64,000 bases of DNA from the NCBI RefSeq assembly GCF_006228385.1, contig NZ_CP039852.1, positions 620,001 to 684,000 on the forward strand. The letters run 5' to 3'. The stretch is from Salinimonas iocasae. Its GTDB lineage: Bacteria; Pseudomonadota; Gammaproteobacteria; Enterobacterales; Alteromonadaceae. Each line of letters starts with the position of its first letter. Position 1 is the stretch's first letter. Positions 1 to 64,000 of the stretch are shown piece after piece. Made by a program: the position numbers and the translations under genes. The notes under the pieces are model-generated. The model saw nothing but the letters and a program-made list of their open reading frames with translations. It was not told the DNA's origin and searched no databases.

Positions 1-87
1 CCTTAAGCATGATTAACTAAGCAGAAATAAACTCACAGCCCATCCGCACAGTATGAACATTACAACTTCAGTTAGGAGAAAGTGTTT

Positions 88-774
88 ATGTCCAAACGAA
101 TACTCATGGTAATGACATCTCACGATATGATGGGCGACTCTGGTAAGAAAACCGGCATTTGGCTGGAAGAGTTTGCGTCACCCTATTACGCCTTTGTCGA
201 TGCAGGTTATACCATAACGCTGGCATCACCAATGGGAGGCGAGGTGCCTATCGACCCAATGAGTCTGGAAAAAGACGCATTGACGGACGATACAGAGCGT
301 TTCTCAGAAGACCAGAATGCGGGCTCCGCATTAGCGTCTACTATCCCGTTAAAGGATGTAAAAGCAGACGAATTCGATGGTGTATTTTATCCTGGCGGTC
401 ATGGCCCGCTATGGGATCTGTCAGATAATGCAGATTCGAAAGCATTGATTGAGGCAACACTGCAGACCGGTAAACCGGTAGCAGCAGTCTGTCATGCGCC
501 AATCGTCCTTAAGGATGTAAAAGACACTAATGGTGACTTTTACATCAAGGGCCGTCCCGTTACGGGCTTCTCAAATACAGAAGAAGACGCTGTGGGACTG
601 ACAGAGGTCGTGCCCTACCTGGTTGAAGACGAGCTGGTAAAAAATGGTGGGGAGTTTTCTAAAAAAGGTGACTTTGAACCGTATGTGGTGGAGTCTGGTC
701 ACTTGATTACCGGTCAGAACCCGCCTTCATCGCGCCCCGCTGCAGAGGCAATGATTAAAAAACTGGGACAGTAA
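88..774 (+). CDS. DJ-1/PfpI family protein (type 1 glutamine amidotransferase-like)
   Basis: This is a 228-residue cytosolic protein of the DJ-1/PfpI superfamily. The nucleophile elbow is visible as AVCHAP at about residue 136, with the conserved Cys followed by His. The motif YPGGHGP lies upstream and an acidic residue is available near the N-terminus. Length and motifs fit the HchA/YhbO-like group, whose members act as glyoxalases, deglycases or chaperones; which activity applies here cannot be read from sequence. The ATG at 88 is chosen over the in-frame GTG at 82 because AGGAGAA (74-80) sits seven bases before it. The gene stands alone and ends at a bidirectional hairpin shared with argR. 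Confidence 0.88.
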   Translation: MSKRILMVMTSHDMMGDSGKKTGIWLEEFASPYYAFVDAGYTITLASPMGGEVPIDPMSLEKDALTDDTERFSEDQNAGSALASTIPLKDVKADEFDGVFYPGGHGPLWDLSDNADSKALIEATLQTGKPVAAVCHAPIVLKDVKDTNGDFYIKGRPVTGFSNTEEDAVGLTEVVPYLVEDELVKNGGEFSKKGDFEPYVVESGHLITGQNPPSSRPAAEAMIKKLGQ

Positions 775-780
775 TGAAAG

Positions 781-804
781 AAAAGGCCACGTAAGTGGCC
801 TTTT
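781..804. terminator. Bidirectional terminator between the PfpI gene and argR
   Basis: A perfect 10-bp stem (AAAAGGCCAC / GTGGCCTTTT) encloses a GTAA loop. The A/T flanks supply a T-run on either strand. It lies between convergent genes and overlaps the argR stop codon. Confidence 0.85.
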
Positions 805-1267
805 ACACGTTATCGAATAAGTCTTCTACACGCTGACGTAGCGCTTCAATTTTGCTTACGTCCGCAGGCGCAATAAAGATAGTATCGTCGCCGGCAATTG
901 TTCCTAAAACGCCGTCTTTTGCACTTAGTGAGTCGAGCAACCGGGCGATAAGCTGTGCAGCACCCGGGCTGGTTCTTATGATAACCATGACATTGTTGTG
1001 TACAATATCCAAAACGAGTTGTTTAAGCGGGCTTTTCGCCGTTGGCATGCCTAGCTCAGGCGGCAGGCAGTACACCATGTCTCCGCGAGCATTACGGGTG
1101 CGGACTGCGCCAAATTTGCTCAGCATTCTTGATATTTTTGATTGGCTGATATTGTCAAAACCCTGCGCTTTGAGCGCTTCGACAATTTCGCCTTGTGAGC
1201 CATAGCTCTCAGCTTTGAGAATTTCTTTAAACGCTTTGATGAGTTGTTCTTGTTTTTGATTTGCCAT
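803..1267 (-). CDS. argR: Arginine repressor ArgR
   Basis: This 154-residue hexameric repressor and activator of arginine metabolism uses L-arginine as co-repressor. The N-terminal winged-helix region (residues about 1-70, with [13 protein letters not shown] as the recognition segment) is followed by the C-terminal oligomerisation and arginine-binding domain, where the [10 protein letters not shown] motif is clear. The start MANQKQ at 1267 gives almost the E. coli length (156); an upstream in-frame ATG at 1300 would add 11 unlikely residues. Divergent pairing with mdh is the classic gammaproteobacterial arrangement. A candidate ARG box in the intergenic region suggests autoregulation. Confidence 0.97.
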
Positions 1268-1343
1268 AGCGCCTGCTGTTATTTGGTAGAAGAGTAACAA
1301 AGAGTTATTATTGTGCCGTAGAGCTGGACTTTAGGCAATTTAA

Positions 1344-1359
1344 TTGCATAATCATGCAA
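1344..1359. promoter_or_regulatory. argR: Candidate ARG box (ArgR operator)
   Basis: TTGCATAATCATGCAA is a perfect inverted repeat (TTGCAT, 4-base spacer, ATGCAA) in the argR-mdh intergenic region. A second half-site, ATTGCATA, follows at 1363-1370. Spacing and symmetry resemble the ArgR consensus TGAAT-N4-ATTCA, with GC replacing GA at the inner positions. Assignment is inferred from position and symmetry. Confidence 0.5.
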
Positions 1360-1487
1360 CCAATTGCATACGACATAGACAATTTTGTAGCCAGATGGCC
1401 TAAGACCATCCGGTAATTGTCTTTCTAACTGCGTTGCTATAGGCTTCGCTGTCGTTGATTAACATATATTTCCATAGGAGAAATCAA

Positions 1488-2426
1488 ATGAAAGTAGCCG
1501 TGTTAGGTGCTGCCGGTGGTATTGGTCAGGCGCTGTCGCTGTTGTTGAAAACGCAACTTCCGGCCGGTTCTGATCTCGCACTGTACGATGTTGCTCCGGT
1601 TGTTCCTGGTGTAGCCGTAGACTTAAGCCACATTCCGACTGCTGTTAACGTTACCGGTCATGGTAAAGACGAGTTGGGCGATGCGCTGACAGGCTGTGAT
1701 GTAGTGTTGATTCCTGCTGGTGTACCGCGTAAGCCTGGTATGGACCGCTCTGATTTGTTCAATATGAATGCGGGCATAGTAAAGACTCTGGTTGAAGGTG
1801 TTGCTGACCATTGCCCTAATGCCTGTGTTGGTGTTATCACTAACCCGGTTAATACAACGGTGGCTATTGCTGCTGAAACGCTGAAAGAAAAGGGCGTTTA
1901 CGACAAGAACAAGCTGTTCGGTGTTACAACACTTGATGTTATCCGCGCTGAAACCTTTGTGGCTGAGTTGAAAGACCTGGATCCGGCGAACGTTCACGTT
2001 CCGGTTATTGGTGGTCACTCAGGTACAACTATCCTGCCGCTTCTTTCTCAGGTTGAAGGTGTAAGCTTCACTGATGATGAAGTAGCGAGCCTGACTAAGC
2101 GTATCCAGAACGCTGGTACAGAGGTTGTTGAAGCGAAAGCAGGCGGCGGCTCTGCAACGCTGTCAATGGGCCAGGCTGCAGCACGCTTCTGCCTGTCGCT
2201 GGTTGCAGCGATGCAAGGTGAGAACGTTGTTGAGTACACCTATGTTCAAACTGATGACAGCGATGACGCAGCGTTTTTTGCACATCCTGTACGGTTAGGT
2301 GCTAACGGCGTTCAGGAAATCCTGCCATATGGTGAACTGAGTGATTTCGAGCAAAAAGCAAAAGATGACATGCTTGAAGGTTTACGAGGCGACATCAAAA
2401 CAGGTGTTGATTTCGTAAACGGCTAA
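1488..2426 (+). CDS. mdh: Malate dehydrogenase
   Basis: This is NAD-dependent malate dehydrogenase of the TCA cycle, interconverting malate and oxaloacetate in the cytosol. The protein has 312 residues, the same length as the E. coli enzyme. The Rossmann motif GAAGGIG lies at residues 7-13, the substrate-binding loop [12 protein letters not shown] at about 78-89, and the catalytic histidine in PVIGGHSG near 177. The ATG at 1488 is preceded by AGGAG (1476-1480); an in-frame ATG at 1455 lacks this and would add a non-family extension. It is transcribed away from argR and closes with a strong hairpin. Confidence 0.98.
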
Positions 2427-2442
2427 GACGTTTTGACAAAGA

Positions 2443-2470
2443 AAAACCGGGCTGTCTGCCCGGTTTTTTT
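2443..2470. terminator. Bidirectional terminator between mdh and the alcohol dehydrogenase gene
   Basis: A 10-bp stem (AAAACCGGGC / GCCCGGTTTT) with a five-base loop is followed by more T residues. A-rich sequence on the other side makes it work for both convergent genes. Confidence 0.88.
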
Positions 2471-2482
2471 ATGTCTGGAATT

Positions 2483-3490
2483 CTACTTATTATGTTTAAG
2501 TACGATCCGATAATGCGCTTTACCTTCTCTCAACCGGGCGATAGCATCATTGATGTCATCAAACGCAAAGGTTTCAGTTACCGGTTCAATATTATGAAGG
2601 GCTGCAAAGTCCAGCATCTTCTTAATTGTAGCGGGGCTGCCAACCGGTGAGCCGGAAACAGAACGCTGTCCCATTATCAGCCCGAACACACCAATATCTA
2701 ATGGTTCAAGGGTCGCACCCACAAAATGCAGGCGGCCTTTCGGTGCAAGTGTGGCGATGTACTTATCCCATTCCAGTTTAACGTTCACTGTCGAAATAAT
2801 GAGATCAAAACGCCCCTGAGCATCTTCCAGTGCCTCATCGCTTTTGCTATCCAGAACATGATGAGCACCCAGTTCTTTGGCTTCTTTTTGTTTCTCTTCA
2901 CTGGAGGTGAACGCCGTGACTTCGCAGCCCCAGGCATTGAGAAACTGCAAAGCAATATGCCCTAAACCGCCAATACCAATGACACCAACCTTTGAAGTCG
3001 GCTGAATATCAAACTGTGTCAGAGGGTTAAATACGGTAATGCCTCCACAGAAAAGCGGGCCGGCAACATCAGGGTTTATCTTTTCCGGAAGAGGAATAAC
3101 CGCAGTGGACTGGGCGCGAACCCGGTCAGCGAAGCCACCATGGCGGCCAGCTATTGTCATTTGTGCCGAGCCACACAAGTTGTGGTCACCTTCAAGACAG
3201 GTATTACAGCTGTCACAATAGCTTGAGTGCCAGCCTAAACCGACACGCTGGCCTTTTTCCAGTGTCGAAACCTGACTACCTATCTTCGATACACGGCCAA
3301 TGACTTCGTGACCGGGAACAAACGGATATTCAGTCATGCCCCATTCGTTATCGAGCATACTAAGATCGCTGTGACACAATCCACAGGACTCGACCTCAAT
3401 TTCCACTTCATCCTGGCCAAGTTCGCCGGGATCATATTCAAACGACTCAAGCTTACCGCCCGGCTTTTTGGCTGCGTAGGCATTAATCAT
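2483..3490 (-). CDS. Zinc-dependent alcohol dehydrogenase (CAD/YahK-like)
   Basis: This 335-residue medium-chain dehydrogenase/reductase resembles the NADP-dependent aldehyde reductases of the cinnamyl-alcohol/YahK group. Catalytic zinc ligands are visible in CGLCHSD (about residue 37) and GHEVIG (about 62). The structural zinc site has its four cysteines in CDSCNTCLEGDHNLC (about 92-106). The nucleotide-binding motif GIGGLGHIA sits near 172. AGGAGAG stands a few bases before the ATG. It is a single-gene unit, convergent with mdh. The natural substrate cannot be inferred; broad aldehyde detoxification is the usual role. Confidence 0.9.
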   Translation of the reverse strand: MINAYAAKKPGGKLESFEYDPGELGQDEVEIEVESCGLCHSDLSMLDNEWGMTEYPFVPGHEVIGRVSKIGSQVSTLEKGQRVGLGWHSSYCDSCNTCLEGDHNLCGSAQMTIAGRHGGFADRVRAQSTAVIPLPEKINPDVAGPLFCGGITVFNPLTQFDIQPTSKVGVIGIGGLGHIALQFLNAWGCEVTAFTSSEEKQKEAKELGAHHVLDSKSDEALEDAQGRFDLIISTVNVKLEWDKYIATLAPKGRLHFVGATLEPLDIGVFGLIMGQRSVSGSPVGSPATIKKMLDFAALHNIEPVTETFAFDDINDAIARLREGKAHYRIVLKHNK

Positions 3491-3581
3491 TGGTTCTCTC
3501 CTTTTGCTAGGGTATGGGTGTTTACATCATTAGCAGGCTGATTAGTTCACCCTTACCTTGAAGAGATAAGAAACCGCTCAC

Positions 3582-3608
3582 AAAAAAGCCGGCGTTGATG
3601 CCGGCTTT
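3582..3608 (-). terminator. Terminator of ppc
   Basis: A perfect 9-bp stem (AAAGCCGGC / GCCGGCTTT) with a six-base loop ends in a T-run when read on the minus strand, just downstream of the ppc stop. Confidence 0.85.
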
Positions 3609-3630
3609 CAATTACGCGGTTGTGATGGTG

Positions 3631-6252
3631 TTATCCTGTATTGCGCATACCGATAGCAATACCTGCAATGGTTACCATCATTGCCTGTTCTAATGCAGTA
3701 TTATGTGCATCATCTCCGGCTTTACGGATACGGTCCAGCAGCTCAATCTGCAGATAATGCAGAGGCTGAAGGTACGCTGCGCGGATGTTCATTGACTCTT
3801 TACCTTCCGGATCCCGATGCATAATGTCAGGTTGTCCGGTCAGATTAAGCAGCGAGTCAATGCTTTGTGTCAGCTCATCGCGCAATGCCTCACCAAAATG
3901 CGCCAGTTCCTTAGGTACAAGACGCTCGTCATACGCTTCACTGATGCGTGGGTCCGCTTTATGGAACACCATGTCGAGCATAGACAGGCGTGAGCGATAA
4001 AACGGCCATTCACTGAACATCTCAGCAACAACACTTTCATCAGACTCAGCTTTAACCTCATCAATAGCGCGCATCACTCCAAGCCATGAAGGCAGGACAA
4101 GGCGCGTTTGCGCCCAGGCAAAAATCCACGGTATTGCGCGCAGACTTTCTATGCCGCCCTGAGGCTTACGCTTAGAGGGACGGCTGCCTAAAGGTAGTTT
4201 GCCAAGTTCCTGTTCCGGCGTTGCAACGCGGAAGTAAGGAACAAAATCTTCATCCTGTCTTACCGTTGCACGGTAATTATCGCGACCTTTAGCCGCCATC
4301 TTGGTGATGAGCTCACGCCATTCTGGCTTCGGCTCCGGTGGCGGGAACAGCATCGCTTCAATTATCGCACTGGCATAAATACCCAGGCTTCGCTTAGCAA
4401 GGCGCGGCATGCCGAACTTATAGCGAATAGTTTCGCCCTGCTCAGTAACACGGAACCCGCCTTCCAGTGAGCCCGGTGGCTGAGAATGGATAGCGGCATG
4501 TGCCGGTAACCCACCACGACCGATAGTGCCGCCACGGCCATGGAACAAGGTTAGCTGAACATCGAATTCATCAGCCAGTTTTACCAGTGCTTCCTGGGAC
4601 TCATATTGCGCCCAGCCGGCAGCCAGTGCACCAGCATCTTTCGCTGAATCTGAGTAGCCAATCATGATGTACTGACGGCCTTTCACATAGCCACGATACC
4701 AGTCTATTGAAAGCAGTTTGCGCATCACATCCGGCGAGTTGTTCAAATCATCCAGTGTTTCGAACAATGGCGCTACCGGCATAGGCCAGTCTACACCTGA
4801 CTCCTGCAATAAGAGCTGCACGGCCATGACATCAGAAGGCTCGCTGGCCATTGAAATAATATAGATACCAAAACCATTTTTACTGTGTTTTGCGATGACT
4901 TTGCAGGTATCGAGTACTTCCTTAACATCATCAGACGCATTCCAGTGCGCAGGGAACAACGGGCGTTTCGACGACAGTTCACGTAATAAAAACGCCTGCT
5001 TATCATCTTCGCTCCATTGTGCGTAATCGCCCAGGCCTAGGTAGCGGGTAATTTCGCTCAGCACATCAGCGTGGCGCTCTGAATCCTGACGGACATCCAG
5101 ACGCAACAGGTGAACACCGAAACAGCGAATACGGCGGATCGTATCAAGCAATAAGCCATCAGCGGTAACTTTCATGCCGCACTTGCACAAAGAGTCGTAG
5201 CACAGCAGAAGCGGGTCGAGTAATTCGCTGTTATCCTGGACCCAGTTACTCTGATCGACATTTTTACCAGCCAGAAAATCGCTGATTCCGTCACGGGTAG
5301 CGGTTAGGCGGCTTACCAGTGGACGTAGCAGCGCACGATAAGGTTCATTGGCATCGCCAACGACTTCGCGCATCTCGTCGCTACAGTCGAACATTGACAG
5401 TTCAACCTGCAACCGGTCAAAGTCCTGAGCAAACAGCTTAGCGGCGCGCTTACGTGCAAGGTAAAGTACCTGCTCGGTCAGTTTGGCAGTGACAAAGGGG
5501 TTACCATCACGGTCACCACCCATCCAGGAACCAAATTTAACCGGCGCAGAGTCCAGCGGCAGGTGCACGTCATAATCTTTCTGTAAGCGCTCATCCAGCT
5601 CACGCAGAAATTCAGGTACTGCTTCCCACAACGAATTCTCAATGACAGAAAATCCCCAGCGCGCTTCATCAACCGGTGTCGGGCGCTCTGAACGAATTTC
5701 CTCAGTATGCCAGGCCTGGCTAATCAGGTCGGCAATGCGTGTCTCTACGCGCTGGCGGTCATGATCATTGAGGTTTTCCTGGTGAATGGTCTGCAGACAA
5801 CTGGCTAATTCTTTATGCTTATGAATCAGCGTGCGCCGGGTAACCTCGGTAGGGTGGGCCGTAAGTACCAAATCGATATTCAGTTTACTGACCGCTTTAT
5901 GAACGTTCTCGGCGGTTAACTGCGCTTTGTCCAGGTGCTCGAACAGTGCATCGATAGATGCATCCACGTTCATAGCACTGTTGAATTCCTGCTCGGCAAT
6001 GTTGCCCAGGTTCAGAAACTGAGCAAAAGCCCGGCCAACGGTGAGCAGGTCTTTATCTGAAAGCTCTTTGAAAGTTTCTTTCAGATTGTCGCTGCATGAT
6101 GTTTCACCCTGATAGGATGAGCGGCCGTCTTTACGTATCTGTTCAATACGGTCCAGCCACTCCTGACCAAGCTCATTTTTAATGGTATCACCCAGGACTG
6201 TTCCCAGGTATCTCACTGTATCTTTAAGTTCTGAATCATAGTGTGATTGCAT
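3631..6252 (-). CDS. ppc: Phosphoenolpyruvate carboxylase
   Basis: This 873-residue enzyme carboxylates PEP with bicarbonate to oxaloacetate, replenishing the TCA cycle. Both signature motifs are intact: the catalytic-His segment VLTAHPTEVTRRT (about residue 130-142) and the glycine-rich loop FHGRGGTIGRGG (about 570-582). The C-terminus ends MRNTG, matching the family's invariant RNTG tail involved in the active site and inhibitor binding. Length is close to E. coli (883). A strong SD (GGAGG) precedes the ATG. It is monocistronic, divergent from fklB, and its oxaloacetate product links it to nearby mdh. Confidence 0.98.
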   Translation of the reverse strand: MQSHYDSELKDTVRYLGTVLGDTIKNELGQEWLDRIEQIRKDGRSSYQGETSCSDNLKETFKELSDKDLLTVGRAFAQFLNLGNIAEQEFNSAMNVDASIDALFEHLDKAQLTAENVHKAVSKLNIDLVLTAHPTEVTRRTLIHKHKELASCLQTIHQENLNDHDRQRVETRIADLISQAWHTEEIRSERPTPVDEARWGFSVIENSLWEAVPEFLRELDERLQKDYDVHLPLDSAPVKFGSWMGGDRDGNPFVTAKLTEQVLYLARKRAAKLFAQDFDRLQVELSMFDCSDEMREVVGDANEPYRALLRPLVSRLTATRDGISDFLAGKNVDQSNWVQDNSELLDPLLLCYDSLCKCGMKVTADGLLLDTIRRIRCFGVHLLRLDVRQDSERHADVLSEITRYLGLGDYAQWSEDDKQAFLLRELSSKRPLFPAHWNASDDVKEVLDTCKVIAKHSKNGFGIYIISMASEPSDVMAVQLLLQESGVDWPMPVAPLFETLDDLNNSPDVMRKLLSIDWYRGYVKGRQYIMIGYSDSAKDAGALAAGWAQYESQEALVKLADEFDVQLTLFHGRGGTIGRGGLPAHAAIHSQPPGSLEGGFRVTEQGETIRYKFGMPRLAKRSLGIYASAIIEAMLFPPPEPKPEWRELITKMAAKGRDNYRATVRQDEDFVPYFRVATPEQELGKLPLGSRPSKRKPQGGIESLRAIPWIFAWAQTRLVLPSWLGVMRAIDEVKAESDESVVAEMFSEWPFYRSRLSMLDMVFHKADPRISEAYDERLVPKELAHFGEALRDELTQSIDSLLNLTGQPDIMHRDPEGKESMNIRAAYLQPLHYLQIELLDRIRKAGDDAHNTALEQAMMVTIAGIAIGMRNTG

Positions 6253-6409
6253 GGCATCCTCCTGCTTGCATGCCTGTCACCTTACTTCGTAGCGACACTC
6301 TTGTCTAACGTCTAAGGGTTATAAAGGGGAATTACGCAAAGCGATCATAAATTGAAAACAGCGCTCTGAGGCAAGTAGGCATACGGTATGGTACACTTGC
6401 GCAGTTAGC

Positions 6410-6450
6410 AATTTTTGCATTTGGGAAAATTTTCCGCATGAGCAAAAATT
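6410..6450. repeat. Nested palindrome in the ppc-fklB intergenic region
   Basis: An outer 9-bp inverted repeat (AATTTTTGC at 6410-6418, GCAAAAATT at 6442-6450) encloses a perfect 12-bp palindrome GGAAAATTTTCC (6424-6435). It lies about 35 bases before the fklB start, so it is either an operator or a structured mRNA leader. No known regulator site is recognised. Confidence 0.6.
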
Positions 6451-6484
6451 AGTCAGAAAATGTAATTTAATTTCAGGAGAGATT

Positions 6485-7105
6485 GTGTCCGATAAATATA
6501 CAACGGTAGAAACTCAGGCAAGTTACGGTGTTGGCTTTCAGATGGGTGAACAGCTTAAGTCTAATCCTTTCGACGGACTGGACATCGATGCAGTAGCTGA
6601 AGGTTTGCGTGATGCATTCTCCGGTGAAACAGCACAGGTTGATAACAATACCCTGCGTAATGCGTTTGGCGAAATTCACCAGCGTATGCAGGCAGCCAAA
6701 GCGGAACAGAGCAAGGCCCTGATTGAAGAAGGCGAGAAGTTTCTGGCAGACAACGCCCAGCGCGAAGAGATCACGGTAACTGATACCGGTCTGCAATATG
6801 AAGTAATTGAAACCGGTGAAGGCAGCACGCCTAACGCCGACAGCACAGTTCGAGTGCATTATCATGGCACATTACTGGACGGTAAAATGTTCGACAGCTC
6901 ATACGAGCGTGGCCAACCGGCAGAGTTCCCGGTAAACGGCGTAATCAAAGGCTGGACTGAAGCCCTTCAGATGATGAAAGAAGGCTCAAAATGGCGTTTG
7001 TATGTACCACACGAACTGGCATACGGTGAGCAGGGCGCTGGCGGCGCAATTGCCCCTTACAGCACACTGGTATTTGACGTAGAGTTGCTAGACGTACTCT
7101 CTTAA
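6485..7105 (+). CDS. fklB: FKBP-type peptidyl-prolyl cis-trans isomerase FklB
   Basis: This 206-residue proline isomerase matches E. coli FklB in length. The N-terminal dimerisation helices (about 1-100) precede a C-terminal FKBP domain carrying VRVHYHGTLLDGKMFDSSYERG in two adjoining segments and ending YSTLVFDVELLDV. No signal peptide is present, so it is cytosolic, unlike the periplasmic FkpA. The start is GTG at 6485 with CAGGAGAG just upstream. It probably assists protein folding and has no operon partner. Confidence 0.93.
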   Translation: MSDKYTTVETQASYGVGFQMGEQLKSNPFDGLDIDAVAEGLRDAFSGETAQVDNNTLRNAFGEIHQRMQAAKAEQSKALIEEGEKFLADNAQREEITVTDTGLQYEVIETGEGSTPNADSTVRVHYHGTLLDGKMFDSSYERGQPAEFPVNGVIKGWTEALQMMKEGSKWRLYVPHELAYGEQGAGGAIAPYSTLVFDVELLDVLS

Positions 7106-7112
7106 TGCCACT

Positions 7113-7154
7113 TTGCGACACATAAACATGCTGAATACGTTTTATGTGTCGCAA
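7113..7154. repeat. Perfect 14-bp inverted repeat downstream of fklB
   Basis: TTGCGACACATAAA (7113-7126) is repeated inverted at 7141-7154 around a 14-base loop, eight bases after the fklB stop. It can form a long hairpin but lacks a T-run, so it may stabilise the 3' end or act as a factor-dependent terminator rather than an intrinsic one. Confidence 0.7.
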
Positions 7155-7279
7155 TAATTCCTCTGTTATATTCCCGCCGTACATTTATAATTTTAGCTGT
7201 CGAATCAGCCAGGTGCTCCGAGTTGTTAAACAGCAGCACGTGTTTACAATACCCTCACATTGAGTAAAGGACGTAAATT

Positions 7280-8458
7280 ATGATCATCAAGCCAAAAGTC
7301 AGAGGCTTTATTTGTACCAATGCCCATCCGGTAGGTTGCGATGCAGCCGTGGCAGAGCAAATTGATTACGTGAAACAACAGGGCGACTACGGTCAGGGTC
7401 CTAAGAATGTGTTGGTTATTGGTTGCTCAACAGGTTATGGCCTGGCATCCAGAATTACAGCTGCATTTGGTTATGGCGCCAAAACACTGGGTGTTTGTTT
7501 CGAGAAAGCCCCTACTGAACGCAAAACCGCCACAGCGGGGTGGTATAACACCGCGGCATTTCATAAATATGCTGAAAAAGAAGAGCTGTTCGCACAGACC
7601 CTCAATGGCGATGCTTTTTCTCACGAAATGAAAAAAGACGTGATAGAGCGTATTAAAAGCGAGATGGGCAAAATTGATTTGGTCATCTATAGCCTTGCTT
7701 CGCCTCGTCGTACCGACCCCAATAGTGGAATTACCTATAAGTCTACCCTGAAGCCTGTCGGTGAAGCGTACACCACCAAAACGTATGACACTGATAAAGA
7801 CAAAGTGCATGATGTGACGCTGGAAGCTGCCACCGACGAAGAAATACTCAACACGATAAAAGTGATGGGTGGCGAAGACTGGGAAATGTGGATTGATGCA
7901 CTGGCAGATGCTGGTGTACTTGCCGAAGGCTGTAAGACTACGGCTTATACCTATATCGGCAAGGAACTGACCTGGCCCATATATGGTCAGGCGACGATCG
8001 GTAAAGCCAAAGAGGATCTGGATCGCGCAGCGTCTTCAATCAATGGCAAGCACTCTGACTTACTGTTAGATGCGCATGTATCCTCACTCAAAGCACTGGT
8101 TACTCAGGCCAGCTCGGCGATTCCGGTTATGCCTTTGTATATCTCGCTGATGTATCAGGTGATGAAAGACGAAGGCACGCATGAAGGCTGCATCGAACAG
8201 ATAAACGGCTTATTTACACAATGCTTGTATGGCAATCAGCCGACGCTGGATGAAGCGAATCGTTTTCGCATGGATAGCAAAGAGACCAACGAGCAGACTC
8301 AGGCTAAGATAAAAGCGCTGTGGGATGATGTTACGCAGGAAAACTTCCACGATATCAGTGATTATGAGGGCTATCATCATGAGTTCCTTCGCCTGTTCGG
8401 ATTCGATATGAAGCAGGTCGATTATGAACAGGATGTCGATCCTCAGCTAAGCTGGTAA
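7280..8458 (+). CDS. fabV: Enoyl-ACP/enoyl-CoA reductase FabV
   Basis: This 392-residue NADH-dependent trans-2-enoyl reductase carries out the final reduction in each cycle of fatty-acid synthesis. FabV is the longer SDR-type isozyme found in Vibrio, Pseudomonas and Alteromonas. The N-terminal MIIKPKVRGFICTNAHP is characteristic. The Rossmann motif GCSTGYGLASR is near residue 49, and the catalytic tyrosine/lysine segment ends in GQATIGKAK (about 238-246). AAAGGACG precedes the ATG at good distance. FabV enzymes are known for low triclosan sensitivity. Monocistronic, with its own terminator. Confidence 0.97.
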   Translation: MIIKPKVRGFICTNAHPVGCDAAVAEQIDYVKQQGDYGQGPKNVLVIGCSTGYGLASRITAAFGYGAKTLGVCFEKAPTERKTATAGWYNTAAFHKYAEKEELFAQTLNGDAFSHEMKKDVIERIKSEMGKIDLVIYSLASPRRTDPNSGITYKSTLKPVGEAYTTKTYDTDKDKVHDVTLEAATDEEILNTIKVMGGEDWEMWIDALADAGVLAEGCKTTAYTYIGKELTWPIYGQATIGKAKEDLDRAASSINGKHSDLLLDAHVSSLKALVTQASSAIPVMPLYISLMYQVMKDEGTHEGCIEQINGLFTQCLYGNQPTLDEANRFRMDSKETNEQTQAKIKALWDDVTQENFHDISDYEGYHHEFLRLFGFDMKQVDYEQDVDPQLSW

Positions 8459-8463
8459 TCATT

Positions 8464-8491
8464 AAAAAGCCGACATGTTGTCGGCTTTTTT
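8464..8491 (+). terminator. Terminator of fabV
   Basis: A 12-bp stem AAAAAGCCGACA / TGTCGGCTTTTT with a three-base loop ends in a T-run a few bases after the fabV stop. Confidence 0.9.
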
Positions 8492-8570
8492 GATGCTAAG
8501 CAGTTGTTGTATAATCGTTCGGCATAAAGTTTACAGGTATTTTGAACAAAATTTGTGGTTTATCCATTAT

Positions 8571-8889
8571 TTGCATAGCGAAACACCAATGGATAATGTT
8601 AAAATCCCGAAATTAGGTGGGGGTTATTCTACCCTTACTTCACGGCCAGGGTGTGGGAGTAAAGCGCGGATTTCGCTAAACCCGCTGTCTGACGCCGGCT
8701 CTACAATAAAAATATCTTTTTTAAATAGACGGTTATCAGCATTGCCAGCAGTGCTGGTATAGCTTGCAAAACGCAAGCCGAACGTGAGCGCGTTCATGTA
8801 ACGAAAAACAGAGCTTTTTTGCATGCTGACAGGCGCAGCATTGTGCGGTCATGCAAAAGAGTTCTTCTATTAGAGTAGTGCGATTACAT
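8571..8889 (+). promoter_or_regulatory. Structured leader region of the nqr operon
   Basis: The stretch between fabV and nqrA is about 430 bases without a convincing gene. A possible sigma-70 promoter is TTGCAT (8571-8576), 17 bases, TAATGT (8594-8599). Four stem-loops follow one another closely: CCAGCA/TGCTGG (8745-8757), GCTTGC/GCAAGC (8762-8778), GAACG/CGTTC (8780-8795), and TTTTGCATG/CATGCAAAA (8817-8858) enclosing an inner CGCA/TGCG pair. A T-run (8815-8820) lies between the third and fourth. nqrA has no strong SD, so leader structure could affect translation. Function is inferred only. Confidence 0.45.
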
Positions 8890-10230
8890 ATGATAAAAAT
8901 CAAGAAAGGTCTCGACCTCCCGATAAAGGGGGCGCCTGAGCAGAAAATTTCCGATGGAAATACTGCGACGCGCGTTGCCATTCTGGGCGAAGAATATGTA
9001 GGCATGCGTCCTACCATGCACATCCAGGTGGGTGATAAAGTGAAGAAAGGTCAGCTTCTTTTTGAAGACAAAAAGAATCCTGGCGTAAAATTCACTGCAC
9101 CTGCTGCCGGTGAAGTGGTAGAAGTTAACCGCGGTGCCAAACGTGTTCTTCAGTCTGTTGTGGTCAAAGTTGAAGGTGACGAAGCGGTTACTTTCAATAA
9201 GATTGCAGCTGATAAGCTGGCCGATTCATCACGTGAAGATTTACAGCAGGTGCTGGTAGACTCCGGGATGTGGACAGCGTTCAGAACCCGTCCGTTCAGC
9301 AAGGCGCCCGCCTTAGGTTCAACCCCTCACTCAATCTTTGTTACTGCTATGGATACCAGCCCTCTTGCTGCTGATCCTACGGTAATTATTAAAGAGCGTG
9401 AAGAGGATTTCATCAATGGTCTTAACGCACTGACCGCCTTGTCTGGTGGCAAAGTGTTTGTGTGTAAAGCGCCAGGTGCAAGCGTTGCAACCGGCAATGC
9501 CAAGGTAGATGTTGAAGAGTTTGGCGGACCACATCCGGCAGGCCTTCCAGGCACACATATCCATCATTTAGATGCTGTTGGCAATGCTAAAACGGTATGG
9601 CACATCAATTACCAGGACGTAATGGCGCTTGGTGTATTGCTGACTACCGGTGAGCTGGACAATCGCCGAGTAATCGCGCTGGGTGGACCAGCTGCAAAAC
9701 AACCACGTCTTATCCGCACTATGATTGGTGCAGATATTGACGAGCTGACTGCCAACGAAATTGATGGTGGTGAAGTGCGTGTTATCTCTGGCTCTGTACT
9801 CAATGGTACAACGGCTCAGGGTGTTCACGCGTTTCTTGGTCGTTTCCACACGCAAGTATGCGCGTTGAAAGAAGGCCGTGAGAAAAAGCTGTTCGGCTGG
9901 ATTACTCCGGGTTCTGACAAGCATTCTGTTACCCGGGCTTATCTTGGCCACCTGAGCGGTAGCAAGAAATTTGATATGACAACAACAACCAATGGTTCCG
10001 AGCGGTCTATGGTTCCAATTGGTAACTATGAACGCGTTATGCCTCTGGATATCATTCCTACGCTTCTGCTTAGGGACCTGATTTCAGGTGATACAGACAG
10101 TGCTCAGACGTTAGGTTGCCTTGAGTTGGATGAAGAAGATTTGGCGCTGTGTACATATGTATGCCCCGGCAAATACAATTATGGTCCGATTCTGCGCAAT
10201 GTATTGACCACTATTGAGAAAGAGGGTTAA
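8890..10230 (+). CDS. nqrA: Na+-translocating NADH:quinone reductase subunit A
   Basis: NqrA is the peripheral cytoplasmic subunit of Na+-NQR, the respiratory complex that oxidises NADH, reduces ubiquinone and pumps Na+ outward; NqrA is implicated in quinone binding. The 446 residues equal the Vibrio cholerae length. The start [14 protein letters not shown] at 8890 is the family N-terminus; an in-frame ATG at 8851 would add 13 spurious residues. No strong SD is seen before the ATG. It is the first gene of nqrABCDEF, three bases from nqrB. Confidence 0.97.
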
Positions 10231-10233
10231 GTC

Positions 10234-11439
10234 ATGGGTTTGAAAGCGTATTTAGAAAAAATCGAACCAAACTTTGAGCCGGGTGGAAAACACGAGAAGT
10301 GGTACGCGCTTTATGAAGCGGCGGCAACCATTTTCTACACGCCGGGTAAAGTCAATAAAGCCAGCACCCATGTTCGCGACAGTATCGACCTGAAGCGCAT
10401 CATGATCATGGTGTGGATGGCAACGTTCCCGGCCATGTTTTACGGTATGTACAACATTGGTTTTCAGGCCTCTGAAGCCATTGCTGCCGGTGCCGGTACA
10501 CTGCCAGATAGCTGGCAGGCCGCTTTGTTCACCGCATTAGGTGGTGAATTCGGTGCAGATGCAGGGTGGGGCACAATGATGTTCTACGGTGCCTGCTTCT
10601 GGCTACCTATTTACGCCACCACATTTATCGTGGGTGGATTCTGGGAAGTATTATTTGCTTCAGTGCGTAAGCACGAAGTCAACGAAGGCTTCTTCGTCAC
10701 GTCGGTTCTTTTTGCACTGACGCTGCCGGCAACGATTCCGCTTTGGCAGGTTGCATTAGGTATTACGTTCGGTGTGGTAATCGCTAAAGAAGTTTTTGGT
10801 GGTACTGGCCGTAACTTCCTGAACCCGGCACTATCAGGCCGCGCGTTCCTTTACTTCGCATATCCTGCACAAATTTCTGGTGATCAGGTTTGGGTTGCAG
10901 CTGATGGTTATTCCGGTGCGACCTGGTTGAGTAAAGCAGCATCCGGCGAGATGGATTACACCAACATGGAGCTTTGGTGGGATTCATTCTTCGGTGCGAT
11001 TCCTGGCTCTGCCGGTGAGGTATCTACGCTGGCTATCCTGATTGGTGGTCTGTTTATACTTTATATGCGAATTGCCAGCTGGAGAATCGTCTCGGGTGTA
11101 GCTATTGGTGTTGCTTTCTTTGCAACGCTGCTCAATATGATTGGCAGTGACACCAATGCGATGTTCGCAATGCCTGCGCATTACCACTTTGTTATTGGTG
11201 GTCTTGCATTCGCTATGTTCTTTATGGCTACCGACCCGGTTTCGGCTTCGTTTACTAACACTGGTAAATGGGCGTTCGGTATCTTCATTGGATTTATGAC
11301 AGTTTTGATTCGTGTGTTGAACCCAGCCTTCCCTGAAGGTGTGATGTTGGCGATTCTGTTTGCTAACCTTTGGGCACCACTGTTCGACTATTTTGTCGCA
11401 CAAAGCAATATCAAGCGGAGGGTTGCTCGTGTCAGCTAA
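10234..11439 (+). CDS. nqrB: Na+-translocating NADH:quinone reductase subunit B
   Basis: NqrB is an integral membrane subunit of about ten helices and a core part of the sodium pathway. It carries covalently bound FMN on a threonine: the SGAT motif is present, with Thr230 as the acceptor for ApbE (encoded in this locus). It also binds riboflavin in characterised complexes. The family motif [20 protein letters not shown] is intact. The 401 residues are slightly shorter than V. cholerae (415). Its end overlaps the nqrC start by 11 bases, indicating translational coupling. Confidence 0.97.
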
Positions 11440-12202
11440 GAAAGACTCTTTTGGAAAGACGGTTGGCGTTGTTGTAGCCGTCTGTCTGGTATGTTCGATA
11501 GTGGTATCTGGCGCAGCAGTAGGTTTGCGCCAGATTCAGCAAGCTAACAAAGAACTGGATAAGCAAACCAACATTCTTACCGCCGCTGGGTTGTATGAAG
11601 CGGGTATGAGTAGTGACGTGATACGCACTACTTATGAAGAAAAGGTTGAGCGCCGTTACGTCGATTTGGACACGGGCGAGTTCACCAATAAACCAGGTGG
11701 TGATGGTGCTGAGTACGATATGTACAAAGCTGCCAAACAAACTGAAATGAGCAAGAAAGTTGAAAACAGCAATGTTGGCTTTCAGCGTCGGGCGAATGTT
11801 GCCAGTGTCTGGTTGGTTAAAGACGAAAGCGATACCGTTACCCGTATCATTATGCCTGTGCATGGTAGTGGTCTGTGGGACCTGATGTATGGCTTTTTAG
11901 CGGTTGACGCGGATGGTGAAACAATCCGAGAACTGATTTATTACCAACAAGCGGAAACGCCAGGACTGGGTGGTGAAGTTCAAAACCCTAACTGGCAGGA
12001 AAAGTGGGACGGTAAAAAACTGTATAAAGATGGCGACGTAGCCATTGATGTTACTAAAAGTGCTAACCCAAGCGACCCATACGAAATTGACGCGTTATCT
12101 GGTGCTACGCTGACCAGTAACGGTGTTGAAAATACAATTCGTTATTGGGCTGGTAAGCAGGGCTTTGGTGAGTTTCTTAAAAACCAAGCCTGGCGGTCAT
12201 AA
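11429..12202 (+). CDS. nqrC: Na+-translocating NADH:quinone reductase subunit C
   Basis: NqrC has one N-terminal membrane helix (residues about 12-32) and a periplasmic domain carrying the second covalent FMN. The acceptor motif [10 protein letters not shown] is present with the threonine at about residue 227. The GTG at 11429, with GGAGGG six bases upstream inside the end of nqrB, gives 257 residues, exactly the family length. The longer reading frame from 11360 lies in nqrB coding sequence and is rejected. Confidence 0.96.
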
Positions 12203-12213
12203 GGGGTATTATC

Positions 12214-12846
12214 GTGGCAGACGCAAAAGAAATGAAACAGGTCCTCTTTGGACCGATTCTGGACAACAACCCGATTGCCTTGCAGGTACTGGGTATTTGT
12301 TCAGCACTCGCAATTACTACCAAGCTTGAAACAGCTTTGGTTATGTCTCTGGCGCTTACCAGCGTTGTGGCATTTTCTAATTTATTTATTTCACTGATTC
12401 GTAACCAGATTCCATCAAGTGTTCGAATCATAATTCAAATGACTATCATCGCATCACTGGTAATCGTCGTTGACCAGATTCTGCGAGCTTACACCTATGA
12501 GGTATCGAAGCAGCTTTCGGTCTTCGTGGGCCTGATCATCACGAACTGTATCGTGATGGGACGTGCAGAAGCCTACGCGATGAAGAGCCCACCTCTACTG
12601 AGCTTCCTTGACGGAATCGGAAATGGTCTGGGTTACTCTTTCATTCTGATTTGTATCGGTATCATTAAAGAGTTGTTCGGTTTCGGTACTATTCTGGGTT
12701 TCGAAATTCTGCCAGTAGTCCAAAACGGTGGCTGGTATCAGGGTAACGGTTTGTTAATCCTTCCGTTTAGTTCGTTCTTCCTGATTGGCGGTATGGTGTG
12801 GTTAATTCGTACCATTCGTCCAGAGCAAGTAGAGCCTAAGGAGTAA
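12214..12846 (+). CDS. nqrD: Na+-translocating NADH:quinone reductase subunit D
   Basis: This 210-residue integral membrane subunit has about six helices and resembles RnfE. Together with NqrE it forms an inverted-topology pair that holds a 2Fe-2S centre in the membrane; the cysteines in the segments GICSA and [11 protein letters not shown] fit this. The start codon is GTG at 12214 with AAGGGGT upstream. It is spaced 11 bases after nqrC and three bases before nqrE. Confidence 0.97.
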
Positions 12847-12849
12847 GAC

Positions 12850-13458
12850 GTGGAACATTATATTTCTCTATTTGTTCGCTCAATTTTTATTGAGAACATG
12901 GCATTGTCCCTGTTCCTGGGGATGTGTACGTTCCTGGCTGTATCTAAGAAAATTAAAACAGCCATGGGTCTGGGTGCAGCGGTAATCGTAGTACTGGGTA
13001 TCTCAGTACCGGTTAACCAGGTTATCTACGTTAATGTACTGGCGCCAGGTGCGCTTGCATGGGCAGGATTTCCGGACGCTGACCTGAGCTTCCTGAACTT
13101 CCTGACGTTTATCGGTGTTATCGCAGCATTGGTACAGATTCTTGAAATGAGTCTGGATAAGTTTTTCCCGGCGCTTTATAACGCCCTGGGTATCTTCCTG
13201 CCGCTGATTACCGTTAACTGTGCGATCTTCGGTGGTGTTGCATTCGCTGTTCAGCGTGAATACAACTTCGGTGAAAGTATTGTCTACGGCGTTGGTTCCG
13301 GTGTTGGTTGGGCATTGGCCATTGTGCTACTGGCTGCAGTTCGTGAAAAACTTAAGTACGCTGACATGCCGGATGGTGTGCGTGGACTGGGTTCTGTCTT
13401 TATGATCGCGGGTTTGATGGCGCTGGGTTTCCAGTCGTTCACCGGCATCGCGCTGTAA
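12850..13458 (+). CDS. nqrE: Na+-translocating NADH:quinone reductase subunit E
   Basis: This 202-residue integral membrane subunit with about six helices is homologous to RnfA and partners NqrD. Conserved segments [11 protein letters not shown] and [12 protein letters not shown] contain the cysteines matching those of NqrD. Translation starts at GTG (12850), three bases after the nqrD stop, with AAGGAG upstream. [19 protein letters not shown] is the expected N-terminus. Confidence 0.97.
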
Positions 13459-13477
13459 TTAGCTAAGGAGCATAGAA

Positions 13478-14707
13478 ATGAGTGTTGAAGTATTCCTTGG
13501 CGTCGGCATGTTTATTGTCATCGTACTGGCGCTGGTATTCATCATCATGTTTGCCAAATCAAAATTGGTACCCACTGGTGATGTAGAAATTCTGATCAAC
13601 GATGATCCTGATAAAGCCATTAAAACACAGCCCGGCGGTAAGCTATTGGGCGCATTGGCTGAAGCAGGTATTTTCGTATCATCAGCCTGTGGTGGCGGTG
13701 GTTCGTGTGGTCAGTGCCGCGTAGATATCAAATCTGGTGGTGGTGAGATCCTGCCAACTGAGCTTGACCACATTACTAAGCGTGAAGCTCGTGAAGGTTG
13801 CCGTCTGTCATGTCAGGTTGCTGTTAAACAGGACATGGAGATAGAGCTACCTGAAGAAGTGTTTGGTATTAAGAAGTGGGACTGTGAGGTTATCTCGAAT
13901 GACAACCAGGCCACCTTTATTAAAGAACTTAAACTGAAAATTCCTAACGGCGAGAGCGTTCCGTTCCGCGCGGGTGGTTATATTCAGATTGAGGCGCCGC
14001 CACATCACGTTAAATACAAAGACTATGATATTCCAGACGAATATCATGGTGATTGGGAACGTTTTGGCTTCTTTGATATCGAATCAAAAGTTGATGAAGA
14101 AGTTATCCGCGCTTACTCAATGGCCAACTATCCAGAAGAAGAAGGGATTATTATGCTTAACGTGCGTATCGCTACGCCGCCGCCTAATAATCTGAGCTTG
14201 CCTGCTGGTAAAATGTCTTCTTACATCTGGAGCCTTAAAGAGGGTGATAAAGCCACCATTTCCGGACCGTTTGGCGAATTCTTCGCTAAGGAAACAGATA
14301 ACGAGATGATTTTCGTTGGTGGTGGTGCTGGTATGGCGCCAATGCGCTCACACATTTTTGACCAGCTTCGCCGGATTAAAACAGATCGTAAGATTTCATT
14401 CTGGTACGGTGCACGTTCTCTGCGTGAAATGTTCTATACCGAAGATTTCGACGAGCTGGCTGAAGAGAATGATAACTTTGAGTGGCATGTAGCCTTATCT
14501 GACCCGCAGCCAGAAGATAACTGGGAAGGGTACACCGGCTTCATTCACCAGGTGTTACTTGAGAATTATCTTAAGGACCACCCGGCACCTGAAGACTGCG
14601 AATTCTACATGTGTGGTCCACCTATGATGAACGCTGCAGTAATCAACATGCTTAAAGACCTTGGTGTCGAAGATGAAAATATCATGCTTGATGACTTCGG
14701 TGGCTAA
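13478..14707 (+). CDS. nqrF: Na+-translocating NADH:quinone reductase subunit F
   Basis: NqrF is the NADH-oxidising entry subunit. It has an N-terminal membrane helix (about 4-26), a 2Fe-2S ferredoxin domain with [10 protein letters not shown] (Cys71, 77, 80; fourth Cys near 112), an FAD-binding domain with RAYSMANYP, and an NADH-binding domain with [12 protein letters not shown] and a terminal CGPPMMN segment. The 409 residues are normal. AAGGAG lies before the ATG. A hairpin terminator after the stop separates it from apbE, which may therefore be expressed at a lower level or from its own promoter. Confidence 0.98.
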
Positions 14708-14727
14708 ATCGAGTTAACAGAATGATA

Positions 14728-14753
14728 AAGGGGGCGGCGACGCCCCTTTTTTT
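14728..14753 (+). terminator. Terminator after nqrF
   Basis: The stem GGGGCG / CGCCCC with a GCGA loop is followed by seven T residues. It sits between nqrF and apbE and could trim the transcript so that the maturation genes are made at lower level. Confidence 0.85.
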
Positions 14754-14769
14754 ATGTAAGGAAGTGGTA

Positions 14770-15792
14770 GTGTTTAAATCAGTGTATATGGCAATGCTGT
14801 TGTCTTTCAGCATGCTTCTTACCGCCTGTAGCGAAGACAAGATGCCAGTGGTTCACTTGCAGGGTGAAACCATGGGCACAACCTACAATGTTAAGTATGT
14901 GGTACCGGAAGGTAGCGAGCCGCAATCGGATCTTAAGAAAAAAATTGATAAAAGGTTGAATGAAATAAACGCATTGATGTCTACCTACGACACAGGTTCA
15001 GAGCTTTCGCGTTTTAATCAGAACCGTTATACAAAACCTTATCCGGTCTCAGCGGAAACCCTGACAGTGGTCAACGAAGCACTACGTTTGGGCGATATGA
15101 GCAATAATGTTCTGGACGTTACGGTTGGTCCTCTGGTGAACTTATGGGGCTTCGGGCCTAATAAGCGTCCGGAAACAGTACCTACAGAACAACAAATAAA
15201 CGATGTACGAGCATACGTTGGTCTTGATAAAATAAGCACGACCGACACCGCTTTATTAAAGTCGCACCCTATGGTGTATGTCGACTTATCCACTATTGCC
15301 AAAGGCTACGGCGTTGATCAGGTGGCCGCAATTCTTGAACAGCAGGAAATACATAATTTTCTGGTCGAGATCGGCGGTGAGATGCGCCTTAAGGGTCACC
15401 GCGGGAATGGCGATGAATGGCTGGTCGCCATTGAAAAGCCGGTAACAACAGAGCGTGCAGTACAAAAAATCCTTTCTGTTGGCACCAACGCAATAGCAAC
15501 ATCCGGTGATTACAGAAATTACTATGAGCAGGAAGGGAAGCGTTACTCTCATTTAATCGATCCCAGAACAGGCAAGCCTATTACGCATAGCCTTGTCGCG
15601 GTCACAGTGGTTTCGCCTTCGTCAATGACAGCAGATGGTCTGGCGACTGCGCTCATGGTAATGGGATGGGACGAAGCCCGTAGCCTGGCCGAAAAGGAGG
15701 ACCTGGCGGTGCTGCTAATCAGAAAAACGGATGATGGGTTTGAAGAATATGTATCTCCTGCTTTCGAGCAGGTGGTAGATGTACGAAATTAA
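14770..15792 (+). CDS. apbE: FAD:protein FMN transferase ApbE
   Basis: ApbE is a Mg-dependent flavin transferase that moves FMN from FAD onto threonines of target proteins, here NqrB Thr230 and NqrC Thr227. The protein is a lipoprotein of about 340 residues: a hydrophobic N-terminus ends in the lipobox LLTAC. The motifs GETMGTTYNVKY and HLIDPRTGKPI are typical. The GTG at 14770 is chosen because AAGGAA lies seven bases upstream and the in-frame ATG at 14722 falls inside the nqrF terminator. Location directly after nqrF is conserved and fits its role. Confidence 0.95.
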   Translation: MFKSVYMAMLLSFSMLLTACSEDKMPVVHLQGETMGTTYNVKYVVPEGSEPQSDLKKKIDKRLNEINALMSTYDTGSELSRFNQNRYTKPYPVSAETLTVVNEALRLGDMSNNVLDVTVGPLVNLWGFGPNKRPETVPTEQQINDVRAYVGLDKISTTDTALLKSHPMVYVDLSTIAKGYGVDQVAAILEQQEIHNFLVEIGGEMRLKGHRGNGDEWLVAIEKPVTTERAVQKILSVGTNAIATSGDYRNYYEQEGKRYSHLIDPRTGKPITHSLVAVTVVSPSSMTADGLATALMVMGWDEARSLAEKEDLAVLLIRKTDDGFEEYVSPAFEQVVDVRN

Positions 15793-15813
15793 TTTCAGGT
15801 AAAAGGTGTATTC

Positions 15814-16047
15814 ATGAGTACCTTCATTTTAGCTTTTGTTTTTTTCCTAGCGATGGTTCTGGCCATGGCGGTGGGTTACTTGGTGCAAAAGAAAACTATC
15901 TCGGGAAGTTGCGGCGGACTGGGTGCGCTGGGTATTGAAAAAGCCTGTGATTGTCCTGAACCGTGCGATCGTAAAAAGGCGCGTCAGGAAAAGCAGGAAG
16001 CCAGAGAGAGAAAGCTCAAGGAGTGGAAGGACAATCAAATTCTTTAA
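15814..16047 (+). CDS. nqrM: Na+-NQR maturation protein NqrM
   Basis: This 77-residue protein (DUF539 family) is needed for assembly of Na+-NQR, probably supplying iron to the NqrD/NqrE cysteine site. One N-terminal membrane helix (residues about 3-24) is followed by a cysteine-rich tail with SCGGLGALG and CDCPEPCDRKK, and then a lysine-rich end. AAAGGTG precedes the ATG. It lies 21 bases after apbE and ends at a strong hairpin, closing the locus. Confidence 0.95.
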   Translation: MSTFILAFVFFLAMVLAMAVGYLVQKKTISGSCGGLGALGIEKACDCPEPCDRKKARQEKQEARERKLKEWKDNQIL

Positions 16048-16050
16048 CGT

Positions 16051-16074
16051 AACGGCGAGGCGACTCGCCGTTTT
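16051..16074 (+). terminator. Terminator closing the nqr locus
   Basis: The 9-bp stem AACGGCGAG / CTCGCCGTT with a GCGA loop is followed by T residues, four bases after the nqrM stop. Confidence 0.88.
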
Positions 16075-16270
16075 ACGTTCTTCGCAGTGTATGCATATCA
16101 GGTTTTCTGTGTCACCATGACAACTCATTTTGATACCTAGTCTCGTTCGCGGTGACATCACATCTCCGCTTTATCCGTTCGAAAGAACCACTTCAAAATG
16201 AACACTTTGACTCGCTGTGCGTATAGTCTATTCGCATCACCTGTTTCATCTGTTTATATTGAGCGAAAAC

Positions 16271-16774
16271 ATGCCTGATATCCCGCATATGAATAATGAA
16301 GCTGAACGCATTGAAGCATTGCGAAAGCTTAATATCCTCGACACGCCTCCCGAAGCGCGCTTCGACGTTATTACTCACCAGGCGCAACAGGAGTTTGAGT
16401 GCAAAACCTGTCTGATAAGTCTGGTGGCTGAAGATCGTCAGTGGTTTAAGTCCCGCCAGGGACTTACTGTTAACGAAACGCCCCGTAATGTTTCATTCTG
16501 TACGTATGCTATTGCCGAAGAAGAGTACCTTATTGTCCCTGATACCCATGCTGATTTCAGGTTTAAGAACAACATACTGGTGAAAGGCGAACCCTACATA
16601 CGTTCTTATGCAGGAATGATTCTTCATTCACCGGATGGCTATGAAATCGGTACGTTTTGTCTGATCCATGATGATGTCAAACATTACAGTGAGGCGCAGA
16701 TCAACCGCCTCAGGCAGTACGCCCGAATTGTTGAGCTTGAAATGATTGCTAATCCTGAGTTTGGTGGGCGCTGA
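16271..16774 (+). CDS. GAF domain-containing protein
   Basis: This 167-residue protein is essentially one GAF domain preceded by a short helix. The opening EAERIEALRKLNILDTPPEARFD and the core segments DRQWFKSRQGL and ETPRNVSFCTYAI are typical of GAF domains that usually sit at the front of diguanylate cyclases or histidine kinases. Here no output domain follows, so it may be a stand-alone sensor. The ATG at 16271 is preferred over one at 16217, although the SD is weak. The ligand is unknown. Confidence 0.85.
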   Translation: MPDIPHMNNEAERIEALRKLNILDTPPEARFDVITHQAQQEFECKTCLISLVAEDRQWFKSRQGLTVNETPRNVSFCTYAIAEEEYLIVPDTHADFRFKNNILVKGEPYIRSYAGMILHSPDGYEIGTFCLIHDDVKHYSEAQINRLRQYARIVELEMIANPEFGGR

Positions 16775-16874
16775 TTTAATCATCGGTCTGTGATACCTTA
16801 ATTTATCAGTTCCTGCTTACAGCAATATTTAATCTGACGGTAGATGCAAAGCTGCATTAGCCATTGTACAATGC

Positions 16875-16890
16875 CTGTCTATTCATACAG
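16875..16890. promoter_or_regulatory. dinB: LexA (SOS) box upstream of dinB
   Basis: CTGTCTATTCATACAG matches the CTGT-N8-ACAG LexA consensus exactly and ends 14 bases before the dinB start. A possible -10 element TACAAT (16867-16872) immediately precedes it, so bound LexA would cover the promoter. Confidence 0.85.
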
Positions 16891-16904
16891 GTTGGTATGC
16901 CCAT

Positions 16905-17981
16905 TTGCGTAAAATCATTCATGTCGATATGGATTGCTTTTATGCCGCAGTTGAAATGCGGGATAATCCGGCCCTACGCGATATTCCTATCGCAATAGGC
17001 GGGAGTTCTGATCGCCGCGGGGTGATTTCCACCTGTAACTATCCAGCCCGTAAATACGGTGTGCGCTCTGCAATGGCAACCGCCTATGCGATGCGTTTAT
17101 GCCCTGACTTAGTGCTGGTTAAAGGAAGAATGGACGTTTACGTACAGGAATCTCAGAAAATACGGGCTATCTTTTCTGATTATACCGATTTGATTGAGCC
17201 GCTGTCCCTGGATGAGGCGTATCTGGACGTGTCCGGTTCGGCTCATTGCAACGGCAGTGCTACGCTTATTGCTGAAACTATTCGTGAACGAATACGCAAT
17301 GAGTTGGGGCTGACCGCCTCGGCCGGTGTGGCATCGTGTAAATTTGTGGCCAAAGTCGCCAGCGATGAAAATAAGCCTGATGGTATTTGTGTGATTACAC
17401 CGGACAAACTCGATGAGTTTGTAAAAACTATGCCGCTGGGAAAGATTCCGGGGGTGGGGAAGGTTACTTTGCAAAAGCTACATCGCATGGGGCTTAGCAC
17501 GTGTGATGATATCCGACAGTACCCGTTTGAACGTATTCAGAAAGAGCTGGGCAAATTTGGCTCTGTACTCTGGGATCGTGCGCACGGGGTTGATGAGCGC
17601 CCCGTTAATGTGACCCGAAAGCGTAAATCTATCGGTGTTGAACGCACGCTGCATGAGGATATCCACACGTTAGACGAATGCAGGGAGATGCTGCCAAAGC
17701 TTCTTGAGAAGCTTCACGAACGCGTAAAAAATCATGAGGCTAAGCATACAAAGGGAAAGCCCATCCGCATACGCACGCAAGGGGTGAAACTCAAGTTCAG
17801 TGATTTTCAGCTGACCACGGTAGAGAACCGTCATCACAAACTCGATGACATATTTTTTGATGAATTGCTTCAACAGGCATATCAACGTGCTGGTGACAGA
17901 GGGATTAGGTTAGTCGGCCTGCATATCGGGCTGGCGGAGGCGACGCCTGTTGAGCAACTGACTTTACCACTGGATGAATAA
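16905..17981 (+). CDS. dinB: DNA polymerase IV
   Basis: This 358-residue Y-family translesion polymerase lacks proofreading and is induced by DNA damage. The N-terminal motif HVDMDCFYAAVEMRD holds the first catalytic aspartates, and SLDEAYLDVSG holds the second acidic pair near residue 103. Helix-hairpin-helix and little-finger domains follow, and the C-terminus QLTLPL resembles a beta-clamp binding motif. The family N-terminus MRKIIHVDMD corresponds to a TTG start at 16905; the nearby ATG at 16897 is out of frame. The LexA box upstream marks SOS control. The next gene begins directly after the stop. Confidence 0.96.
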   Translation: MRKIIHVDMDCFYAAVEMRDNPALRDIPIAIGGSSDRRGVISTCNYPARKYGVRSAMATAYAMRLCPDLVLVKGRMDVYVQESQKIRAIFSDYTDLIEPLSLDEAYLDVSGSAHCNGSATLIAETIRERIRNELGLTASAGVASCKFVAKVASDENKPDGICVITPDKLDEFVKTMPLGKIPGVGKVTLQKLHRMGLSTCDDIRQYPFERIQKELGKFGSVLWDRAHGVDERPVNVTRKRKSIGVERTLHEDIHTLDECREMLPKLLEKLHERVKNHEAKHTKGKPIRIRTQGVKLKFSDFQLTTVENRHHKLDDIFFDELLQQAYQRAGDRGIRLVGLHIGLAEATPVEQLTLPLDE

Positions 17982-18212
17982 ATGGAATCAATAATTAAGC
18001 CGGGGATTTACCTGCACTATAAGGGACAATATTACCGGGTGTATGAGGTAGCCCGTCATTCTGAAGATGAGAGTCTCTACGTTGTTTACAGGCCGGAATA
18101 TGGTGAGAAGTCGCTGTGGATAAGACCGCTTAGTATGTTTTGCGAGACTGTCGAAGTAAACGGGGAGCGCATGCCGCGTTTTTCCTATGTAAAACCTTTA
18201 GAAGATGGTTGA
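17982..18212 (+). CDS. DUF1653 domain-containing protein
   Basis: This 76-residue protein is a single DUF1653 domain, recognised by PGIYLHYKGQYYRVYEVARHS and VVYRPEYGEKSLWIRPLSMF. The ATG abuts the dinB TAA with no gap, so it is likely co-transcribed and translationally coupled, and would be SOS-controlled as well. Its function is unknown; the small beta-rich fold is often found as a stand-alone protein in proteobacteria. Confidence 0.88.
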   Translation: MESIIKPGIYLHYKGQYYRVYEVARHSEDESLYVVYRPEYGEKSLWIRPLSMFCETVEVNGERMPRFSYVKPLEDG

Positions 18213-18580
18213 TATGTCCTTTGGGACATAGTTGGAACGCTGAGGCCATACAAAGCTACCTGCTTAAGAAATTGTGTCGCTAAATATGACACAAGTGTAT
18301 GGCACCAATCGAATTTCTCCACTCTCGTTAGACACAAAGCTATGCGCTACATGTTAGGCCAGGGGGTGACTATTTCAGCGTACTGTTTTAGCGCTCTGTT
18401 CGCCAGAATTAGCTGCTCCTCCAACTCCAGCTGAAGGTCACCTGGGCTCAGGTTTGTGAATGGGAAATACACCGGCGAAATAGGTGCCTGCATAACGGTA
18501 AACAAACATAACAAACTGATCTGTTCAAAGTTTCTGCACATAAAGGTTACTAGATATTATTTAACCAAGTAGCCAAAGCC
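18213..18580. other. Intergenic region with a hairpin and one weak minus-strand ORF
   Basis: A 7-bp hairpin (TATGTCC / GGACATA, 18213-18230) directly follows the DUF1653 stop but lacks a T-run. On the minus strand, 18347-18541 could encode 64 residues. Its central part (SPGDLQLELEEQLILANRA) looks protein-like, but there is no SD and no family is recognised. I see no other feature. Confidence 0.4.
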
Positions 18581-19438
18581 ATGAATAAAATAGTCGCAAC
18601 GATATGTGCTGCCACATTTACTATGAGTAGCGCAGTGAGCGCACAGGACAGGTTTAGCAATGTAAATATACAGAGCGAAGCGCTAGAAGGCTCGGTGCAT
18701 ATGCTTACCGGTCAGGGCGGCAATATTGGGGTGTCAGCGGGTGAAGACGGCGTGCTGATTATTGATGACCAGTTTGAGCCACTGGCTGAAAAAATATCAA
18801 TGGCGCTTGATAAGCTGGGCTCCGATAAACCTCAATTTATCATTAATACGCATTTTCATGGCGACCACACCGGCAGTAATGCATGGTTCCACTCAAACAA
18901 GCAAAGCACCATTCTTGCCCACGAGAATGTTCGGATACGGCTGAAAAAGGACGACGAGACAAACCAGGCTGCGTTGCCTGTTCTGACTTACCAGGACGGC
19001 ATTAAACTCCATTTTAATAACGAAACCCTGCATATCTGGCATCTGGGTAACGGTCATACTGACGGTGACTCCGTAATCTGGTTTGAGGAACCGAATGTAT
19101 TGCACACCGGTGATTTATTCTTCAATGAACGGTTTCCGTTTATCGATTTAAAATCAGGCGGGTCGGTAGATGGCTATATTAAGGCAGTAACGTCGCTGTT
19201 GGGGAAAATAGATGACAACACTGTCATTATTCCTGGCCACGGACCCCTTGCTGATAAAGCAGACTATAAGGCGTTTTTATCCATGATTGAAGCGACCCGC
19301 GATATTGTGAATAAGCATAAGCAAGATGGTATGACGGTTGAAGAAATTGTTGATACCGGCCTGGGCGAGAAATTCGCTTCGTGGAGCTGGGGCTTCATCA
19401 ACGAGGAAAAGTGGATTCGTACACTCTACAACGGGTAG
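18581..19438 (+). CDS. Exported metallo-beta-lactamase-fold hydrolase
   Basis: This 285-residue protein has a Sec signal peptide (MNKIVATICAATFTMSSAVSAQ) and is therefore periplasmic. The metallo-beta-lactamase zinc motif HFHGDHTGSN is intact near residue 90, with further ligands in GNGHTDGDS and PGHGPLAD. It resembles the subclass B3 or quinoprotein-relay-type hydrolases rather than a clinical beta-lactamase. Substrate is unknown. It lies 35 bases upstream of a second, unrelated MBL-fold gene on the same strand, possibly sharing a transcript. Confidence 0.85.
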   Translation: MNKIVATICAATFTMSSAVSAQDRFSNVNIQSEALEGSVHMLTGQGGNIGVSAGEDGVLIIDDQFEPLAEKISMALDKLGSDKPQFIINTHFHGDHTGSNAWFHSNKQSTILAHENVRIRLKKDDETNQAALPVLTYQDGIKLHFNNETLHIWHLGNGHTDGDSVIWFEEPNVLHTGDLFFNERFPFIDLKSGGSVDGYIKAVTSLLGKIDDNTVIIPGHGPLADKADYKAFLSMIEATRDIVNKHKQDGMTVEEIVDTGLGEKFASWSWGFINEEKWIRTLYNG

Positions 19439-19473
19439 TCAATCCGCAATATCATTGGTGTCTGCCTTACTGA

Positions 19474-20592
19474 ATGCTAAACATTATTAAAAAAATAACT
19501 ATCTTTCTGGCTGTGATTATCAGCCTTTTACTTTTGGCTGCGTATGGGATCAACCAGAACCTGGTAACGCTATCTGAAAAAGATTACAGCGTTGAATATT
19601 TTGTCGATGGCAATTTTGTAAATCAGCCTCCCCGTGCAGAAGATTCTCCTTTTAAGTTTTTCAGTATTCTTTATCGTCGATTCACGCAAGAGCGCGAGGC
19701 CTCACGGCCTGAGACACCCGTTCCAGTCCGCCCCCTAACGCGTGCGCAACTGGAACGTTTGCCCGATAACGATGTACATGTGGTTAAGCTCGGTCATTCG
19801 GGTCTTTTGATAAAGGCGCACAAAGAGTACTGGTTAATAGACCCCATATTCTCACAGCGCGCATCGCCGTTTTCTTTCATGGGGCCGGAGCGCTTTCATC
19901 CATCACCAATAGCAATTAAAGAATTGCCTTCTGTTTCGCGAATTTTGTTAACCCACAATCATTATGATCATCTTGATGAAGAGACGATACGCCAGCTTGA
20001 TAATGACAACCTGCAATATACGGTACCACTTGGTGTAAAAGCCGAGCTTATTTCGTGGGGCGTTGACGCGGGTAGGGTTTCTGAACTGGGGTGGTGGGAC
20101 GCGAAGGCCGTAAAGAATGGGGAAGTAGTATTGGTTCCTGCGCAACACTTTTCCGGACGCGGTTTAAGTGATCGAAACAAGTCATTGTGGGGCGCCTGGG
20201 TTATCAGATTAAACGACAAGCGTTTGTTCGTCAGTGGTGATTCAGGATATTTTGATGGCTTTAAAAAGATAGGACGCCGTTACGGGCCTTTTGATATGGC
20301 GTTTATAGAAAATGGTGCCTATGCCCCATACTGGCCCGACGTACATATGACGCCGGCACAAACTATTCAGGCTACCCTGGATATCAACGCTTCCTATTTG
20401 GTGCCAGTTCACAACAGTACATTCGATCTGGCTTTTCACCCCTGGTTCGAGCCTTTAGAAAAAATCTCGGCAGCGGCGAACAACGCTAATGTCAAATTGC
20501 TCACCCCGCGTTTTGGAGAAATAATCAATGTGCAGCAGCCGGCCACCTTTGATACCTGGTGGCGCGACGTAATGCAACCGCGTTATCGGTAG
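19474..20592 (+). CDS. Membrane-anchored MBL-fold hydrolase (UlaG/NAPE-PLD-like)
   Basis: The 372 residues begin with one membrane helix (about 7-27), followed by a metallo-beta-lactamase domain of the beta-lactamase superfamily 2 type related to NAPE-hydrolysing phospholipase D and UlaG. Zinc-binding LTHNHYDHLDEE is present near residue 165, with FSGRGLSDRN and VPVHNSTFDLAFHPW further on. The family acts on lipids or phosphorylated sugars; the substrate here cannot be inferred. Orientation of the catalytic domain would be periplasmic if the N-terminal helix is a signal anchor. Confidence 0.82.
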   Translation: MLNIIKKITIFLAVIISLLLLAAYGINQNLVTLSEKDYSVEYFVDGNFVNQPPRAEDSPFKFFSILYRRFTQEREASRPETPVPVRPLTRAQLERLPDNDVHVVKLGHSGLLIKAHKEYWLIDPIFSQRASPFSFMGPERFHPSPIAIKELPSVSRILLTHNHYDHLDEETIRQLDNDNLQYTVPLGVKAELISWGVDAGRVSELGWWDAKAVKNGEVVLVPAQHFSGRGLSDRNKSLWGAWVIRLNDKRLFVSGDSGYFDGFKKIGRRYGPFDMAFIENGAYAPYWPDVHMTPAQTIQATLDINASYLVPVHNSTFDLAFHPWFEPLEKISAAANNANVKLLTPRFGEIINVQQPATFDTWWRDVMQPRYR

Positions 20593-20595
20593 CAC

Positions 20596-22245
20596 TTATT
20601 TCTCAAATACTTTTTCTCCGGCCACCCAGGTTTGTTCTACCGATGTTTTCCAAAGCGCTTCAGGCTTCACGGAAAATATATCCTGGTCGACGATAATAAA
20701 GTCGGCCCACTTACCAGGGGTCAGTGTACCCAGACTATCTTCCATATGCGCGGCGTAAGCAGCATCCAGCGTGAACCCCTTAAATGCCTGTTTGATGCTT
20801 AGCGCTTCATGGGCATACCAGCCTTTTACCGGATTATTATCGCGATCCTGTCGGGTTACCGCTGCATGAATACCATAGAACGGGTTAGCCAGTTCAACCG
20901 GGAAGTCAGAGCCAAGAGGCACGGCAATGCCTGACTTTAACAGGGTTTGCCAGGCATAAGCGCCTTCCATTCGCGCTTTGCCAATACGATCTTCTGCCAT
21001 ATTCTTATCGCTGGTGGCGTGAGTTGGCTGCATTGATGGCAATATCTGTAACGAGGAAAAACGCGCTAAATCTGAGGGGGCAACTACCTGAGCGTGCTCG
21101 ATACGATTACGCAGAGATTGTCCGCCATGCTCATCGAATGTCGCCTCAAACTGGTCAAGAGCCAGTCGGTTTGCCCGATCGCCGATAGCATGAAAATTAA
21201 GCTGAAATCCGGCATTAATAACCTGATTAAACAAACCAGGAAAATCTTCAGGCTGGGTCACCATAAGCCCTTTTTGATGCGGAGCATCGCTGTAAGGCTT
21301 CAACAGTGCTGCGCCACGGCTTCCCAACGCGCCATCACCATAGGCTTTCACACTGTTGATAAACAGATAGTCATCAGCGTCACGAATCGGCCCGTTGTCG
21401 AGCATAGTGGCAAGCTGGCTGTCTGTTGCACTTATCATGGCATAAATACGAACCGGTAAAGTGCTCTCTACCGCCCGACGTAAATAAAAGTCATACACGG
21501 AGTGAGGGATGCCCGCATCGTGCATCGCTGTAACACCGTTGGCCAATAAGTGTTGACCTGCCGCATCGAGTTGCGCGCTGAGTTGCTTATTTCCGGTTGC
21601 CGGAATGTGTTTTTCAAGCAAACCCATAGCGTTGTCTATCAGCACGCCTGTGGGATTACCCTGGGCATCTTTGACTATCTGCCCGCCTTTAGGTGATTGA
21701 GTATTCTTATCAATGCCAGCTATCTTCAGCGCGCGGCTGTTAGCCCAGCCAGCATGACCATCGACGCGGGTTAGCCATACCGGTCGGTCATCAATTTTTG
21801 AATCAAGGTCGCTGGCTCGCGGGTAGGCGCGATCAGACCATAACTCCTGATTCCAGCCACGTCCTGTAATCCACTCGCCCGCAGAGTTGGCCAGTGCATA
21901 TTCAGCAACCTTTGATACCGCTTGCTGTACACTGTCGGTATCCCGCAAATCAACTTCCAGCAAGTTGCTGCCCAGACCGAGTAAGTGTCCGTGCGCGTCG
22001 ATCATGCCGGGTAACAACGTTTTTCCGCTGCCATCGACCATGCGATCGTATTGCACTGTTGTGTCAGGGTTCAGGCCTGATATTTTACCATCGTCCACAG
22101 CCAGAGCTTTAAACGTTACCAGTTCGCCGCTTTCATCAAGCGTGTATCCGTTCACATTTTTAATCAGCAATGTATCGGCATAGACCGGGGTGGCCCCAAT
22201 TACCAGTGCTGCGGCTAAAGACAGTTTTTTATAGATGTTGCTCAT
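20596..22245 (-). CDS. Exported amidohydrolase (YtcJ-like)
   Basis: This 549-residue metal-dependent amidohydrolase of the YtcJ/ExeR-like group has a signal peptide (MSNIYKKLSLAAALVIGATPVYA), so it acts in the periplasm. The metal-binding HxH lies in GMIDAHGHLLGLGS (about residue 80), with later ligands in FHAIGDRANRLALDQ and GSDFPVELANP. Its first 17 bases overlap the end of the upstream dehydratase gene, showing co-translation. The substrate is unknown; relatives act on N-substituted amino compounds. Confidence 0.87.
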   Translation of the reverse strand: MSNIYKKLSLAAALVIGATPVYADTLLIKNVNGYTLDESGELVTFKALAVDDGKISGLNPDTTVQYDRMVDGSGKTLLPGMIDAHGHLLGLGSNLLEVDLRDTDSVQQAVSKVAEYALANSAGEWITGRGWNQELWSDRAYPRASDLDSKIDDRPVWLTRVDGHAGWANSRALKIAGIDKNTQSPKGGQIVKDAQGNPTGVLIDNAMGLLEKHIPATGNKQLSAQLDAAGQHLLANGVTAMHDAGIPHSVYDFYLRRAVESTLPVRIYAMISATDSQLATMLDNGPIRDADDYLFINSVKAYGDGALGSRGAALLKPYSDAPHQKGLMVTQPEDFPGLFNQVINAGFQLNFHAIGDRANRLALDQFEATFDEHGGQSLRNRIEHAQVVAPSDLARFSSLQILPSMQPTHATSDKNMAEDRIGKARMEGAYAWQTLLKSGIAVPLGSDFPVELANPFYGIHAAVTRQDRDNNPVKGWYAHEALSIKQAFKGFTLDAAYAAHMEDSLGTLTPGKWADFIIVDQDIFSVKPEALWKTSVEQTWVAGEKVFEK

Positions 22246-23254
22246 GTTGTGATTCTTCCTCAGGACATATCATGGGCGGCTGTAGCAGGTAATCCTGCTG
22301 CCAGATTTTTTGCATGCTGGTGGCGCTGATATTGCCACCAGATAGCATGACCAAGGCCGTTTTGGGTGTTTCGTTTTCAACAGCCCATGCCGCAACGGCT
22401 GCCATCGTCATGGCACTGGTTGGCTCTATGTGAAGTTTTAACAGGTGCTGTAGCCACTGTGTCCAGTAGGCAATTTGAATCTCATCGACTTCATAAAAAT
22501 CATCCAGCTCCTGTAAAAAAGCGAAAGTATGCTCACCAACGCTGGGCGTGGCAGCACCATCGGCCAGCGTTTGTGCTGGACCGGGCAGTGTTTCTATTAT
22601 TCCGCTTTGCAACGACTTTGCGGCATCGTTGGCGTTAGCAGGCTCTGCACCAATGACCTTCGCATCAGGTAACATGCCGCGCGTAGCCAAAAAGCTTCCG
22701 CTAAGTAAACCACCACCGCCGCAGGGGGCAAAAACGGCATCAACATTACCGGCTTCTTCGATTGCTTCCAGCGCAGCGGTTCCCTGACCAGCAATAACAT
22801 CTTTGTCATTAAATGGCGGGATCCAGAGTGTTCCTGGCAGCTGCGCGGCTTCGCTGACTGCCTCATCCGCTTCGGGACGGCTATCATAAAGCTTCAGATC
22901 GGCGCCATAGCTTTTGGTAGCAGCGGCTTTAATTGGTGAAATACTTTTGGCAGCAAAGATAGTAACGGGAATATTATAAAGCGATGCGGCGTAGGCAACA
23001 GCCTGTGCGTGGTTGCCTGAACTATTTGCCACTACCCGTTGCGGCAGTGTCCCGCACTCGGCGTGGTGGGCCAGAACGTTTACCGCGCCCCGCAATTTAA
23101 AGGCACCTATCTTTTGCAGACACTCAGCTTTAAATATTATCCGGTGGCCCAGCCATTTGTTGAGTAATGCCGATTCGAACAACGGCGTTTTGTGCACTTT
23201 CCCCTGAATACGTTTAGCGGCATTCAGTACGTCGTCAAAAGTGGGTTGATTCAT
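22229..23254 (-). CDS. PLP-dependent threonine/serine dehydratase
   Basis: This 341-residue fold-type II PLP enzyme resembles biosynthetic/catabolic threonine dehydratases and serine racemase. The lysine that binds PLP is in GAFKLRGAVN (about residue 56), the substrate loop is SSGNHAQAVAYAA, and the phosphate-binding glycine run is CGGGGLLSG. No ACT regulatory domain follows, so it is unlikely to be feedback-inhibited like IlvA. It overlaps the amidohydrolase by 17 bases; the pair might jointly deaminate an amino acid released by the hydrolase, which is inference. Confidence 0.85.
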   Translation of the reverse strand: MNQPTFDDVLNAAKRIQGKVHKTPLFESALLNKWLGHRIIFKAECLQKIGAFKLRGAVNVLAHHAECGTLPQRVVANSSGNHAQAVAYAASLYNIPVTIFAAKSISPIKAAATKSYGADLKLYDSRPEADEAVSEAAQLPGTLWIPPFNDKDVIAGQGTAALEAIEEAGNVDAVFAPCGGGGLLSGSFLATRGMLPDAKVIGAEPANANDAAKSLQSGIIETLPGPAQTLADGAATPSVGEHTFAFLQELDDFYEVDEIQIAYWTQWLQHLLKLHIEPTSAMTMAAVAAWAVENETPKTALVMLSGGNISATSMQKIWQQDYLLQPPMICPEEESQHEQHL

Positions 23255-23456
23255 AAGGTAAAAATAAAAATGGGTAATAGCACTACCTTATCACTGTCCG
23301 GGCCCGGCCGCGAATGACTTACCGCTTTACCCGGTAAACTTAACGTACCGCTGTTGGCCGTTAAGCAATAACCGCCGATTTACTTTTCCTGTGACTGAAT
23401 TTTAATAAAGCTTCGTAGTAATCTTTATATCAATTGCCAAAAGAAGGAAGGTACCA

Positions 23457-23831
23457 ATGGGATTATTAGATGCGCTGATGGGTAACGCGAGCGAAGTCAG
23501 TATTGAGGATGTACAGGAGCAACTTGCGCCTATGCTGGCCGACAATGAATCGGTTTCAACAGCTTACAGGTTGGTTCGCGACCTTATTGTCTTTACATCA
23601 AGCCGTATTGTTCTTATCGATAAGCAGGGAATTAGTGGGCGCAAAGTTAACTATCACTCCATTCCCTATAAGTCTATTACCCAGTTCAGCGTGGAGACTG
23701 CAGGGCATTTTGACATGGATTCAGAGCTTCGCGTTTGGGTCTCAGGCCAGGACGGGCCGGTCACGATTGAACTTAATAAAAAAGCTGCAGCAGGAGTTCA
23801 GCACACATTGGCAAACCGCTTGTTCGGATAA
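23457..23831 (+). CDS. Bacterial PH-domain protein
   Basis: This 124-residue protein resembles the bPH_1 (YvbH/PHb) group of bacterial pleckstrin-homology-like domains. Segments RLVRDLIVFTSSRIVLIDKQ and YHSIPYKSITQFSVETAGHFD are typical. These form rings in solution and no lipid role is established. AAGGAAG precedes the ATG. It is monocistronic with a hairpin shared with the convergent protease gene. Confidence 0.85.
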   Translation: MGLLDALMGNASEVSIEDVQEQLAPMLADNESVSTAYRLVRDLIVFTSSRIVLIDKQGISGRKVNYHSIPYKSITQFSVETAGHFDMDSELRVWVSGQDGPVTIELNKKAAAGVQHTLANRLFG

Positions 23832-23834
23832 ATA

Positions 23835-23863
23835 AAAAAGGCCAGCGTCATGCTGGCCTTTTT
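23835..23863. terminator. Bidirectional terminator between PH-domain and S8 protease genes
   Basis: A perfect 12-bp stem AAAAAGGCCAGC / GCTGGCCTTTTT with a five-base loop gives a T-run on either strand between convergent genes. Confidence 0.9.
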
Positions 23864-23879
23864 GCTACAACGTACTGAC

Positions 23880-25721
23880 TTAGAAAGTAACAGTTACTGT
23901 TGCAGAACATACCGTGCTTGATGCTTCACATACCTGATACTGATAAGTACCGCCACCTTTGGTGTTCAGAGAATCAGTATATGCGCCATCGTTAGCAGTC
24001 GTAGTGATTACCGCGCCGTTGCGATAAACATCAACATTGCTGGTAGTAGCATCACCCCATACAAGGTCTACAGCCTGAGTGCCTTTAGACTTATAGCCTG
24101 TTGCGGACAGTGTCAGATCACCACCTGTAGGCTCTTCACCTGTACCACCACCTGAACAGCCATTCGCTGTCAGATAAGCACTTGCATCAGCAGCCTGTAC
24201 GATACCGTGACCGAAGTAAACATCTTTACCAGCAGCGCCGGCATCGCGCGCAGTTGCTTTAAGCGCGCCACGGATGTCTTCACCGGTACACTGAGGATGG
24301 TTAGACCATACCAGTGCCGCAACACCTGCTACTGCTGGTGTAGCCATAGACGTACCGCTCATGAAGCCGTAGTCGCTGGCGCCGATGCTGATATCCATCG
24401 TGCTTGCAGCAAGCAGCGCATCACGATCTTCAAACGCCGCACCTACTGCAGGGATAGTTGTATCATTGGTTTCACCCAGCGTGCCGTAAAGCATGCCTGG
24501 TTCGTTGTTAATCACAACCGCACCGATACCACCTGAGCTTTCACAGTTATTTACCTTATCGTAGAAGCTGATGCTACCACGGTCGATTACACAGACTTTA
24601 CCGGCTGCATTGGCATCAACGCTGTCCCCAATACCCATGAAGTAAGTGCTGCCTGATGCATCACCGCTGTTTTCCATTGAAGATGCTGCAACGCCTGCGC
24701 CATCAGCTGTCAGTGAAGCCATAGTCGCGCCACCTGCAGGGTAAGTAGACAATGTGTCTACACCGCCAGCGGTTGCTTCTACACAGATAGTTTCATCAGT
24801 GGTGACGTTTTTGCCACGGCCTGATGTACAGCTTGGATACTGAGAAAAATCTGCGATGTTATCATCGGCATCGTTGGCACCAATCATCATTACCGCAGGG
24901 TAACCAGCGGGATATGAACGGACATTGTTGCCATCGTTGCCGGCTGCAGCAACAACAAAACCACCATTTTGAACAAAGTCGATGAAGGCATTTTCTTCAG
25001 TGCTGTTTGCACCGCCGCCGCCAAGACTCATGTTGATAATGTTGGCACCGGCTTGCGAACATTTCTGTGCTGCATATGCCAGATCTGAAGAGTATCCCCA
25101 GCCGCTTTCATTGAATACTTTAATGATGTGCATATCAACGCCTGGTGCCATACCTACTACACCATAACCGTTATCTGCTGCACCGATAGTACCAGCAACG
25201 TGGGTACCATGTGGGCCACCATTGTCATACCAGTTGCCTGTGCCCGGATCGTTGTCACCGGTAATGGCTGACCAGACGAAGTCAGAGTTAGAGCTGTCCA
25301 GACCAGAGTCGATTACACAGACTTTCATGCCTGCACTTGGGTTGAAAGTAACCTGATCAGCCTGTGCCTGATAAACAGCGTAAGGTGTAATTTGTGTTGT
25401 GGACGGATCGCCTGCATCGTCATTGTACAATGCCATAGGGCGACGAACCTGATCCTGTTCTACCAATTTAACATGAGGGTTGTTTAATAATCCTTTTACC
25501 TCAGCGAGAGACTTGCCGGAAAATGAAGCTGCGATAAAGCCATCTGCATCAACCTTGATGTCTCCACCGGCCTGCCTGGCCAGCGCTTTTACAATACCCT
25601 TACCGTTATTATCAACCTGGATGATATAGCGGCTTTCGCTATCACTATTATTTGCCAGAGCTGAAAAGCTAAGCGCTACTAACGATGCTGCAAGAGTAGG
25701 TTTGATTGTTTTATTAAACAT
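23880..25721 (-). CDS. Secreted subtilisin-like serine protease (S8) with PA insert
   Basis: The 613-residue preproprotein has a signal peptide (to about residue 25), a propeptide-like region ending near 110, and an S8 catalytic domain. The triad is visible: Asp in VCVIDSGLDS, His in GPHGTHVAGT and Ser in SGTSMATPAVAG. A PA domain is inserted between His and Ser (KVCVIDRGSISFYDKV). After a Gly-rich linker a C-terminal fibronectin-like domain of about 80 residues begins at GGDLTLSATGYK. The start at 25721 is preferred over upstream in-frame codons because it creates the signal peptide. It probably degrades extracellular protein. Confidence 0.93.
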   Translation of the reverse strand: MFNKTIKPTLAASLVALSFSALANNSDSESRYIIQVDNNGKGIVKALARQAGGDIKVDADGFIAASFSGKSLAEVKGLLNNPHVKLVEQDQVRRPMALYNDDAGDPSTTQITPYAVYQAQADQVTFNPSAGMKVCVIDSGLDSSNSDFVWSAITGDNDPGTGNWYDNGGPHGTHVAGTIGAADNGYGVVGMAPGVDMHIIKVFNESGWGYSSDLAYAAQKCSQAGANIINMSLGGGGANSTEENAFIDFVQNGGFVVAAAGNDGNNVRSYPAGYPAVMMIGANDADDNIADFSQYPSCTSGRGKNVTTDETICVEATAGGVDTLSTYPAGGATMASLTADGAGVAASSMENSGDASGSTYFMGIGDSVDANAAGKVCVIDRGSISFYDKVNNCESSGGIGAVVINNEPGMLYGTLGETNDTTIPAVGAAFEDRDALLAASTMDISIGASDYGFMSGTSMATPAVAGVAALVWSNHPQCTGEDIRGALKATARDAGAAGKDVYFGHGIVQAADASAYLTANGCSGGGTGEEPTGGDLTLSATGYKSKGTQAVDLVWGDATTSNVDVYRNGAVITTTANDGAYTDSLNTKGGGTYQYQVCEASSTVCSATVTVTF

Positions 25722-25897
25722 ATATTTTTTCTTCTTCACTTGTTGAATTGCGTCAGACGGGTGTCGGTTAAAACCAATCTTATTTTCTATTTCCGAATGA
25801 CTTCTATGGGTGAATCCCATAATCAACATAATGGAGTTACTGAGGACTTTGCAAGTACAAAAAAGCTAATGTAATGATAAGTGCATTGTTTAGAACA

Positions 25898-25935
25898 AAA
25901 AAAAGGCAAAGGTTGTGATGCCTTTGCCTTTTTTT
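25898..25935 (-). terminator. Terminator after the S9 peptidase gene
   Basis: A long stem (AAAAAAAGGCAAAGG / CCTTTGCCTTTTTTT) with an eight-base loop follows the S9 peptidase stop. The T-run is on the minus strand. Confidence 0.85.
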
Positions 25936-25952
25936 GCCAAAAAGAGAAATGT

Positions 25953-28160
25953 TTATTTCTCAGGGTGTAAATTTCTGTTGAAAAAGTTTGTGATTGTCTT
26001 ATACAGGTGCGTGCCGGTTTGCTTACCACGAATGCTGTGCTTTTTACCTGGATAATCCATGGTTTCAAAGGGCTTAGCCATATCCTGTAGGTGTTTATAC
26101 AAACGGGTACTATGGGTAAATAATACGTTATCGTCAGCCATTCCATGATAAATCAAAAGCGGACCTTTTAACCCTTCTGCATATGGAAACACGGAAGAGT
26201 TAGTATAAGCATCATCATCCTTCGCAGGGTTGCCCATATAGCGCTCAGTGTAATGTGTATCATACAGACGCCAGTCTGTTACCGGCGCACCCGACACACC
26301 AGCCTTGAAGTACTCACCTGCTTTGAACATCGTCATAAGTGTCATGTAACCACCATAACTGTGGCCATGCACCCCGATACGTTCAGGGTCAACATAATCC
26401 AGTGAGCGCAAGAACTTAACGCCCTCTACCTGGTCGTCCACCTCAACGGTGCCCATTCTTTTATAGATAGGGTCTTCAAAACCTTTTCCGCGGTAGTTGG
26501 AGCCGCGGTTATCAATGGAGAAAACAACATATCCCTGGTCTACCCAGTACTGCATCAGTAGGCCACGGTTTCCGCCCCACTTATTGGTTACCACCTGAGC
26601 GTGCGGCCCGCCATACAAAAACACGATCGCCGGACGCTTTGTACTGGTGTTTTCAGGCTTATACAACCGATAGTAGAGCGTAGCATCATCAGGTGTAGTC
26701 AGCGTGCCGAATTCTGGTTTGTTCCAGCTATCCAGATATGGCGTGAGAGGGTGGTCCTGATCCAGTTTGTTTTCTTCAAGCCAGGTAATTTGCTTACCAT
26801 CTGCTTTGTGCAGGCTGACCTGAGGGGGGCGGTTTGCAGTGGAAAACTCATCCACATAGATAGAGCCATCGGCGGCAAAGTTTATTTCGTGGAAACCATC
26901 CCGCTCAGAGATACGGGTGATGTCGCCACCATCCAGCGTTACTGAGTATAAATGGCTCTCCAGCGGTGTATCTTTGCGACCGGTGAAGTAGATAACACCT
27001 TTGCTTTCATCAATGGCGCGAACTTCTTCCACAACCCAGTTTCCACTGGTCAACTGGCGAGCCAGCTTGCCGTCCTGACCAAACAGGTAAAGATGTTTAA
27101 AGCCATCTCTTTCAGAGGCCCAGATAAACTGATTGTTCTTTTTCAAAAAGTGTAAATCATCATGCAAATTTACCCAGGTATCACTGATCTCGCTTAATAG
27201 TGTAGATTGTGATTCAGACTCGACATTGTAAGCGCGCAGCTCCAGCCTCTGCTGGTTACGGCTTTGCCACTGATAGGTGAAAGTCTCACTATCCGGCATC
27301 CATTTTCCGCGTGCCAGGTAAATGTCCTTTTCCTTACCCAAATCGACCCACTGACGCTCTTTAGTTTTAATATTTTCAATCGCCAGTTCGATATTCACAT
27401 TGTTCGTGCCGGCTTTGGGATAGCGCTGTTCGATCATTTTGATATCGTCAGCGTAAATTTCTGACCGTGTAATTACCTCAACCGGCGATTCGTCTACTTT
27501 GGTAAAGGCGATATAGCTTTCATCCGGTGCCCACCAGTAACCGGTCATTCTGCCCATTTCTTCCTGAGCAACAAATTCAGCCATGCCCATTTTAATATTG
27601 TCGCCACCTTCAGTGGTGATAGCCCGCTCTTCGCCGGTTTCAATATTTTTGATGAACAGATTCTGGTTACGGATAAATGAAATGTACGTCCCTTTCGGAG
27701 ACAACTTGATATCAGTCTCAAAGGTTTCTGTATCAAGAAGCTGTCGGGCACCTTCTTCGCCAAGACGGTGATAATATACGTCACCGCCTAACGGAAATAA
27801 CAGGGCACTACCATCCTGCGACCACTCGTAGCTCACAATGCCAGTCCCAGATAAGCGCATGCGCTCGCGCCGCGCTTTTTCCTCGTCGGATAAGGCCTGA
27901 TCGCCGGGTAACAGTTCCTGAGAATCAAACAGCATTTGCGTCTTGCCTGACGCAACATGATATTCCCACAAATCAAGCTGGTCGTAATCAGACGCTTTAC
28001 CTTTCAAAAAAGTTACTCGCTGTCCGTCAGGAGATACTTTAAGATCGCGGGGTGCATTGCCGTCCAGAGACGGTGATTCAAAAATTCGCTCAATGGTGAG
28101 AGTGTTTGCCGAAACGGCGCTGCTGAGCATAATGGCTCCAATCATTAACGCTTTTTTCAT
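25953..28160 (-). CDS. Exported S9 family peptidase (dipeptidyl-peptidase IV-like)
   Basis: This 735-residue prolyl-oligopeptidase-family enzyme has a signal peptide (MKKALMIGAIMLSSAVSAN) and a DPP IV-type N-terminal beta-propeller (about 35-470), including the region WAPDESYIAFTKVDESPV. A C-terminal alpha/beta hydrolase domain carries the nucleophile in HGHSYGGYMTLM, the acid in HGMADDNVLF and the His in PGKKHSIRG. It would release dipeptides in the periplasm, complementing the neighbouring secreted protease. Own terminator downstream; divergent from the next gene. Confidence 0.92.
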   Translation of the reverse strand: MKKALMIGAIMLSSAVSANTLTIERIFESPSLDGNAPRDLKVSPDGQRVTFLKGKASDYDQLDLWEYHVASGKTQMLFDSQELLPGDQALSDEEKARRERMRLSGTGIVSYEWSQDGSALLFPLGGDVYYHRLGEEGARQLLDTETFETDIKLSPKGTYISFIRNQNLFIKNIETGEERAITTEGGDNIKMGMAEFVAQEEMGRMTGYWWAPDESYIAFTKVDESPVEVITRSEIYADDIKMIEQRYPKAGTNNVNIELAIENIKTKERQWVDLGKEKDIYLARGKWMPDSETFTYQWQSRNQQRLELRAYNVESESQSTLLSEISDTWVNLHDDLHFLKKNNQFIWASERDGFKHLYLFGQDGKLARQLTSGNWVVEEVRAIDESKGVIYFTGRKDTPLESHLYSVTLDGGDITRISERDGFHEINFAADGSIYVDEFSTANRPPQVSLHKADGKQITWLEENKLDQDHPLTPYLDSWNKPEFGTLTTPDDATLYYRLYKPENTSTKRPAIVFLYGGPHAQVVTNKWGGNRGLLMQYWVDQGYVVFSIDNRGSNYRGKGFEDPIYKRMGTVEVDDQVEGVKFLRSLDYVDPERIGVHGHSYGGYMTLMTMFKAGEYFKAGVSGAPVTDWRLYDTHYTERYMGNPAKDDDAYTNSSVFPYAEGLKGPLLIYHGMADDNVLFTHSTRLYKHLQDMAKPFETMDYPGKKHSIRGKQTGTHLYKTITNFFNRNLHPEK

Positions 28161-28217
28161 TATTATCTACGCTTTACGCTGTGGATGGTTATCTGATGCA
28201 ATACAGGATGACATAAC

Positions 28218-28850
28218 GTGAGTGGCAATAAAACCGCTTTAGTCTTGGGGTCGACGGGTTTGGTCGGACGAGCGCTGGTAAAAAAACTGCTGGCAGACAA
28301 CCGCTACAAATCGATTGTCTGTCTGGTACGCAGGCCTTTGCCTGAGCGCTATTTTGATGATCCGGAAAGAAAACTGTCGCCTATCGTCATCGACTTTTCT
28401 GATTTCCAGGATTATCAGGGGTACTTTAGCGTTGACCACGTTTACTGTTGTCTGGGCACCACAATCAAAGCGGCGGGTAGCCGAGCAGCGTTCAGAAAGG
28501 TCGATTTTGAGTATGTTCACGTTGCCGCACAACTTGCCCGCGCTCAACGTGTAAAAAGCTTTGTCTGGATTTCATCGGTTGGTGCAGATGCTGGCAGCCG
28601 GCAGTTCTACCTGCGAGTGAAAGGCGAGCTGGAGAATGCCATTATGCGTATGCCGCAATTAAACCATGCAGCGGCGGTGCGGCCTTCATTATTGTTAGGT
28701 TCGCGCGACGAAACGCGGTTCTTAGAAGGTATCGGTCAGAAACTGGCACCCTTGTTCAGAAAAGTACTAGTGGGGCGGTTTAAGAAGTACCGGCCTGCTT
28801 ATGCCTCTGAGGTCGCGTCTAAAATGATTCAGCTTCAAAGATTTTCCTGA
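28218..28850 (+). CDS. NAD(P)-binding protein (atypical SDR, HTATIP2-like)
   Basis: This 210-residue Rossmann-fold protein has the NAD(P)-binding motif LGSTGLVGRALV at residues 10-21 and later FVWISSVGADAGS, matching the atypical short-chain dehydrogenases related to HTATIP2/YwnB. The start is GTG at 28218 after AGGATG. Its TGA overlaps the ATG of trmN6 (ATGA), so the two are translationally coupled. The biochemical role is unknown. Confidence 0.82.
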   Translation: MSGNKTALVLGSTGLVGRALVKKLLADNRYKSIVCLVRRPLPERYFDDPERKLSPIVIDFSDFQDYQGYFSVDHVYCCLGTTIKAAGSRAAFRKVDFEYVHVAAQLARAQRVKSFVWISSVGADAGSRQFYLRVKGELENAIMRMPQLNHAAAVRPSLLLGSRDETRFLEGIGQKLAPLFRKVLVGRFKKYRPAYASEVASKMIQLQRFS

Positions 28851-29575
28851 TGGCCCGGGGCTTTAAATGTAAACAGTTTTTTGTTGCGCATGATTTATGC
28901 GCGATGAAGGTCAGTACAGATAGTCTTATTCTGGGGAGCTGGGCATCAACAGAGGGCACACAGCAGGTTTTGGATGTAGGATGCGGCTCAGGAATTCTAT
29001 CGTTGATGATGTGTCAGCGCTCAGCACAGGATGCGAAGATTCTTGCTATTGACGTTGACCCTCACGCCGTTGAGCAAACACAAATAAACGCCAGTAACAG
29101 CCGCTGGGCAAACAGAATAGATGTCCGGCATTGCGAACTTGCCGCGCTAACCCACCCTCAGTTAGCTGATACGATTATTTGTAATCCGCCTTATTTCACC
29201 AACACCAATGTAGGTAATGCCGAACATCTGGCGCAGTCCGTATCACGTCAGACAGCCCGACATCAGGGCAGTCTTTCGTCGCAGGACTTGTTCTTTCATA
29301 CAGCCAGATTGTCATCATCCAAAACCCGTTTATCATGCCTGTATCCAACGCCACAACGTGAAACTGTGCTAACTCATGCCAGGCAATACGGCTGGCAGTT
29401 GAGCCGGGAGCTAATGGTGTTTAACCATCGGGGGGCCCGGTCTCACGTATCAGCATTTGAGTTTTCCAGGCAAGCTGTTACCGCGACGAAAGAAACCCTG
29501 ATTATAAAAAATGAGCAAAACGCCTATACCGATGAATACAAAACATTGTGCAAAGATTTTTACCTGGCGTTCTAG
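28850..29575 (+). CDS. trmN6: tRNA1(Val) adenine-37 N6-methyltransferase
   Basis: TrmN6 (YfiC) uses SAM to methylate N6 of A37 in tRNA1(Val). The 241 residues contain the SAM-binding motif VLDVGCGSGILSLM and the N6-adenine catalytic motif NPPYF, together with the family opening FKCKQFFVAHDLCAMKVSTDS in adjoining segments. The ATG overlaps the preceding stop. E. coli YfiC is 245 residues. Confidence 0.93.
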   Translation: MARGFKCKQFFVAHDLCAMKVSTDSLILGSWASTEGTQQVLDVGCGSGILSLMMCQRSAQDAKILAIDVDPHAVEQTQINASNSRWANRIDVRHCELAALTHPQLADTIICNPPYFTNTNVGNAEHLAQSVSRQTARHQGSLSSQDLFFHTARLSSSKTRLSCLYPTPQRETVLTHARQYGWQLSRELMVFNHRGARSHVSAFEFSRQAVTATKETLIIKNEQNAYTDEYKTLCKDFYLAF

Positions 29576-29602
29576 CAAAATCATAATGCGAGGGAATATC
29601 CT

Positions 29603-30109
29603 GTGGAATCGCTAACATCGGTTATTGCTGAAGGGTTCGGCGCGCTGGCTGTTGTATTTAACTTTATCGGTTATCGTCAGAACGAGGTGAACCGTTACCG
29701 GGCGATTTCGGCGGTTGCATTGTTATGTGTCAGCATACATTTCTTTATGCTTGATGCGATGGCCGCAGGGGTAGGTTGCCTTATCGCAAGTGTAAGAAAT
29801 GTCGTTGCTCTGAAGTATCGAAGCGCGCTCATCCTGTATTTTTTTGTCGCGCTGAATATCATTTTTCTGCTAATCGAATGGTTTGTTTTAAAGCACGATG
29901 CGATCATTTTTATTGCCTATACCTCTTCGCTAATCTTTACTGTAGGCTCAATCGTTATTGAGGATGCCAAACGTATCCGGCAATGGTTTCTACTGGCAGA
30001 AAGTCTCGGGCTAATTTATGCTGTGCTGGTGGGCAGTCTTTTCGGTACCATTTTCAACCTCAGTAACCTCACCAGTATTGTGCTCAAGTTGTACCGGGAA
30101 CGTCATTAA
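29603..30109 (+). CDS. ygjV: YgjV family inner-membrane protein
   Basis: This 168-residue protein is predicted to have five or six membrane helices covering most of its length. The opening EGFGALAVVFNFIGYRQ and the segment CLIASVRNVVALKYRS are characteristic of YgjV. GAGGGA precedes the GTG at 29603. Function is unknown; it may be co-transcribed with trmN6, 27 bases upstream. Confidence 0.82.
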   Translation: MESLTSVIAEGFGALAVVFNFIGYRQNEVNRYRAISAVALLCVSIHFFMLDAMAAGVGCLIASVRNVVALKYRSALILYFFVALNIIFLLIEWFVLKHDAIIFIAYTSSLIFTVGSIVIEDAKRIRQWFLLAESLGLIYAVLVGSLFGTIFNLSNLTSIVLKLYRERH

Positions 30110-30227
30110 ATAAAAAAGCAATAACCTGATAAAGGTATAGTTAATTATAACTGAGTATCGCTTGCGCAATTTATGAACAGCGCGGCCTTTTCTACACTAA
30201 CGATAGATCGATTAAAGGTTTATCGTA

Positions 30228-30713
30228 ATGCAACTGGATGGCACGCCTTCTTCCTCACAAACTGTTAAGCCCAGCAATGTCACGCCATTGTTTCGGCGAG
30301 AGCGTGTGCGCCTGCATGACGGACAGACAACCAGCAAGGCGCTTGAAAGGCGCTGGAATAATCGACTGCAACTACTACTAAAGGCTGAATTTTCTTTGCA
30401 AAGGGCGAATCGCTTGCGCGCGTTTTCCCTCACCCTTATAGTGATAGCCGCATTAACGTTAGGTTTTTCACTCTACACAGCGCCTGTTGTTTCGCCGTGG
30501 GTGTTTATTGCAGAAGTCAGCATCATTGCTCTGGGTAGCATTATGTTACCGGCATGCCTCTGGTTTTCTAAAGAGTGCCGTCGTCATCGTGACCAGTTGT
30601 CCCGTAAGTTTTACGAGAGCAACCATGAGGTCGAATACAGGGATGACGCGCTGGTACTTATCAATCGTAGTACATACACGGCAGTAACAAAGGTGTTATT
30701 TACGGACATCTGA
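30228..30713 (+). CDS. Unknown two-helix membrane protein at the head of the cellulose operon
   Basis: I do not recognise this 161-residue protein. Residues 1-65 are polar, rich in Arg and Lys, and probably cytoplasmic. Two membrane helices follow (about 67-85 and 91-111), then a polar tail containing RDDALVLINRSTYTAVTKV. One base separates its TGA from the TTG start of bcsA, so it belongs to the cellulose operon. It is not BcsQ, BcsE, BcsF, BcsG or BcsD by sequence. A role in assembling or regulating BcsA is inferred from position only. AAAGG precedes the ATG at a loose distance. Confidence 0.7.
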   Translation: MQLDGTPSSSQTVKPSNVTPLFRRERVRLHDGQTTSKALERRWNNRLQLLLKAEFSLQRANRLRAFSLTLIVIAALTLGFSLYTAPVVSPWVFIAEVSIIALGSIMLPACLWFSKECRRHRDQLSRKFYESNHEVEYRDDALVLINRSTYTAVTKVLFTDI

Positions 30714-30714
30714 T

Positions 30715-32919
30715 TTGGTAAGAAGCCATGCGGGAAGGCGTGCTTTTGTAAGCTTTAACGTCTTTTTTCTGTTCTGCCTGACAATTTTGAGTATTGCATT
30801 GCTAGTCCCCATGGATTCGGCAGGGCAGATTGTGGCATCTTACAGTCTGATTATGCTGATTCATATCAGTGCCCGCGAAGCCACGCACTTTCACCGTTAC
30901 CGCCATTATTTCCGACTTTTTGCCCTGCTGGTGGGACTCGCTCTTACCGTTCGCTATCTACTATGGCGGGGATTTTATACCCTGGGTACAGCGGATATTG
31001 TTTCGCTCATCGCCATGTGGATGCTGTTTCTGGCAGAGATCTATGCGGGAATTACACACATTATCAGCTGTCTGGTCAATGCATCGCCGCTGACGCGTCC
31101 GGACAAAACACTCGCTGAGTTTCCCTCTGAATCTTTACCTACGGTTGATGTGTTGGTGCCCTCGTATAATGAGCCTCAGGACATTATTGAAGTCACTCTG
31201 CGCGCCGCCAGACAAATGCATTATCCCACGGACAAATTACGTGTTTACCTGCTGGATGACGGGGGGACACTGCAAAAGCGTACACAGGACAATGAGCTGG
31301 CTGCCCAGGAGGCGATACACAGGGCGAAGGCGCTTAAGAAGTTATGCAGACGAGTAGGTGTCGGCTATATCAGTCGGGATAAAAACGAACGGGCAAAAGC
31401 AGGAAACGTGAATCACGCGTTGGGTGAGACCCATGGCGATCTCGTGGTCATACTTGATGCCGACCACGTGCCTACTGCTGATTTTCTTAACTATACCGTA
31501 CCGTGGATGCTGTCTAATCCTAAGACCTTTCTGGTACAAACGCCGCACTTTATGGCAAACCCTGACCCGGTGGAGCGAAACTATTTTTCTGCTTTTACAC
31601 GAATGCCGTCTGAAAATGATATGTTTTACGGCACTATTCAGCGAGGTCTGGATTTCTGGAATGCCTCGTTTTTTTGCGGTTCTGCGGCAGTACTGCGGCG
31701 TTCGCATCTGGATCAGGTAGAAGGGCTGTCTGGACAGTCGGTGACAGAAGATGCTGAAACAGCGTTCGACCTGCACGCGATGGGTTATGAATCGGTATAT
31801 GTTAACCGCCCCATGGTAAGCGGCCTGGCCCCGGAAACGCTGGATGCCTTTATTCAGCAGCGTATGCGCTGGGCGCAGGGGATGACCCAGATTCTGCTGC
31901 TAAAGAAGCCGCATAACGCACAGGGCCTGTCCTGGTTCCAGCGCTTTGGCTATCTCAGTTCAATTTTGTTCTGGCTTTTCCCTTTTGCCCGCATTGTATT
32001 TTTGTTTATGCCGCTGGCTTATCTGGTGTTCGGGCTGCAGATTTACCGTGCGTCATTAATTGAGATTATTGCTTTTACGCTGCCACATGTTATCGCAACC
32101 TATCAGCTTTCCACACTGCTTTTCGGCAGAACGCGATGGCCGCTGGTCTCTGAGCTGTACGAAATTCTGCAGTGCGTGTTTACCTTCCGGGCTTTGCTGA
32201 AGGTGTTTCGCAATCGCACTGCGCCATCATTTGTCGTGACACCGAAAGGGGAGAGTCTGGAGAAAAGCTTTATCTCTCCGTTATCCGGCGTGTTTTATGG
32301 ATTAATCGCATTTACTCTGGCAGGCACAGCGGCAGGCCTTGAAAAACTGGTCAGTGATGCACTGACCCGCGAGCTTACCGTAGTGGTGTTGTTCTGGAAT
32401 GTGTTTAATCTGATATTGCTGGTCAGCGTGCTGGGAGTATTGATTGAGCGACGCCAGGTTCGTGAACAGTCCAGATTGCCAGCCAGTGACGAGGTTACAT
32501 TACAGGGTGAGGACGGGCGCGCCTGGGTTGGTCAGGTCAACGATATGTCACTGGGGGGCGCGCGCATAAGGCTTCAGGCAAAATGGCAGCAATTGCCTGA
32601 GCATGTATCACTTATCGGCTGGTCTGCTTCGGCCAGAAAAAATGTGGTATTGCCCTGCAAGTTATTGTTCTACGACCCATCTACCGGCATAGTCCGTTTC
32701 CGCTTTATCAGGGAATCAGATAAAGTATGGGATGATATTATTGGTTATACCATGGGTGACAGTCGACGCTGGCAAAGTTTTCAGCGGCGACGTATGCGGC
32801 CTGTATCCTATTGGTACGGCTTCAGGCATGTATTAAATGTGAGTTTCAGACCCGTCCTCCTGCATAGCTGGATGCAGCTGAAGCGCATGTGGGGCCAGGA
32901 AAAAGCAGTTAAGGAATGA
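30715..32919 (+). CDS. bcsA: Cellulose synthase catalytic subunit BcsA
   Basis: BcsA polymerises glucose from UDP-glucose and threads the beta-1,4 chain through the inner membrane. The 734 residues show four N-terminal helices, a GT2 domain with LLDDGG, LDADHVP, VTEDAE and the processive signature QQRMRW, four further helices, and a C-terminal PilZ domain. The PilZ c-di-GMP motif RxxxR is present as REQSR, with NDMSLGG following, so activation by c-di-GMP is expected. It is shorter than E. coli BcsA (872). The best start is TTG at 30715, directly after the previous stop; no good ATG lies before the first helix. Confidence 0.95.
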   Translation: MVRSHAGRRAFVSFNVFFLFCLTILSIALLVPMDSAGQIVASYSLIMLIHISAREATHFHRYRHYFRLFALLVGLALTVRYLLWRGFYTLGTADIVSLIAMWMLFLAEIYAGITHIISCLVNASPLTRPDKTLAEFPSESLPTVDVLVPSYNEPQDIIEVTLRAARQMHYPTDKLRVYLLDDGGTLQKRTQDNELAAQEAIHRAKALKKLCRRVGVGYISRDKNERAKAGNVNHALGETHGDLVVILDADHVPTADFLNYTVPWMLSNPKTFLVQTPHFMANPDPVERNYFSAFTRMPSENDMFYGTIQRGLDFWNASFFCGSAAVLRRSHLDQVEGLSGQSVTEDAETAFDLHAMGYESVYVNRPMVSGLAPETLDAFIQQRMRWAQGMTQILLLKKPHNAQGLSWFQRFGYLSSILFWLFPFARIVFLFMPLAYLVFGLQIYRASLIEIIAFTLPHVIATYQLSTLLFGRTRWPLVSELYEILQCVFTFRALLKVFRNRTAPSFVVTPKGESLEKSFISPLSGVFYGLIAFTLAGTAAGLEKLVSDALTRELTVVVLFWNVFNLILLVSVLGVLIERRQVREQSRLPASDEVTLQGEDGRAWVGQVNDMSLGGARIRLQAKWQQLPEHVSLIGWSASARKNVVLPCKLLFYDPSTGIVRFRFIRESDKVWDDIIGYTMGDSRRWQSFQRRRMRPVSYWYGFRHVLNVSFRPVLLHSWMQLKRMWGQEKAVKE

Positions 32920-35189
32920 AAATGAGAACAATGCTGACAGGCGCATTTATAGCCCTGCTGATGACCTTTACAGCGTTTGCGCAACAAACATCACAGACGC
33001 GGCTTTCTTCCTTTTACCCCGGTGACAGTACATTGCGTTTGCAGGGTAAGCAGGACAGCGTCACACTGGCTTTACCTCTGGCGGCCGGGCAGGAAGTAAA
33101 AAATGCAGCTATCAGTATCGAAGCGGTCAACTCCAAAGCACTGATAAAACCCCGCTCCATTCTAAATGTGCGGTTTAATAATGCGACTATCGGGCAGATT
33201 CACCTGGATCCCGAGCGCCCCTCTATCAGCTCTCAGGTAACCATTCCGGCCAGCCTGTGGCGGTCAGGGTTTAATAACCTGACATTTGCGGTCAGCCAGC
33301 ATTACGCGAACCAGTGTGTGGATGGTGGGGCGCCGGAATTGTGGAGCGAAATAAATCTCTATAATTCGATGCTGTCGGTCACCACGCAGCGGGCACAGGC
33401 TTCGCCGGTAATACAGGATTTATCCGGATTTTTCTCTCCGGGTATCGGTGCACAAGATAATGTCACACTGGTGACAGTGAAAGATGACGACGACAGTATT
33501 TTTACGCATAGCCTGCCAGGGGTGGCCCAGGCCCTGGCTCTGCGTAACCAGTACAAGCCGTTGAGCATCACTTATCAGGAGGCAGCCAGTAAGCCGGCGC
33601 TTCCACCACTGCCGGATGCAGGGAAATGGGATGACGCCCTGGCGCAACGCTATCAGAAAAGTAGCTGGTATATGGCTGAGACTAAGGCAGACCAGGTACA
33701 CGCGTTAATCGGAACTCGCTCAGCATTAAAGCCATTCCTTAGCGATGCATTGCATCAGCGTATATCCGGTCCGTTCCTCGCGATGGACCAGACCCCCCAG
33801 GTAAAAAGTGAGCAAACCACGCTGGTTGAAGGGACAACCCGGTTAATTGTTTCGGGTGAGACTGCAGAGCAGGTTCGTCAGGCAGCGCTGACATTAGGGC
33901 TTATGGATGATGCGCTGAACCCTGATTCAGTGCTCCAGATAGATGCGGAGGAAAGTAGCAAGGTGTCGCTTTCGGGTCGCTCACTTCGTCCTGGTCAGCA
34001 GTATACCTTTGCACAGATTGGTCAGCGCGATATCGTCATGCGCGGTGAGGACAGCTTTTCACAACCCCTCACTTTTCATCTGCCGGCTGACTTTTATGTG
34101 CCGGAGAACGCCAGCGTTTCACTTAAACTTGATTTTGGCTATGGCGCGGCTTTCGGACCCGGTTCAATGATGAATATTCTGGTTAATGATGAGCTGGTGC
34201 ATGGGTTAACGCTGGATAATCCAAACGGTCAGTCTTTTCAGGATTACGCGCTTGAAATACCCGCACGACATTTGCGTGGTGGGATAAACACGATTAATTT
34301 TGATGTTGTTATGCGCGCCCCGGTAACCGGGCAGGCATGCGATGACATCAGCGGTTCTCACCTGATATTTCAGGTCAGAAACAGTTCTGAGATTGAGTTT
34401 CCTGAGGCAGGACAGGTAGCGACCCAGCCGGATCTGGCATTATTCAGAGATACCGCTTTTCCGTTTGCCAGAATCAACAACGACGATCCCGTTGCTATAT
34501 ATATTAATGACGAAGGCATGACCAGCGCTGCGCTGACCTTATCGGCTAAGCTGGCCCAGGTTGCTGGTATGCCGCTGCCTGATATCCAAATTGAACAGGG
34601 TTTGCAAAGCAGCCTGACTGATAATGCGATTATTTTAAGCACACCGGAAGCGTTACCGGATACATTCTCCTCTGATTACACAACGTCTTTAACTGCTACA
34701 AAGCGCTGGCCTTACCGGCTTCAGAACGAGCTGCATAACCGGATCCGCCGGGTTGCGGATGATAAGGGACACGCCCCTTTAACCACCAGAGGGGCGACCA
34801 CACAGCAAAGCGGGCTGGAAGATATGGCCGTGTTGATTGCAGAAAAAAACCCGGCGTCTGAGAGTACGGGCAATGTTTATATCATTGCTACCCAGACACC
34901 TGAACTCATGACTACCCGCATCAATGAGCTGGTGAGCCTCAGTCTGTGGGGACAGATGGCAGGAGATTTTTTCAGCTGGCAGGATGCAGAAAGCCCTTTA
35001 CTGGCAATGCAGGTGGCAGATCAGTTTGAGATGGGGGAGGCCGGAAATGGCTGGCTCTCTTTACGCATGTGGCTGTCGAATAACCCCTGGTACTGGCTGG
35101 TAGGGGTCGCTTTGATAGTGATTATCAGTACCTTTATTGCGGTACTGCTATTGCGCCGCAGAAATAAAGCGATGACGGAGCAGTGGTAA
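32916..35189 (+). CDS. bcsB: Cellulose synthase regulatory subunit BcsB
   Basis: BcsB is the periplasmic partner that guides the nascent glucan and completes the BcsA channel through its C-terminal anchor. The 757-residue protein has a signal peptide ending at FAQQ, two repeats of carbohydrate-binding/flavodoxin-like modules, and a C-terminal membrane helix (WYWLVGVALIVIISTFIAVLLL, about 726-747) followed by basic residues. Its ATG overlaps the bcsA TGA and its TAA overlaps the bcsZ ATG, so translation is coupled across three genes. Confidence 0.93.
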   Translation: MKMRTMLTGAFIALLMTFTAFAQQTSQTRLSSFYPGDSTLRLQGKQDSVTLALPLAAGQEVKNAAISIEAVNSKALIKPRSILNVRFNNATIGQIHLDPERPSISSQVTIPASLWRSGFNNLTFAVSQHYANQCVDGGAPELWSEINLYNSMLSVTTQRAQASPVIQDLSGFFSPGIGAQDNVTLVTVKDDDDSIFTHSLPGVAQALALRNQYKPLSITYQEAASKPALPPLPDAGKWDDALAQRYQKSSWYMAETKADQVHALIGTRSALKPFLSDALHQRISGPFLAMDQTPQVKSEQTTLVEGTTRLIVSGETAEQVRQAALTLGLMDDALNPDSVLQIDAEESSKVSLSGRSLRPGQQYTFAQIGQRDIVMRGEDSFSQPLTFHLPADFYVPENASVSLKLDFGYGAAFGPGSMMNILVNDELVHGLTLDNPNGQSFQDYALEIPARHLRGGINTINFDVVMRAPVTGQACDDISGSHLIFQVRNSSEIEFPEAGQVATQPDLALFRDTAFPFARINNDDPVAIYINDEGMTSAALTLSAKLAQVAGMPLPDIQIEQGLQSSLTDNAIILSTPEALPDTFSSDYTTSLTATKRWPYRLQNELHNRIRRVADDKGHAPLTTRGATTQQSGLEDMAVLIAEKNPASESTGNVYIIATQTPELMTTRINELVSLSLWGQMAGDFFSWQDAESPLLAMQVADQFEMGEAGNGWLSLRMWLSNNPWYWLVGVALIVIISTFIAVLLLRRRNKAMTEQW

Positions 35190-36214
35190 TGAAAAGGCTT
35201 ATAGGTGTTGTCGCCCTGACTGCGCTGCTGTTGTCGCTGGGATGTAGTGAAAAAGAGCAAAGCCCGTTCAGTAAAGACTGGGAAGTGTTCGCAGAGCGTT
35301 TTTATGAGCGCGGCAGAATAGTTGATACCGGTAATGATGACATCTCCCACAGTGAAGGGCAGGGCTATGGCATGCTGTTTGCCGCTGTTGCCGGCGATAA
35401 GATGCGTTTTGATGAGATGTGGCGATGGACGCGGCAAACCCTGCAGCGTAGTGACGGTTTATTCAGTTGGCGCTACCGGCCTTGTCCTGAACATAACTCT
35501 GCCTGTGTAGATGATCCGAACAATGCTACGGACGGTGATATTCTGATTGCCTGGGCGCTTCTCAGAGCGGCGCAGGTGTGGGATAGCCAGACCTACCGAC
35601 AACAGGCGGTTACTATACTCAATGCCATTGAAGATAAGCTGGTGGTAAAGCGACACAATACACTGTTGCTATTGCCTGGCGAAGAGGGCTTCATGCATAG
35701 TGATCATGTGGAGCTTAATCTAAGCTATTGGGTCTTTCCTGCCTTCAATGATTTTTACAGGTTAACAGGCCAGCCGATCTGGCAGTCATTGCAGGCTGAA
35801 GGCGAAAAGTTGGTTCGTCAGGCCCGGTGGGGGGAGCACAAGCTACCTACAGACTGGATGACTTTCTCGCAAAGTAAATTGTCTCCTGATAATTCGCAGC
35901 ACACGTTGTACGGCTATAACGCGTGCCGAATTCCGCTGTATCTGGTGTGGCAGGACAATTTTGACGCCTCTTCGTTAACTCCGTTTCTGGCGTTTTACGA
36001 CCAGGAAGTAGTACCTGCGACAGTAGATGTTAAAACAGGTGAAATGGCGCAGTATAGCTGGTCAGCGGGGATGGAAGCAGTGGCAGGCGTGGTATCTTAC
36101 CGGGCGGGCCAGGCACCCAGACGCCCGGCCTTCACACTGGGCGATGAGCGTGATTACTATTCTGCCAGTCTGATAATGCTCAGTGAGCTGGTACTACTGG
36201 ATACGCAGCGCTGA
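35189..36214 (+). CDS. bcsZ: Endo-1,4-beta-glucanase (GH8), lipoprotein form of BcsZ
   Basis: BcsZ trims periplasmic cellulose and is needed for normal export. The 341 residues contain a GH8 domain with the acid catalyst Glu56 in SEGQGYGM, followed by FSWRYRPCP and YNACRIPLYL. Unlike the soluble enteric enzyme, the N-terminus ends in a lipobox (LSLGC, Cys19) followed by Ser, predicting an outer-membrane lipoprotein. GGAG precedes the ATG at 35189, which overlaps the bcsB stop; the in-frame GTG at 35183 is less likely. Confidence 0.92.
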   Translation: MKRLIGVVALTALLLSLGCSEKEQSPFSKDWEVFAERFYERGRIVDTGNDDISHSEGQGYGMLFAAVAGDKMRFDEMWRWTRQTLQRSDGLFSWRYRPCPEHNSACVDDPNNATDGDILIAWALLRAAQVWDSQTYRQQAVTILNAIEDKLVVKRHNTLLLLPGEEGFMHSDHVELNLSYWVFPAFNDFYRLTGQPIWQSLQAEGEKLVRQARWGEHKLPTDWMTFSQSKLSPDNSQHTLYGYNACRIPLYLVWQDNFDASSLTPFLAFYDQEVVPATVDVKTGEMAQYSWSAGMEAVAGVVSYRAGQAPRRPAFTLGDERDYYSASLIMLSELVLLDTQR

Positions 36215-38574
36215 TGAAGGTGTTGAGGTATGCTGCTACCGCGTTTTTCGGGTTTCTCAGTACGCCTACCGTCGCGCAGGTCGCTACTGATTACAAAAAT
36301 GACAACGTGGGTGAAAAGCCTCAGACAAACGCGGCGCAGGTTGTCCCGGAAAACGAGCCTGATACAACAGGCGTGTGGTACCACATTAATCAGAAAGAGG
36401 TGGAGCTTGCTCAACGCGAGTTCGCCCGATTAAAAGCTGAAAGTCCCGGTTGGCGCCCTGCAGATACACTCATTCAGGCATTGGCAAATGTGCAGGGCAG
36501 AAAGTTAACCAACGAGATTGCTATTGAAGCTAACACGCCGGATAAGCCTTCCCCCCCATCACTTTTTACCCGTCTGGCGTCAATGAGCGAAGCGCAGCGT
36601 AAACACGCTAACGCTGACTTTTTGCACCGTGCAGCCGCCCAGGCAGCGAAAACAGATAATGCAGATTTTCACGCCCTGCTTGGGTGGACTTATCTCTCGC
36701 AAGCCGAATTTGGCTCTGCTATCAGCGAGTTCGCCAGCGCCCGGCGGTTAGCGTCATCGCCATTACATAATCAGGGGCTAGCTCTGGCCGTGACTGGCGC
36801 GTTCGATGTTGCACTACGTGATGGTGATATAACACAAATCAAACAGTTACGCGCCACCTATCCTAACATTCCACTCAACGAACAGATAACCGCTGCCGGC
36901 TGGGCACGCTACGATGACCAGAATTTTGAACAGGCGCTTACCTATTTTGCCCTGAGTGATTTCACCCAGGGACAGGTACTGGCATTGACGCGGCTGAGAC
37001 AGCCAGCCAGAGCTGCAGAAATTGCCTGCGCCCAGAGCGAGCAACAGAGCATGCGCGATCATTGCGCCGGCTACTGGTCGCTACAGCAATCAGAACGCTA
37101 TCAGCGTGGTGCATTTAGTCAAAGCCTGCAAGCCGCAGACAATATTCAAAAATCACGCGCACTCACGCCAGAAGAAAAAGAGTTGCGTGCCTGGGCTCAG
37201 TTAAATAGCGGACGTAATGAGCAGGCTGAAATCTCCTTTAAAGCGCTGCTGGCAACACAGCCCGATAATCAGGATTTTGCTTACGCGCTACTATCCGTTG
37301 CGCCTGATAGCAAACATGATTCTCTTGCACAACGTTTTCCGGCAGTCAGACAATTGATTGCTACCAGGCAAGCCGGACAGGCCTGGCAGCGCAAACAGTT
37401 TCTGCTTGCAACCAGCGCTTTTTCACCGTTCGGGTTGGCTGCAACACCCGACGAATACGGGCTATCGGTGTACGCCGGAAGCAGTGGTCGTCAGCGTTCC
37501 GGTGCGCAGGGGCTGGGGAACTTCGATATCCTGCGGGGTACTGTTGGTATTACTGATGCTGTTGATAGTCTTCGCTGGGACGTGAGGCTTGATTATGAGC
37601 AGCTTTATAGCGGAGAGCCTGCTGCAGGTAGCTGGTTTGGCGATGGTCAGGTTACCGATGTCTTCGGCGGGATAACTGGGTTTGAAGATACCGGAGTACA
37701 CGGGAGCGTTCAGTATGAAACTAATGCGCTAACACTTTACGGTGAGCTTAATTATGCGCTGTTCTCACAACCTGTCGAAGCGAAACTTACCGGTCAAATC
37801 GCTGCTACCTGGTTTTCTGAACGGGCGGTTACCGCTGTAAACTTTTATCACCTCCGGGTTGAAGACAGCCTTTTAAGTATGGGCTCTACATATTTTGAAT
37901 ACAGTGATGAGGCATTTGGTGGCGTACATAAACATGGTGTAAAAGCCCTTTACTCACGACGCGTTGCCGATAATACTGCGCTATCTGTAAGTGGGGTGGC
38001 AGATGCCTACAGTGGCAGATTAAGTACCAGTAACCATCACCGGGGATTACGCCTGGATTTGAGCTACGATGTTGCTGATGCGGTAACCAGTAGAATTGAT
38101 TACTGGCGTATAGGTCCGTTTGTCAGCTGGGAAGGATTTGATGAAAACCGGTCCGGATTTACCCGCGGACACGGCGGATATTTCAGTCCTGAGGACTTGT
38201 GGTCCACGGGCGTTTATACCGAGCTTTTGACGAGCGAAGGCGCGCAATGGCAGGTAAAGGCTGCGCTGAGTGCGGGTTATAATCGGATTAGTGAAAATCA
38301 GGCTGAGCGCTTCCCGTTGTTATCTGCCAGTGTTGCCGAGCCGGTCATACCATCGGGCTCGAGTAGCGGTCTGGCTGGTCAGGTAACGTTGGAAGGGCAG
38401 TATACACTGTCGCACCACTGGCTGATTGCGGGTTATGTGCAGCAGGCGTATGCCGTAGAGTATCAGGCAACCTGGGCGGGTTTGGAGATCCGATGGCATG
38501 CAGGGCCGGCCACCGGTGTGACCAGCGACACATTATTATTGAATGATGCCGCTGTATCAGGATATGTATTTTAA
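36214..38574 (+). CDS. bcsC: Cellulose export outer-membrane protein BcsC (short form)
   Basis: BcsC exports the glucan: a periplasmic TPR scaffold joined to an outer-membrane beta-barrel. The 786 residues start with a signal peptide (to about FLSTPTVAQ), have a helical TPR-like region (about 50-395) and end in a barrel of about 370 residues that closes with a terminal aromatic residue (GYVF). E. coli BcsC has 1157 residues, so the TPR arm is much shorter. The barrel's conserved segments RGLRLDLSYDVAD and HWLIAGYVQQAYA are seen. The ATG overlaps the bcsZ stop. Assigned by context and barrel signature. Confidence 0.85.
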   Translation: MKVLRYAATAFFGFLSTPTVAQVATDYKNDNVGEKPQTNAAQVVPENEPDTTGVWYHINQKEVELAQREFARLKAESPGWRPADTLIQALANVQGRKLTNEIAIEANTPDKPSPPSLFTRLASMSEAQRKHANADFLHRAAAQAAKTDNADFHALLGWTYLSQAEFGSAISEFASARRLASSPLHNQGLALAVTGAFDVALRDGDITQIKQLRATYPNIPLNEQITAAGWARYDDQNFEQALTYFALSDFTQGQVLALTRLRQPARAAEIACAQSEQQSMRDHCAGYWSLQQSERYQRGAFSQSLQAADNIQKSRALTPEEKELRAWAQLNSGRNEQAEISFKALLATQPDNQDFAYALLSVAPDSKHDSLAQRFPAVRQLIATRQAGQAWQRKQFLLATSAFSPFGLAATPDEYGLSVYAGSSGRQRSGAQGLGNFDILRGTVGITDAVDSLRWDVRLDYEQLYSGEPAAGSWFGDGQVTDVFGGITGFEDTGVHGSVQYETNALTLYGELNYALFSQPVEAKLTGQIAATWFSERAVTAVNFYHLRVEDSLLSMGSTYFEYSDEAFGGVHKHGVKALYSRRVADNTALSVSGVADAYSGRLSTSNHHRGLRLDLSYDVADAVTSRIDYWRIGPFVSWEGFDENRSGFTRGHGGYFSPEDLWSTGVYTELLTSEGAQWQVKAALSAGYNRISENQAERFPLLSASVAEPVIPSGSSSGLAGQVTLEGQYTLSHHWLIAGYVQQAYAVEYQATWAGLEIRWHAGPATGVTSDTLLLNDAAVSGYVF

Positions 38575-38583
38575 GCGTTGTTT

Positions 38584-39594
38584 CTAAGCGGTTTTCTTTC
38601 TGCGCCGTGTCAGTAAGAAGGCAGCAAATGCCAGCACTAAACCGGTAGCAGGCTCGCTGACCGAGGTGAACCCTGAAAAACCATAGTTGTTAATCTGACC
38701 GGTATTTTGATTTTCAGCCGAGCGCAGGCTTTTAACAATCAAATTGCCGTCGATGTGCCCGTCTGAAAAGGTCACATCAGCTAACGGCGCAAGAATACTT
38801 CCCTTGAAACCGATGCCGTTCATAACCAGCGACGTAGCATCAACAAAGTTGAATAATACCCGTTCGTTATACAATCCGGTATGGCGATCTTGTTGCTCAC
38901 CATTAGAATCATTGTCAGGAAATTTCTGGTCATCCGGCAGATGGAAGCCAGTATTAAACAGCTCTACGGCCTCACCCATAACATTGATAATGGCGTAACT
39001 GGTATCCGGAATATCAATGGTGATTTTCTTATTCGGAGACGATAGGGTCTGCGCATCGATGGAAAAGACATTTACATCGCTTGTACCGCTGAAGTTAATA
39101 CCCCACAGCTCGTTGGCATCGTTAATGCCAAGTTCTACCTGGGCGTTGGCACTATAGGCTCCCCAAAGTGAAGACTTATACAACACCTCAGCGTTGGTTG
39201 TAGCAAAATCAAAGCTACTGTCCTGATAAAACGCATTGGTATTGTGCGTATCAGGGTCGTTGTAGAGCCCAACGGTCTCATCAATATCAATAGTGCCTGC
39301 GGCAACAGCATCGCCGTTATATACCCGCGAATCACGCATTTTCGCATCACCGCCGCCGACGAAAACCGGTTTGCTGCCCTGATCGTTCAGCTGCAGGCCC
39401 AGGCCATAATTATCAAGGGTAAGGTTTCCGCCAACAGCAAGACGGCCTTCGACATCAGAGTGGGCCCCCTGCATGTCTTCCATAATATAGGCGTTAAAAT
39501 CAGCCGCCTGACTGATGTAGAAAGGGCCGGCTACTGCTGATATTGAGGTAAGCGCAAGTGCGGCAGAGAGGATCCCTTGCTTAACTGCTTTCAT
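38584..39594 (-). CDS. Choice-of-anchor A surface protein with PEP-CTERM signal
   Basis: This 336-residue exported protein has a signal peptide ending at VAG, then a choice-of-anchor A type domain (FYISQAADFNAYIMED, GRLAVGGNLTLDNYG, GIGFKGSILAPLADV). The C-terminus is a PEP-CTERM sorting signal: VSEPATG, a hydrophobic helix, then RRRKK. Such signals are cut by exosortase in bacteria that make exopolysaccharide. Exosortase is not in this window. The gene converges on bcsC with only nine bases between stops. A biofilm or matrix role alongside cellulose is inferred. Confidence 0.85.
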   Translation of the reverse strand: MKAVKQGILSAALALTSISAVAGPFYISQAADFNAYIMEDMQGAHSDVEGRLAVGGNLTLDNYGLGLQLNDQGSKPVFVGGGDAKMRDSRVYNGDAVAAGTIDIDETVGLYNDPDTHNTNAFYQDSSFDFATTNAEVLYKSSLWGAYSANAQVELGINDANELWGINFSGTSDVNVFSIDAQTLSSPNKKITIDIPDTSYAIINVMGEAVELFNTGFHLPDDQKFPDNDSNGEQQDRHTGLYNERVLFNFVDATSLVMNGIGFKGSILAPLADVTFSDGHIDGNLIVKSLRSAENQNTGQINNYGFSGFTSVSEPATGLVLAFAAFLLTRRRKKTA

Positions 39595-39710
39595 AACTGC
39601 TCCATGACACTCAGTGTTTTAATCGTCGTTGTAAGAGTGTTTAAAATATAAACTGCTTTGATTTTAAGCGTTGCGGGGATGAAATACCAGATGAACCTGA
39701 ATTTTGAGCA

Positions 39711-39739
39711 AAAAAAAGCGCAGCTAATGCTGCGCTTTT
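39711..39739 (-). terminator. Terminator after the ExbD gene
   Basis: The 11-bp stem AAAAGCGCAGC / GCTGCGCTTTT with a TAAT loop provides a T-run on the minus strand. Confidence 0.85.
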
Positions 39740-39765
39740 CCACTTATTATTGATAAAAGACTATA

Positions 39766-40173
39766 TCAGCCTTTTTTAACCAGTACAGATACTTTGTCTA
39801 TGCCGGCAATTTTAACCTGGTTCATCACTTCAACCACGATACCTTCTTCGGTATCTTCATCGGCCTGAATAGCCGCAGTATCAGTATTGTTTTCAGCCAG
39901 AAACGTTTGCGCATTGGCAACAACGCGGCGAACGTCAACTTCACGACCACCCATGAAAATTTGGCCATTTTCGTCAATACGAATTGAAAGCGACTTGGAA
40001 GGTTTGTTGTTATTCGACTGATTATCTTCAGGACGATTAACATCAAGGCTCTTCTCATTAACGAAAGACGTGGTAACAATGAAGAAGATCAACATGATGA
40101 ACACAATGTCCAACATGGGCGTCATGTCAACCTGAGCTTCGTCCTCAGCAGATGTATGCTTTTTTCTTTTCAT
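39766..40173 (-). CDS. ExbD/TolR-family biopolymer transport protein (orphan)
   Basis: This 135-residue protein has one N-terminal membrane helix with the ExbD proton-carrier motif MTPMLDIVFIMLIFF (Asp at about 22), then a periplasmic domain with the segment SLSIRIDENGQIFMGGREVD. It would pair with an ExbB-type channel and TonB to power outer-membrane transport. No exbB or tonB lies beside it, so its partner is elsewhere. It provides a direct reference for recognising the ExbD-like helices in the VWA proteins further right. Monocistronic with a terminator. Confidence 0.9.
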   Translation of the reverse strand: MKRKKHTSAEDEAQVDMTPMLDIVFIMLIFFIVTTSFVNEKSLDVNRPEDNQSNNNKPSKSLSIRIDENGQIFMGGREVDVRRVVANAQTFLAENNTDTAAIQADEDTEEGIVVEVMNQVKIAGIDKVSVLVKKG

Positions 40174-40313
40174 CTTGTATTCTTTCTTCTCTACAGTTTG
40201 AACACACTAGTATACTGCTTGTAACAAAAGATTTTAACCTTTTTGTCAAAACTTGTGTGTCTGTTTAACACTTGTTCCTGGCCTGCAGCCACTTTTTTCT
40301 GTTCTTTGCGCCG

Positions 40314-41102
40314 TCAGGTAGGCTTTCGGGCTATCGCCATTCCCAGCTGATAGAAGTACGTCATCAGGCGCTGGTTCGCCTCAGCTCGCAAATTACCATG
40401 AGGATAAATGCCAAGTCTAGCCTCTGTGGACATTTTTGTGCCCTGCACCAGGAAGGCATTTTTAATCTGCTGATCCTGAATGCAGGCTTCAAAGGCTCGG
40501 GCTGCCATCTCCTACGGCATAGCATAATAATACATTTTTAACGCGCGATCAGCTTCTATAGATCGCTTCAGATAGGCGCTGGGCGATCCACCCTGATCTA
40601 AAAATAGCGTTTCAAAGCAGGCACACAACTGGTTATTTAGCGGGTGCGCGGTATGTGGTGCATCGTCTACCCATGCCTGAGAGGCAAAGTGGCCATGATC
40701 CAGGCCGGGAAATACCTTACCGGCAATATAATGATCAAAAGCATGAAACCATTCATGGGCCAGCGCACCGCCGCCGGCATTTTTCGCTAAAGCCAGTTGC
40801 CGCTTCTGGCTATTATAGTGTGCACTGCTATGTTTTTGACCGCCACTGCCAAACGCCAGTGCCAGAGAGCCATTAAGTGAGATTACCGGCTCTCTGACCT
40901 GTAGAATATCCGCCAGATCATACAGCGCATCAAAAAACAGATTGGCCGCCAGTTGTTGTTCTGCCGCAGTTACCCAGCGGCCTATAGTAATACTGGAAAA
41001 GTTGAACAGCTTGCGGATATCCTGAAAACTGACATCTGCGCCATCCCGGTGCGAGGGGCCGTTACGAAAATATTCACGGTGTAGTCGCCCTGGCTGATTC
41101 AC
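40314..41102 (-). pseudogene. CLCA_X-type putative zinc-protease-like gene interrupted by an in-frame TAG
   Basis: One reading frame continues through a TAG at 40512-40514. Before it the frame encodes about 196 residues ending YYYAMP; after it comes EMAARAFEACIQDQQIKN and 48 further residues, all clearly one protein. From memory of the family, the position after Pro is Gln (CAG in relatives), so a single C-to-T change explains the stop. The protein has a zincin motif HEWFH at about residue 121. The likely start is GTG at 41102 (sharing a base with the flavodoxin stop); an ATG at 41135 is possible. The family name CLCA_X is from memory; function unknown. Confidence 0.72.
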
Positions 41103-41641
41103 TACTGACCCATTTCCTCTATTAGCTGATGACACCAGTTATGGATGCGTTCATCTGTCAGATCGTACTGATTTTCATCATCCAGACTCAGCCCCACAAA
41201 CTGACTTTTATCCTGGGTGAGCGCCTTGGAGGCGGCAAACTCGTATCCTTCATTGGGCCAGTAACCAATAATTGTGCACCCGCTGGGCGCAATCGCATCA
41301 TGCAACATGCCCAGGGCATCCTGAAACCAGTCGGTATAGCCAATTTGATCGCCTAAGCCAAACAGGGCAACAATCTTATCTTCTAACGCCAGTTGAAATA
41401 CATCTTCCCAGTGAGACTCCCAGTCTTCCTGTAGTTCACCAAAATCCCAGGTGGAAATACCAAAAATGATAATGTCGTAGTCTTCGCAATTTTTTAGGCT
41501 CACATCCTGAATATTGTGGAGGCTGACGATCTGCTCATCAAAAAGCGAGTTCAGTTGCGCCTGTATTTTTTCCGCTGCCATCTCTGTGTAGCAGGTGGTC
41601 GACCCGTAAAATAAGCCGATAGAAAGGGCAGGTTCGCTCAT
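41102..41641 (-). CDS. fldB: Flavodoxin (FldB-like)
   Basis: This 179-residue long-chain flavodoxin carries FMN and shuttles electrons. The phosphate-binding loop LFYGSTTCYTE is at about residue 9, the isoalloxazine loops are in STWDFGELQEDWE and GLGDQIGYTDWFQD, and the long-chain insertion is present. The second of two adjacent ATGs (41641) has better spacing to AAAGG than the first (41644). Its stop overlaps the start of the CLCA_X-like gene, so the two are co-translated. FldB rather than FldA is suggested by length and sequence, not certain. Confidence 0.88.
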   Translation of the reverse strand: MSEPALSIGLFYGSTTCYTEMAAEKIQAQLNSLFDEQIVSLHNIQDVSLKNCEDYDIIIFGISTWDFGELQEDWESHWEDVFQLALEDKIVALFGLGDQIGYTDWFQDALGMLHDAIAPSGCTIIGYWPNEGYEFAASKALTQDKSQFVGLSLDDENQYDLTDERIHNWCHQLIEEMGQ

Positions 41642-41659
41642 CATGTTACCTTTTTAAAT

Positions 41660-43618
41660 TTATTCGTCGTCACGGTTTGGCGGAAATTCTATCGTGTCTT
41701 GGTCTGCGCACAAAGCCCTGCAAACCGCCGGTTCATCGTTAGCATTCAAAATAAGCTGTCCCACTGCGCTGTGATTTAACAGCGTACCGGCTCCTTTGGT
41801 ATCGATTTCCCTTGCACGCACCGACATTTTTCTACGTCGGGTAAACATATTTAATGGAGAACGACGGCCATACAGCCATCGGTTGAGCGTCTCCAGTTTT
41901 TTCAGTAATTTATCTGGGAAGGTGTTTTTCAGACCACTGCAAGTAAATTGCGTGATGTGAGGACTGTTTCGCCTGAATCGCAGCCGGACATCATAAACAA
42001 ACGAGTAATGTACGTCGCCGGAAAGAATAATGAATGAAGGCGGAGTTTTGTAATGCCTGAAGATGTTCAGAATGACATTTGCAGTGCCTTTATGTGCCAT
42101 CCAGTTTTCAGCATCTACGGTCAGTGCTTTACCGAAAAACGTGAATACCTTTTGAATCGCCTCAATGAACTTTACGCCGTAAATGGGCGCCGCTGATACC
42201 ACTATAACCGACTGTTTGCCGATAATGTCTTGCTGAAACTCGCATAATGCCTCCCAGTCCATCAGTCCGGAAGGCTTATCCAGGCTGGACTCTGATCGCC
42301 AGCGTCTTGTCCGCGTATCCAGCACGCACACTGGTGGTGACGTCGCTAATGTGTAGTGCCACTGTTCAAACTCAAACAATGTATCAATAAACTCATCGTG
42401 CCTTACCAACCCATTTGCGGTGAACTGCTCAGATGCCGTTGCGACGATATCCTCAAACACGCCCGGCTGGTTTCCCCACCCCTGACATAACCAGTAGCCA
42501 ATCAGGGCATTGCCAACCATTCTTCGGGATAGTGGGTTTCCGTATACCTGTTCTTCCCAGCCGCGTGTCAGGTTCCAGTCATCGGTGACATCATGATCAT
42601 CAAAAATCATATATACCGGAAGATGCGCCAGCGCGCGTCTGACCTGCGGTAAGCCCGCAGCAAACTTTTCAATCTGTTCCTGTTCCTGCGAAAACTGTTC
42701 GCGGTGGGCCTCAGTGATGCGCGTTGCATCAAAACGAATCTCTGACCACAGGGCGTCTGACCAAACCAGGATATACATTGCGATAACTTCTGATAGGGAA
42801 ATCAGATGGTTATGGGCATTAACAGATGTGAAAACAGGTTTTTTCTTTGCGCCGAAAAACAGTTTAGATAATGCTGTATTGAGCTCAATCTGCGGTAAAA
42901 TGTTTTCGCGCTGGTAGTAGTTAAATTCATGACCAGACAGTTCTGAGGTATTTTCAATAACCGCCCCTTCAATGTCTTCGTGAAAAAGTCCCAGTCTGTC
43001 AACAACCTGCTCGATTGCCTGAAGCATAGGGCCTGCAACATCGTCACAGTAAACCTGATCGCCAGTCATCAGCAGCATGTCCGGGCGCGTGTTCTGGCCC
43101 TTCTTTTCCTGCTCGATGAGCTGGTCAACGCGCAACAATGCATCATCAACCGGATGGTGTGGTTTGCGACAGGAGCCGTGTAGCACATCCGACAGTTCAG
43201 TCTGAAAACGAAAATCCAGCCGGGCATTATCCTCATAAAGTAATGTGCTTTGCTCCTGCTCCCACTGCGCGCTTATTTGCTCATCATCAAACCTGATGCC
43301 ATATTCATAACGGCCTCCTGGTGTCAGTGGGTTCTCTAGCTCAAGAGTTACCAGCTGTATAAAGGCGTTTTTGCCAACCTGTATCTGCTGCGATTCAGAA
43401 CTACCGCTTAATGGCGCATCATCTGTCACTGATAAACGGGCCGGATTATCGCGGGAAGTAATTAACCACACTGTCACTGACCGCTCAGTGACGTGACGCA
43501 AAATGGGCCCGGCTACAATGCTGGGGAGGCTTGTGTCGCTGATAGCTGGCTCCTGAATGATAGATAGTGTTTCGTTACGGAAGCTTACCGTCAGATCAGC
43601 AGTGCTGTCACCTGACAA
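41660..43618 (-). CDS. PhoD-like metallophosphatase
   Basis: The 652-residue protein belongs to the alkaline phosphatase D/PhoD-like family. An N-terminal beta-sandwich (about 30-130) precedes the metallophosphatase domain, where metal ligands lie in GSCRKPHH, LLMTGDQVYCDD, MIFDDHDVTDDW and ILSGDVHYSFVYD. No signal peptide is evident, so unlike secreted PhoD it appears cytosolic. The only plausible start before the sandwich domain is TTG at 43618, which lacks a clear SD; the true start is uncertain. It is 18 bases upstream of the flavodoxin gene. Confidence 0.85.
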   Translation of the reverse strand: MSGDSTADLTVSFRNETLSIIQEPAISDTSLPSIVAGPILRHVTERSVTVWLITSRDNPARLSVTDDAPLSGSSESQQIQVGKNAFIQLVTLELENPLTPGGRYEYGIRFDDEQISAQWEQEQSTLLYEDNARLDFRFQTELSDVLHGSCRKPHHPVDDALLRVDQLIEQEKKGQNTRPDMLLMTGDQVYCDDVAGPMLQAIEQVVDRLGLFHEDIEGAVIENTSELSGHEFNYYQRENILPQIELNTALSKLFFGAKKKPVFTSVNAHNHLISLSEVIAMYILVWSDALWSEIRFDATRITEAHREQFSQEQEQIEKFAAGLPQVRRALAHLPVYMIFDDHDVTDDWNLTRGWEEQVYGNPLSRRMVGNALIGYWLCQGWGNQPGVFEDIVATASEQFTANGLVRHDEFIDTLFEFEQWHYTLATSPPVCVLDTRTRRWRSESSLDKPSGLMDWEALCEFQQDIIGKQSVIVVSAAPIYGVKFIEAIQKVFTFFGKALTVDAENWMAHKGTANVILNIFRHYKTPPSFIILSGDVHYSFVYDVRLRFRRNSPHITQFTCSGLKNTFPDKLLKKLETLNRWLYGRRSPLNMFTRRRKMSVRAREIDTKGAGTLLNHSAVGQLILNANDEPAVCRALCADQDTIEFPPNRDDE

Positions 43619-43758
43619 TCGCGTTAATTTTGTTACTAAATTTCAACGGGAAAGGGCTTAGAAGGTGCCGGTCCATGACATTTTTGTGACTGACTTGTGT
43701 GTTATCGAGAAAAAGGCGATGATCACTGTTTTCCAGAACGGTTAGTTTTAAGGGTCAT

Positions 43759-44913
43759 ATGAACTTTCGCGCATCGGTTATCATTGTCAGCTTTTTTATT
43801 CTGTCTGCGTGTTCTGAGCCAGACGTCGATAACGCGCAGACTGTTGTGCAATCGTCAGACGACCAGAGAGTATCGGCAAAAGGTCGCTGGTTACGGGAAT
43901 CTGACGGGAAAATCATGCAGGACCCTCAAACCTCGGGGTTATCCGTTTGGCAGGGTAAACTGGTGTCTATTTCAGATGGCAGTGCGCAACCTGATCAACA
44001 ACGCCGACTGCATGTTATCGATCCTGCCAGCGCGTCACTGTTGCCCAAAAAAGAAGAAATGCGCATCGGTAGTCGTGTAAGAAGAAGCTGTTTTTCAAAC
44101 TACCTGGCCGATGAGCCTGATTTGGAAGCCCTGGTCGCCGACCCGCAGGACCCTGATATTTTTTATACCGTTACAGAAGATGCTACTCGTACTGGTGCGC
44201 TCTCGGCGCGCTGTCAGCAGCGTTACAAAGAAACGGGCTCCACCGACTATCCCACATTGCTGGTGCGTATTGAACGTACCAGCGAGGGGGATTTGTATAT
44301 GTCGCGGGTGCGGCCACTGCAGTTTTCCCGCGAAATGAAGGTCGGCGATTTCCCTAATGATGGCATTGAGGGCATGGCATTGGGTGCAAACAATACTCTC
44401 TATCTTGCGCTGGAGAAAGACGCTGAAGGTATGCCACGAATTTTCAGTGTTGTAATGGATGATGGTTTCTGGGAAACGACAGACTTTATAGCGGTGAGCG
44501 AACCGGATATCCGGATGCCTCAGTGGCAGGGAGGCAATCATCCTTTCAATGCACTGGAGTATTATCATCATGAGCCTCACAACCAGGGCTACTTGCTGGC
44601 GATGGCACGAAATGACGATGTATTGTGGATACTGGACCCGGATGGCAAAAAAGCCCCACGCAAGGTCCCTATGCGATTTTATGCTGAAACAGGCAGTAAG
44701 GATTGCGAAGCAGAAGAGATGATGGACAACGCGTCAATTGAGGGGATAACGGTAATGGAGGGGACGTTATGGCTTATTAACGACCCCTGGAAAGTTAACT
44801 ATATGAAAAATGTGCAGTGCCAGAGTAATCAAAGCCGTTATGAAGCAATGGCACCGTTGTTGTTTTCGACACCACTTAAGGCTGCCTGGTTTCAAAAACA
44901 GGCGAAAGGATAA
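43759..44913 (+). CDS. Esterase-like/SdiA-regulated-type lipoprotein
   Basis: This 384-residue lipoprotein has the lipobox ILSAC at residue 18. The body appears to be a beta-propeller with repeats such as LSVWQGKLVSISDGS, LEALVADPQDPDIFY, GIEGMALGANNTLYLALE and SIEGITVMEGTLWLINDP, the pattern of the esterase-like-activity-of-phytase or SdiA-regulated families. Ser follows the Cys, predicting outer-membrane retention. Substrate is unknown. Convergent with msrA, with only three bases between stops. Confidence 0.72.
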   Translation: MNFRASVIIVSFFILSACSEPDVDNAQTVVQSSDDQRVSAKGRWLRESDGKIMQDPQTSGLSVWQGKLVSISDGSAQPDQQRRLHVIDPASASLLPKKEEMRIGSRVRRSCFSNYLADEPDLEALVADPQDPDIFYTVTEDATRTGALSARCQQRYKETGSTDYPTLLVRIERTSEGDLYMSRVRPLQFSREMKVGDFPNDGIEGMALGANNTLYLALEKDAEGMPRIFSVVMDDGFWETTDFIAVSEPDIRMPQWQGGNHPFNALEYYHHEPHNQGYLLAMARNDDVLWILDPDGKKAPRKVPMRFYAETGSKDCEAEEMMDNASIEGITVMEGTLWLINDPWKVNYMKNVQCQSNQSRYEAMAPLLFSTPLKAAWFQKQAKG

Positions 44914-44916
44914 GCA

Positions 44917-45456
44917 TTATTTGCGCAGCTTTTCCGCAAATGTCTTTTTAAACTTTGCCAGCTTCGGTGCTACCACCATTGCGCAATACTGGTTTTGGGG
45001 ATTATTTTTGAAATAATCCTGATGATAATCCTCAGCCTGGTGGTAGTTGTTAATTTCAACAACTTCAGTGACGACCGGGTCTGGCCAGATTTCTTCACGA
45101 TTAATTTCATCAATAATGGCGTCAGCCTGCGTTTTTTGGGCATCGTCATGATAGAAAATAACGCTGCGATACTGCGGCCCCACATCATTACCCTGGCGGT
45201 CTATTTGCGTTGGATCATGCAGTGCAAAAAAGATCTCCAGCACCTCACGGTAGCTCAGCTTGTCAGCATCAAAGTTAACCCGCACAACTTCAGCGTGGCC
45301 GGTTGTGCCAGAGCACACTGATTTGTAGGTGGGATCGTCGGTTTCACCGCCGGCATAGCCTGACAATGCGCTTTCTACACCTTCAACGCTGTTAAACGCT
45401 GACTCGATACACCAAAAACAGCCGCCGCCTAATGTTGCCTGTTGAATATTTGCCAT
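44917..45456 (-). CDS. msrA: Peptide methionine sulfoxide reductase MsrA
   Basis: MsrA reduces methionine-S-sulfoxide in proteins and free form, repairing oxidative damage. The 179-residue protein shows the catalytic GGCFWC (Cys13) and the conserved GYAGG, GHAEVVRV and FFALHDPTQ segments. The recycling Cys is in NQYCAMVVAPK. AGGAGG lies a few bases before the ATG. No MsrB is fused or adjacent. Confidence 0.96.
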   Translation of the reverse strand: MANIQQATLGGGCFWCIESAFNSVEGVESALSGYAGGETDDPTYKSVCSGTTGHAEVVRVNFDADKLSYREVLEIFFALHDPTQIDRQGNDVGPQYRSVIFYHDDAQKTQADAIIDEINREEIWPDPVVTEVVEINNYHQAEDYHQDYFKNNPQNQYCAMVVAPKLAKFKKTFAEKLRK

Positions 45457-45544
45457 TTTTGTCCCTCCTGTTATCTCTATGCTGAACGTGGAGGCTAAGC
45501 TAATCCTTCACAAGTCATCCGGGCAAATAATTAATTCGTATAAC

Positions 45545-45958
45545 ATGGTTCAATTTCTCAAAAATGTGCCGGATATGATAATTTTTTACGACGGGCACTG
45601 TCCTTTATGCCGTGCCGAAATGCGCCACCTGCGAAATCATGATGACGATAATATTATTCAGTACGAGGATATTCAGCAGGAAGATTTTAGCGAGCGTTAC
45701 CCGGATTTGAACTGGGATGACCTGAACAACCGCATCCACGTTAAATTACCTGACGGAACATTTCTTGAAGGCCTTGATGCGACACATGCAGCCTGGAAAA
45801 AAGTGGGTAAAGGGTGGTTATACGCACCGCTGAGATGGCCTGTAGTGCGCCACGTGGCCGACAAAGCGTATCTGGCATTTGCTAAGCACCGCTATAAAAT
45901 TTCTTACTGGCTGACCGGACAGAAACGTGGCCCTGAATGCGGAGGTAAGCATGAGTGA
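45545..45958 (+). CDS. DCC-family thiol-disulfide oxidoreductase (DUF393)
   Basis: This protein of about 137 residues starts with the family signature IIFYDGHCPLCRAEM, whose CPLC dithiol gives a thioredoxin-like active site, and ends with the VVRHVADKAYLAFAKHRYKIS region. The function of the DCC family is not established. Three in-frame ATGs (45479, 45545, 45575) are possible; none has a strong SD. 45575 would start immediately at the motif. The stop overlaps the start of the next SDR gene by eight bases. Confidence 0.82.
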   Translation: MVQFLKNVPDMIIFYDGHCPLCRAEMRHLRNHDDDNIIQYEDIQQEDFSERYPDLNWDDLNNRIHVKLPDGTFLEGLDATHAAWKKVGKGWLYAPLRWPVVRHVADKAYLAFAKHRYKISYWLTGQKRGPECGGKHE

Positions 45959-46685
45959 TGTGATTATTGTGATTGGCGCATCCGGCGGAATAGGCCACGA
46001 ACTTGTTCGACAGTTGTCAGATAACTATCCGGACACAACCATCTATGCATTGTCTCGAAAGTCTCAGTCCACAACATTTGCAGACAATGTTACCTGTCAG
46101 AATATTCGTACCGACGATGAAAAAGCCATTCACGAATTCTGCCAGTCGCTGGATGCTAAGGACCAAAAGGTGCGCCTCGCCATAAGCACTGTGGGTATAT
46201 TGCATGGCGAGGTAGATGGCTTGCAGGTAGAGCCTGAAAAGCGGCTGGAGGATATTGATAATGAGCAGTTGCTTCGCTATTTTCATGTGAATAGTGTAGT
46301 GCCGACACTGTGGCTGAAACATCTGGTGGACAGAATGAGCGACCAGCCCAGCCAGATTGTTTGTTTCAGCGCCCGGGTGGGCAGTATAAGTGACAACCGC
46401 CTGGGTGGCTGGTATGGATACCGGGCATCTAAGGCTGCGCTGAATATGCTGTTAAAAACCGCTGCGGTGGAATACGCACGCAGAGCTAAGTCCACAACAC
46501 TACTCAGTTATCACCCAGGGACCGTTGATACCGCGTTATCGGAGCCCTTCCAACGTAATGTTAAACCCGAAAAACTGTTTTCTCCCGAGTTTACGGTCTC
46601 CCAGCTTTTGTCGCTGCTGCCAGAGCTTCGCGCTGACCAGAGTCCATACTTTATGGACTGGGAGCATGAAGTGGTAACCTGGTGA
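45951..46685 (+). CDS. Short-chain dehydrogenase/reductase
   Basis: This 244-residue SDR has the cofactor motif GASGGIGHELV at residues 8-18 and the catalytic YxxxK in WYGYRASKAALN, with the Ser in CFSARVGS. It resembles C-factor/CsgA-like SDRs. GGAGGT precedes the ATG at 45951, inside the end of the DCC gene, indicating coupling. Substrate is unknown. Confidence 0.88.
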   Translation: MSDVIIVIGASGGIGHELVRQLSDNYPDTTIYALSRKSQSTTFADNVTCQNIRTDDEKAIHEFCQSLDAKDQKVRLAISTVGILHGEVDGLQVEPEKRLEDIDNEQLLRYFHVNSVVPTLWLKHLVDRMSDQPSQIVCFSARVGSISDNRLGGWYGYRASKAALNMLLKTAAVEYARRAKSTTLLSYHPGTVDTALSEPFQRNVKPEKLFSPEFTVSQLLSLLPELRADQSPYFMDWEHEVVTW

Positions 46686-46874
46686 TACGCTTACCCCTCG
46701 TCAGAATGCGCTATAACTCAAGACTTTTGTATTGACTGCTGTTACCATTTTGAACCGTCTGGCTAAGGAACCCTGTCGTAGGTGCGAAGACACCGTGGCT
46801 GCGGGCCCTGAACAATAAAACAATAAGCCGGGCGATTAAAACAACAAATAACAAACGTTGAGGGGAAGCTGTAT

Positions 46875-48317
46875 ATGAGCGGCGCCAGAGAACAGTTCGG
46901 ATCGCGCCTCGGTTTTATTCTTGCTGCAGCAGGATCGGCCGTTGGCATTGGTAATCTTGTAGGGTTTCCGGTAGGAGCAGCGAAAAACGGCGGCGGTGCA
47001 TTTTTATTGATGTACGCCATATTTGTTTTTGCTATTTGTTTACCTGTGATGTTGGCGGAGATGACGGTCGGTCGTCACGCGCAAAAAGACCCGTTAGGAA
47101 GTTACAACCAGCTTAGTGGTAATAAACCAGGCTGGAAAATAGCGGGGTGGTTGTCCATCCTTACACCGTTCATGATTGCGGTCTTTTATCTGGTGATTAC
47201 GGTTTGGATTTTTGGCTATTTGTTTGAAGCCGTCACCGGTGATCTCGATGTCCTGGCTAATCCTGATACCTTTGGTAATTTCATTAACTCCCCCAAAATA
47301 TTCCTTTATATGGCCGGTGTGGCAGCCGTGGTCTATCTGATCCTTCAGGGCGGTGTTAAAGAAGGGATTGAGAAGGCAGCTAAATTGCTGATGCCTTCAT
47401 TATTCATCATGTTATTGCTGCTGGTTATCTTCGTTCTGACCCGCGACAACGCGATGGCAGGTGTCGAGTTTTATCTTATTCCTGACTTCAGCAAAATTAC
47501 CGCTTCGGTCATCAACGGCGCGTTGGCACAGGCCTTTTTCTCTCTGTCGCTGGGCATGGGAATTATGATCACCTATGGTAGTTATATCGCAAAAGAAGCA
47601 GACGTACCCAACTCAGCGAAGCTGGTGGCCATCACCGATACTGCTGTAGCGTTTACAGCCGGATTGATGATTCTGCCTGCCATCTTCTCGTTCAACCCGG
47701 ATACCAACCCAGCTGAATTAAGTGATTCTTCTATTGGTATGATTTTCACTTTTCTGCCGAAAATCTTCCTGGCATTGCAAACCAGTATTGGTTACCTGGG
47801 CGCATCGATTGTCGCCAGTCTCTTTTTCCTGTTGGTCTTCTTTGCTGCTATCACCTCGCTGGTATCTATCTTTGAGGTGCCGGTTGCCGCACTGATGGAC
47901 GAGAAAGGGGTGAGCCGTAAAAAAGCGCTGGGCATTCTTGGCCTGCTGTTGGTCATTCTTGGCTGTTTCTGCGCATTGTCATTTGGCTTTGTAGACTTCT
48001 TTACCTCATTTACCAGTTACGCCGGCGCTGAAAAGTCGTTTTTTGATGTTATTTATGATGTGTTTTATGACACCATTTTACCGCTCAACGGATTTTTGAT
48101 TTGTATCTTTGTTATCTATCGCTGGAAGCGCCACAACTTCAATGAGGCACTTCACGAGGGGGCACCAAACTACAAAGGCAGCCTGTTTGAGCGTTATGTG
48201 GATATTTCTTTAGGTACATTCATTCCGGTAATACTGCTGGTTATTTTCATCAACACTGTGTGTCTTAAATATTTCGATATCTCGCTTTATGCGAGCCTGT
48301 CGTCCATGTTCAGCTAA
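46875..48317 (+). CDS. Sodium-dependent transporter (NSS/SNF family)
   Basis: This 480-residue inner-membrane transporter has the LeuT-type opening FGSRLGFILAAAGSAVGIGN (residues about 7-26), which provides Na+ and substrate contacts in the first helix. It has about 11-12 helices. Bacterial members take up amino acids or other organic solutes with Na+, so it would use the sodium gradient generated by Na+-NQR in this window. GAGGGGAAG precedes the ATG. It overlaps the next, convergent gene by four bases. Confidence 0.92.
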   Translation: MSGAREQFGSRLGFILAAAGSAVGIGNLVGFPVGAAKNGGGAFLLMYAIFVFAICLPVMLAEMTVGRHAQKDPLGSYNQLSGNKPGWKIAGWLSILTPFMIAVFYLVITVWIFGYLFEAVTGDLDVLANPDTFGNFINSPKIFLYMAGVAAVVYLILQGGVKEGIEKAAKLLMPSLFIMLLLLVIFVLTRDNAMAGVEFYLIPDFSKITASVINGALAQAFFSLSLGMGIMITYGSYIAKEADVPNSAKLVAITDTAVAFTAGLMILPAIFSFNPDTNPAELSDSSIGMIFTFLPKIFLALQTSIGYLGASIVASLFFLLVFFAAITSLVSIFEVPVAALMDEKGVSRKKALGILGLLLVILGCFCALSFGFVDFFTSFTSYAGAEKSFFDVIYDVFYDTILPLNGFLICIFVIYRWKRHNFNEALHEGAPNYKGSLFERYVDISLGTFIPVILLVIFINTVCLKYFDISLYASLSSMFS

Positions 48318-49123
48318 ATCATATCGTAGGGGCTGGCGTATTCTGGCGTCAGTCCTAATCGATGCCAGCTCGCCGTCGAATTTATGCATTTTCCACTGGC
48401 GGTAAGCGATTCATACCCTTCATTAAATGTGGGCATTGCCAAAGCATATTCTCGCGCGCAGTCCCGATAATAATCACCTCTTTTAGGATGTTTCTGACTG
48501 CATAAGTGATAGGTAACACCAAATTCGGGACGGGCAATCCACTGATGTACGGCGGCGCAAACATCATCACCGTGTACCAGGTTTACTACTTGCTCGCCCT
48601 TATCAAGTTGCTTGCCTGCCAGGAACCGAACCGGGTGACGGCCATGACCTACAAGCCCGGCCAGTCTGAATACGGCAGAGCGGTCCGGATACTTTGAAAG
48701 CAGATGTTGTTCTATCTCAACATGCGCATTACCCGATGGCGTCACAGGCGCAACCGGTGTATTTTCTGTCACCACCTTATCGTCATCGCCATACACTGCC
48801 GTCGTGCTGATAAATATCAGCGCTGAAGCACCTTGCTCGAAGAATTGGTCGATGAGCGCACACATGCGGGGGACAAAATTCGGGTCCAGCGGTTTTTTGC
48901 GTGCACCCGGTGGAATATTCAGTACTACCGTGCTCTGTTTGGCTGCCTCGCATAGCTGTGATGCGTCATCGCCAAGGCGAAAGGAATACGGGGTTACGCC
49001 CAACTGGCGCAAATTGGAAAAGTTTTCTTCAGATTGCGTAGTGCCGATAATTTTATCGTAAGATGCAGTAGTGGCCAGCTGTTTTCCCAGCCAGCCACAA
49101 CCACAGAGGGTAAGTGCTGTCAT
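48314..49123 (-). CDS. NAD(P)-dependent epimerase/dehydratase-like protein
   Basis: This 269-residue extended-SDR-like protein has a Rossmann motif CGCGWLGKQLA near the start and FISTTAVYGDDD later, resembling YeeZ-type NAD(P)-dependent epimerases. The active-site Tyr/Lys arrangement is atypical (VYGDD without a clear YxxxK), so enzymatic function is uncertain. The ATG at 49123 is used instead of an in-frame TTG at 49129. Single gene, convergent with the NSS transporter. Confidence 0.8.
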   Translation of the reverse strand: MTALTLCGCGWLGKQLATTASYDKIIGTTQSEENFSNLRQLGVTPYSFRLGDDASQLCEAAKQSTVVLNIPPGARKKPLDPNFVPRMCALIDQFFEQGASALIFISTTAVYGDDDKVVTENTPVAPVTPSGNAHVEIEQHLLSKYPDRSAVFRLAGLVGHGRHPVRFLAGKQLDKGEQVVNLVHGDDVCAAVHQWIARPEFGVTYHLCSQKHPKRGDYYRDCAREYALAMPTFNEGYESLTASGKCINSTASWHRLGLTPEYASPYDMI

Positions 49124-49172
49124 TGCCAATAAGTGCCTGAAAGAATGTTGGCACCTATCCTAGCACAGACTT

Positions 49173-49964
49173 TTACATACGGTTGCTGTGGCGCTTAATG
49201 TTGATTAAGTCCAGCTCATCCAGCCCCGGAATTGATTTTTGCATTTTACCTTCGGCGATATCAGCTTCGCGTAATACTTCACAAAGGCCTTCAGCCCGAT
49301 GCTCGATTGATTCGGCCTGCGTCTCGAGACGTTCCTCAAGGTTTTCGCCGAAGTTTTCCATCCGGTCTGCAAACTCATCCATATCACCATCGCCACTGAC
49401 AATTTGCGAACCGATGGCAACCAATAGTTTGCCGGTCGCTTCGCTCACCATATCCTCGATGCGATCTTCAAATTTATCTTCCCATGCAGAATCAAACCAG
49501 CCGTCATCTTCAAAATCGTTACCCGACACCCGGATGCTGCCATCTTCAGTATAAAAATGATGCTCCATTTCACCACGCATTTCTTTTAACGTACCCTGGA
49601 AGTCACGGACCAGTTCATCATCCGGGCCAAGTAATTCGCCGAATACCTCTCCCACCGCGGTACCGGCCAAATCGATGCTGTCAGAGACCAGATTTACCGT
49701 CATCGGTACGGCTTCATCAATCGCTGTTCTGTAGTCATCAACGTATTGCTGCTGATCATCGTTCAGCGTGACAGCTTCGCCATTGATCGTGAGCTGGTTG
49801 TCCGGCGCAATTGTCATCACACTGCCACTGTCCATTTCAACCGTGATCATTTTCTTGTTGTATTCAAGGTTACCATGCAGGTTTACATCACATTCGTCAT
49901 TATGAGCCATGACAGAGGTGGTGAGTAATGTCGATACAGCTAAAGCTAAAGCGCGTAATTTCAT
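49173..49964 (-). CDS. Exported DUF2884 (YggN-like) protein
   Basis: The 263-residue periplasmic protein has a signal peptide (MKLRALALAVSTLLTTSVMA) followed by HNDECDVNLHGNLEYNKK, the start typical of YggN/DUF2884. Much of the C-terminal half is acidic and helical (about 130-235), with heptad-like runs. Function is unknown. AAGGAAA precedes the ATG. Confidence 0.85.
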   Translation of the reverse strand: MKLRALALAVSTLLTTSVMAHNDECDVNLHGNLEYNKKMITVEMDSGSVMTIAPDNQLTINGEAVTLNDDQQQYVDDYRTAIDEAVPMTVNLVSDSIDLAGTAVGEVFGELLGPDDELVRDFQGTLKEMRGEMEHHFYTEDGSIRVSGNDFEDDGWFDSAWEDKFEDRIEDMVSEATGKLLVAIGSQIVSGDGDMDEFADRMENFGENLEERLETQAESIEHRAEGLCEVLREADIAEGKMQKSIPGLDELDLINIKRHSNRM

Positions 49965-50276
49965 TGCATTTCCTTTTTACAAATCAGATGTTTATTCAAT
50001 ACGATACTTGGTTAATATTCAGCACAGTGCATGCCATAAGTTTTTATCCTTATAAATCATTGGGTTGCGTATATTTTGAGATTGACGGAGGTTAGCAGTA
50101 ACTATTGTTTAGTTTATTTGGCTAAATTATGGTTTTTTGAGCCAGCACAATAAAGCGCAAAAATTTCTAATCAGAATTACTAAAATGTTGTTCGATGATG
50201 CATAATAAAGCATCAATTTGAACAAGTTAGCAGCACACGTAATCATAGTGCTGGTGTAATATATAAGGCGTAAATT
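49965..50276. other. AT-rich intergenic region
   Basis: This stretch separates the divergent yggN-like gene and the 63-residue membrane protein gene. It is AT-rich and probably contains both promoters. A short hairpin GATGC / GCATC (about 50198-50215) is present. I see no gene or known regulator site. Confidence 0.5.
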
Positions 50277-50468
50277 ATGAGTGAATGGATGGGCGCCCTG
50301 GGCTTTGGTATTGGCTTGCTGGCGTTTGTACTGGGCATGACCAGTATCATTATGGGCTTTATGGGAAGCGATAGTGGTGCAAAAGGTATGCAACACAAAA
50401 TAGAATATGGCTTCTTTGGTGTATCAGGCCTGGTGGTATGCCTGCTTATGGGCTACGCACTGGCCTGA
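50277..50468 (+). CDS. Small two-helix membrane protein
   Basis: This 63-residue protein has two membrane helices (about 6-28 and 45-62) joined by a short polar loop GSDSGAKGMQHKIEYG. AAGGCG lies seven bases before the ATG, supporting real translation. No family is recognised. It converges on the channel gene ybdG, 19 bases downstream, and might influence membrane tension sensing, though nothing shows this directly. Confidence 0.7.
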   Translation: MSEWMGALGFGIGLLAFVLGMTSIIMGFMGSDSGAKGMQHKIEYGFFGVSGLVVCLLMGYALA

Positions 50469-50487
50469 TACTATTCGGCGACGCTTA

Positions 50488-51813
50488 CTAATCAGCGCCG
50501 CTGTGGTCGGCTGTCAAAGCTGGCGTGCTCTCATACTGTTTGGCAGGCATGGCCCGATTAGCGTTCCATGCCAGCAGGTGACTATCACGCTGGTAAGCGC
50601 GCAAGTCGAAAACATCCAGCATAGCCATCACATGATCAAAAATATCTGCCTGCACTGCTTCATAACTTACCCAGGCTTTTTCAGTACAAAAGCAATATAG
50701 CTCAAGAGGAATGCCCAGTTCGTTAGGTGGAAGCTGGCGAACCATCACAGACATGGTTTGATTTACTTTAGGGTGTTGATTTAAATAAGCCGTGAGATAA
50801 GCCCTGAAAGTGCCAATATTGGTGAGCTTTCGGCTGTTAAGCAAATCTGTTTCATCGATCGCCTCATCCTGATGGTACTCTCTGAGTTCCTGTAATTTAC
50901 CGTCGATATAATCAGTAAGGCGGCGGATCTTTGAAAACCGGTCCAGCATTTCTTTATCGCACAAGCGTACCGAGTGGATATCAATATGAATAGCACGCTT
51001 GATACGGCGTCCACCTGACTCCTGCATGCCTCGCCAGTTTTTGACCGCTTCGTTGGTCAGCGAGTAGGTGGGCAAGGTAGATATTGTCATATCCCAGTTC
51101 TGCACTTTAACGTTCGTCAGGCCGATTTCACGAATCTCACCATCCACTTCAAACTTGGTAATCTGGATCCAGTCCCCGTTTTTAAACATGCGGTTCGCCG
51201 CAATCTGTATTCCCGCGACAAAACCAAGAATAGTGTCCCTGAAAATTAACAACAGTACTGCCGCCAGGGCAGTCACACCGGATAATATAAACAGCGGGTT
51301 GCGCTCAATAAGGATTGAGATACACAACAACAAAACAATAATAGTGAAGATTAATTTGGCCACCTGAATAAAGCCGGTAATGGGCGTACGGTTGGCCAGA
51401 TAAGAAGCGTTGTACATGTCTTCCAGGGTGGACAGTACGGCGAAGATTGTCAGTAGTGCAACCGCCATCATGTAAAGCAGCGATACTTTAATCACTACCC
51501 CATACAGCAGACCATCCTGTTCAATAAGCACAGGGGTAAGCAGGAAAATTACCAGCGCGGGTACGAGGTGCACCAGTCGGCGGAAAAAGCCATGATTGAG
51601 CAGCGCATCGTCCCAGCCACTGCGTGTGCGTTTAACCAGGCGCTCAATATACAGGCGGAACAGGACACGAATTGGAACGTAAATAACCGCAGCGGTAACA
51701 AAAATGGTACCTACTGCGATAATATTAAAAATGGCATCATCGGGTGTTACCGACGGCAGCAGTTTATGTACTACGGTGAGGAATAGCTCTCTGGCTGATT
51801 CACTGAAATCCAA
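50488..51813 (-). CDS. ybdG: Miniconductance mechanosensitive channel (YbdG-like)
   Basis: This 441-residue MscS-superfamily channel resembles E. coli YbdG through its whole length. It has five membrane helices (about 20-210), the pore helix region RDTILGFVAGIQIAANRMFK, then a cytoplasmic vestibule with GLTNVKVQNWDMTISTLPTYSL and GRRIKRAIHIDI. It opens under membrane tension and protects against mild hypo-osmotic shock. The TTG at 51813 has GGAG seven bases upstream and follows the acyltransferase stop by one base, so the genes are coupled. An upstream in-frame ATG at 51867 is inside the preceding gene. Confidence 0.9.
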   Translation of the reverse strand: MDFSESARELFLTVVHKLLPSVTPDDAIFNIIAVGTIFVTAAVIYVPIRVLFRLYIERLVKRTRSGWDDALLNHGFFRRLVHLVPALVIFLLTPVLIEQDGLLYGVVIKVSLLYMMAVALLTIFAVLSTLEDMYNASYLANRTPITGFIQVAKLIFTIIVLLLCISILIERNPLFILSGVTALAAVLLLIFRDTILGFVAGIQIAANRMFKNGDWIQITKFEVDGEIREIGLTNVKVQNWDMTISTLPTYSLTNEAVKNWRGMQESGGRRIKRAIHIDIHSVRLCDKEMLDRFSKIRRLTDYIDGKLQELREYHQDEAIDETDLLNSRKLTNIGTFRAYLTAYLNQHPKVNQTMSVMVRQLPPNELGIPLELYCFCTEKAWVSYEAVQADIFDHVMAMLDVFDLRAYQRDSHLLAWNANRAMPAKQYESTPALTADHSGAD

Positions 51814-51814
51814 A

Positions 51815-52708
51815 CTATTTCTCCAAAAAGTGTTTGATACGCTGGTCTTTTGCCCGCCACAATTCATTCAGCCAGCTTTGAAAACCCACTCTGAACTGTT
51901 CATCTTTAAAGTAATCGCCTTTTGCCTGTGACGGCAGTTCCAGTACATTGACATCGATGATAATGCGTTTCATCTGCCCACTCAGCATAGCCATCATGGG
52001 ATGCTTGCGGTTATCAGGGTACAGCAAAGAAATATCAAGAATGTTGGTAAACAGATCACCCATTGTAGCCATGGTAAACGCGATGCCTCCGGCCTTAGGT
52101 GGCAGTAGCGCCACATAATCGCTTTTTTTGGAAGCATGCTTGGCCTGCGTAAAACGGGTACCTTCCACAAAATTAATTACCGTGGTAGGTGTTTCAGTAA
52201 AACGCTGACAATAGCGTTTGGTTGTTTCAATGTCTTTGCCTGCCAGGTGAGGGTGCTTAGCCACGAACGCCCGTGAATAACGACGCATAAATGGCATATC
52301 CAGGGCCCATGCGCCCAGGCCCACAAACGGCAGCCAGATAAGCTCTTTCTTTAAAAAGAATTTCGGAGCAGGAATGCGACCGGCGGCAAGTTCAATCAAC
52401 AGGATAATATCAAGGTAGCTGAGATGATTGGCCACAATCAGATACCAGCTTTGTAAAGATACAGGCGCGCTGAATTGCCTTTCTATTTTTATCGGATTAA
52501 ACAGGTAAATCATAGCGACACTAATTTTACCGAAAGCGAACATGCAAAAATGCATCACATTGGCCAGCATCCGGCGAAAGGGTCTGATTGGGATGATGAG
52601 CTTAAGACACCCAAAGGCGATAATCAGCGATGCCCAAAGTGCTAAATTAGCAATCTGTAGCGGGGTGTGAATAAGAAAAATTAAAGGGGCAAGTACTACT
52701 CTAAACAT
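51815..52708 (-). CDS. 1-acyl-sn-glycerol-3-phosphate acyltransferase-like (YihG type), copy 2
   Basis: This 297-residue inner-membrane acyltransferase carries the catalytic NHLSYLD (NH-x4-D type) motif near residue 92 and the glycerol-phosphate-binding EGTRFT motif near 180. An N-terminal hydrophobic region anchors it. It is related to E. coli YihG, which acylates lysophosphatidic acid. It lies six bases after the paralogous gene and one base before the channel gene. The two paralogues share about the same arrangement and likely arose by tandem duplication. Confidence 0.88.
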   Translation of the reverse strand: MFRVVLAPLIFLIHTPLQIANLALWASLIIAFGCLKLIIPIRPFRRMLANVMHFCMFAFGKISVAMIYLFNPIKIERQFSAPVSLQSWYLIVANHLSYLDIILLIELAAGRIPAPKFFLKKELIWLPFVGLGAWALDMPFMRRYSRAFVAKHPHLAGKDIETTKRYCQRFTETPTTVINFVEGTRFTQAKHASKKSDYVALLPPKAGGIAFTMATMGDLFTNILDISLLYPDNRKHPMMAMLSGQMKRIIIDVNVLELPSQAKGDYFKDEQFRVGFQSWLNELWRAKDQRIKHFLEK

Positions 52709-52714
52709 GGCGCT

Positions 52715-53614
52715 TTAAGATTTTAGTGTTGTCAGTAACTGGTCTTTTTCGGTCCAGCGGCTGTTCAGCCACTGCTGAAATCGCTCTCGCTGCTCTGGGT
52801 CTGAGAAATACGTATCGCTGAAAAAGCCACCGTCCATAATATCTTTGATTGGGGTAACCATTACCTCTACCCGGATCTCTTTTACTTTTCCGCTAACAAA
52901 GTCCCAGAAAGAGGGAACACCGTTAGGATAATCGATAGTGACATCAATAAGCTTATGCAGTTGATCGCCCATCGCTGAAAGTACAAACGCGACGCCTCCG
53001 GCGCGGGGTTTAAGTAAGTGTGTGAAGGGTGAATGCTGGGCATCATGTTTAGCCTTTGTAAAGCGGGTACCTTCAACAAAGTTCATGATACTGACAGGCT
53101 TATACTGAAACTTTTCGCACGCCCGGCGGGTAGTCTCCATGTCTTTTCCTTTCATGTGCGGATTCTTGGCAAGAAAAGCTTTGGTGTACCGGCGCATAAA
53201 GGGGAAATCCAGTGCCCACCATGCCAGGCCCAGAATAGGTACCCAGATAAGTTCTTTTTTAAGGAAAAACTTTAAAAAAGGAATGCGGCGGTTGAATATG
53301 CGCTGTAATACCAGAATATCTACCCAGGACTGGTGGTTGGCAATAATCAGGTACCAGTCATGAGGAGTCAGCTGGCTGAGGCCGTTGACATGCCATGTTG
53401 TGTTGCTTAACAACCGCTGGTTTAGGTTATTTACGCCGATCCATGCAGTGGCGCAGCTATCCAGCAGATAGGTGATGAACGTTTGCCACAGCCTGACAGG
53501 GATTAGTTTGCACACGGACAACAAAATAATGGGGGTGGCCCAGATGACCGTGTTGATAAAATAAATTGTAACCGAAACTACGCCAAGTAAATGATGGCAA
53601 AGGTTTTTAAGCAT
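52715..53614 (-). CDS. 1-acyl-sn-glycerol-3-phosphate acyltransferase-like (YihG type), copy 1
   Basis: This 299-residue paralogue of the next gene has the motif NHQSWVD near residue 93 and EGTRFTKAKHDAQ near 178. Two N-terminal hydrophobic segments anchor it in the inner membrane. The ATG at 53614 has AAAGGTG six bases upstream; the in-frame GTG at 53623 overlaps that SD. Together with its neighbour it probably adjusts phospholipid acyl composition. Direct linkage to a tension-gated channel is notable. Confidence 0.88.
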   Translation of the reverse strand: MLKNLCHHLLGVVSVTIYFINTVIWATPIILLSVCKLIPVRLWQTFITYLLDSCATAWIGVNNLNQRLLSNTTWHVNGLSQLTPHDWYLIIANHQSWVDILVLQRIFNRRIPFLKFFLKKELIWVPILGLAWWALDFPFMRRYTKAFLAKNPHMKGKDMETTRRACEKFQYKPVSIMNFVEGTRFTKAKHDAQHSPFTHLLKPRAGGVAFVLSAMGDQLHKLIDVTIDYPNGVPSFWDFVSGKVKEIRVEVMVTPIKDIMDGGFFSDTYFSDPEQRERFQQWLNSRWTEKDQLLTTLKS

Positions 53615-53691
53615 GACATTCACCTTTTATATTTGGCGCTTAGTGTAAACGAACTTGAACCAAAAGCCGATAGACCGTTTACTGGTAATAG

Positions 53692-54860
<1,169 letters not shown>

Positions 54861-54861
<1 letters not shown>

Positions 54862-55703
54862 TGGAGTTAATTGCTGAAAACCGGGCATTCGGTGGCAGAC
54901 ACTGCCGCTATAAGCACGCTGCTTCGACGGTAAACTGTGATATGACATTTGCTATCTTTCTGCCGCCGTTTGCGTCTGAAGATAATCCGGTGCCGGTACT
55001 GTACTGGTTGTCGGGCCTTACCTGTACAGATGAAAACTTCATGCAAAAGGCCGGGGCAATGAAGCTGGCGGCAGAGCTGGGTATGGCCATCGTCGCGCCG
55101 GATACCAGTCCACGAGGGGATGATGTGCCGGATGATAGCGAAGGTGCTTACGATATGGGATTGGGCGCGGGCTTTTACGTCAATGCCACCCAGGCACCAT
55201 GGAAAACTCATTATCAGATGTATGATTATGTGACCAAGGAATTGCCGGCACTTATCGAATCATCGTTTCCTGTCACCGGAGAACGAGCTATCAGCGGACA
55301 CTCTATGGGCGGACATGGTGCGCTGGTGGTCGGCTTGAGGGCACCAGAGCGTTATGTGTCTGTTTCTGCGTTTAGCCCGGTATCTAATCCTACTGAGTGC
55401 CCATGGGGTGAAAAAGCATTCAGTCAGTATTTAGGTGACGATCGGGGGTTGTGGAAAGAATATGATGCCGCGTGTCTGCTGGCACAAAAGCAACATTATA
55501 TTCCGTTGCTGGTGGAACAGGGGCATGCCGATCAGTTTTTAAATGAGCAGCTCAAACCAGAAGCGTTAGTGAACGCTGCGCAGAAGTCTGATACGCAGCT
55601 TACGCTGAACATGCATGAGGGATACGATCACAGCTATTTCTTCATCGCATCTTTTATAGACGAGCATCTGCAGTTTCATGCCAGCCACCTCGGGCTGATT
55701 TAA
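54861..55703 (+). CDS. fghA: S-formylglutathione hydrolase
   Basis: This 280-residue alpha/beta hydrolase releases formate and glutathione from S-formylglutathione. The nucleophile is in SGHSMGGHGALV (about residue 147), the Asp in EQGHADQFL and the His in GYDHSYFFI. The motif YWLSGLTCTDENF is typical of the esterase D family. It is translationally coupled to frmA and ends at a hairpin terminator. Confidence 0.96.
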
Positions 55704-55706
55704 CAA

Positions 55707-55732
55707 AAACGGCGGCTATGGCCGCCTTTTTT
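55707..55732. terminator. Bidirectional terminator between fghA and the 172-residue membrane protein gene
   Basis: The stem GGCGGC / GCCGCC with a TATG loop has AAAA before it and six T residues after it, suiting both convergent genes. Confidence 0.85.
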
Positions 55733-55738
55733 AATCTT

Positions 55739-56257
55739 TTACATCTGCTCTTGAGCAGAGCTTCGTTTTTCTATTTTTCTGCTCACCGCTATCCAGGAAG
55801 CCCGCTGCTTTTGTATTGCGCGACCTACCGGGCTGGCCACATTCATAAAGTGAAATGTTTTCATTTTAGCAAGGCGCTGCAGTGAGTAGTCCACAGGCAA
55901 GCCTGCGGCACCCAGAAATCGCTGCTTCATGACCTGTTGCTGGGGATCCTGCTCGCTGAAACCCGAATCCATTAACAGCGAGTACGCCTTGAGTGTCAGT
56001 GCCTGATTGGCCCTGCGCAATTTTGATACTGCAGCTACATTGACCAGAATTAAACAGACCATAGCGGCAACATTAGGCAGTGTCGCAATGGCACTAACGG
56101 TAGGGTAGGCGCTCAGGCGCTGTGCATAAACAGCATCAAAGTTATTATAGGTCGACACGCCCATGGCTGCGATAAGCCCGAAGCTGATAAGAATAACCGC
56201 AAGTATCAGCCTGACAGCTTTTTCACGATCGTTAATGGCGCTTTCTAGTTCAGTCAT
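55739..56257 (-). CDS. Unknown two-helix membrane protein
   Basis: I do not recognise this 172-residue protein. Two membrane helices (about 15-36 and 60-80) enclose a short loop. A basic, helical C-terminal tail of about 90 residues includes SKLRRANQALTLKAYSLLMD and several Arg/Lys. It is 121 bases downstream of the VWA gene on the same strand, so it may be the last gene of that operon or a separate unit. It has its own terminator. Confidence 0.65.
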   Translation of the reverse strand: MTELESAINDREKAVRLILAVILISFGLIAAMGVSTYNNFDAVYAQRLSAYPTVSAIATLPNVAAMVCLILVNVAAVSKLRRANQALTLKAYSLLMDSGFSEQDPQQQVMKQRFLGAAGLPVDYSLQRLAKMKTFHFMNVASPVGRAIQKQRASWIAVSRKIEKRSSAQEQM

Positions 56258-56378
56258 AATGGTATCAGGTTAACAAGTACGCGATTATGCTATCGCTGTT
56301 CGTAGGATCAGTTCAACGTGAATCAGATGTAGACAAGTTGACTGCGACGAAGGGCATTCGGCACGGGCAATCCGGAAT

Positions 56379-57332
56379 TTAAAAGTACAACCCGACAAAG
56401 GCGCCTCTGTTTCGTTTGGCTACGGCCTGCATAAAGGCAGCGAACTGCTGGGCGTTACCGTTTCTGGGTCGGTTAAAACCGATCCCATGTATTCGCACTT
56501 TAGCGCGCCCGCTCTGGTCGGCATTTTTTCTGGTTATTTGTGATACCACACTGTCCAGATCAGCGGGGCGATAATCGTCACCAAATACATAGAGACTGAC
56601 TTTGCCCTGGGTGTTCCCGTACAAATCCAGCGCCTCGTTAATACCCACTTCCGGGGCACTCGCCCCACCTCTGAAACCGGCAAGACGTGAAATCGCCTTG
56701 TCCCGCATCGACTGACTGTCGCTCAGCCACTTACCGCGCTGCGTCGAATACATGTGGGTGCCGTCCGCCGCCATAATCTGGAAGCCTTTCATCTGTGGGT
56801 GAGATTTAATGATGTCCTTCACCACCTGTGTCACCTTCGTCCAGCTGCTGCCTGATGACATAGACCCGGAATTATCGATAACAAACACCACATAGTCCGC
56901 ATCGGTAGGAATACCACCAACCTCCTCATCAGGCTCCTGGGTGCTGTTTTCCACGTTTAAGCGAGCATTGGCCTGGCGAATTTCCTCACGCAGCGATTTT
57001 GCTTTGTCCTGTAATTGAGCCAGTGTTTGCTGTGCCCTTGGAATAGACGTTTCCAGGTTTTTCTGTTGTTCTGTTACCGATGCTGACTGTGCCTTTGCTG
57101 CAGCCAGCTCCTGCTGCTTATCAGATAACGCCCCTTTTAGTGATTCTACCGATTGCTGGGCTGACAGAACATTTTCAATCAGCACCGACAAATCCGCAGC
57201 GCCTCGTTCGGTATCCTGCTCCCCATTTTTGGCCAGCAAAACCAGCATAATGACCGCCCCGAATGCGCAGGAGATGATATCCAGGAAGGACAGGTTGAAA
57301 ACTTCGATAGGAGGCCGCTTTATTCGTCGCAT
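56379..57332 (-). CDS. VWA-domain protein with ExbD/MotB-like N-terminal helix, subunit 1
   Basis: The 317-residue protein has a short basic N-terminus, one membrane helix beginning FNLSFLDIISCAFGAV (Asp18 at the position of the ExbD/TolR proton-carrying Asp), a coiled coil (about 45-130) and a C-terminal VWA domain. The VWA metal site (MIDAS) DNSGSMSS is near residue 150. The ATG at 57332 has GGAG eight bases upstream and shares the TGATG overlap with the preceding gene; a GTG at 57341 is possible. The VWA domain would be periplasmic. Likely partner of the adjacent proton channel; this is inference. Confidence 0.8.
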   Translation of the reverse strand: MRRIKRPPIEVFNLSFLDIISCAFGAVIMLVLLAKNGEQDTERGAADLSVLIENVLSAQQSVESLKGALSDKQQELAAAKAQSASVTEQQKNLETSIPRAQQTLAQLQDKAKSLREEIRQANARLNVENSTQEPDEEVGGIPTDADYVVFVIDNSGSMSSGSSWTKVTQVVKDIIKSHPQMKGFQIMAADGTHMYSTQRGKWLSDSQSMRDKAISRLAGFRGGASAPEVGINEALDLYGNTQGKVSLYVFGDDYRPADLDSVVSQITRKNADQSGRAKVRIHGIGFNRPRNGNAQQFAAFMQAVAKRNRGAFVGLYF

Positions 57333-58390
57333 CAGGGCCACTCCGGTGCCGGGGACAAGAAGGTTCCGCCATTACTGTTGGTCCAGCTCCAGTATAGAGA
57401 GGGCGCGAATGGGTCCCCTTCAATGGGCAGTAAAATCACATTGACGGTGACGCCACGGGGGCCGCGCTTGACGGTTTCCAGAAATAGCAGCTGCCGACAG
57501 TCTGATGAAATTGATTTTTTGCTGCTGATGAAGTTTTTGCATTTAAGCGGCAGGCCCTCACCAAGTGTTGGTAAGCCATCTGTTATCAGATAAAGATCCG
57601 TAAGATCGGGGTTTGTATTCATCATGGTTGCCAGCCCATCCTGCAGATTCGTCCCGCCATCCGGCACAATCTCGCCAATCTGTTTAGCAATAGCTTTGAG
57701 TGAACCGCTGGCGCCCGCGGTGTTGACCGGCCGCATTCCCAAAACCGAAGCGGTGTCTGAAAAAGCCACCACAGATACTTTTGATTTTTGTGGCAGGCGG
57801 GCCAGCAACCAGTTGGCCACCCGTCGCGTCCTGCGCCATTTTGCGCTGGCAATTTTTTTACTATCCGGTAACGCAAGCTTACTCAATACCTCAATAAGGT
57901 TATCTCCCATCATGGAAGCACTCTTATCAATCAGAATACCGATATGCTTTCCTTCAACCCGCATCCCTGTAATGTAGCTCTGCTCGCCAGTGCCGCTCAT
58001 GGCGATGTTGGCATCCGGGGTTGGGATACTGGCAACAGCAGCTAACTGGTTTTCCAGGTCGGCCACTACCGCTAACTGTGATGAAATATCCTGCAGCAGT
58101 TTGTCCTGTTGCTGGGTGGTTTCATTCTGGTTTTGTTGTGACTCATCCTGTTTGCCAGCTTCCATGGCAATATTTTCGTTTATTTCATCGATGGATTTTT
58201 GCAATTGCTGCTGTTCACGTTGAGCCGCTGCTAATTCAGACTCAAGCTTCTTTTGTTCCGGCGCGGCGGTATCACTGAAGGCGTTAAAATCCACCAGAAT
58301 GAATATCAGAATAACAGCGCCTAACCCGCATGCCATCACATCCAGGAACGACAGGTTAAAGCCATCTTCAGTGCGCCGCTTATGTTTCAT
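57332..58390 (-). CDS. VWA-domain protein with ExbD/MotB-like N-terminal helix, subunit 2
   Basis: This 352-residue paralogue has FNLSFLDVMACGLGAV (Asp17) at the head of its only membrane helix, a long coiled coil rich in Gln and Glu (about 45-120), and a VWA domain with MIDAS DKSASMMGD near residue 155. The C-terminal part contains a CKNF/DCRQLLF cysteine pair that subunit 1 lacks. The stop overlaps the start of subunit 1, and the ATG is six bases after the channel gene, so all three are likely made together in fixed ratio. Confidence 0.8.
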   Translation of the reverse strand: MKHKRRTEDGFNLSFLDVMACGLGAVILIFILVDFNAFSDTAAPEQKKLESELAAAQREQQQLQKSIDEINENIAMEAGKQDESQQNQNETTQQQDKLLQDISSQLAVVADLENQLAAVASIPTPDANIAMSGTGEQSYITGMRVEGKHIGILIDKSASMMGDNLIEVLSKLALPDSKKIASAKWRRTRRVANWLLARLPQKSKVSVVAFSDTASVLGMRPVNTAGASGSLKAIAKQIGEIVPDGGTNLQDGLATMMNTNPDLTDLYLITDGLPTLGEGLPLKCKNFISSKKSISSDCRQLLFLETVKRGPRGVTVNVILLPIEGDPFAPSLYWSWTNSNGGTFLSPAPEWP

Positions 58391-58396
58391 AACTGC

Positions 58397-59188
58397 CTAG
58401 TTGTGTAAGTGAGACAGTAAATGTTTTTCACAGGACTCCTGGGTGCGCAGCACCATTGCATCCTGGCGGGCGTTGAGCAGATGCATAAAAAACATCAGTA
58501 TCAGCGAGATAAAAAGGGCCACTAAGGTTGAGTTAAACGCGACACCCAATGAAGCTGTCATACCCGAGATATCGCCGGCCAGCGCAGCATCAGCCTGAGC
58601 CAGCGCCTGTCCTATTCCGCGAACCGTACCGACAAAGCCGATAGAGGGGATAGCCCAGATGATATAGCGAATCATATTGTTTCCGCTTTCAAGCTGTGCA
58701 GAAAGGTTATCGACAGAGGACTCAATAGCATCAGCCGCGTGTTGCACGTTGCGGGTGTTGCGAAATCGTCGGATACAGTTTATCCACGTAGCCATCGCCG
58801 GATTCTCACTGTATGACGAAGCATTCAGCTCTTTGAGGGCTTCATCCACATTAAGTGGTTGTGATTTGTCGTGCTCTTTTAAAAAATCCCGGGTGTAAAG
58901 TGGCTCCTCATCTACCAGACGCCAAAGTTTAAAGAGCATCAGAAAGATACAAAAGAACATAAGAGACAGACATATCTGCTGCTCCAGGTCTTTAAGAATA
59001 ACCCAAATGGAACTGAGTGAAGACGTTCCCTGTGTGGCCAGTATCGTTTCCGCTGCAGGGCGAACGACGCCTGCGTAAAACAGGTGAACCACTGTAAAGC
59101 TTGCAACCAGCACAATGATGCTGATCACCAGGTTCGGGTTCATAGACGCATTATTTTGTTTAGTCATAGTCACAGCCATGGTATGCAT
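58397..59188 (-). CDS. MotA/TolQ/ExbB-family proton channel
   Basis: The 263-residue membrane protein has four helices (about 18-40, 68-90, 165-185, 208-232). The last two contain IPSIGFVGTVRGIGQAL and LGVAFNSTLVALFISLILMFF, the family's channel-lining pattern with the conserved polar Thr-rich stretch. A large cytoplasmic region lies between helices 2 and 3. It would conduct protons with an ExbD-like partner, here probably the two VWA proteins. It begins directly after the stop of a 35-residue gene (TAAATG); later in-frame ATGs at 59179 and 59167 are possible starts. Confidence 0.85.
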   Translation of the reverse strand: MHTMAVTMTKQNNASMNPNLVISIIVLVASFTVVHLFYAGVVRPAAETILATQGTSSLSSIWVILKDLEQQICLSLMFFCIFLMLFKLWRLVDEEPLYTRDFLKEHDKSQPLNVDEALKELNASSYSENPAMATWINCIRRFRNTRNVQHAADAIESSVDNLSAQLESGNNMIRYIIWAIPSIGFVGTVRGIGQALAQADAALAGDISGMTASLGVAFNSTLVALFISLILMFFMHLLNARQDAMVLRTQESCEKHLLSHLHN

Positions 59189-59296
59189 TTAAATGTTGGT
59201 CGGAAAATCCTGAGGCGCGTCAAGTGAAACAAAGTACGCAGTGGCGGTTCCGGTGATTGCAATTAGAATTGCAGCAATGAGTAGTTTCTTTTTCAT
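59189..59296 (-). CDS. 35-residue single-helix membrane peptide
   Basis: A short frame, easily missed, encodes MKKKLLIAAILIAITGTATA followed by YFVSLDAPQDFPTNI. Three lysines precede one hydrophobic helix (about 5-24) and a short acidic tail. AAGG lies seven bases before the ATG, the stop abuts the ATG of the proton-channel gene, and the gene is nine bases after the stop of the PEGA/FGE-like gene. The spacing argues for a real translated subunit. It could be an uncleaved membrane peptide or a secreted short peptide; function is unknown. Confidence 0.65.
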   Translation of the reverse strand: MKKKLLIAAILIAITGTATAYFVSLDAPQDFPTNI

Positions 59297-59305
59297 GGTT
59301 CTGCC

Positions 59306-61297
59306 TTATTTCAGATATCGGGCAATCCGAAACCCGATATCATCCTGAGCGTCTGATTCTCCGGTACGCATGCTGCCACGCAGGCGCTTCAGTCGCCCGG
59401 TTTTGTAAGATCCGCCTTTCACTACATGCGACGCGCTGGGCGAACTGCCCAGATAATCCTTTTTTGGTGTACCTGTATCGGGAGGTGTAAGGGTATAAAA
59501 ATCGTGTACCCATTCTCTGACGTTACCGTCTAAATCAAACAGGCCACCGCGTTCGGCATCAAAGCTGCCTACCGGCGCCTTGCCTTCAAACCCATCGTCG
59601 TAATCCTTCAAAGTGAATGTTTGTTTGCCTTTTAGTGAGGCATCGGCAAAGTTACCCTGCTTACTGCGAAGCCGGTCCTGACTCCCCCAGACATATTTTG
59701 TGCTAGCCGCACGACGGTGTTTTTTAGCGGCATATTCCCACTCAGCTTCGGTAGGCAGCCGGTATCCTGTGGATGAGGGATCGACGCCACGCAGCTTACC
59801 CTGTTTAATAACATAAAATGGTGTCAGACCTTCCTGTTCACTCAGCCAGTTAGTAAATTTGGCTGCGTCCAGCCAGCTGACATTCGTTACTGGTTTTTGT
59901 GAGCGCTTATTATTGCCTTTAAAGCGAGCGTACTGGGCTTCGGTGATTTCGTGCCTGGACAGCCAAAACGCGCGGGTGAATGTTACCGGATACTGGTGTT
60001 CATTTCGCTGGCGTCCGGCCTCATTCGGTGCAGAACCCATAACAAATGTGTCAGGTTTAAGTGTTTCAAACTCAATGCCGATGGTCTGAGCAAACAGAGG
60101 CTTTCCTTCACGGCGTCGTGCATCAAACTCGGTAAGCAGCTCAGCATTGACCGAAGTGAGTTTGTTGGCCGAGGGCGTTACCGATTTGCTAACGGTGCGA
60201 TAGCCGGGCTTTTTTACTTCAACAGTATGTTCAAGCGTTTGCAGCTGAGTCGTAAAGGGGGTGTTGCCCACTTTTTTTCCATCAATAAATACTTCAGCGG
60301 ATAAATTTGCATTGATAGTCACATCGCCTTTCACCGGAGCAAGGGTAAAGTCTAAAGCAGATTCCTGGCCAGGCTTGAGAGTGATCGATTGTTTTTGGGT
60401 GGCAAAACCCGCCGCACTGTAGCTGACCGTATGCTGTGTATTGGCTTCCACTTTTATCTCGCGTGCTGAGACAGGATTGCCATCCACGGTGAGCAAACCC
60501 TGAGAGGGAGAGGTGCGGACTTTTAATATCGCCTGTTCCGGGATTAATCTGTAATCCCTGCTTACCGCTTTGTTATCAGCCGTAATCGTAATTTCGTCAT
60601 TTACCGGCTCGTAACCCTGTCGGGCGACTGTAACCTGATGATTACCGCCAGGTTGCGGCAGCGATAGGGGCGTCTTACCAATGAGCTCACCGTTTAGTGT
60701 AACGCTGGCCCCGGCTGGCTGAGAGTTTATATTCAGCGACCCTGAAACCGGTGTTAACGCGATGGTTTTTTCAATCTCTTGTGCAATGTCTGCCTCAACA
60801 CTTATTGAAGCACTTTCATAAGCGGGGTGTCTGGCAGAAATTGTGTATGTGCCAGCAGCAACAGGCAGTGACACCTGGCCTGCAGTCGCCTGCGGCTGTT
60901 GGTTAACGAACCACTGAATATCCTTGCGGTTTGTATCTGTTGATACTGATATCGTCGCGGGTAGGGAAGATAGCTCTACGTTAATTGTCGAGGGAGAGGA
61001 ATCATCAATGTTAACGGTTTTGCTGGCAAACTTGGGTGCGCTCACTGTCACGGAGGCTGGCAAACCAAGGACATAGAGTTTGTTTTCCAGCATAAAACCG
61101 GTACCACTTTGTACCTCAAAATACGGGTTTTGCGCAGCACGGTCGGGCGTCACGGTAAAGGTGAAGCCTTTAATCAAAAACAGCCATATCAAATAACTGC
61201 CCAACGCGGCGACCAGTAGGCACACACTTGCCAACACGACTACTCTGTTTTTATTCCTATCGGATTTTATGGATGCATCAATACGACTCACCGCCAT
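59306..61297 (-). CDS. Membrane-anchored PEGA-repeat protein with FGE/SUMF1-like domain
   Basis: The 663-residue protein has a short cytoplasmic N-terminus and one membrane helix (about 19-42). Four PEGA-like beta-sandwich repeats (about 115-390) follow, with PAGASVTLNGELIGKTPLS and SAEVFIDGKKVGNTPF the clearest, and then a C-terminal FGE-sulfatase-like domain (about 405-663): GYRLPTEAEWEYAAK, GLFDLDGNVREWVHD, VKGGSYKTG. The only cysteine in the protein is in the membrane helix, so the copper-binding cysteine pair of true formylglycine-generating enzymes is absent. It probably binds ligand or wall components in the periplasm. AAGGAAGT precedes the ATG. Confidence 0.82.
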   Translation of the reverse strand: MAVSRIDASIKSDRNKNRVVVLASVCLLVAALGSYLIWLFLIKGFTFTVTPDRAAQNPYFEVQSGTGFMLENKLYVLGLPASVTVSAPKFASKTVNIDDSSPSTINVELSSLPATISVSTDTNRKDIQWFVNQQPQATAGQVSLPVAAGTYTISARHPAYESASISVEADIAQEIEKTIALTPVSGSLNINSQPAGASVTLNGELIGKTPLSLPQPGGNHQVTVARQGYEPVNDEITITADNKAVSRDYRLIPEQAILKVRTSPSQGLLTVDGNPVSAREIKVEANTQHTVSYSAAGFATQKQSITLKPGQESALDFTLAPVKGDVTINANLSAEVFIDGKKVGNTPFTTQLQTLEHTVEVKKPGYRTVSKSVTPSANKLTSVNAELLTEFDARRREGKPLFAQTIGIEFETLKPDTFVMGSAPNEAGRQRNEHQYPVTFTRAFWLSRHEITEAQYARFKGNNKRSQKPVTNVSWLDAAKFTNWLSEQEGLTPFYVIKQGKLRGVDPSSTGYRLPTEAEWEYAAKKHRRAASTKYVWGSQDRLRSKQGNFADASLKGKQTFTLKDYDDGFEGKAPVGSFDAERGGLFDLDGNVREWVHDFYTLTPPDTGTPKKDYLGSSPSASHVVKGGSYKTGRLKRLRGSMRTGESDAQDDIGFRIARYLK

Positions 61298-61328
61298 ACT
61301 TCCTTATTATCTGGATATAAACGTGCCA

Positions 61329-62768
61329 TCAGACTTTCTCAGTACAGACCAGGCGAACTGACAGGGGATAGGTGTTTGCACTTACTGTGACCGAAATGAT
61401 TTTCGAGCGATAGCCCTCACGGCTGCCTTCAAACCGGTAGGTACCTGGTTTAAGTGAAATCTGTTTTTCATCGACTTTACCGACCACGCCAACGCCCATT
61501 ACTTTTATATAGGTTTTGCTGTCTGAATATACTGTCACCGGTAACGGTGCATTAGAGCCCGATAACGCTGATTCCAGGTCACTAATTGAGTTTTGTAATG
61601 ACGGACTCAACGCAGAAATCTCAGATGCCTGGCTTATAGCGCGCTCAGCATTGGCGCGGATCCGTTCATCAGCTAAACGTTGGGGACGCGCCAGATATTG
61701 CTCTATGGTCTGACGGGCAGACAGTATTTTTTCAGCGTTTGTTCTGGCAAGCTGAAGAACCTGGCTTTGCGGAAAAGACTGGATGGATTTTTCAGCAAGC
61801 ATACTTACCGTTTTCCATTCATCGGCCTGAGCAAATACCCTAATCTGCGCTTCGACGTCAGCCTGCCCGGCTGCACGCTGTTCCTGGTCAATTCTGGCCT
61901 GTAAAGTCGCTACCTGAGCATTATTCGGTTTCAGTTTTGAGGCCTGGATTAATAGCTCACGGGCCCGATCGTATGCTTTTGATTCAACAGCTTTTATCGC
62001 CTGGGACATTACGGCGCTGAAAGAGGTGTCACCTATCTGTTGCTCAACCTGTGAAAGTGCTTGCTTAGCTTCTGCCTGTTCGGGATCCAGCGCGACAATT
62101 TTCTGCAATGCCTCATACTGCTTTTGCAGATTATTTTCTACCTTGCCCACACGAGCCTGTTCGTACAGGGATTGCACTTCTGCAAAAACATCAATGCGCG
62201 CTTTAAGCGCCAGCGCCGGCGCATCGTCAGGTTTTACGTTTAGCGCAGCAGAAACCGCTGAGCGGGCATCATGAATATTGCCGTTTTTATAGGCAGAACG
62301 CGCTTCTTCCAGTGCAGAAATATACGCCTGTTCATACGCGGTATTAAACTGCGAAAGCGCCTTATCAATATCGTCCAGCGTATCTTCTGTGCGCTGGAAA
62401 TGACTTTGTCCGTAAAGCGCGTAAGCCTTTTGCAAGCGTTCATTTAAGGAACTAACCGTATCAGGCTGCCAGTTACGTTTCGCATCACTGATAGCAGAAA
62501 GCACAGCTTTTGTCTGGCTTAAACGCTGCTGTAACGCGCGCTTTTCATCGTCACTAAGGGTTTTGGCCAGCTGCGCAGCCTCATTATCTGCTCCCCTTTG
62601 CTGCTTCTCATCGGAAGCAGCGCTGTCGGGCTCGCCTGATAACAACGGCACTATCAGGTAAAGCGCCAACGCCAGAAGTGCTGCCAGAGCTATCGCTACA
62701 GTCAGCTTTAGCAGCACCGATTTGTGATGTTTTTTGCCCTGATCGATGTCCCTGTCTATACTGCTCAC
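61329..62768 (-). CDS. Single-pass coiled-coil/TPR-like protein with PEGA-like C-terminus
   Basis: The 479-residue protein has an N-terminal cytoplasmic tail, one membrane helix (about 20-45) and a long helical periplasmic region (about 60-390). The helical region has repeated units such as ARSAYKNGNIHDARSAVSAA and YEALQKIVALDPEQAEAKQA that look TPR-like. The C-terminal 80 residues (YIKVMGVGVVGK, LKPGTYRFEGSREGYRSK) resemble a PEGA fold. Translation starts at GTG (62768) with AGG nine bases upstream. It probably forms a periplasmic arm for the PEGA/FGE-like protein 31 bases downstream. No named family is recognised. Confidence 0.75.
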   Translation of the reverse strand: MSSIDRDIDQGKKHHKSVLLKLTVAIALAALLALALYLIVPLLSGEPDSAASDEKQQRGADNEAAQLAKTLSDDEKRALQQRLSQTKAVLSAISDAKRNWQPDTVSSLNERLQKAYALYGQSHFQRTEDTLDDIDKALSQFNTAYEQAYISALEEARSAYKNGNIHDARSAVSAALNVKPDDAPALALKARIDVFAEVQSLYEQARVGKVENNLQKQYEALQKIVALDPEQAEAKQALSQVEQQIGDTSFSAVMSQAIKAVESKAYDRARELLIQASKLKPNNAQVATLQARIDQEQRAAGQADVEAQIRVFAQADEWKTVSMLAEKSIQSFPQSQVLQLARTNAEKILSARQTIEQYLARPQRLADERIRANAERAISQASEISALSPSLQNSISDLESALSGSNAPLPVTVYSDSKTYIKVMGVGVVGKVDEKQISLKPGTYRFEGSREGYRSKIISVTVSANTYPLSVRLVCTEKV

Positions 62769-62783
62769 GCTAGGTACCTGTGG

Positions 62784-64000
62784 TTATAATTGCTGATCAG
62801 GGGTCGCTTCAAGCTGATAAATTTCGTACAGACGCTGACGAAGCTGTGTATGCTGCTCTGCAGCTGTACCGGTTAACTCAATGCTCTGATCTTTGAACTC
62901 AACCACTTGCGGAGTGACTTTGATATCCAGGTTTTCACCTTTCTCCTCAAGAATATCCCGGACTCCCTGAATTTCCTTATTGGTTTTGACCGCATCAGCC
63001 AGCGAGACCGCTGCAGCCACACCAGCCACAGCAGCGCCGACCTGACCTGCGGTAGACCCTGAGTTTTTACCCAGCAAAACAGCAGCAACCAGTCCGATGC
63101 CCGCTATTGCCTGCGCCTGAGTCCGTTCTTCTTTTTTACGGCGGATATCCGCTGCAATAGGCAGGGTTTCTTTTTGATAAGTACGGTACACATCATGCGT
63201 TTCGGCATAGAACGTTTCGTAGCTATCCTGCAGGGAATCAACAAACTGGTTGTCTTTTGCCTGAATACGCTGAATGCGCTGATACATCGGATCCTGGGCT
63301 GATGGCGCACCTTTTAACTCAAAATGTGCCTGAGAGGCGCCCCAGCTTTTCTCTTTTTCCAGATACGGGCTGAATGCTTCTGGTGAGTACATCGCCGCGT
63401 AACGTAAGTCTGCAATTTGCTCAATCTCACGTTTGTCGCTTTCTGACTTTTTCATCAGCACGTCATAGATATGGGCCGCGATTTGATTAAATATGGGTTC
63501 GTAAGGGTTGCCGCCTTTACGAAATGCATCGCGGTAGAAGCCTTCACTGACCCGGTATTCAAATTCTTCTTCATCCCATACCCGGTTGGCGGCGTCCATA
63601 ATTCGAATACCGATTTCGACGGTTTCAGTATCGGAGTAATTGATTTTACCCAACACATACACGTCGGCACTGGCATTGGCATCAGGGGTAACGTTAATCG
63701 CGCCAAAGGCATTTGTTTCCTGCAGGGCTTTCTTGGTATTGATGGCAAAGCGGTTGGCCTCGAGCCGTCTGACCTGCGGCCAGATATCCTGCTCAACAAC
63801 CTCTTCATCATCAATATTGCCATATTTATCGGTGGGGATACCCGGATCGAAAACAGGAATGGCAACATCTAAGAATATATTCGAAGAATAGTTGTATTTT
63901 CGTTTTGCATTGCCCAACTCACCGCCGGATTGCGGGCCGCCCAGTGTCGGGCCTACGCTGGTCACATTGGTCTGTGTACTCTGGCACCCGGCCAGTGCAA
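62784..64000 (-). CDS. Lipoprotein of the VWA/proton-channel operon (5' end outside window)
   Basis: At least 404 residues are visible and the N-terminus is cut by the window edge. The frame runs to the edge, and the outermost codons read ALAGCQSTQTN, a lipobox with Cys followed by Gln, so this is predicted to be an outer-membrane lipoprotein. The first ~190 residues resemble a domain of envelope lipoproteins (VDVAIPVFDPG-like opening, AINVTPDANASADVYVLGKI). Near residues 285-325 is a glycine/alanine-rich stretch (AIAGIGLVAAVLLG, VGAAVAGVAAAVSLADAV) that could insert in a membrane or pack as a glycine zipper. The stop is 15 bases before the next gene. Function is unknown. Confidence 0.75.
   Translation of the reverse strand, partial: ALAGCQSTQTNVTSVGPTLGGPQSGGELGNAKRKYNYSSNIFLDVAIPVFDPGIPTDKYGNIDDEEVVEQDIWPQVRRLEANRFAINTKKALQETNAFGAINVTPDANASADVYVLGKINYSDTETVEIGIRIMDAANRVWDEEEFEYRVSEGFYRDAFRKGGNPYEPIFNQIAAHIYDVLMKKSESDKREIEQIADLRYAAMYSPEAFSPYLEKEKSWGASQAHFELKGAPSAQDPMYQRIQRIQAKDNQFVDSLQDSYETFYAETHDVYRTYQKETLPIAADIRRKKEERTQAQAIAGIGLVAAVLLGKNSGSTAGQVGAAVAGVAAAVSLADAVKTNKEIQGVRDILEEKGENLDIKVTPQVVEFKDQSIELTGTAAEQHTQLRQRLYEIYQLEATPDQQL

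Follow-up and report, generated by a model that had tools for sequence, protein, structure and literature searches.

What does a MotA/TolQ/ExbB-type channel drive when the genes packed around it encode none of its usual partners, and which proteins take the place of those partners? A seven-gene set of Salinimonas iocasae raises this question. It lies in the window, the 64,000-nucleotide stretch of DNA that we analyzed (positions 620001 to 684000 of contig C1 of a two-contig genome). Proton motors of this class drive swimming, gliding, nutrient uptake, outer-membrane upkeep, and phage defence. The set is found in several bacterial classes and combines two different B-subunit candidates with a probable exported peptide; several of the loci are MAGs, so their taxon labels may err. 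On balance and with real reservations, we favor a 5:2-class proton motor that would span the envelope, act on an assembly in the outer membrane, and have an exported peptide as ligand.

Layout and conservation of the gene set

A sequence-only reading of this DNA had reported seven tightly spaced minus-strand genes, and the same seven ORFs are confirmed here:

56379..57341, minus strand: VWA-B, 320 aa; GTG start, ATG at 57332 possible; Asp21 in the N-terminal helix, then a coiled-coil-like stretch and a VWA domain bearing MIDAS-type residues
57279..57281, minus strand: codon for Asp21, conserved in the membrane helix of VWA-B, computed from ORF coordinates
57332..58390, minus strand: VWA-A, 352 aa; Asp17 in the N-terminal helix, then a coiled-coil-like stretch and a VWA domain
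58340..58342, minus strand: codon for Asp17, conserved in the membrane helix of VWA-A, computed from ORF coordinates
58397..59188, minus strand: MotA/TolQ/ExbB-type channel, 263 aa; PF01618, pore Thr188 and Thr221 invariant
59189..59296, minus strand: micropeptide, 35 residues, probably exported; hydrophobic N-terminus, C-terminal SLDAPQDFPTNI
59192..59227, minus strand: the 12 codons of the micropeptide's conserved C-terminal motif, from position counts in 74 loci
59306..61297, minus strand: membrane-anchored PEGA/FGE-like protein, 663 aa; an N-terminal helix and a PEGA array precede a C-terminal FGE-like domain that lacks cysteine; PF08308 and PF03781
61329..62768, minus strand: membrane-anchored TPR protein, 479 aa; PF14559 and PF14853, order conserved
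62784..64000 in the window, start at 64082 by own-genome count, minus strand: lipoprotein, 432 aa; PelC/CsgG/TolB-N/FlgT-like domain, long helix, small C-terminal domain

Spacing runs from a 10-base overlap of VWA-B and VWA-A (1 base if VWA-B begins at the ATG at 57332) to 31 bases, with gaps of 6 bases for VWA-A/channel, 0 for channel/peptide, 9 for peptide/FGE, 31 for FGE/TPR, and 15 for TPR/lipoprotein. The lipoprotein gene starts 82 bases beyond the window (L009:7285-8583 corresponds to window 62784 to 64082), its lipobox Cys codon being inside. Five bases upstream of it and outside the window (L009:8589-9263) is an eighth conserved gene for a secreted protein of 224 residues, the profile of which matches 45 of the 82 loci searched, many of them weakly. 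In the loci compared, the gene next upstream of the lipoprotein gene shows, by eye, one of two similar tails. Judged by eye, the downstream flank looks metabolic, with formaldehyde-type genes, as does the upstream flank, with a transketolase and a transaldolase. Promoter and terminator scans returned about what shuffles return (9 versus 9.5 and 13 versus 10.8).

For comparison, 53 loci came from one channel-based scan and 28 further loci from a second genome group, with the own genome in addition. The six genes detectable by HMM (lipoprotein, TPR, FGE, channel, VWA-A, and VWA-B) lie on one strand in the same order in 44 of the 53, all of which carry the peptide gene, and in the own genome and 21 of the 28 (20 of 27 without L111, a duplicate of L023). 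This shared gene order is not chance; a lack of conserved synteny in relatives, which the earlier reading had named as refuting its proposal, is not what the loci show. Among the 16 loci without the full order, contig ends cut 10 (L035, L051, L053, L056, L057, L059, L062, L084, L088, and L096), L091 lacks an FGE gene over the 1.6 kb upstream of its channel and keeps the peptide beside that channel, and L060, L066, L122, L123, and L124 are different neighbourhoods. The closest relative by channel is that of Salinimonas profundi (L014; 97% identity). Distribution is patchy within the own family, where 13 of 59 genomes, the own included, have the gene set, one of them (L122) in a divergent type; in a sample of the phylum it occurs in 16 of 299 genomes, 13 of them from one family and one by a very weak match. 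The residue counts given below omit L060, L066, L111, and L122 to L124, together with rows shorter than 240 (channel), 320 (VWA-A), 280 (VWA-B), 600 (FGE), or 380 (TPR) residues.

The channel and its two proposed VWA partners

The channel scores 57.9 bits against PF01618 (Pfam cut-off, 22.9), in keeping with its earlier assignment to the MotA/TolQ/ExbB family; its profile found no match at E 0.001 among PDB sequences. Threonines of the pore are essential in channels of this type. Here Thr188 and Thr221, placed in the last two helices, are found in 74 of 74 rows and align with those of profile-matched relatives from the own genome.

Which protein would be the B-subunit? No ExbD domain (PF02472), MotB, or TonB is among the Pfam matches listed for the set (for VWA-B, the best 25 of 35), as the sequence-only reading had also stated. 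Four ExbD-domain genes occur in the own genome outside the set, and an orphan ExbD gene lies 16 to 18 kb from it. Both VWA domains exceed the PF13519 cut-off of 27 (29.4 bits in VWA-B and 32.8 in VWA-A; Pfam), and the two proteins start with paralogous helices of the outline S-F-L-D-x-x-x-C-[G/A]-x-G-A, the Asp of which is invariant: VWA-B Asp21 in 73 of 73 rows, and VWA-A Asp17 in all 65 rows with a residue there, the other 9 having the Asp behind a CTG. Similarity of these helices to the ExbD profile is weak, yet above that of two control helices. Since both first helices carry an invariant Asp, the VWA pair is best read as the motor's two B-subunits, so that the place of ExbD or MotB seems to be taken by two unlike VWA proteins; the same residue rejects a channel without B-subunit. 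VWA and PEGA modules had together been proposed to replace the ExbD-type part, and only the VWA half of that proposal holds, the PEGA array being inside the FGE protein. Behind the helices come coiled-coil stretches of roughly 75 to 95 residues (coiled-coil-type matches) and VWA domains with conserved MIDAS-type residues (VWA-A D155, S157, S159, and D271 in 74/74 rows and T247 in 72/74; VWA-B D156, S158, S160, S228, and D255 in 73/73). Three traits of 5:2 proton motors are present in the set: a PF01618 A-subunit, two pore threonines, and a candidate B-subunit helix with a putative proton-binding Asp.

A motor core of this kind is already in print. The portion of PMC12204202 (Mol Biol Evol 2025) covered here describes a second vWA family, 'TPH-vWA', in which a TolQ-like gene accompanies helix-anchored vWA genes in predominantly heterologous pairs; these pairs come without tolR/exbD, conserve the helix Asp and the channel Thr, the latter given as essential, and are modelled inside the channel as putative motor partners. 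The window agrees with that portion in having two unlike vWA genes beside a tolQ-like gene, with no tolR/exbD domain among the matches listed for the set. The search behind those pairs was, by the same portion, seeded on Idiomarina, whose loci (L026, L028, and L039) carry the whole gene set, and we therefore treat the motor core as known. Compared with the window's VWA-A, that of Idiomarina shows 67% identity in P0005 and P0049 and 45% in another Idiomarina species (P0114). Unlike the window's set, the second vWA family is given no lipoprotein, TPR, PEGA/FGE protein, or micropeptide in section 8 of that paper, as far as the covered text extends; the TPR gene mentioned there belongs to the paper's first vWA family. 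The label "undescribed" given earlier is therefore only partly right: it fails for the motor core, published in 2025, and stands for the remaining genes, of which we found no mention in the covered text. A search of the main texts of openly available journal articles found no paper on the whole gene set; in their covered parts, PMC12505986 mentions neither VWA/von Willebrand nor PEGA, and PMC7159879 neither MotA nor ExbB. The conserved gene set, above all the micropeptide with its near-invariant tail, looks new within the literature searched.

An anti-phage system of the Zorya type is another candidate: VWA-A residues 12 to 115 weakly match the ZorB profile (E 2.2e-5), as does the channel that of ZorA (E 4.2e-4). 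However, neither ZorC nor ZorD is among the matches listed for the seven proteins (for VWA-B, the best 25 of 30), as had been concluded before for Zorya effectors; no cytoplasmic effector is present, and the neighbouring genes look metabolic by eye. Zorya identity is rejected on the absent effector matches, and we regard this explanation as very improbable. A motor reaching across the envelope, our preferred reading, directs attention to the remaining proteins.

Predicted periplasmic and outer-membrane parts

The PEGA/FGE-like protein exceeds the Pfam cut-offs for both of its modules (PEGA, PF08308, 140.6 bits versus 20.8; FGE, PF03781, 137.1 versus 23.3), and among PDB entries its FGE domain matches those of CotH, PorK/GldK, and FGE. 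Formylglycine-generating enzymes use two catalytic cysteines, with the human enzyme as reference for the catalytic residues. The FGE domain here has none: the protein's sole Cys, residue 26, is in the N-terminal helix, and no Cys is among the positions conserved in 90% of 71 rows. An enzyme reading of the domain is rejected on this ground. The neighbouring membrane-anchored protein, previously labelled a single-pass coiled-coil protein, keeps its membrane anchor but is better described as a TPR protein, with PF14559 and PF14853 both exceeding the Pfam cut-off.

In the lipoprotein, the lipobox Cys is present in 31 of 31 rows, none of which has Asp at +2. Nothing reaches the Pfam cut-off in this protein or in the eighth-gene product. 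The AlphaFold2 model of the L014 lipoprotein (pLDDT in the upper seventies, at 79; pTM 0.75) includes an alpha/beta domain with the fold of the FlgT/PelC/CsgG/TolB-N group, at 7 to 13% identity to FlgT, PelC, and CsgG. Such folds form rings or docking parts in their own systems, and by analogy the lipoprotein may form a ring as well. With Tol-Pal and Ton motors the set shares the channel family, the pore Thr, the helix Asp, and a TolB-N-terminal-like domain in the lipoprotein; unlike them, it has none of TolA/TonB, the TolB propeller, Pal, or ExbD/TolR among the matches listed, and the eighth gene likewise gives no such match.

A further parallel is the type 9 secretion/gliding core, PorKLMN or GldKLMN, and a secretion or gliding engine related to it in principle has to be weighed. 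PelC and CsgG, whose fold the lipoprotein has in common, are export parts. In both cases an FGE-fold protein without catalytic cysteines adjoins a proton motor, a shared trait rather than membership; according to the covered part of PMC12421860, the PorK FGE fold lacks the catalytic cysteine pair and serves as a docking hub in the ring that is connected to the PorLM motor. Within NCBIfam the FGE protein matches GldK best, but the 90 bits are far under the cut-off of 350, which places the protein outside the GldK/PorK family, and a scan of eight proteins at E 1 gave no match to GldL, GldM, or GldN. Unlike in PorKLMN/GldKLMN, the FGE domain here is carried by a PEGA array that has a membrane helix, and not by a lipoprotein, and the proposed B-subunits are VWA proteins. 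FGE and CsgG-like folds, moreover, serve in many settings. We consider a secretion or gliding engine unlikely and retain the motor acting on an outer-membrane assembly.

The micropeptide and a proposed mechanism

A small reading frame with a conserved tail lies between adjoining FGE and channel genes in 74 of 74 loci (the own genome, 50 of the 53, and 23 further; L111 as a duplicate and L124, where FGE and channel matches are weak and not adjacent, were dropped). The micropeptide gene of the earlier reading is thereby borne out; its conserved C-terminus had not been mentioned. The window's peptide is 35 residues long and those of other loci are longer, start codons being uncertain, and the sequences are dissimilar apart from a hydrophobic start and the last 12 residues. 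They end in [F/L/Y]-P-x-[D/N/S]-I-stop: counted from the end over the 74 loci, Ile 74; Asp 50, Asn 23, or Ser 1; any residue; Pro 74; and Phe 71, Leu 2, or Tyr 1, where L083, L119, and L121 have Y, L, and L, respectively, in place of F. Position -10 is Asp in 60 and Asn in 14. This near-invariant C-terminus is the most distinctive part.

Codons of the micropeptide vary freely; the Pro is encoded by four codons and the Ile by three, and therefore the protein is under selection. The 53 loci contain 35,154 stop-ended segments of at least 15 residues; of those that end in FP..I, 50 lie on the coding strand of the FGE-channel gap and a single one lies elsewhere. These counts and the free codon variation reject an RNA leader or a chance ORF. 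Outside the syntenic set, such a peptide is lacking next to the channel in L060, L066, L122, L123, and L124; the one [FYL]P.[DNS]I end of L066 lies about 1.5 kb off on the opposite strand. In a collection of 5.8 billion proteins, the profile gave 339 matches at E 0.001, named 'hypothetical protein' or by bare coordinates, and all of the 120 listed terminate in FPVDI, FPIDI, or FPTDI; the search favours shared words, which does not force an ending exactly at the stop.

A crude, permissive pattern of a hydrophobic run followed by small-x-small, as in a cleaved signal peptide, is found in 70 of the 74 peptides. The micropeptide is thus probably exported, and we infer that its signal peptide is cleaved, perhaps leaving a mature form of only 15 residues, YFVSLDAPQDFPTNI, in the window's organism. 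The motif suggests docking via the free C-terminus, with the VWA MIDAS site and the FGE groove as candidate docking places.

From the gene set, conserved residues, and peptide tail seen in the sequences, with folds at the confidence given, we infer stoichiometry, proton use, peptide export and cleavage, contacts, and force output as follows. Five channel subunits would ring a pair of first helices, one from VWA-A and one from VWA-B; each helix would take protons on its invariant Asp against the two pore threonines, and the VWA pair would turn or shift. The coiled-coil stretches would bring the VWA heads outward across the peptidoglycan, where they would act on a periplasmic/outer-membrane assembly of the PEGA/FGE-like protein, the TPR protein, and the outer-membrane lipoprotein, the FGE fold serving as a docking part and not as an enzyme. 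For the micropeptide we envisage action through the free C-terminus: probably exported, it would be a ligand that docks on a VWA MIDAS site or in the FGE-like groove and may license or couple the assembly. The most likely use, by analogy with Tol-Pal or PorKLMN, is moving or maintaining an outer-membrane complex; an adhesion or surface-sensing role, suggested earlier, finds no support here. The full version, in which a proton-driven motor with a VWA heterodimer as B-subunit is gated by an exported, signal-cleaved micropeptide docking on the VWA MIDAS site or the pseudo-enzyme FGE groove, is a tentative proposal that we regard as possible but doubtful. To our knowledge, peptide-licensed control is known in no 5:2 motor. 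Because the tail is nearly constant, the system can be probed directly by a single-residue substitution or with a synthetic copy of the peptide.

Could the channel-VWA unit instead be a pure sensor, relaying an envelope signal inward without mechanical work, with the peptide as the sensed ligand? The covered part of PMC7159879 describes vWA domains in MoxR-type systems as peptide-binding. In L122, a channel and a VWA protein with a similar helix stand beside one FHA-like, two PP2C-like, and one kinase-like ORF (names by eye). The spacing from channel to VWA-A exceeds 300 bp in 20 of the 53 loci, and in 16 of these 20 an ORF of 428 to 470 residues is listed there; the model of the L043 copy (pLDDT 87) matches Hsp70 proteins (E 2e-18 to 1e-16), as an Hsp70-type ATPase domain, and the profile of its C-terminal beta part weakly matches a kinesin FHA-bearing chain (E 0.066) in a region that we take to be the FHA domain. 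Against a sensor, the window's set contains no gene for cytoplasmic signalling, the motor residues are all conserved, and several lipidated or periplasmic parts point to a trans-envelope reach. A pure sensor therefore seems rather unlikely to us, and a force-generating trans-envelope motor remains our preferred reading.

The lineage with the Hsp70-type insert also adds lipoproteins, so named by eye, downstream (in 23 and 24 loci) and, as a low-complexity form, upstream (22 loci); those tested had no Pfam match at cut-off. Its further additions are an M48 peptidase, identified by Pfam in the L043 copy, and an upstream TPR protein whose TonB_C-like end falls slightly short of the Pfam cut-off (22.5 and 19.5 versus 24.6). 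These lineage-specific added genes indicate that the system grows differently in different lineages.

Gene content of L091 and start of VWA-A

At L091, a locus from another genome, four genes of the operon stand together, but the 1.6 kb that lie upstream of its channel gene contain no FGE gene.
L091:3812-6202, minus strand, genes for the micropeptide, the channel, VWA-A and VWA-B

In the VWA-A genes of nine loci (L038, L084, L086, L087, L088, L090, L091, L092 and L095), the stretch from the last stop codon to the conserved N-terminal helix contains no in-frame ATG, GTG or TTG, and a CTG lies close to the expected start in all nine.

Flanking genes and the orphan ExbD

One neighboring gene lies downstream of VWA-B in the window; another, at two loci of the lineage with additional genes, lies upstream of the extended operon.
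55739-56257 of the window, minus strand, 172-residue membrane-type protein
L063:2575-3915 and L046:1976-3325, TPR protein

Among the loci searched, the 172-residue protein has matches only in its own genome, Salinimonas profundi (L014) and L015. The C terminus of the TPR protein is TonB_C-like at both loci, with a score under the Pfam cutoff.

The window also encodes an orphan ExbD, flanked by cellulose-type genes and a PEP-CTERM-like protein (neighbors named by eye).
39766-40173 of the window, minus strand, ExbD gene (PF02472 match)

A search of the window for PF01618 returned the operon's channel as the sole match.

Hsp70-type insert and a related cluster

In the L042-L064 group, an extra gene is inserted between the channel and VWA-A; its product is predicted to adopt an Hsp70-type ATPase fold, and its C-terminal beta part weakly matches a kinesin FHA-bearing chain. 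By eye, the ORF after the channel at L060 (contig labeled Verrucomicrobia), outside the syntenic set, resembles this insert.

A related cluster occurs in the window's own family.
L122:8469-15783, related cluster

Named by eye, its genes comprise a divergent channel, an FHA-like ORF, PP2C-like ORFs, a VWA protein with a similar helix and a Ser/Thr-kinase-like ORF.
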